This document shows positions 1-24,682 of a DNA stretch of 24,682 nt, piece after piece. Position 1 is the stretch's first letter, and every line of letters starts with the position of its first letter. Origin of the DNA: a virus. The stretch lies in the IMG/VR virus record IMGVR_UViG_3300031278_000123, positions 1 through 24,682 of that record; one strand, given 5' to 3'. The notes beneath the pieces were generated by a model, which did not search any database, had not been told where the DNA came from, and worked only from the letters and a program-made list of their open reading frames with translations. A program made the translations under genes and the position numbers.

Positions 1-2
1 TT

Positions 3-590
3 ATTAAGCAATATTTTGTTATGGCAATAGTTATTAGTTTCATAGTAGCGTTTGCTTTAATTGTAAAAGAAAATATAGATTTAAAGAAAAATGCTATAAC
101 ATTAAATAATTTGCGGGAAGAATATAGAGAATTAATTAGTGAAGATTCGTCTGGCTATATTACAGATTATAAATATTGGGTTGAAAGATATGAAGATTTA
201 AGAAGTAAATATTTAGAGCAGTTACAATATCTTAGCGAAGAAGATTTAGACTATGAAATTTATACTATTACTGGATATTCAGCAAATGATATAGAAGGGC
301 AAGGGACTACATCCACAACTTCTATAGGATTTAAGCTCAATGCTCAGTATATGGATTATATTAATATAGTTGCAGTTGACCCGGATATTATCCCTTATGG
401 TTCTTATGTATTCATAAAAGCAGACTGGAATAGAGATGGGTATATATGTGAAAAGATGTTTATTGCAGGCGATTGTGGGGGAGATATAAAAGGACAAAGA
501 ATTGATGTGTATTTTAGCAGTAAAACAGAAGCTGAGAAATTTGGGATACAAGGTTGCCCTGTAAAAGTAATGTTACCGGAAGAAAAATAA
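3..590 (+). CDS. 3D-domain cell-wall lytic protein, membrane-anchored (5' partial)
   Basis: The protein is probably a peptidoglycan-cleaving enzyme of the 3D (three-Asp) double-psi beta-barrel family, related to MltA/YuiC-type lytic transglycosylases. Numbering from the ATG at 21, residues 1-15 form a hydrophobic anchor, 20-75 look helical and charged, and 80-189 carry the 3D domain. The signature is clear: AVDP with D120, then IPYG, then AGDCGGDIKGQRIDVYF with D151 and D162. These three aspartates define the family. The reading frame is open to the window edge (codons for I-K-Q-Y-F-V precede the ATG) and the ATG at 21 has no ribosome binding site, so the true start lies upstream and the gene is 5' truncated here. 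It sits next to the terminase genes, a common place for lysis genes. The enzyme class is confident; lysis versus a virion-entry role is not decided. Confidence 0.8.
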   Translation: MKQYFVMAIVISFIVAFALIVKENIDLKKNAITLNNLREEYRELISEDSSGYITDYKYWVERYEDLRSKYLEQLQYLSEEDLDYEIYTITGYSANDIEGQGTTSTTSIGFKLNAQYMDYINIVAVDPDIIPYGSYVFIKADWNRDGYICEKMFIAGDCGGDIKGQRIDVYFSSKTEAEKFGIQGCPVKVMLPEEK

Positions 591-611
591 ATATAAAAAA
601 TAGCTATAAAA

Positions 612-620
612 TGTTATAAT
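612..620 (+). promoter_or_regulatory. possible extended -10 promoter element
   Basis: The sequence TGTTATAAT fits an extended -10 (TG-n-TATAAT) exactly. No convincing -35 is visible upstream. Transcription would begin only a few bases before the ribosome binding site of the 642 gene, giving a very short leader. In such A+T-rich DNA chance matches are common. Confidence 0.35.
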
Positions 621-641
621 ATAAGGTAGGAGATGATGTTT

Positions 642-875
642 ATGAAAACTGGAGAATTAACAGAAAGAGAGAAAAGATTCAGTATTTTATTAGGCAATGA
701 AGATTATGAAATGTTGTTTAAAGAGTTTCCAGAAAGCAAAAAAGTTATTAAAAATACATATGCTTATATAGGCTATAGCATTAGGAAAGAATGGAAAACT
801 CTGATAAGAGAAATATTAAAAACTAAACCTTTTATATTCTTGTTAAAAGTTTTTAGAGCTAAAGAGAGTAAATAA
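642..875 (+). CDS. small hypothetical phage protein (77 aa)
   Basis: I do not recognise this family. The product is 77 residues, basic and probably helical, with charged N-terminal and middle parts (ELTEREKRF) and a short hydrophobic patch near the C-terminus (PFIFLLKVF). The patch is too short to be a sure membrane span. Three in-frame ATGs (633, 636, 642) follow the ribosome binding site AGGTAGGAG at 624-632. I chose 642 because its 9-base spacing is the most usual; the other two lie within 3 bases of the site. It stands between the 3D lytic gene and the small terminase, and a terminator-like hairpin follows at 893-934, so it ends a transcription segment. A role in lysis or in terminase regulation would be a guess. 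Confidence 0.6.
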   Translation: MKTGELTEREKRFSILLGNEDYEMLFKEFPESKKVIKNTYAYIGYSIRKEWKTLIREILKTKPFIFLLKVFRAKESK

Positions 876-892
876 AAAATTAGATATAATAA

Positions 893-934
893 AAAACAGG
901 TAAGATGTTATGTATTTTGCTTGTTTTATTTTTT
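893..934 (+). terminator. Rho-independent terminator-like hairpin before terminase genes
   Basis: Positions 893-906 pair with 914-927 over 14 bp (A-U and G-U rich, with C-G at 897/923 and 900/920), with a small loop, followed by an A and six T. The next gene's AGGATAG ribosome binding site starts right at the end of the T-run. The stem is weak, so it could be an attenuator or an antitermination target. A TATAAT (885-890) lies just in front of it. Confidence 0.6.
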
Positions 935-947
935 AGGATAGATTTTT

Positions 948-1415
948 ATGAAAACAAAACTAACTCCTGAACTACAGAAAAACTTAATTAAGTATATAGA
1001 AGATGGTAGCTATATAGTAGTAGCCTGTAAAGCGGTGGGAATTAGTAAAGTTACTTTTTATGATTGGATTAAAAGAGGAGAAGCTGGGGAAAAATTATAT
1101 CTTAACTTTCTTAACGCAATTCAACAAGCTACAGCTCAAGGAGAAATAGAGATACTTGAAGAGATTCGTCCACAAGTTAGAAAAGATTGGCGTGTAGGAA
1201 TGGAGATACTAGCCAGAAAATACCCACAAAGATGGGCAAGAAGAGATAAATTAGAAGTAAAAACTAAAAAGACAGTTATATCTAAACAAGTAATAGAATT
1301 TAGAAAAGCTGAAAAAGTATTAACAGATGAAGAACGAGGACAATTTATTAAGATAGCTTTAAAGACAGAAAAGGAGATTTCCGGTAATGGCAATAGACCT
1401 ACAGCTGATAAATAA
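948..1415 (+). CDS. terS: terminase small subunit
   Basis: This is the DNA-recognition subunit of the packaging motor, which binds the pac/cos site and recruits the large subunit. The 155 residues have an N-terminal helix-turn-helix (about 15-45, including VVACKAVGISKVTFYDWIKR), a central helical oligomerisation region, and the W-x-M-E-I-L-A-R-x-x-P-x-x-W motif (about 83-100) typical of small terminases of Gram-positive phages. A basic tail follows. The weak ribosome binding site AGGATAG lies 6 bases before the ATG. Its 3' end overlaps the large-subunit gene by 29 bases, which suggests coupled translation. Position directly before a clear large terminase supports the call. Confidence 0.85.
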   Translation: MKTKLTPELQKNLIKYIEDGSYIVVACKAVGISKVTFYDWIKRGEAGEKLYLNFLNAIQQATAQGEIEILEEIRPQVRKDWRVGMEILARKYPQRWARRDKLEVKTKKTVISKQVIEFRKAEKVLTDEERGQFIKIALKTEKEISGNGNRPTADK

Positions 1416-2811
1416 ATATTTAAAGATGCCGGATAATGAAAGAGCTATATACCTGGCTGAAAATGATTGTATATATTTTGGAGAGCGGTATATAAAGCCT
1501 TTTGACGTAAAGTGGACATCAAAAACAGCATTATTGCACTATGATTTAATAGACTCAATTCTAAAATATGATAGATTGCAGGTCCATGTACCATTTGAGC
1601 ACGCTAAGACTACCTGGATTTCTATAGTATTTCCTTTATGGCAAATTGTGAAAGATACTAATGTCCAGATACTTTTAATATCATCTACACCCAAATTAGT
1701 GCAGAAGTGTCTATCAGTTATTAGCTGGCACTTGCTTAACAATCAATTACTACTGCATGATTTTCCATATTTAAAGAAAAATGAAGAAATACAGAAATGG
1801 ACAGATTATCAGATATATGTAGATAGGAATAGCATATCTAAAGACCCTACTATAGAGGTAGTAGGAGTTGGAGGAGATATTTTAGGAGGTAGATATAATC
1901 ATATAATAGGCGATGATGTATGCAATAGAAAAAATACAAATACTTTAATGTTAAGAAATAAGATGGAAGACTGGTGGCTAAATGATGTTACTTCTCGTGT
2001 AGTAGAAGGTGGGCACATAGCAAATATAGGCACTATGCAGCATAAAGATGATTTAGGGAATAGATTAGCAAAAAAGAAAAGATACCATTATATAAAGAAG
2101 CCAGCAATAATAGATGAAGAAAAGGGGATTACTTTATGGCCTGATAAATTTCCTATCGATAAAATGATAGCAAAAAGGGAAGAAGTTGGTACGCTCATTT
2201 TTGAACGTAGCTGGCAGAGTAATTTGAAAGTATTTGAAGGGTGTATATTAAAACCCGAATGGTTGCATTATTATAAAGACTATGAAATAAATCAAGATGA
2301 GTTAAGAATATATTTTGGTGTTGATCCTGATATTGCAGAAGCTGGAATTGATATAGTAGAGGCAAGTAAACATTGCTGGTTTGTAATTGCTGTTTTAGGA
2401 TGGCATCAAGCGACTAATAAAGTATATGTATTAAAGACTTATTATAATGTATTATCATTTCCCCAGCAGGTAAGCCAGATTGTAAAACATTATGAAACGT
2501 ATCATCCGGTAAAAATATTAGTAGAAGATAATTATTACCAGAAAGCATTAAAGCAGCAAGTATTTCTACAGGGATTGCCAGTATTAGGGGTAAGAAGCTC
2601 TAAGTCAAAGCCAATTAGGATAGAATCAAGAAGTGTAGATTATGAAAGTGGCAGAATAAATATATTAGAAAGCCAGCATGAGTTTATTTCAGAATGGGTA
2701 AATTATGGAGACCCGGATTATAAGAATGATATTTTAGATGCAGTTGATATATGTATGCGGGGAATCCCACGTAAAATGGTAGATCAAGTTGTAGGCGGGG
2801 GAGTTATATGA
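1387..2811 (+). CDS. terL: terminase large subunit (packaging ATPase/nuclease)
   Basis: The 474-residue protein is the ATP-driven DNA translocase and headful/cos nuclease. The N-terminal ATPase shows a variant Walker A, VPFEHAKTTW (68-77), in which the usual PPRHGKS-type loop reads PFEHAKT. Walker B is IIGDDV (173-178), and GTMQHKDD (215-222) is the coupling motif. The C-terminal RNase H-like nuclease has acidic residues in GVDPD (D313), VEDN (E380/D381) and NDILDAVD (D448/D451). Length fits the family. AAGGAG at 1371-1376 lies 10 bases before the ATG, inside the small-subunit gene. All catalytic positions appear intact, so packaging should be functional. Confidence 0.93.
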   Translation: MAIDLQLINKYLKMPDNERAIYLAENDCIYFGERYIKPFDVKWTSKTALLHYDLIDSILKYDRLQVHVPFEHAKTTWISIVFPLWQIVKDTNVQILLISSTPKLVQKCLSVISWHLLNNQLLLHDFPYLKKNEEIQKWTDYQIYVDRNSISKDPTIEVVGVGGDILGGRYNHIIGDDVCNRKNTNTLMLRNKMEDWWLNDVTSRVVEGGHIANIGTMQHKDDLGNRLAKKKRYHYIKKPAIIDEEKGITLWPDKFPIDKMIAKREEVGTLIFERSWQSNLKVFEGCILKPEWLHYYKDYEINQDELRIYFGVDPDIAEAGIDIVEASKHCWFVIAVLGWHQATNKVYVLKTYYNVLSFPQQVSQIVKHYETYHPVKILVEDNYYQKALKQQVFLQGLPVLGVRSSKSKPIRIESRSVDYESGRINILESQHEFISEWVNYGDPDYKNDILDAVDICMRGIPRKMVDQVVGGGVI

Positions 2812-2858
2812 TACATAAATATATGAAGTAGTATTATAATAGAAAAGAGGTGAATTAT

Positions 2859-4355
2859 ATGAATAAAAGAAATGAGATAGGAAAAGAAAATGAAGTAAAA
2901 AATCTAATTACTGGTGGAATACTTTATGATAACGGGGATATAGAATCTTTTGAAGAAATAGAAAAAAGAAAGGAAAATAAAAAAGTAAAAGGTCAGAAGG
3001 ATTTCGGAGATATACAAACAGATAAACTAAAAGAGACTGCACAGCGATTTGGAAGTATATCTGGACTTATAGCGCCACCTTATGAAATGCTAAACCTAAC
3101 TAGATTGCCATTAGTAAATACGTTCCACAGTAAATGCATAAATGTAAAAGCAACTGATGCTGTAGGCAAAGGGTATAAGATAGTGCTAAAAGAGGATATG
3201 GCGAAAAATGATACGCAACTTAATATGCTAAAAGATTTTATAAAGAATGCTCCAGAACCGGGTAGAACATTTGGGCAGACTATAAAAAATTGGATAGTAG
3301 ATAGATATACTACAGGGAACGGAGCTATAGAAATTGCAAGAGATATAAAGAAAATACCAAGTTTATTTGTCCATATTCCATTTTACACTTTGCAGGTGCA
3401 TGAAGACTGTAAAAGATGGTGCCATATAGTTAATGCAGATACAGTGTGGTTTAAAAGATTTGGGATAGAACAGAACTATAGCAAAAAAGATGGGGAAGAA
3501 ATGGGCAAGTTTGATAGGAGTGAAAGTGCTCATGAGCTATTATTATTGCAGAATTATACATCTCTATCCAGCTATTACGGAATACCCGAAGCTATACCAG
3601 CAATAGGGGCAATAATGGGGAATAAATATGAAAGTGATTATAATCTACAGTTTTTCCAGAATAACGCTATACCAAGATATGTTATCATTATAAGAGGTGG
3701 CAGACTTGACGCAAAGCTAAAAGGGAAGATAAAAGATTATTTTACAAGGGAAATAAAGAAGAATGCTCATGCCACTTTATTTATGGAGTTACCGGCTACT
3801 GATATAAACTTGCCTAAAGTAGAAGTAGAATTTAAAGAATTAGATGTTCATGAGAAGGATTCAAGTTTCAGGTTATATAGAAAAAATATGATAGAAGAAG
3901 TATTGGTGGCTAATGGTGTGCCTGCGTATAAGTTAGGGCTTGCTATAGTAGGGACTTTAGGCGGTAATTTAGGAGAAGAGTTAATAGATAATTACGTATT
4001 TGGCGAGATAGAACCATTGCAAACAGAGATAGAGGATTTAATCTATATGGTAACAAGTGAATTTGCACCCAATTATATGATAAAATTCAATGATTTAGAT
4101 ATTAAAAATGAAGAAAGACTTGCTAAGATAAATACACAATATGTCAAAGGTTCTATTATGAGCCTAAATGAAGCCAGAGAAGACGCTGGAAGATGTAACG
4201 TAGGAGAAGCCGGAGATAAGCTATATATTTTTACACCAGCCGGGGCTATAGAAATTGCAACTGTACCTACTAAGAAAGGAGGTAAGCAAGTTAATAGAAA
4301 ATATGAAGATAAGATAAAAGAGTTTAAGGAGGAATTAAACGAATATGAAAAGTAA
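2859..4355 (+). CDS. portal protein (PBSX/HK97-type)
   Basis: The product forms the dodecameric ring at the capsid vertex through which DNA passes and to which the neck attaches. The 498 residues include the clear portal core: LNLTRLPLVNTFHSKC, then NWIVDRYTTGNGAIEI, YYGIPEAIPAIGAI, NAIPRYVIII and the C-terminal stretch with IEEVLVANGVPAYKLG. The middle segment (GGRLDAKLKGKIKDYFTREI) is typical of the PBSX family. I start it at the ATG 2859 because GAGGTGA ends 6 bases before it; the GTG at 2850 lies inside this ribosome binding site. The N-terminal 60 residues are highly charged and probably flexible. It follows the large terminase by 47 bases, as in most siphophages. Confidence 0.9.
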   Translation: MNKRNEIGKENEVKNLITGGILYDNGDIESFEEIEKRKENKKVKGQKDFGDIQTDKLKETAQRFGSISGLIAPPYEMLNLTRLPLVNTFHSKCINVKATDAVGKGYKIVLKEDMAKNDTQLNMLKDFIKNAPEPGRTFGQTIKNWIVDRYTTGNGAIEIARDIKKIPSLFVHIPFYTLQVHEDCKRWCHIVNADTVWFKRFGIEQNYSKKDGEEMGKFDRSESAHELLLLQNYTSLSSYYGIPEAIPAIGAIMGNKYESDYNLQFFQNNAIPRYVIIIRGGRLDAKLKGKIKDYFTREIKKNAHATLFMELPATDINLPKVEVEFKELDVHEKDSSFRLYRKNMIEEVLVANGVPAYKLGLAIVGTLGGNLGEELIDNYVFGEIEPLQTEIEDLIYMVTSEFAPNYMIKFNDLDIKNEERLAKINTQYVKGSIMSLNEAREDAGRCNVGEAGDKLYIFTPAGAIEIATVPTKKGGKQVNRKYEDKIKEFKEELNEYEK

Positions 4356-4375
4356 ATTAGAAAGGAGAATTAATA

Positions 4376-4543
4376 ATGGTTAAATATGGTAGCAGAGATG
4401 GACATGGTAGAGGGGTAGGAGTATCTGGAGGAGGTAGACGCAATGCAAATACAAAACCGTGCCCTACACCTAAGACAAGTGGCAGTTCTGGATATGGCAC
4501 TGGAAGAGGTAGAGGCTCTGGAGTAAATAGAAGAGGCAAATAG
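4376..4543 (+). CDS. Gly/Arg/Ser-rich microprotein (55 aa)
   Basis: This 55-residue basic protein has low complexity: it begins MVKYGSRDGHGRGVGV, continues with GGGRRNANTKPCPTPK and ends GYGTGRGRGSGVNRRGK. The ATG follows a strong AAAGGAG (4361-4367) by 8 bases, and the gene fits tightly between the portal stop (20 bases) and the M23 gene (2 bases), which supports translation. Similar short RG/GG-rich proteins are seen in phages and many anaerobe genomes, but I know no proven function. The RG-rich repeats could bind nucleic acid or act as a flexible virion component; both are inference. An antisense reading frame covers the same bases but has no support. Confidence 0.65.
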   Translation: MVKYGSRDGHGRGVGVSGGGRRNANTKPCPTPKTSGSSGYGTGRGRGSGVNRRGK

Positions 4544-4545
4544 TT

Positions 4546-4989
4546 ATGAAAAAGATAGTTTTATTTTTATGTATAATTTTAATATTAGTTTTTATTCCAA
4601 ATGTTATCTATGCTGATAATAAAGTACCAGATATATGGCCTACATGGGGCAAAGTAACTTCTCTATTTGAAGAAGTAAGAGCTACACATATTCATATGGG
4701 GTTAGATATAGCAAATCATACTGGCACTTTTATATATGCGACTATGGACGGAGAAGTTGTATACGCAGACTGGGACGGTGGATTTGGCAATAAGATAGTA
4801 ATAGAGCAGGATAACTATAAAACTATATATGCACATCTAAATAGGATTTATGTAGATGTAGGCGATAGAGTACAAGTAGGCGAGATAATTGCGACAATGG
4901 GTAATACTGGACATAGCACAGGATCACACCTGCATTATGAAGTAATAAGAAATGATATTAACCAAGACCCATTAGAATATTTACCATGA
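4546..4989 (+). CDS. secreted M23-family peptidoglycan metallopeptidase
   Basis: This is a zinc endopeptidase of the LytM/lysostaphin family, which cuts peptidoglycan cross-bridges or stem peptides. Residues 1-23 are a signal peptide (MKK, a hydrophobic core, then VIYA before DNK). The catalytic domain follows: HMGLD (first zinc ligand His and Asp), a G-x-V-x-x-A beta core (GEVVYADWDGGFGNKIVIEQ), YAHLN, and the HLHYEV motif near residue 133. It is a minimal M23 domain with no cell-wall-binding module. The start lies 2 bases after the preceding stop. Its place inside the packaging/head block suggests either late expression as an exported lysin or a virion-associated wall hydrolase. The family is certain, the role is not. 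Confidence 0.9.
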   Translation: MKKIVLFLCIILILVFIPNVIYADNKVPDIWPTWGKVTSLFEEVRATHIHMGLDIANHTGTFIYATMDGEVVYADWDGGFGNKIVIEQDNYKTIYAHLNRIYVDVGDRVQVGEIIATMGNTGHSTGSHLHYEVIRNDINQDPLEYLP

Positions 4990-4999
4990 AGGAGAAGAT

Positions 5000-5098
5000 A
5001 TGAATTTAAGTTATTTAGGAATGATTATAGGAGGGATTATACTTGCAGTGATTTATTTTACTTTGATAAGAAGATATATTAATAAAAATAAATTATAA
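5000..5098 (+). CDS. 32-residue single-pass membrane peptide
   Basis: A tiny gene with an excellent ribosome binding site (GAAGGAGAAG at 4988-4997) directly after the M23 stop. The product is almost entirely one hydrophobic segment, YLGMIIGGIILAVIYFTL, followed by a positive tail (RRYINKNK), predicting N-out/C-in insertion. It could be a holin-like or spanin-like accessory to the neighbouring lysin, or a small membrane modulator. No family is recognised. The next ribosome binding site (GGAGGT) begins 2 bases after its stop, so it lies in a tight operon. Confidence 0.6.
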   Translation: MNLSYLGMIIGGIILAVIYFTLIRRYINKNKL

Positions 5099-5110
5099 TG
5101 GAGGTAAAAA

Positions 5111-5302
5111 ATGGATAAGATTGTAGATTATATAATAAGAGTAGAGGCAGATAACCCTAAAGTCTTTGGTATAGTAGGTGGAAGAATCAAAGCATTGCAA
5201 TTAGAATTAATGGATAAATTTCCATTAGAGAATATTGAATTTTTTAAAAGCTATAAAGGAGAAAGAAATAATCAAAAAATCAGCATTAACAAATCTCGAT
5301 AA
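5111..5302 (+). CDS. small hypothetical protein upstream of MuF (63 aa)
   Basis: The ATG is preceded by GGAGGT with 5-6 base spacing, a strong initiation site. The 63-residue product (MDKIVDYIIRVEADNPKVFG at the N-terminus, a basic Asn/Lys-rich end) matches no family I know. Its last 68 bases overlap the MuF reading frame in another register, so the two are probably translationally coupled. It may be a minor head protein or only a coupling leader. Because MuF has no good conventional start, the relation between the two frames deserves attention. Confidence 0.6.
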   Translation: MDKIVDYIIRVEADNPKVFGIVGGRIKALQLELMDKFPLENIEFFKSYKGERNNQKISINKSR

Positions 5303-6764
5303 TATATCTGAAGCTAATACGCAGGCAGCAGAAGGCAAGCTATCTGATTATATAGTAGCTTTGCAGGGGTATTTTAGAAAGCAAGAAGATAACTTTATAG
5401 ATTATTTTGTAAAGCATAGAAAGAAGCTATCTAAGATAAAACCTGTAAATCCTGATAAGCTAACTGGAGATAAGAAACCAAAGAATAAATTACTGCAGAG
5501 CTTTATTGATAGTTATGATTTTAGAAAGCAAGAAGATGACTTGCTGACAATCCTAAAATTCATACATCACAATACTACGCCTCATGGGATAACAAATGCA
5601 ATTACTCTGATAAATCAAGTAGCTAAAATAAAAGGATATAAAAGAAGAAAAAAAACAATTACTGAAAAAGTAATAAGATTATTTAAAATTGATATAGCCG
5701 ATACGGTAGAGTATGTCAATAGTCCACAGTTTGCAGCTGATGCCCAGAGTTATATACAAAATAATTATGATGAGTTTTTGTCAGGGGCAAAAGAGATAAG
5801 TAAGAATATAAATTCTGAAACATCGTCTTTGATTTATAATCAGTTATATGAAGGTATAGAAAAATTAGAATCAATGGACGATTTGGCTATAAGGGTAGGT
5901 AATGTATATGATGGGTGCAGCCAGTCAAGAGCTTTGATGATTGCACGTACTGAAACTTTAAGGTCATTTAACACAGCTACTATTGATAGTTATAAAGTTG
6001 CTAAGATAAAAAAGGCACAGATATTAATAGCGAATGATGAGAGGACATGTGAGATATGTTTGGGGCTAAGCGGGCTTATAATGCCAGTAGATGAGGCAAG
6101 GAGTTGTTTGCCAGTGCACCCGCGATGTAGATGCACCTGGATTGTAGTAATAGGAGAACCGATACTTGCAGAACCTAAATTAGCAGATGTACAAAATGTT
6201 ATTAGAGATAATCCTAAAATTCCTATAGCTGAATTTATTAAAGTGCCTAAAATGCCATCTAGAAGCAATCTTGATAAAGCTCTAGTAAAACTTGAAGAAA
6301 AAATAAAGAATAAAGGAATAGAAAAAGCCTATGTTTTAAATGAGAACGGAGACATTCTTTTAGTTAAACAAGGTACATCTATGGATGTTAGTTTTACAAA
6401 AAAAGAAATAGGAAAAATAAAAAATCATATTTTAACTCATAATCATCCTGGAAATGGACATAGTTTTTCTTTTAATGATTTGAATTTTGCTTCTGATATG
6501 AATTTAAAGGAAATTCGAGCTATTAGCCATACGTATAATTATAAATATAGTATGAAACCAAAACTTGGAAAGAATTGGCCTTTGGGTGATGATTTGATTG
6601 CAGAATTTAAATTTCAACAAGATAAATTATTTGAGAAATATATGGGGCAAGTATATGATAAAACAAAAAAAATAAGTTGGCGAGAAGCAAGTGAAATGTT
6701 ATCAAATAAAATAAATGAAAATATAGCTAAAAAATTTGATTTAATATATACTAGGAAAATATGA
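5235..6764 (+). CDS. MuF-type head morphogenesis protein with C-terminal JAMM/JAB metallopeptidase domain
   Basis: The N-terminal two thirds is a Phage_Mu_F minor head protein, which binds the portal and is packaged in the head. Numbered from TTG 5235, residues 215-305 show the hallmark: IARTETLRSFNTA, a CEIC pair (C272, C275), then HPRCRCTW (H295, C298, C300). After a linker (about 310-345), residues 350-440 form a second domain. It contains HNHP and SFND spaced exactly as H402-x-H404-x7-S412-x2-D415, the JAMM zinc-metallopeptidase motif. A helical tail of about 70 residues ends the protein. This is the layout of MuF polymorphic toxins. No ATG exists; TTG 5235 has only a weak site, whereas AAAGGAG (5255-5261) lies 6 bases before ATA 5268. 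The 3' third is visibly more A+T-rich than the MuF part. Confidence 0.85.
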   Translation: MNFLKAIKEKEIIKKSALTNLDNISEANTQAAEGKLSDYIVALQGYFRKQEDNFIDYFVKHRKKLSKIKPVNPDKLTGDKKPKNKLLQSFIDSYDFRKQEDDLLTILKFIHHNTTPHGITNAITLINQVAKIKGYKRRKKTITEKVIRLFKIDIADTVEYVNSPQFAADAQSYIQNNYDEFLSGAKEISKNINSETSSLIYNQLYEGIEKLESMDDLAIRVGNVYDGCSQSRALMIARTETLRSFNTATIDSYKVAKIKKAQILIANDERTCEICLGLSGLIMPVDEARSCLPVHPRCRCTWIVVIGEPILAEPKLADVQNVIRDNPKIPIAEFIKVPKMPSRSNLDKALVKLEEKIKNKGIEKAYVLNENGDILLVKQGTSMDVSFTKKEIGKIKNHILTHNHPGNGHSFSFNDLNFASDMNLKEIRAISHTYNYKYSMKPKLGKNWPLGDDLIAEFKFQQDKLFEKYMGQVYDKTKKISWREASEMLSNKINENIAKKFDLIYTRKI

Positions 6765-7003
6765 AAATAAAAGATAAAAACACAATAGTTCTTGATGATA
6801 CATTAAATTATCTTGGAATGTTTAGTAAAATTTGTATTTTTTGTAAACATTATATTATAGGTAAACAAGATTTTGAGAAAAAAATTCCAGGATTTTGTAA
6901 AGCATTTCCAAAAGGTATTCCGAAAGATATATGGTTAGGAAAGAATAATCATAAAAAACCATATAAAGGAGATAATGATATACAATTTGAATTAAAAAAA
7001 TAG
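6761..7003 (+). CDS. Cys-rich small protein, candidate immunity partner of the MuF-JAMM domain
   Basis: This 80-residue gene overlaps the MuF stop by 4 bases (ATGA), so it is translationally coupled to it. It holds CIFCKH (C25, C28, H30), FCKAFPKGIPKDIWLG (C46) and a conserved-looking GD-x-x-I-Q-F-E end with H64. The C-AFP-GIP-DI-G-H-P-GD-I-F pattern recurs, as far as I recall, in short uncharacterised bacterial and phage proteins. The Cys/His set could bind a metal. Position directly after a variable toxin-like domain, equally A+T-rich DNA, and a terminator downstream are the classic setting of an immunity gene. The immunity role is inference; no fold is assigned. Confidence 0.65.
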   Translation: MKIKDKNTIVLDDTLNYLGMFSKICIFCKHYIIGKQDFEKKIPGFCKAFPKGIPKDIWLGKNNHKKPYKGDNDIQFELKK

Positions 7004-7005
7004 AT

Positions 7006-7033
7006 TTTACAAATAAAAAAAGTATGTTACAAT
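7006..7033 (+). promoter_or_regulatory. probable promoter (TTTACA - 16 bp - extended -10 TACAAT)
   Basis: TTTACA (7006-7011) and TACAAT (7028-7033) each match the sigma-70/sigma-A consensus at five of six positions, are separated by 16 bases, and TG at 7025-7026 gives an extended -10. Transcription would start near 7040, only about 20 bases before the hairpin at 7060. A constitutive promoter placed between the toxin/immunity pair and the capsid genes could drive the downstream genes if the hairpin is leaky. Confidence 0.45.
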
Positions 7034-7059
7034 AAATAAAAAATTAAATAGATATACGA

Positions 7060-7105
7060 GTGTCTAAGATGTAATAAAAAATATTATGTTTTAGGCACTT
7101 TTTTT
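7060..7105 (+). terminator. Rho-independent terminator, long hairpin plus seven T
   Basis: Positions 7060-7076 pair with 7082-7098 over 17 bp with a five-A loop: GTGTCTAA with TTAGGCAC forms the base and an A-U/G-U stem lies above it. Seven T follow (7099-7105). It lies 57 bases after the candidate immunity gene and ends just before the AAAGGAAAG ribosome binding site of the 7122 gene. Confidence 0.75.
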
Positions 7106-7121
7106 ATTGAAAGGAAAGATT

Positions 7122-7379
7122 ATGAAAGCTAAAACTCTTAATGATATTACTTATAAAGATAAGTGGTATAAAATTGGCACTATAATTGATGTAGATGAAA
7201 AAGATGTAGAGAAGTTAGAAAGTATTGGAGCTATTCAAAGTTTAGAAACAATTTCAAAAGCTAAAGAGATAAAAATTAATGTTATTAAAAATCCTGTAAA
7301 TCCTAAAGTAGAAATGGAAGAGAGACCAAAAAGAAAATATAATAAACGGAATAAAGATTTTAAGAAGAGGCGATTTTAA
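7122..7379 (+). CDS. small head-region protein (85 aa)
   Basis: The 85-residue protein has an N-terminal beta-rich segment of about 50 residues (ITYKDKWYKIGTIIDV, then DVEKLESIGAI) and a very basic C-terminal tail (KRKYNKRNKDFKKRRF). Short phage proteins with this 'flexible strand, kinase-like DKWY, helix ending in GAI' layout are common beside protease and capsid genes, but their function is unknown to me. I use the ATG at 7122, 6-7 bases after AAAGGAAAG; a TTG at 7107 lies in the terminator tail and is unlikely. The stop abuts the ATG of the protease gene. It may share ancestry with the 54-residue product at 10318. Confidence 0.6.
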   Translation: MKAKTLNDITYKDKWYKIGTIIDVDEKDVEKLESIGAIQSLETISKAKEIKINVIKNPVNPKVEMEERPKRKYNKRNKDFKKRRF

Positions 7380-8117
7380 ATGCCATTACCAAAACCAAAA
7401 GATAATGAAGAGCAGTCTACATTTGTATCAAGGTGTATGGATAACGATACTATAAAAAAAGAATACCCTGACCAGAAGCAAAGACTTGCAGTTTGTTTTT
7501 CTCAATTTAGAAGAAGAAAGAAAGGTGAAGATATGAAAGATTTTATAACAATCCCAGTAGATAATAAGGTAGCGGTAGATGTGGACACTAAAGTTATTAC
7601 CATTTCTGATAGGCTGGGGATAGACGCCTTATATACTTTTAACCGGAAGAAAATTATTGAGTATTATTTTAACAAAGAAAAAGAATGGGATGAAGAAAAA
7701 GCTGTTGAATGGTATAACGAGCATAAATCTGTTGAACCACAGCCAGAAGAACAGGCAAAGAAATTTTTTAAAGTTGATAATGAGAAGCGGATAGTGTACG
7801 GCGTAGCACTTGTGCCTTATGAAGTAGATTTACAAGGGGATATCTTAACCGAGGAATCCATAGAAGAAGCGGTACATCTTTTTGCAAAGAGTTTCCAAGA
7901 TGTGGGAGCAATGCATACTAGGGTAACTGGTTTAGGTACGATGCTTGAAACTTATGTAGCTCCAGTAGATTTTGAAATGAATGGAGTAAAAGTAAAAAAG
8001 GGAAGTTGGGTTTTAGTTACTGAAGCATCTCAAAATGTCTGGGAGAAAATTAAAAATAACGAGCTTGTAGGATATTCGATTGAATATGAAGGTGAAAGAA
8101 CACCTATAGAAATTTAA
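7380..8117 (+). CDS. XkdF-type prohead serine protease
   Basis: The 245-residue protein has two parts. Residues 1-50 (PLPKPKDNEEQSTFVSRCM, ending KQRLAVCFSQFRR) form a small Cys-containing domain that often precedes or stands beside phage proteases. Residues 52-245 are the XkdF domain: RIVYGVALVPYEVDLQGDIL, then MHTRVTGL, then a GSWVL strand and NVWEKIKNNELVGYSIEYEG. The family is thought to mature the prohead by cleaving scaffold and capsid protein. The ATG follows the preceding stop without a gap. A second, in-frame ATG at 7533 has its own AAAGGTGA (7521-7528), 4-5 bases away, and would yield the protease domain alone (194 aa). Confidence 0.8.
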   Translation: MPLPKPKDNEEQSTFVSRCMDNDTIKKEYPDQKQRLAVCFSQFRRRKKGEDMKDFITIPVDNKVAVDVDTKVITISDRLGIDALYTFNRKKIIEYYFNKEKEWDEEKAVEWYNEHKSVEPQPEEQAKKFFKVDNEKRIVYGVALVPYEVDLQGDILTEESIEEAVHLFAKSFQDVGAMHTRVTGLGTMLETYVAPVDFEMNGVKVKKGSWVLVTEASQNVWEKIKNNELVGYSIEYEGERTPIEI

Positions 8118-8130
8118 AGGGGGAAGGAGT

Positions 8131-9243
8131 ATGAAAATAAATTGGCTAAAAATTACTAAATTACCAAAAGTTGATTATGTTAATAGACCTGCAATTGATA
8201 AAAGATTTATTGCGATAAAGATGATGGAATATAAAAATGTTATTCCATTTAAGAAAACTAAGGCACTTCCAGAAGCGACTACATGGGATGCTGGAGCGGA
8301 AGTCAAAAAGGCAGATGTAAAAGATTTGAAAGTAATGTGTACTTGGTATGATGAGAAGGATGCAGATAGTAAAGGTGCATATAAATTACCTCATCATAAT
8401 GCAGGTAGTGGTTATCCAGTTAATTGGAATGGCGTAAAAGCAGCAATGGGGGCTTTGATGGGTGCTCGTGGTAGTGTTATGCTGCCTGACTCTGACCGGA
8501 AAGGGGTATACAACCATTTAGCAAAGCATTATAAGCAGTTTGATAAAGAAGTCCCAGAGTTTAAAACAGCAGATGAGCTGGAAAAATCTTTTGTAGATAA
8601 AATAGGAGATAAAATTAAAAGTAAGCTTGGATTTGTCGAGACCAAGATAGGGAGAGTGTTGAGCAAAACAAATGAGACAAAGTTGCTTAATGCCGCCTCA
8701 AGTATCGTAAAGGCAGGGGAAACCATACAGGCGGTGCTTGCGAGTGTAAGCAAAAATTATAAAAAGGAGGGTAGTGATATGGACGAGAAAGAAGTGAAAG
8801 ATATAGTAGAAAAAGCTATTGACGAGAAAATGGGTACATTTAAAAAAGCTATAGAAGATAAATTAGAAGAATTGTTATCCAAGAATGAAGAGGAAGATGA
8901 AGAAAATGACGATGAAAACAAGGATGAAGATGAGGATAATGAGGATGAGAACAAGGAAGAGGAAGAAAGCGATGATGATGATTCTGAAAAAAATAAAAAG
9001 AAAAAAGTATCCAAGAAAAAATCTAAAGAGTCAAAAAGCAAAGATGAAGAATTGTTAAATAGCATAACTGATATTATTGAGAAAAAAGTTAATGAAGTAA
9101 AATCTGATGTTGATAATATTAAGAAAGAGCTTAATATAAAGCCGGAATCAGATAAGAAGAAAACTAACAAAAAAGAAGTTGATAAAGAGGAAAAAGATGA
9201 TGAAGTTAGCTATGATGGAGTATTTGGAATAAAAGGTATATAA
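8131..9243 (+). CDS. prohead accessory/scaffolding protein with acidic C-terminal half
   Basis: The 370-residue protein has three parts. Residues 1-40 open with KITKLPKVDYVNRPAI. Residues 50-145 hold a domain commonly fused to phage prohead proteases (YKLPHHNAG, MGALMGARGSVMLPDSDRKG, then VYNHLAKHYKQF). Residues 185-370 are coiled-coil-like and extremely charged, with a Glu/Asp-rich run (about 250-285) followed by Lys-rich segments. Such sequence is typical of scaffolds that organise the prohead and are then removed by the protease. It lies 13 bases after the protease gene and directly before the major capsid gene, the expected scaffold position. AAAGGGGG serves the ATG. A strong internal start at 8779 is listed separately. 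Confidence 0.72.
   Translation: MKINWLKITKLPKVDYVNRPAIDKRFIAIKMMEYKNVIPFKKTKALPEATTWDAGAEVKKADVKDLKVMCTWYDEKDADSKGAYKLPHHNAGSGYPVNWNGVKAAMGALMGARGSVMLPDSDRKGVYNHLAKHYKQFDKEVPEFKTADELEKSFVDKIGDKIKSKLGFVETKIGRVLSKTNETKLLNAASSIVKAGETIQAVLASVSKNYKKEGSDMDEKEVKDIVEKAIDEKMGTFKKAIEDKLEELLSKNEEEDEENDDENKDEDEDNEDENKEEEESDDDDSEKNKKKKVSKKKSKESKSKDEELLNSITDIIEKKVNEVKSDVDNIKKELNIKPESDKKKTNKKEVDKEEKDDEVSYDGVFGIKGI
8765..8781 (+). promoter_or_regulatory. internal ribosome binding site and in-frame start for a nested scaffold
   Basis: AGGAGG (8765-8770, within AAAAAGGAGGG) stands exactly 8 bases before ATG 8779, one of the best initiation sites in the window. The ATG is in the frame of the 8131 gene and would begin a 154-residue product, MDEKEVKDIVEKAIDEKM and onward, that is just the coiled-coil acidic scaffold. 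This resembles the nested Nu3-in-C layout of lambda. Confidence 0.7.
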
Positions 9244-9280
9244 ATAAAAAGTAAAATTATAAGTAAAGGAGTTGAAATAT

Positions 9281-10288
9281 ATGTTAACGAATGAACAATT
9301 ATTAGAGGAGTTGAATAAGAAGGTTTTTGGTAATAAAGATATATTTACCGATTCAGACCTGTCAAGTGCCGGACTTCTAAATGCAAGACAGCTTACCCAG
9401 TTTATTGAAGAAACTTTGGAGAGGGCTGTAATGCGTAAAGAGTGCAGGCATGATAAGGGTTCTGAAAAACAGCTTGACTTAGATAAGATAGAATTTTCAG
9501 ATTTGATAATTCAAACTCCAGCAAGTGAAGGAACTGCACATACTACTACTACAGCGCCTAGTACAAGCCAGGTTAGTATTAGCACTGTTGAGTATCTGGT
9601 AGCGGTAGATTTGGGTTGGAGTTCACTTAGAAATTCGATAGAAAAAGCTGGATTTGAAAATAGGTTAATGAAAAGGATATCAAGGAAAGCCGGTACTGAC
9701 TTAGAAGCTGTTGCCGTAAATTCTAATACCTCAACAGGTAGTGGAGTTTATGATGATAATGCTGGTTGGTTCCAGGTAGGAGCAACTGACCATGAAGTTG
9801 ACCATGCAAGTGGTGAATTTGCTTCTACAGCAGATAAGACTATTACGCTTTTTGATAATATGTTGGATGCTTTGCCTAAAAAGTATATGGATAGTACCAA
9901 TTTGAAAGCATGGAGATTTTATGTGCACGTTGATATAGAGTGGTTGTATCGTAGATGGCTAACTGCTATAGGGGCAACTCATGCAGGAGCTATGAATTAC
10001 TTAATTGATAATCCGCCAATATTTTATCAGGGAATACCTGTTATTGGAGTACCGAGATTGGCAAGAACTTCTGCAGGTACACCATCTTATTACTTGTCAA
10101 AGGCAATGCTTTGTCATCCAAAGAACCTAATTGAATATATCCAGACTGATATGCAGTTTGTTTCTGAAAATAAGCCAAGGAAACGCCAGATAGAAATAAC
10201 TGGTACAATTAATGTTGATTGGCAGATTGAAGAGACTGACGCTGTCGTGGTCGCCAAAGACATAAAACATAGTCTTGGAACGGATTAA
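9281..10288 (+). CDS. major capsid protein (HK97 fold)
   Basis: The 335-residue protein is the likely main shell subunit. It starts with a helical N-arm (about 1-60, with LNARQLTQFIEETLERAV). Core segments follow: LIIQTPASEGT, a Thr-rich loop, VSISTVEYLVAVDLGWSSL, the spine-helix region AVAVNSNT...GWF, LPKKYMDSTNLKAWRFYVH, and PIFYQGIPVIGVPRLA, which is typical of the P-domain/A-domain of HK97-fold capsids. I place the start at ATG 9281, 9 bases after AAAGGAG; the TTG at 9272 abuts that site. It follows the protease and scaffold genes, the canonical order. A 38-base gap separates it from the scaffold gene, and no terminator follows. Confidence 0.88.
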   Translation: MLTNEQLLEELNKKVFGNKDIFTDSDLSSAGLLNARQLTQFIEETLERAVMRKECRHDKGSEKQLDLDKIEFSDLIIQTPASEGTAHTTTTAPSTSQVSISTVEYLVAVDLGWSSLRNSIEKAGFENRLMKRISRKAGTDLEAVAVNSNTSTGSGVYDDNAGWFQVGATDHEVDHASGEFASTADKTITLFDNMLDALPKKYMDSTNLKAWRFYVHVDIEWLYRRWLTAIGATHAGAMNYLIDNPPIFYQGIPVIGVPRLARTSAGTPSYYLSKAMLCHPKNLIEYIQTDMQFVSENKPRKRQIEITGTINVDWQIEETDAVVVAKDIKHSLGTD

Positions 10289-10317
10289 TATCAAAACTTA
10301 ATATAGAGGAGCTTAAG

Positions 10318-10482
10318 ATGGAAAATAAAGACAGCAAAAAGGTGTTGGCTATCTTGAAGAAGAAGAAGACATATACTTACAATAATGTAATGTATATAAA
10401 AGATAGTCCTAATCCTATAGATATAAAGACTGCGAGATATTTGAAGTACACTGGATTATTTTCATTTGAGAAGATAAGGTAG
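10318..10482 (+). CDS. 54-residue head-region protein
   Basis: A short gene with AGAGGAG about 7-10 bases before its ATG, directly downstream of the major capsid gene. The product has a basic N-terminus ([11 protein letters not shown]) and a compact beta-beta-helix-like segment ([15 protein letters not shown], then [16 protein letters not shown]). The same pattern, KT-aromatic-x-aromatic ... [TS]G-x-F-x-FE-x-I, is found at the N-terminus of the glycosyltransferase encoded 7 bases downstream. Small proteins of this kind often sit between capsid and connector genes; none has a function I can name. Decoration or connector-accessory roles are possible. Confidence 0.65.
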
Positions 10483-10489
10483 GTGGAAA

Positions 10490-12949
10490 TTGAGATATAG
10501 AGCAACTTTGATTAAGGGCAAGACTTTTAGTTTTGGTAAGTATTCTTTTGATGCTAGAGATAATAGATCACAAATAGTATCTGATGGGGTTATGGATATA
10601 CTTAGCAGAAGTGGTAAATTTAAGTTTGAGGAAATAGAAAAATCAGTAGCCAATTCAAATATAATAGAATCTAAAATAATCAAACCAGAAATAATTGAAT
10701 CTAAAACTATAACACCAGAAATATTTGTTTTGATCGATTGGATAGAAGAAGCAACTGGATATGGCAATATAGCTAAAAAACTGCTAAAAAAATATTCAGG
10801 TACTATAAAATATGTTCAAAAAGGACATGAGTTTAGAGATAATTTAGATTTAAAAGATGTACCTCATGAAAGTTATGTAATTCAATTAACTACCCCGAAC
10901 TGTTTCAGAAAGTTAGAAAATGTTAAAAAGCGTATTGGCTTTACTATGTTTGAAACTACTAAAATCCCTAAAGACTGGCCTAAGATATGCAATAATACTT
11001 TAGATTTGCTAATAGTGCCTTCAAAGGAAAATAAAAAAGTGTTTAAGAATTGCGGAGTAAAAATACCTATTAAAGTTATACCTTTATGGGTAGATAGCAC
11101 TTATAAATATTATAATAGGCCAGAAGGGAAAACATTTACTTTTTTATTTGTGGGTTCAGTGGATACCCATAATCGCAAAGGGTGGTATGAACTAGTAAAA
11201 GCATTTAAGCAAGAGTTTAAAAATGAAGATGTGCGACTAATACTTAAATGTTTACACTTAAATATCCATGAGGTTATGGTAGAAAAAATACTAAAAGATA
11301 AGAGAATAAAATTTATTAGAGAAAAATATAGCAATAAAAAGTTAAACGAGTTGTATAGACAAGCTGATTGTTTTGTATTTCCTTCGCATGGTGAAGGGTT
11401 TGGATTGCCTCCATTAGAAGCGATGAGTACAGGACTCCCTACGATAGTTACTAATTGGATGGGATGTAAAGAATTTGCTGATAATAAAATATGTTATCCG
11501 ATTAAAGTTAAAAAGCTGGAAGAAGCATTATACCCTGATAACTATGGAGATGTAGGAGATTGGGCTTATGTAGATGTAAAAGAAGTTAGAAAACAGATGA
11601 GATATGTTTATGAAAACCAAAAAGAAGCTAAAGAGAAAGGGAAGTTGGCAGCTAAAATTGTTAATAAGAAATTTAGGTTTAGGCATTTTACAGAAGCTTT
11701 GGAAGAGATTATCAAACCTAAAATAAAAAAAATAGGATTTGTGCCTCATCAGAGCATTAATAGAAAAAATATTGCTGCCGGGACAAGACTTAGAGTATTA
11801 AATATAACGCCACATCTTGATTGTGTAGTAAGCGAAAATTATGAAGAATTGAAAGATTGTAAAGTTGTCATATTGCAAGCGAGATGGTTACCAGATGATA
11901 TAATGCTTGCTAAAAGGTTATATGAAAATGGCGTTAAGTTGATATTTGACACTACCGATCCTCATTGGGATACAGAAAATTTTGACATGACAGGTAAGAA
12001 AAGAAAAGCTTTTGACCAGCTACTTAGATTCATAAGTTTGATGACTTTTCCAACTAAGAATTTAAAAAAATCATTTTTGAATTATAGAAATGATAAAGAA
12101 ATTGCAATAATCCCCGATAGTATAGATTTATCAAAACATAATAAAACTAAAAAACATACAAAGAAAAAACAATATACTATATGCTGGTTTGGATGTAGGG
12201 TAAATATAGCTTCTTTGGATTTAGCGAGAGAGGATTTAGAGAAATTAGGTAAAGAATTTAATCTCAAATTATTGGCTTTGTATGATCAAGGATACAAGAA
12301 GCAGGCAAGTGATATGAAAGATAAGAATGATATTATATGGAAAGTTAAACCATATAAAAATCTTGGGCTTGAAATTAGGGAGTGGAGTGATGAAGCTACG
12401 ATAGAATCTATACTTGAAAGTGATATAGTTATAAACCCTAAATTTACCAACTGGAAGAAATATAAATCAAGTAATAAATCAAGGAAAGCATTGGCTTTAG
12501 GAGTTCCAGCAGTAGAAAAAGATTATTATAATGAGATTAAAAGACTTCTATTGTCTGTTAGATTAAGAAATAAGATAGGCAAAGAAGGTAAAAAGTTTGT
12601 AAAGAAATATGATAGTAATGTAATTGCTGAAAAGATAGATAGGTTATGTAATAAATTAATTAATCGGAGATATAAGAAAAAGAAAAAGAAAATTGCTGTA
12701 GTAACAGCTATCGCTGGAAGATTTGATTATTTGCACGAGCCAGAATTTTGTGATGATAATGTAGATTATTTTGCATTTATAGATGGAGAGCATAATGATA
12801 ATGTAAGGGAAGATTTTAAACTTGTTAAGAAATGCGGGCGAGTATTATTTCACGATGCTGCTCCGGAATTTAGATTTGTTCACAAATTTATTAAAGAATT
12901 AGGGCTGCAAAGAATAGGGAATATAGCATATTGGGAGGCAAATAAATGA
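10490..12949 (+). CDS. multi-domain glycosyltransferase (small phage domain + two GT4-like domains + chimeric C-terminus)
   Basis: The 819-residue protein has several parts. Residues 1-50 resemble the product of the gene just upstream. Residues 57-78 are a linker made of a tandem repeat. Residues 80-410 form a GT4-type (GT-B fold) transferase with a TGYGN start, the [11 protein letters not shown] hinge and [18 protein letters not shown] (300-317), the nucleotide-sugar site. Residues 413-725 form a second GT4-like domain with [15 protein letters not shown] (661-675). Residues 734-764 resemble the start of a DUF616/TOD1-like transferase ([19 protein letters not shown]), and 762-819 the end of a class I methyltransferase ([14 protein letters not shown]). 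The TTG start follows AAGGTAGGTGG. The job is probably sugar transfer to a virion protein or host glycan; the substrate is unknown. The stop overlaps the next gene (ATGA). Confidence 0.85.
10661..10720 (+). repeat. two tandem 30-bp imperfect repeats encoding the interdomain linker
   Basis: Copies 10661-10690 and 10691-10720 agree at about 25 of 30 bases and each encodes a 10-residue unit of pattern IIESK-x-I-x-PE. They sit exactly between the small N-terminal domain and the first glycosyltransferase domain, so the linker appears to have grown by duplication. Confidence 0.75.
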
Positions 12950-13650
12950 AAACGATAGGGCTTATCGGAGGCATGAGTTGGGAATCATCTGATATATATT
13001 ACCAAATTATAAATAGAGAAGTAGGGAATAAGTTAGGTGACCTAAATTCTGCCGATATAGTAATGTATAGTATCAATTTTTATGAGCTTGAAAAGCTACA
13101 AAGAAATAAACGCTGGATAGAAGCAGAACAGATAATAGCCAAAACAGCAAAAAAGATAGAATTGGCAGGAGCTGAATTTATAGTAATTTGTTCTGTTACC
13201 GGACACGAAGGGATAGGAATAATAGAAAATGAAATTAATGTCCCTATACTTCATATAGCAGATTGCATAAATAAAAGAATTGTAGGTTTAAAAAAAGTAG
13301 GACTCTTGGGTACAATCTATACTATGGAAAAGGATTATTTTAAAAAGAAAATAAATGCAGAAGTCATTATACCAAATAAAGAAGATAGAATATTCATAAA
13401 TAATGTTATTTACAATGAGATAATTCAAGGTAAATTACTTGATAACTCAAGAAATAAATATAAAAAAATTATAGAAAAGTTAGTTAAAGAAGGAGCAGAA
13501 GGAATTATATTGGGCTGTACTGAAATACCATTACTGATAAAGCAGGAAGATTGTAGCGTTTCTGTTTTTAGCAGTACTGAAATACATGCAAAAGAAGCAG
13601 TAAATTATTCACTTAGAACAAATCAAGCTGACTGGGAGGATATATCTTGA
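12946..13650 (+). CDS. aspartate/glutamate racemase family enzyme
   Basis: The 234-residue protein belongs to the PLP-independent Asp/Glu racemase family (RacX/YgeA-like), shown by [15 protein letters not shown] at the N-terminus and [13 protein letters not shown] (C191) near the C-terminus. Family members interconvert L and D amino acids by a two-base mechanism. The first catalytic motif, usually C-T-N-T-M-H in YgeA-like enzymes, reads CSVTGH (82-87): Ser83 stands at the position of the catalytic Thr, and the Asn and Met are replaced by Val and Gly. C191 is intact. Activity is therefore plausible, but substrate choice may differ. It overlaps both neighbours at stop/start codons and lies among four glycosyltransferases, which suggests it supplies or modifies a building block for the same decoration. 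Confidence 0.85.
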
Positions 13651-14387
13651 AAAAGGAGAAGCAAATAATTTTAGATTGTGATGCTATTATTGTAAATTAT
13701 AATAGGCCTAAAGAAACTACACTAACTATTAAAAGCCTAAAAGCAAATAATAAGCTAAATAGTATAATCCTTATTGATAATGGAAGTAAAGATTTAGATT
13801 ATCTTAATGATTTGCAAGTAGATAAAATTATAAAAAATAAAACTAATATAGGGCAAGCGGCAGCAACTAATCAAGGTCATGCACTTGCATATTCCAAATA
13901 TATATTAACAATGCATAATGATGTTGTAGTTAATGATTGTAATTGGATTGGGAGAGCTATAGATTTTTTAGAACAAAATAAAAAGGCAGGATTGATATCA
14001 CTTGCGGGCTGGAAAGGTACTGCACATAATAGTATTATTACCAGCTTATTAGATATATTAAAATCTTATCCACATGCTATAAAATATTTTGATAGTGAAG
14101 GAGAATTTATAAAAGTATGTCGTGTTGATAGCGTTGTAAGCATTTATAGAAATTTAGGTATTAATGCAGATATTCATTTTGGGGCAGTAGGTACTTCTTT
14201 TTTCTTAGAATATCTCCATTTAGGGTATGAAATATATGTTATGAAAGTTAAAAATGGAATACATCTTAAAGGAAGTAGTATGGATTATAAAAGTAAGGAA
14301 TTTCTTAGACAAAGAAAACTTGTAGGAAAGATTCACGAAGATAAATTAAAAGAATATAAATTATTTGGTTACAAGGAGAATAAATGA
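13647..14387 (+). CDS. GT2-family (GT-A fold) glycosyltransferase
   Basis: The 246-residue protein begins with a typical GT2 nucleotide-binding strand (CDAIIVNYNRPKETTLTIKS), has the IDNGS turn (43-47), TNIGQAAATNQG (66-77), and an HND triad (90-92) in place of the classic DxD metal/sugar-nucleotide motif. The C-terminal half (FGAVGTSFFLEYLHLGYEIY and a His-containing strand) fits acceptor binding. The TTG start shares bases with the stop of the racemase (TTGA), with GGGAGGA 6 bases upstream. It has no membrane segment, so it acts in the cytoplasm. The acceptor is unknown; a virion protein is the contextual guess. Confidence 0.82.
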   Translation: MKKEKQIILDCDAIIVNYNRPKETTLTIKSLKANNKLNSIILIDNGSKDLDYLNDLQVDKIIKNKTNIGQAAATNQGHALAYSKYILTMHNDVVVNDCNWIGRAIDFLEQNKKAGLISLAGWKGTAHNSIITSLLDILKSYPHAIKYFDSEGEFIKVCRVDSVVSIYRNLGINADIHFGAVGTSFFLEYLHLGYEIYVMKVKNGIHLKGSSMDYKSKEFLRQRKLVGKIHEDKLKEYKLFGYKENK

Positions 14388-15055
14388 ATTATTTAAAATA
14401 CATAGATATAATAATTCCTACAAGCGATAAAGATAATAAATTATTTAAGAATTGCTATAACTTAGTAAAGCAGACCACCAAACAATTTAATATATTTATA
14501 AATACATGTAATGCAGATGATAATTTTTCTAAGAGTATAAATAAAATAATGAAAATAGCTAATTCAGAATTTATCTGTTTGCTAAATGATGATACAGAAC
14601 CTAAAAAAGATTGGTTATTACACTTAATTGATAGAATGGAATCTGATAAAAAGATTGGGATTTGTGGTTCTAAACTTTTATATCCTGATACAAACATAAT
14701 TCAACATGCTGGAATAGGATTTGAAAATAATAGCACAATATTATATGGTAGAGGTGAAAATGATAGCATAGAATATAGCATTGCTAAAGAAATTAATTTT
14801 ATTACGTTTGCATGCGTACTTTTAAGAAAAGAGATGATAGATGATATAGGACTTTTAGATGAGCAGTTTAGTTTTTTTTATGAGGATATAGATTATTGCA
14901 TGAGAGCAAGAAAATCTGGTTGGAAAGTATTTTATGAACCTAAGTCAATTCTCTATCATCATGAAAGTGCAACTATAAATAAAAATAATTTAGCATATTT
15001 ATGTAATGAGAGTAAAAGAAAATTTTTAAGGAAATGGAGTAAGGAGGAAATATGA
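14384..15055 (+). CDS. GT2-family (rhamnosyltransferase-like) glycosyltransferase
   Basis: The 223-residue protein is a compact GT-A transferase. It shows IDIIIPTSDKDNKL at the N-terminus, the DxD-type motif LLNDDTEPKKDWL (67-79), and the C-terminal signature FSFFYEDIDYCMRARKSGW followed by HHES, typical of GT2 enzymes adding rhamnose or related sugars. The ATG overlaps the stop of the previous GT2 gene, and its own stop overlaps the ATG of the head-tail connector gene. The whole island is thus welded into the structural operon. Its DNA is very A+T-rich (a hand count of 14401-14460 gives 12 G/C of 60, against 23 of 60 for 15241-15300 in the next gene). Confidence 0.85.
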   Translation: MNYLKYIDIIIPTSDKDNKLFKNCYNLVKQTTKQFNIFINTCNADDNFSKSINKIMKIANSEFICLLNDDTEPKKDWLLHLIDRMESDKKIGICGSKLLYPDTNIIQHAGIGFENNSTILYGRGENDSIEYSIAKEINFITFACVLLRKEMIDDIGLLDEQFSFFYEDIDYCMRARKSGWKVFYEPKSILYHHESATINKNNLAYLCNESKRKFLRKWSKEEI

Positions 15056-15699
15056 GTTGGCCTACAGTTTTAAGCATAAAAGCATATTCAGCAGATGTCC
15101 CAGAAGTAGTTGCGTCTTCCGATAGTGTAATAGAAGGCAAAATAGATGACGCAAAAATATTTATAAAAAATCATTGTAAGCAGGAATTTGATAATCCGGA
15201 AGAAGCGGGTACTACTAAATATTTTAATGGAAATGATAGTGATGTGTTAGATTTGTATCCACGATGCACAGCAGTTACAGCAATTGTTGATAGCACTTAT
15301 GATTTTACGAGTTTAGTAAATTTAAAGTATGCTAATAATTATTCTTACTTAGAGGCAGATTATCCCGTATATGGTTACGGTGCAAGATATAGGGTAAGAG
15401 ATAGATTAGACCCTGATAAAAAAATGTTTATGCTGGGTTCTAATAATATTCAAGTAACCGGAACATGGGGCTGGGATGCGATACCAGAAGATATTATAAA
15501 CGCTTGTAAAGAAATAGTAGAGAGGTTAATTTTAAAACGATTAGATATCCGGCAGTGGCTGACACCTTTTAAAAGTGAAAGAACTGGTGATGGGTATTCG
15601 TATAATAAAGCAGAAGCAGGCTCATCTATATTGGATTACGAACTGGCTAGTAAGCTTGACCCATATATATATAATTTGGCAAATATAACTAAATTGTGA
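15052..15699 (+). CDS. head-tail connector / adaptor protein
   Basis: The 215-residue protein resembles gp6/gp15-type adaptors that dock beneath the portal. The N-terminal helices (VIEGKIDDAKIFIKNHCKQE) are followed by a beta region around KYFNGNDSDVLDLYPRC and VTGTWGWDAIPEDI. A C-terminal helix (NACKEIVERLILKRLDIRQWL) follows. This helix-beta-helix order, the GTWGW element and the position after the capsid gene are characteristic. GGAGGAAAT lies before the ATG, which overlaps the stop of the glycosyltransferase. Its base composition returns to that of the other structural genes. Confidence 0.8.
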   Translation: MSWPTVLSIKAYSADVPEVVASSDSVIEGKIDDAKIFIKNHCKQEFDNPEEAGTTKYFNGNDSDVLDLYPRCTAVTAIVDSTYDFTSLVNLKYANNYSYLEADYPVYGYGARYRVRDRLDPDKKMFMLGSNNIQVTGTWGWDAIPEDIINACKEIVERLILKRLDIRQWLTPFKSERTGDGYSYNKAEAGSSILDYELASKLDPYIYNLANITKL

Positions 15700-15705
15700 G
15701 GAGTC

Positions 15706-16044
15706 ATGCAGGCATTAACAAATTGCAGTATTAATATAAGTTCAAGGACAACAGGCGATGATGACGTTCACGGGAATAAGCAATATGCGTATGTTAACAC
15801 GCTTGAAAGTGAAAGAGCAAGGCAGTCTATCAAAGTCTTGAATAAGTTGACTGACAATAAAAATTGGATTACTTATAAGGTGCGGCATTTTGTTATTAAA
15901 GATGTTACTACCGATATAACAGATGCAACCCATGTAGTTTATGATAGCAAATATTATAAGATTGAAAAGATAATTGAACCTGAAAGTTTTGGACGTATTA
16001 AACATAGAACAATAGAATGTGAGTATAAGGGAGGTAAGGGATAA
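15706..16044 (+). CDS. head-tail closure (stopper) protein
   Basis: The 112-residue beta-rich protein resembles SPP1 gp16-type head-completion proteins that seal the DNA channel. Typical elements are the N-terminal CSINISSRTTGDDDVHGNKQ, a middle strand (WITYKVRHFVIKDV), DATHVVYDSKYYKIEKI and the ending IKHRTIECEYK. TGAGGAG, sharing bases with the preceding stop, provides the ribosome binding site. Order and length fit. The call rests on pattern and context more than on a unique motif. Confidence 0.75.
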   Translation: MQALTNCSINISSRTTGDDDVHGNKQYAYVNTLESERARQSIKVLNKLTDNKNWITYKVRHFVIKDVTTDITDATHVVYDSKYYKIEKIIEPESFGRIKHRTIECEYKGGKG

Positions 16045-16045
16045 T

Positions 16046-16615
16046 ATGGCTGGCGAGGGAACAATTACACTAAAACTTAAAAAAGGCGACCAGCAAAAGC
16101 TAAATATAGCACTACAGGAGTTAGCACTAAAAGCAGATGCTAATACTCCTATTGTATTAGCACAGGCAGGACATGTTGGAGTTTCTTCTTGTAAGAGAAA
16201 TTGTAATGTAGGCACTTCTGGTGAATTAAGAGCAAGTATTGGAAATCCTACAAAAAATGGAATATTTAATTTGGGGAGAAATAGTATCATATTCGGCACA
16301 GCAGTCAATTACGCAATATATGTAGAAAATGGAACTAAACCACATGTAATAAAACCTGTAAAAGCAAAAATGTTAGCATGGCAAAAAGGAGCAGTAGCGC
16401 AAAAAATAAAAGTATCATCAGGAGGAATTTCAAGAGGAGCGTTGCAGTATAGAACTTCAGGAGGAAAACTAACAACGACAAAGAAGCAAGGAGAATGGGT
16501 CTTTGCTAAAGAAGTTCATCATCCGGGATATATAGGTTCTCATTTTATGTTGCGTGGAGTAGAGCAGGCAGTTCCAGCTATGGTAAAAGTATTATCGGGG
16601 GTGCTTAGAGGATGA
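16046..16615 (+). CDS. HK97 gp10-like neck / tail-completion protein
   Basis: The 189-residue protein carries the family signature: GTAVNYAIYVENGTKPHVIK followed later by HHPGYIGSHFMLRGVEQA, with HPG and the final helix typical of HK97 gp10-like proteins. The N-terminal part has a helical segment (QQKLNIALQELALK) and a segment with two Cys (SSCKRNC). I start at ATG 16046, with GGGAGGTAAGG upstream; the GTG at 16019 lies inside the previous gene. It is one base past the closure gene's stop and overlaps the next gene by 4 bases. Confidence 0.82.
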   Translation: MAGEGTITLKLKKGDQQKLNIALQELALKADANTPIVLAQAGHVGVSSCKRNCNVGTSGELRASIGNPTKNGIFNLGRNSIIFGTAVNYAIYVENGTKPHVIKPVKAKMLAWQKGAVAQKIKVSSGGISRGALQYRTSGGKLTTTKKQGEWVFAKEVHHPGYIGSHFMLRGVEQAVPAMVKVLSGVLRG

Positions 16616-17070
16616 GTGAAGTTATTAATGATATAAGAATATGGCTTTTAACAGAATCTACGATTACAGATTTAGTCAGCACGAGAATATGGAAGTATAG
16701 CTGCAGAACTATAAACGATGAGATATTTGGGCTTAGTGGTTTGAGAGCTTTAGTTATAGATGTACTTCCCGGATTTTCTAATAATCCAATGTCAAGCCAG
16801 CAAAATGGAATTTTAGAAGTAAAATATTATGCGTCAAATACAATAAGCGATGGTAAGAAGACTGCCGACGATGGAGATGATAGGTGCTGGAGTATGTATT
16901 ATCCGATAGATGACAAAGTATTAAATCGTAAAAGCAGAGAAACAAAAAGTTTAACAGATTTTTTAGTATTAGGATTATTTAGAAATGGAGAGCCACTTCT
17001 ACAATTTGATGAAGAACAAAGCTGTCCGTATATAGTAGTAAATTATGAATTTGAATATATATTAAAATGA
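16612..17070 (+). CDS. tail terminator / tail-completion protein
   Basis: The 152-residue protein fits the Gp17/gpU-type group that caps the tail tube and joins it to the neck. It has an N-terminal helix (EVINDIRIWLLTESTITDLV), a beta region (LRALVIDVLPGFSNNP, then GILEVKYYAS), and a final strand pair (LLQFDEEQSCPYIVVNYEFE). No unique motif proves it. Position between the gp10-like gene and the tail-tube region supports the call. The ATG overlaps the preceding stop (ATGA). Confidence 0.65.
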   Translation: MSEVINDIRIWLLTESTITDLVSTRIWKYSCRTINDEIFGLSGLRALVIDVLPGFSNNPMSSQQNGILEVKYYASNTISDGKKTADDGDDRCWSMYYPIDDKVLNRKSRETKSLTDFLVLGLFRNGEPLLQFDEEQSCPYIVVNYEFEYILK

Positions 17071-17083
17071 CGAAAGGATAACA

Positions 17084-17398
17084 ATGATTACAAAAGAAAA
17101 AATGGATTACGAAAGAGAAAAGGTAAAAAAGTTAGAGGAAAAGATTGTAAAGATAGGCGGGAGATTTAATACTCCGTTAATTAATGTAGACGCAAATATA
17201 AAAGTTATAAAAGATATACTATTAGAAAATAATTTAGTGGAAAAGAATGTATATGAATTAGAATATTTAAAAAAAGTTCAAATTATTTTAGAAAACATTT
17301 TAGTAGAAATTAAAAAAATGAAGAAAGAAAAATCAGGATTAATAATTCCTAAACCAAATGTTAATATAAGTAAACTTAGGAGTGAAGTAAAAGCATGA
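17084..17398 (+). CDS. small helical hypothetical protein (104 aa)
   Basis: A highly charged, probably all-helical 104-residue protein (KEKMDYEREKVKKLEEKIVK, later YLKKVQIILENILVEIKKMK). Its ATG follows GAAAGGAT by 5 bases, and its stop overlaps the start of the following glycosyltransferase (ATGA). Residues 28-60 (INVDANIKVIKDILLENNLV) recall short phage proteins of unknown function encoded near tail genes. It may be an accessory of the glycosyltransferase, because the two are coupled, but nothing in the sequence proves that. Confidence 0.6.
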   Translation: MITKEKMDYEREKVKKLEEKIVKIGGRFNTPLINVDANIKVIKDILLENNLVEKNVYELEYLKKVQIILENILVEIKKMKKEKSGLIIPKPNVNISKLRSEVKA

Positions 17399-18450
17399 AA
17401 AGAATATTTCTACATAGCAATTTTGATACTATAACAGGATATGGAAATTCTGCTGTAAATCTTGCTATAGAATTACAGAAGAGGGATATTGCTGTGTATC
17501 CTCTTTGCAAATCTATAGGATTTGATATGCCAGAGGAATTTTTAAACTTGCTAATGAGAAAATATCCAATAGGGCAATACATAGATTATTATATTAATAT
17601 GGATACCCCTGACAGACTTGATATTCCAAAAAACTTAGAATTTATTGAAAAGAAAATTGCTTATACTATGTGGGAGCAAACAAGACTAACAAAACAATTT
17701 AAGAAAAAACATTTTAAGAATTATAGTAATATTTTTGTATCTTGCTCTATGAATGTTGAACCATTTGGAGAAGTTTTTGATGAGAATAAAATAAAAATTG
17801 TACCTTTGGGAATAGATACAAGATTTTACGCTCCGGTTAAAAGAGATTTTTTTGATACTAAATTAAAAGTTTGTATGAATGGTGCGTTAACCTATAGAAA
17901 AGGGATTGATATATTAACTGATGTGATGTTAGACGATAGAATTAAAAAATTGCCTATAGAATTTCATCTGAAAAATAGCCAGAGGACAGTACATCCTAAA
18001 ATATCAGAAGCTAACCCAAATATTTTTATTTATGAAGGAGTATGGGAAAAAGAACAAGTTAAAAATCTATATGATAATTGCCATGTTATGATATGTCCTA
18101 ACAGGGGGGAAGGATTTAACCAGACAGCAGTAGAATTTTTAGCAACCGGCGGAGTAGTCTTAACACATAATTGGGGAGGTCATCAGGCATGGGCGAATAG
18201 CGAATATTGTAAAACAATCCCATATAAATTAGTACCTGTAGAAAAATGGGCAGATGTTCAAAAAGACAGTAAGTGGGCAGAAGTTAATAAAGAAGATATT
18301 ATAAAAGCATTATTGGACTTATACCAGAATAGGCAAAAGTTAGTAACATTAAGCAGTAATGCTATTAAGATTGCTGGCTTTTATAGTTTTGAGAAAATGG
18401 CTGAAAAGTTTATAATGAAAATGGAGGAAATAGACAATGAAAAAAGTTAA
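17395..18450 (+). CDS. GT4-family glycosyltransferase in the tail module
   Basis: The 351-residue single-domain GT-B enzyme has an N-terminal TITGYGNSAVNLAIELQKR, a central KIKIVPLGIDTRFY and the donor-site motif RGEGFNQTAVEFLATGG with the following THNWGG. It is a paralogue of the first GT4 domain of the 10490 protein: TGYGN, IAYTMWEQT versus IGFTMFETT, and RGEGF versus HGEGF occur in the same order. It retains the catalytic-type Glu of the E-x7-E-like region (GEGFNQTAVEF). The gene lies just before the tail-tube gene and overlaps both neighbours. A virion tail protein is a plausible acceptor (inference). Confidence 0.87.
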   Translation: MKRIFLHSNFDTITGYGNSAVNLAIELQKRDIAVYPLCKSIGFDMPEEFLNLLMRKYPIGQYIDYYINMDTPDRLDIPKNLEFIEKKIAYTMWEQTRLTKQFKKKHFKNYSNIFVSCSMNVEPFGEVFDENKIKIVPLGIDTRFYAPVKRDFFDTKLKVCMNGALTYRKGIDILTDVMLDDRIKKLPIEFHLKNSQRTVHPKISEANPNIFIYEGVWEKEQVKNLYDNCHVMICPNRGEGFNQTAVEFLATGGVVLTHNWGGHQAWANSEYCKTIPYKLVPVEKWADVQKDSKWAEVNKEDIIKALLDLYQNRQKLVTLSSNAIKIAGFYSFEKMAEKFIMKMEEIDNEKS

Positions 18451-18667
18451 AGATTTACGCTGTCCCGAACATAGCTTTAGACTTTTTGGGAAAGTTGTAA
18501 AAGTAGATAAAGAAACTAATTGTTTTGAGGTAAGATGTAGAGAGTGTAGTAAAGAGTACACAAAAAAGATGGGTAGAAAAGTTGATGTTTTCCATTATTT
18601 CAATCTTTTGGGATTTGTGGAAACAAAAATAATACCAAGCAAGGAGGTGGATAATAATGGCAGATAG
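18437..18667 (+). CDS. small zinc-ribbon protein (76 aa)
   Basis: The 76-residue protein has two knuckles: RCPEH (C9, H12) and RCRECSKE (C34, C37), separated by about 21 residues with beta-strand character. This fits a treble-clef or zinc-ribbon fold. Com-like phage translational regulators and rubredoxin-like ribbons share the layout, but the C-terminal half (KVDVFHYFNLLGFVETKIIP) is not Com-like as far as I can judge. The gene overlaps the glycosyltransferase stop by 14 bases and the tail-tube start by 11. Nucleic-acid binding and local translational control are possible. Confidence 0.65.
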   Translation: MKKVKDLRCPEHSFRLFGKVVKVDKETNCFEVRCRECSKEYTKKMGRKVDVFHYFNLLGFVETKIIPSKEVDNNGR

Positions 18668-19220
18668 AACGACAAATGTAGAAGGTTTTAGTATTTCTCA
18701 TGCGGCGATATTAGATACAAGCGGAGATGAGGAAACTTACGGAGATATTTACGGTGTTAATTCTGGTAGCTTAGATGTAAATCTAGGTAGCTATGAAAAT
18801 GAGGGCGATGATACCATAATGTCAATATGGGACTGGGTAAATTATGCAATTGTAAGCGTTCAGTCAGGTTATGTTAGCTTCAAGTTGATAGAGCTTTTAA
18901 CTGGAGTTAGTTTATCAAGTTCTGGTTCAGGAGCTTCAATCCAGTATAATATTGAACTCTGGGAAGAATCAAGTTTCAATGTTGCAGAAAAACCTATGAG
19001 AATTAGAGTACCTTCGCGAGATAGCAATAGTAACACAATAAACTTAGATATTATTCTTTACAAAGTTAAATTTGCTCCGATAACTTTTGCAGGGCCAGCC
19101 TATAAAGATGGTTTAAAAATCAATTATGGCGGTAAAGCATTACTTTCCAGTACAGATCATACTGGTAGTGCTCTGGCCAATAAAGCTGTTGGAAGAATTT
19201 TATCAATAGCGACAAGCTAA
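18657..19220 (+). CDS. major tail (tube) protein
   Basis: The 187-residue protein is the likely subunit of the non-contractile tail tube. Its beta-rich sequence includes NVEGFSISHAAILDTSGDEE, a GVNSGSLDVNLGSYE hairpin, YNIELWEESSFNVAEKPMR and IILYKVKFAPITF, as in many siphophage tube proteins. A strong AAGGAGGTGG (18641-18650) lies before the ATG, in keeping with high expression. It directly precedes the frameshifted tail chaperones and tape measure, which fixes its identity by gene order. It is also the nearest abundant virion protein to the tail-module glycosyltransferase. Confidence 0.78.
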   Translation: MADRTTNVEGFSISHAAILDTSGDEETYGDIYGVNSGSLDVNLGSYENEGDDTIMSIWDWVNYAIVSVQSGYVSFKLIELLTGVSLSSSGSGASIQYNIELWEESSFNVAEKPMRIRVPSRDSNSNTINLDIILYKVKFAPITFAGPAYKDGLKINYGGKALLSSTDHTGSALANKAVGRILSIATS

Positions 19221-19267
19221 AATAAAGTGAATTTATGATTGCAAATGACAACGAAAGGAAAATTAAA

Positions 19268-19843
19268 ATGGAAGAATCTAAAACAGAAGTAAAAAAAGAA
19301 GCAGAAGAAATTAAAGAGGCAACTAAAAAAGTTGTAAGCGATGATTATCAAGTAATTCTTGATGATAGAGGGCTATATAAAATTGGGGATAAGTGGTATA
19401 TAAAAATTAGAAGAATTAATGTTAAAGAAATGATAATGGGTTGGGGAGTTATATCAAGTACCTTTGGAAATATACAAACTATGGGAGTTGACTTAAAAGA
19501 CCCGCAGGCATGGATATTAATGTTTGTAACTGCTATACCGGTTGTACCCGGGAAATTCTATCAGTTTTTAGCACAGATTATGGAGCTACAATATGACGAA
19601 AGTCTACCTCAAAAAGAATTAAAGATTTTAAGGGATGAATATAATAATTATTTGAGGAAAAACCTAAAGACTGAAGAATTGTTAGATGTATTAAGTGTTA
19701 TCTATAAGCAAGAAGAAAAAAGGATTGATGAATTAGTAAAAAAAGCTCAAGGCCTATTCGAGCCATTGATAAAAATGATGCAAAAGAAAGCAGAAAAAGA
19801 AGCAGAAGCAAAAAAGAAGATATTAGAAAATTTGAAGAAGTAG
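19268..19843 (+). CDS. tail assembly chaperone, short (G-type) product
   Basis: The 191-residue product is the upstream partner of the two-frame tail chaperone that wraps the tape measure during assembly. It has a charged N-terminal helix (EESKTEVKKEAEEIKEATKK), a globular centre (KWYIKIRRINVKEMIMGWG, AIPVVPGKFYQFL) and a very charged C-terminal helix (MMQKKAEKEAEAKKKILENL). I start at ATG 19268, 7-8 bases after GAAAGGAA; ATG 19235 lacks a good site. Near its 3' end lies a slippery heptamer for a -1 frameshift into the next frame. Confidence 0.8.
   Translation: MEESKTEVKKEAEEIKEATKKVVSDDYQVILDDRGLYKIGDKWYIKIRRINVKEMIMGWGVISSTFGNIQTMGVDLKDPQAWILMFVTAIPVVPGKFYQFLAQIMELQYDESLPQKELKILRDEYNNYLRKNLKTEELLDVLSVIYKQEEKRIDELVKKAQGLFEPLIKMMQKKAEKEAEAKKKILENLKK
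19810..19816 (+). promoter_or_regulatory. programmed -1 frameshift site A AAA AAG
   Basis: In the frame of the 19268 gene the heptamer reads A-AAA-AAG, the dnaX-type slippery sequence that is the most efficient -1 site in bacteria. A slip by one base enters the frame that runs open to 20202 with no good start codon of its own. The position, about 30 bases before the zero-frame stop, matches the lambda G-GT arrangement. I see no obvious stimulatory stem-loop. Confidence 0.85.
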
Positions 19844-20202
19844 TATCAACTTATTGGCAGGATAATTTTGATTTAGTATCAAAAGAATACGGATGGGCAG
19901 ATGAGCAGATTAAAGAGTTACCATATTTTAGGTTTTGCCAGATTATAGAAACTATAGATAGAAGATTGTTGAGAGAGCAGAAATTTAAGATAGAAGTAAA
20001 AGAAGTAATTGCGAGATTTGAGGCTTCTATTTTTACATTAGGTTCATTTTTAACAAAGAAGGGGAAGAACGAAATATTGAATAGTATAGATAATTTTACA
20101 ATATTAAAAAGAGATAAAAAAGAGGTAAGAAAAGAAGAAAAGAAGTTGCCACCTAAGGGGAGTTATGAAAGGCTCATGAATATTTTTGGAGGGAAAAGGT
20201 AA
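19816..20202 (+). CDS. tail assembly chaperone, frameshift extension (T-type domain)
   Basis: This segment is read only after the -1 slip at 19810-19816. It adds 128 residues to 183 residues of the upstream frame, giving a fusion of about 311 residues. The frame is free of stops from the slip site and includes VVSTYWQDNFDLVSKEYGWA, LPYFRFCQIIETIDRRLL and a Lys-rich end (PPKGSYERLMNIFGGK). The first independent start would be TTG at 19963 or 19966, without a ribosome binding site, so separate translation is unlikely. Its stop lies directly before the tape-measure ATG. The T domain is known in other phages to recruit the tail-tube subunit. Confidence 0.8.
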   Translation, partial: EDIRKFEEVVSTYWQDNFDLVSKEYGWADEQIKELPYFRFCQIIETIDRRLLREQKFKIEVKEVIARFEASIFTLGSFLTKKGKNEILNSIDNFTILKRDKKEVRKEEKKLPPKGSYERLMNIFGGKR

Positions 20203-23094
20203 ATGAGGACGACAATTGCTGAACTCGTTGCAGTTTTAGCAATGGATAGCACAAAATTTAAGCAGGGTATTGCGGGAGCTCAAACAAGCGCTTCAAAATT
20301 AGCTACTAATTTGGGTGCTATTGGTAAGCGCATGACTACGATGGTATCTCTGCCTATCGCTGCAATCGGAGTAGCTACTACTAAAATGGCTATGGATTTT
20401 GAAACCCAGATGGCTAATGTCTTTACTTTAATGGATGATGCTACGGTTCATAGTAGGGATTGGAAAAAAGAAGTATTAGATTTATCAAAAAAAGTCCCTC
20501 AATCAACTGATGTATTATCTAAGGGTTTATATGATATTGTTTCTGCTGGTATAGATGCTGGGAAAGCTATAGACGTTTTGACAGTAGCTTCAAAGGCAGC
20601 GACAGCAGGACTTTCAGATACTGCGACCGCTGTAAAAGGTATTACTACAGTGCTAAATGCTTATGGCATGGAGGCAGATGAAGCTGAATATGTTTCTGAT
20701 GTCTTATTTACCACAATCAGATATGGTGTTACTACATTTGATGAGTTAGCACCTGCAATAGGTAAGGTAGCGGGAGTTGCGGCAACTGCAAATGTATCTA
20801 TTGAAGAAGTAGGCGCAGCTTTAGCTGCAATGACAAAAGCAGGTCTTGATACAGATATGGCAACCACAGCTTTGAAACAGACTATGATGTCATTTCTAAA
20901 ACCAACTGATGATGCAAAAGAAGCGGCAGCAGAATTAGGGGTTGATTTGTCAGCAGTAACACTATCAACGAAAGGGCTTGGAGGTTCATTAGAGGAAATA
21001 TCAACTGCCCTAAATATTTCTACTGATGAGATGATGGTTTTAGGAGAAGCTGGAATATCAAATGCGGCAATGTATGATACGCTGGCAATAAAATCAGGAC
21101 TTACCGCTGAGAAGATTGCTGAGATATTTCCTAACATTAGAGCACTAATAGGGGCAATGGTACTACTCAAAGAGGAAAATTTTGCTGAAGAATTAGAGCA
21201 TCAGGCAAATGCAGCAGGGGCTACTTCAACAGCGTTCGCGACTATGGCTGAAACTACAAAATTCCAATTTGATTTAGCATTATCTTCCCTAAAAGCTACA
21301 GGTATTGAAATTGGAACTAAATTATTACCACTTGCTACAAGATTGTTTGAAGCTATAGGAAATTTGGCTGATGAGTGGGGAGAGCTTAGCGATAGTACAC
21401 AAGATGCTGTTATAAAGATGGCTGGGATTATAGCAGTAGTCGGGCCTCTTGCATGGGTAACTTCTAAAGTTTGGAAATTAGTATTAGCAGTAAAGGGCTT
21501 ATCTATAGCAACGAAAACTACTATAGCTACTATAACTCCACTTATAGCTGGATATACTGCTTTAGCTGCGGCAGGGCTTGGAGTAGCAAATAGATTAGAT
21601 GCAATAACTTTTGGATTTAAAAAAAATATAGTAACAGTTGATGGCTGGAATAGAAGAATACAAGAAATAATTAATATTCTTTTGCTCGGTATTCCTGAAA
21701 TAGCAACAGAACTTACAAATCTTTTCTTACCAGATAAATGGAAATTTGATAAATTTGAACTTGGTTTTGGGGCAATGATAGAAGGGTTATTTGGCACTGG
21801 CGAAGCTACTGAAGAATTAACTGATAAAGAAACTGAACTTACAGATAGAATTGCTGAAAATACTGATACGATAATGGAATGGAGATTTGCTAATGAAGGC
21901 ATAATTGGAATTTTAGATGAGTTAAGACTTTTGCAAGAAGACGGCACACTTAGCTTAGAAGATTATGATAAAGCAGTACAATATCTAGTTGACACTGAAG
22001 GAACTTATATGGGTACTACTAAGGAAGTACTTAAAGCTACTGGTTTGCTAACAGAAGAACATTATAAAGCTGAAGCTGCAATAGCAAAAGCAGCAGAGGG
22101 TATGAATATTTACACGATGACTGCTGAAGAACTCAATGATGCTTTTACCAATGGCAAGATAAGTTCAGAACAATATGCTGAAGGATTAAGGAATATAGAA
22201 GAAGCTGCTGGAGATTCACAAGAAGCAATAGATGATTTAAGAAGTAGTTTTAATAAGCTTGTAGATGATATTTTTGGACACATCACGACTTACAATGATT
22301 TTCAAGAAGCTGGCTGGGCTGTAGAAGAAGCTGAAAAAGCACTGACGGAAGCTATAAAAAAACATGGGGAAGGCTCTAAAGAAGCCATGCAGGCACAGAA
22401 CGATTTAGATGACACTAATATAGAAGCCATTAAAACATCTTTTGAACTTTCCACATCAATTAAAGCTACAACAGAACAGCAGGAAGAGGCACGTAGAAAA
22501 GCAGTAGAACTTGGATTCCAGTATATAGAAACAGGAGATATTGGAGTAGAAGAATTTTGGAGAATGGCAACTGAATTCGGCCTGTCTTCTGCCGATATTA
22601 TAAGACTTGCTAATGAGATGGAAATTGAGATTGACAAAGCTACAGAAAATAAGCTTATAGAGATAGATGCTGATACTTCTGGAGTAGATGAAGGCGTAGA
22701 GCACACAAATGAGGAATTAGCTAAGGTACCAAGAGATATTCCAGTAACCATAACCGTAAGTTCAAATATAGGCAAATTAGGTTGGGAAGGGATAGAGAGT
22801 AAGCGTTCTGGTGGATTAGAACAAGCTCAAAGTGGATTAAATATTGATAGTGGTGGTGCAAGACCAGTTTTAATACATCCGCCTGAATTAATTTTGAACA
22901 AAGAACAGGCTCTAAATGTGTTATGGAATATGGCAAATCAACCTGTAACATCTATGGGAAATCAAGGTGCAAGTATTATCAATGAATTCAATATATCCGA
23001 ATTAGTGGTTAGAGAAGAAGCTGATGTACAGAGGATTGCAGAAGAATTGGCTGATATGCAGGAAACAAGTACAAAAGGAGTTGGTATTAGATGA
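20203..23094 (+). CDS. tail tape measure protein
   Basis: The 963-residue protein sets tail length and is ejected with the DNA. Residues 1-330 are the TP901/PhageMin_Tail domain: FKQGIAGAQTSASKLATNLG, MDFETQMANVFTLMDD, VSAGIDAGKAIDVLTVASKA, and FDELAPAIGKVAGVAATANV. Hydrophobic segments occur around 40-60 and 405-465. The rest is helical and repetitive in character, ending with a conserved-looking FNISELVVREEADVQRIAEE. No peptidase or lysozyme domain is visible, which may be why the phage carries separate wall hydrolases. Using the usual 0.15 nm per residue, the tail should be about 145 nm long (inference). The ATG abuts the chaperone stop. Confidence 0.93.
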   Translation: MRTTIAELVAVLAMDSTKFKQGIAGAQTSASKLATNLGAIGKRMTTMVSLPIAAIGVATTKMAMDFETQMANVFTLMDDATVHSRDWKKEVLDLSKKVPQSTDVLSKGLYDIVSAGIDAGKAIDVLTVASKAATAGLSDTATAVKGITTVLNAYGMEADEAEYVSDVLFTTIRYGVTTFDELAPAIGKVAGVAATANVSIEEVGAALAAMTKAGLDTDMATTALKQTMMSFLKPTDDAKEAAAELGVDLSAVTLSTKGLGGSLEEISTALNISTDEMMVLGEAGISNAAMYDTLAIKSGLTAEKIAEIFPNIRALIGAMVLLKEENFAEELEHQANAAGATSTAFATMAETTKFQFDLALSSLKATGIEIGTKLLPLATRLFEAIGNLADEWGELSDSTQDAVIKMAGIIAVVGPLAWVTSKVWKLVLAVKGLSIATKTTIATITPLIAGYTALAAAGLGVANRLDAITFGFKKNIVTVDGWNRRIQEIINILLLGIPEIATELTNLFLPDKWKFDKFELGFGAMIEGLFGTGEATEELTDKETELTDRIAENTDTIMEWRFANEGIIGILDELRLLQEDGTLSLEDYDKAVQYLVDTEGTYMGTTKEVLKATGLLTEEHYKAEAAIAKAAEGMNIYTMTAEELNDAFTNGKISSEQYAEGLRNIEEAAGDSQEAIDDLRSSFNKLVDDIFGHITTYNDFQEAGWAVEEAEKALTEAIKKHGEGSKEAMQAQNDLDDTNIEAIKTSFELSTSIKATTEQQEEARRKAVELGFQYIETGDIGVEEFWRMATEFGLSSADIIRLANEMEIEIDKATENKLIEIDADTSGVDEGVEHTNEELAKVPRDIPVTITVSSNIGKLGWEGIESKRSGGLEQAQSGLNIDSGGARPVLIHPPELILNKEQALNVLWNMANQPVTSMGNQGASIINEFNISELVVREEADVQRIAEELADMQETSTKGVGIR

Positions 23095-23870
23095 CAGATT
23101 TAGATGCGTCCTTGAATGCGGTTAATTTTTCTGATGTATACTTTGAAGTAGGCAGATATTTTGATGATTTAATTCCTGCTCAAAAAATAACAAAACTTGA
23201 TATACCAAAAAATCAAGGATATAGGAAGATGTTAAAAAAGTTTTTGCCTAGAAATATTACAATTTTGGGGATATTGCATGCTAACTCAAAATCTCAATTA
23301 ATAACAAGGATAGAAGATTTTACATCATTTTTATATCACGATGATGCAGTACAATTAATTTTCAACGATAAAAGCGATAGATATTATTCAGTAGAATTTC
23401 AGAAAAAAGTTGAATTACAAAAGAGAGGGCAATTCGTGCCACTCAAATTAACTTTTATTGCAGATGACCCTTTTGGATATGCGGTAACACCTGATAGCGA
23501 TAGCCAGACTATAACAGATAATAATGATACTTATATCCTTGCTAATGGTGGACAACATTATGCTTATCCAGTTATAACTATTACATTTAACCAGATACAA
23601 AAACATGTTTATATAGAAAATAATAGCATTGATGGCAATCGTGTTGATATATCAAAATCATTTGCAGTATCAGATGAGCTTGAAATAGACTGCAAAAATG
23701 AAACCATAAAATTAAACGGGGTTGCTAGCTATGCAGGATTAGGTGATGGTGGCGATGGTACAGCACAATGGATTTTCTTAAATGCAGGGAATAATGAAAT
23801 ACAAGTTGGTACAGATGATGATACTATAAATGTTGATGTTGATACTACATTAGAAAAAGTATATTTTTGA
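23091..23870 (+). CDS. distal tail protein (Dit-like)
   Basis: The 259-residue protein matches the siphovirus tail-component family that forms the hub ring at the tail tip. The N-terminal domain has RYFDDLIPAQKITKLDIPKN, the RNITILGILHANSKSQLI strand pair, LIFNDKSDRYYSV and LKLTFIADDPFGY, the conserved end of the Dit belt domain. A C-terminal galectin-like beta domain (QHYAYPVITITFNQIQKHVY, later FLNAGNNEIQ) follows. The start overlaps the tape-measure stop by ATGA. It fits the gene order tape measure, Dit, appendages. Confidence 0.85.
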   Translation: MTDLDASLNAVNFSDVYFEVGRYFDDLIPAQKITKLDIPKNQGYRKMLKKFLPRNITILGILHANSKSQLITRIEDFTSFLYHDDAVQLIFNDKSDRYYSVEFQKKVELQKRGQFVPLKLTFIADDPFGYAVTPDSDSQTITDNNDTYILANGGQHYAYPVITITFNQIQKHVYIENNSIDGNRVDISKSFAVSDELEIDCKNETIKLNGVASYAGLGDGGDGTAQWIFLNAGNNEIQVGTDDDTINVDVDTTLEKVYF

Positions 23871-23886
23871 TAGGAAAGGATAGAAT

Positions 23887-24600
23887 ATGGCAAAACCTTA
23901 TTTAAAATACGAATTAAAAAGCGGAGTATATAAGTGGGTATATTATGATGATGATAATTTAGCTGGCTTAGCTTTAGATGATTTAGCTGCGCATGCTTCA
24001 GACCATTACCCGGGCGGTGCTGATGAGCTTCTATTAGATGAAGATAACATGGCTACTGATAGTAAAGATAAAGGGGCAAGTCAGCAATCAGTTAAAAAAT
24101 ATGTAGATGACCGTGTAAATACCTTACTTGCAAACCTATCCCCGGCAGGTGCAGAGATACCCTCGTCTAATGGTGCAGAAAAGGCACAGCAGACTGGAAT
24201 GACAAACTTTGAACCCTATACACTTGCTTATGATAAAGCTACAGATGAGACTGCTTTCTGGAGATTTATAGTACCTCCCACCTATCAGGGTGGAAACATA
24301 ACTATAAATATCCACTACAAGACAACAGTTAATACCAATGACGTAGTCTTTTTTGCAAAATATCTAGCAGTAGCAGAGGGAGAGACTTATGACGGTTCTT
24401 TAAGTGGTGCAGAAACCTTTACAGCCGATACTGTACCCGGAACAGCAGGGCAAAAGGGAGTTGCAAGTAAAACAATATCAGCCTGGACATTGGCAGTTGG
24501 CGATGAAGTTATTTTGTTTATAGGCAGGGACGCTGACAATGCTTCTGACGACGCAGACGCAGATATACTTGTAACTATGGTAGAGGTTAAGGAGGTATAA
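23887..24600 (+). CDS. tail appendage / fibre protein
   Basis: The 237-residue protein carries motifs of phage fibre and appendage proteins: AAHASDHYPGGADELLLDED (a DHxPGGxDxL element) and MATDSKDKGASQQSVKKYVD, a fibre-attachment stretch. The C-terminal half (about 105-237, WRFIVPPTYQGGNITINIHY) looks like a beta-sandwich receptor-binding or fibre-tip domain. AGGAAAGGAT precedes the ATG. Its composition is visibly more G+C-rich than the other genes (28 of 60 in 24001-24060), suggesting recent acquisition, which is common for receptor-binding proteins. A role in adsorption is inferred. Confidence 0.72.
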   Translation: MAKPYLKYELKSGVYKWVYYDDDNLAGLALDDLAAHASDHYPGGADELLLDEDNMATDSKDKGASQQSVKKYVDDRVNTLLANLSPAGAEIPSSNGAEKAQQTGMTNFEPYTLAYDKATDETAFWRFIVPPTYQGGNITINIHYKTTVNTNDVVFFAKYLAVAEGETYDGSLSGAETFTADTVPGTAGQKGVASKTISAWTLAVGDEVILFIGRDADNASDDADADILVTMVEVKEV

Positions 24601-24682
24601 TGGCACTTACAAATCCACTATATAATGCACTACCACAGCTATCTAACATACAGGGTTTTTGGCGAATGGAAGAAACCTCTGG
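24600..24682 (+). CDS. tail protein, probable LamG/concanavalin-like (3' partial)
   Basis: Only the first 27 complete codons are in the window. AAGGAGGT sits just before the ATG, which shares a base with the preceding TAA. The peptide MALTNPLYNALPQLSNIQG continues with FWRMEETSG, like the opening of LamG/concanavalin-A-type domains (G-[FY]-W-R-[ML]-[DE]-E-x-S-G) in phage tail proteins. Such proteins often bind glycans at the tail tip. The call is tentative because the rest is missing. Confidence 0.5.
   Translation, partial: MALTNPLYNALPQLSNIQGFWRMEETS

Follow-up and report, generated by a model that had tools for sequence, protein, structure and literature searches.

In the window, a virus record of 24,682 bases that is the whole stretch of DNA analysed here, the gene at 8131-9243 probably carries a nested scaffold of the lambda C/Nu3 type within the XkdF family of prohead proteases, in which the protease has been cut off, its last strand lies on the scaffold gene, two starts are used and the long form docks the protease. 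This reading draws on the two starts and their conservation, on the gene order, on a protease that ends before its last strand and on the occurrence of a nested start across the XkdF family, all of which are seen directly in the sequences. A nested scaffold resembling lambda C/Nu3 had been proposed in a sequence-only reading of this DNA; the conserved start and site support it, with two corrections, one concerning the outer N-terminus and the other the reach of the arrangement, which goes beyond this locus.

The head module has the usual layout of terminase, portal, Mu F-like protein, XkdF-type protease, the gene under study and major capsid protein. The features that concern the two starts and the adjoining genes are as follows:

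7380..8117, + strand: XkdF-type (Peptidase_S78_2) prohead protease core, 245 amino acids, ending right after the GYSI motif and without the last strand
8116..8123, + strand: outer-start ribosome-binding site, AAAGGGGG, with a 7-base spacer, overlapping the protease stop codon; a strong site in 7/7 clade members
8131..9243, + strand: outer (long) product, 370 amino acids, from the ORF call; relatives L005-L011 are full length
8763..8770, + strand: internal ribosome-binding site, AAAGGAGG, with an 8-base spacer to ATG 8779
8779..9243, + strand: inner (short) product, 154 amino acids, predicted free scaffolding protein, acidic and coiled-coil-like
9281..10288, + strand: major capsid protein (matches phrog_1623 at E 1.5e-55 over residues 5-332 of 338; annotated major capsid proteins also matched by tblastn)

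As judged from the sequence, the internal start at 8779 is real. The ORF 8131-9243 is present, ATG 8779 lies in frame and leaves 154 amino acids, and AAAGGAGG stands 8 bases upstream, all as originally described. The pairing energy of this site with the anti-Shine-Dalgarno tail of 16S rRNA was calculated as -10.4 kcal/mol, the first rank among 233 internal in-frame start codons, and among 114 ATG codons, in 24 ORFs of the window. The outer ATG 8131 is preceded at 7 bases by AAAGGGGG, which pairs with one G-U pair at -9.5 kcal/mol. The inner site had been called far better than the outer one; since the outer start scores -9.5 against -10.4, and both are kept in 7/7 clade members, that contrast fails.

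A first viral scan yielded 62 loci, with seven full-length relatives of 62-98% identity. The window and these relatives share AAGGAGG, one variable base and then TAGTGATATG (8/8), unchanged even where glycine (GGT) gives way to aspartate (GAT). AAGGAGG is retained with a spacer of 8 bases at two loci from a further scan (L067 and L068), and AAAGGAG with a spacer of 11 bases at a third (L069); the whole KLPHH domain, described below, is absent from these three loci, yet the inner start and site are kept in 3/3. In a codon alignment of seven non-redundant clade members (260 codon columns), a start codon with a strong site occurred in 7/7 at the inner and outer columns only, with mean energies of -10.0 and -10.8 respectively, and in 0/7 at the remaining columns. 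Alignment A7 omits the outer rows of L067 and L068, which were misaligned. Within-gene shuffling of synonymous codons recreated the inner site in 2.4 of the seven sequences on average and in six at most, reached 7/7 in 0 of 1000 shuffles and matched its summed energy in 0 of 1000. A sliding-window test of synonymous conservation on seven sequences (L005, L009, L011 and L068 omitted as near copies) gave the site the top place among 331 windows without reaching significance, since 28% of 5000 column shuffles did equally well; the site-specific shuffle test was adopted after this outcome. Conservation of the internal site, proposed earlier as the check on the nested start, was therefore found in the close set and at the distant loci, beyond what synonymous shuffles produce. 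The clade set and the family set described next were both drawn from similarity searches, and the sequences within each are related, so that the counts do not represent independent events.

A scan with Lactococcus and Enterococcus proteins kept 80 of 162 related loci, of which two that run off their contigs (L127 and L130) were excluded, leaving 78 with complete ORFs; removal of 54 near copies gave a set of 24 representatives at <80% identity. A start codon occupies a single alignment column in all 78 of these XkdF-type protease/scaffold genes from viral contigs (46 ATG, 26 GTG, 6 TTG). The column is preceded by a site of -6 or better in 76/78, the next best of 326 columns reaching 2/78. Among the 24 representatives start and site occur together in 22, whereas 500 synonymous shuffles averaged 5.05 and never exceeded 9. 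The residue in this column is methionine, valine or leucine, and wherever it is valine or leucine (11/11 such representatives) the codon is GTG or TTG, codons that make up only 5-41% of the valine or leucine codons of the same genes; the product of the gene-wise codon frequencies is 3.5e-9. What these genes conserve is therefore their capacity to initiate at this point rather than a particular residue. The downstream capsid gene and an upstream head gene, taken as controls, gave at most 2/21 and 1/22 respectively away from their own starts.

Protease and scaffold form one ORF in the methanogen viruses psiM2, psiM100 and PhiF3, in Lactococcus phage 28201 and in Enterococcus phage EG-TP1, and in all five the internal start that ranks best or ties for best, together with its ribosome-binding site, lies right before the coiled-coil part. 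In the psiM2-type genes of archaeal viruses, from which L179 (a frame break at the match) and L184 (partial) were left out, the best or tied-best internal site falls at the scaffold N-terminus in 11/11, seven in one column and four one codon earlier, several of the 11 being near copies. The nested site is weak in gp18 of RcZahn (-4.5), is outscored by another internal site in HCTV-2, and is absent from gene b of vir075 and from MFTV1, which has a different protease type. A 108-aa ORF of MFTV1 was considered as a separate scaffold gene and rejected, its sequence, judged by eye, not being scaffold-like. The arrangement is not a variant confined to this locus: many phages, and archaeal viruses too, have nested starts at the same place in their XkdF genes. 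The retention of the internal start across very different bacterial and archaeal viruses suggests, at the level of sequence, a common and overlooked way of head building.

The protease at 7380-8117 matched PF14550 over residues 127-240 (E 1.9e-31; 109.1 bits, above the curated cut-off of 24) and phrog_3017, head maturation protease (E 2.6e-35). That it is encoded by a gene of its own, as the sequence-only reading had stated, is true of 11/11 clade members, in all of which the ORF ends at or near GYSI-x-Y-x-G-x-R-x-x-I-E-[IV]. The distance to the next start varies from 13 to 704 bases and covers all three phases. The common end point and the gaps in all three phases indicate that protease and outer gene are separate. 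A programmed frameshift or readthrough joining the two was rejected on the same variety of phases and on the 704-base gap at one locus. Between protease and outer gene in L067 lies an ORF (501-1220) which, from its motifs as judged by eye, we take to be homing endonuclease-like.

The last strand of the protease fold, of the SYVDKAAN or SIVDRPA type, is absent from 7380-8117 and was found at the start of the next gene:

8170..8220, + strand: VDYVNRPAIDKRFIAIK, segment like the last strand of XkdF protease, from sequence comparison (strand 260-273 of the model described below)

The outer genes of the clade open with a segment such as FEISYVNRPAIDKRFIALK, a stretch that ranks with the most conserved of the outer protein as far out as L069 (37-42% identity). 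A like segment, SIVDRPAVPKARYLSIK, follows the protease core on the same chain in psiM2, and in XkdF proteins of the Firmicutes type (lactococcal and enterococcal) the like segment, THVSYVDKAANKKQFFLTK, forms the N-terminus. LV6, R30Z, RcZahn, vir075 and PAK_P4 each have a short protease gene followed by a gene that opens with a like segment, the resemblance being weakest in PAK_P4.

XkdF proteases cut before the last strand, with a like segment on the next gene, thus occur in separate groups comprising Pakpunavirus, Vibrio phages, a Methanobrevibacter virus and a Rhodobacter phage:

Cut XkdF proteases in separate groups: L094, 2405-3789; L092, 2498-4275; L084, 2131-3912; L088, 2498-3487; L093, 2441-4490

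The protease ORF itself holds a second possible internal start:

7519..7535, + strand: AGAAAGG with ATG 7533, a start that would drop the Cys-containing N-terminal segment of the protease ORF

ATG 7533 is codon 52 of this ORF and follows the Cys-containing segment (CMDN...QRLAVCF). Of the non-redundant members that have the segment (the window, L007, L008, L010 and L068), 5/5 show an ATG in frame at this place, preceded by a site of -7.1 to -10.1, and in L006, which is without it, the protease ORF begins at about the point of ATG 7533.

The two gene products of a clade member (L010) were modelled on one chain, in which the outer protein begins at residue 257; this covalent joining favours contact between them. 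The model has a mean pLDDT of 77 and a pTM of 0.40, and places a strand at residues 260-273, that is, outer residues 4-17. Aligned with VIA-align to the T4 gp21 protease, it matched over residues 136-276 (Z 9.7, 121 aligned, rmsd 3.1), a region that spans the gene break, as does the match of residues 139-288 to the pseudorabies virus protease pUL26N (Z 6.6); residues 139-288 also matched the Epstein-Barr virus protease (Z 4.8). A fused XkdF protein with the strand at its N-terminus (L111) matched gp21 over residues 9-150 only (Z 7.0, from a poor model of pLDDT 54), as expected of a moved strand. Foldseek returned no match below E 0.001 for either model, the best for the joined L010 model being E 0.04. 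The comparisons fit a scheme in which one strand is placed three ways in XkdF proteases, N-terminal to the core, C-terminal to it or on the following gene, and from the model the strand on the outer gene is predicted to complete the protease fold.

It is quite possible, although somewhat doubtful, that both starts work and the short form serves as scaffold while the strand of the long form does not complete the protease in trans, being instead a relic of a fused gene, such as that of psiM2, or serving in another role such as portal or capsid binding; docking rests on one model in which the genes were joined on one chain. Against this, the strand is well conserved down to L069, the protease ends exactly before it in 11/11, and a like cut is seen in the separate phage groups of vir075, LV6, R30Z, RcZahn and PAK_P4.

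Two further parts of the long product lie between the strand and the inner start:

8233..8577, + strand: KLPHH...AKHYKQFDK domain, an optional insert to which no function is assigned; absent in L067-L069, present in L012-L066
8665..8757, + strand: helix with a GRVLSK-type linker, directly ahead of the inner start, from the alignment and the model

The outer product had been described as accessory, with a distinct domain. The domain is there, as an optional insert; the description of the product as just accessory did not survive, the N-terminus resembling the last strand of XkdF protease. Over model residues 291-405 the KLPHH domain has a pLDDT mostly >90, and no match of its own was found in Pfam at E 0.1. 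A tie between this domain and the nested start was rejected, as L067-L069 have the start and no domain, and the longer KLPHH-bearing protease ORFs of L012-L066 have the domain and no consistent internal site (L044 and L055, which are open-ended, excluded).

Many head protease ORFs on viral contigs (L012-L066) contain the KLPHH...AKHYKQFDK domain. One open frame that bears it (L052, 3098-5980; 961 amino acids) has, judged by eye, an AAA+ ATPase-like part between protease-type and scaffold-type parts, and in L056-L058 the domain appears, again by eye, joined to ClpP/S49-like peptidase sequence of a different protease family.

The inner product coincides with the acidic part of the gene, as had been noted at the outset: 37% of its 154 residues are aspartate or glutamate, 2% are F, W, Y or C, and its net charge is -22, compared with +13 for the preceding 216 residues. 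It has the properties looked for in a scaffold, being acidic and coiled-coil-like with the major capsid gene directly next to it. The capsid protein shows no N-terminal scaffold extension of the delta type, the phrog_1623 match taking in residues 5-332 of 338. Helices in the scaffold part of an XkdF model were predicted with low confidence only. The inner product matched no family in Pfam, PHROGs or NCBIfam, and the two matches of the 370-aa protein to solved structures (phmmer) look like low complexity or coiled coil. One C-terminal peptide is conserved:

9205..9240, + strand: SYDGVFGIKGI, from alignments, a possible capsid-binding end of the scaffold

It is unlikely that the short form is made but has some other task, for example as a regulator or inhibitor of the protease, with the long form as the scaffold. 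Sequence cannot reveal function, and the whole C-terminal part is common to both forms. Against such a division of labour stand the acidic, aromatic-poor composition of the short form and its place directly ahead of a capsid gene without a delta-type extension; in addition, families in which the long form comprises the entire protease have the inner start at this boundary of the protein too, and there a free scaffold would be expected, as with lambda C/Nu3. The supposition that only the long protein is made and that Lys/Glu-rich coding (AAG GAG), together with a conserved methionine, happens to produce the internal site is very improbable: such codons can spell AAGGAG, the region is rich in them and shuffles recreate the site often in five XkdF members (0.65-0.87; L139, L150, L153, L165 and L172), but synonymous shuffles never exceeded 9/24 against the 22/24 observed or reached 7/7 in the clade, methionine is replaced by valine or leucine yet always as GTG or TTG, and the neighbouring genes show nothing comparable.

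We infer that both proteins are made, the short one as the bulk scaffold and the long one to dock and carry the protease. Translation from 8131 would give a long protein that runs from the final strand of the XkdF protease fold through the KLPHH insert and the linker helix to the scaffold, and translation from 8779 the scaffold alone. The short form and the major capsid protein, product of the following gene, would together shape the prohead. If lambda C/Nu3 is a guide, the long form would be in the minority; it would act as a linker, entering the scaffold core through the shared C-terminal part and supplying the last strand by which the separately encoded protease core (7380-8117) may be held. 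The protease would thereby be carried into the prohead, where it would later digest the scaffold. More tentatively, and with rather less than even confidence, we propose a prohead protease in two parts that is completed only on co-assembly with the scaffold, the short scaffold setting the number of protease sites per prohead, and nested starts that are general, and undescribed, in the XkdF family of bacterial and archaeal viruses.

Shaw and Murialdo (1980) reportedly found that the lambda scaffold Nu3 arises from an in-frame internal start inside the protease gene C. The gene at 8131-9243 is alike in its in-frame internal start, which has its own ribosome-binding site and is conserved, and in a scaffold part common to the long form. 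Its long form does not contain the whole protease; the core is separate in 11/11 clade members, and the locus therefore works like C/Nu3 but is a variant of it rather than a strict member. In phage Mu the protease gene for gpI likewise holds a nested scaffold, gpZ; its protease is of a different family and, unlike the one here, is not known to be split. Herpesvirus UL26 and UL26.5 yield a long protease-scaffold and a short scaffold with a common C-terminus, the short form coming from its own transcript. Herpesvirus protease and linker form one chain, unlike those of the window; the joined model tentatively resembles the assemblin fold (pseudorabies pUL26N, Z 6.6). The fused XkdF genes of Lactococcus phage 28201, Enterococcus phage EG-TP1 and psiM2 share both the protease family and the position of the internal start. 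They differ in keeping protease and scaffold in one gene, with the strand either N-terminal (Firmicutes type) or placed after the core and ahead of the scaffold (psiM2 type). According to an excerpt of one source, a single gene encodes lambda gpC, a peptidase of the S49 family (PMC10695390). The peptidase here is, by contrast, of the XkdF type and separately encoded, the scaffold gene carrying no more of it than the last strand. In HK97 and T5, as a passage of another source has it, the delta domain is a coiled-coil scaffold removed in maturation (PMC10275583). That scaffold is fused to the capsid protein; the one here is separate, and the capsid protein is without such an extension.

Nested scaffold genes as such are already known; what appears new is a probable one in the XkdF family with its protease split. 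A literature search, mostly of journals open without subscription, turned up no nested scaffold described for XkdF genes. Annotators, too, seem to have missed it so far: in LV6 the second gene is labelled a 'transport and binding protein', and in the part of the source that covers Vibrio phage R21Y, ORF 57, by number after the ORF named XkdF, is annotated as an ion exchanger (PMC10671443). Sequence drift makes scaffold genes difficult to recognise, and for many phages and archaeal viruses no scaffold gene is annotated. The conserved internal start points straight to the scaffold in XkdF-type viruses, including those of the psiM2 type in methanogens, in which only the protease is annotated. For inner starts that are GTG, replacement by another valine codon, silent in the long form, would remove the short protein and leave the long form intact. 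If the sharing of the strand is true, it shows how a virus keeps its protease off until it is seated in the scaffold core.
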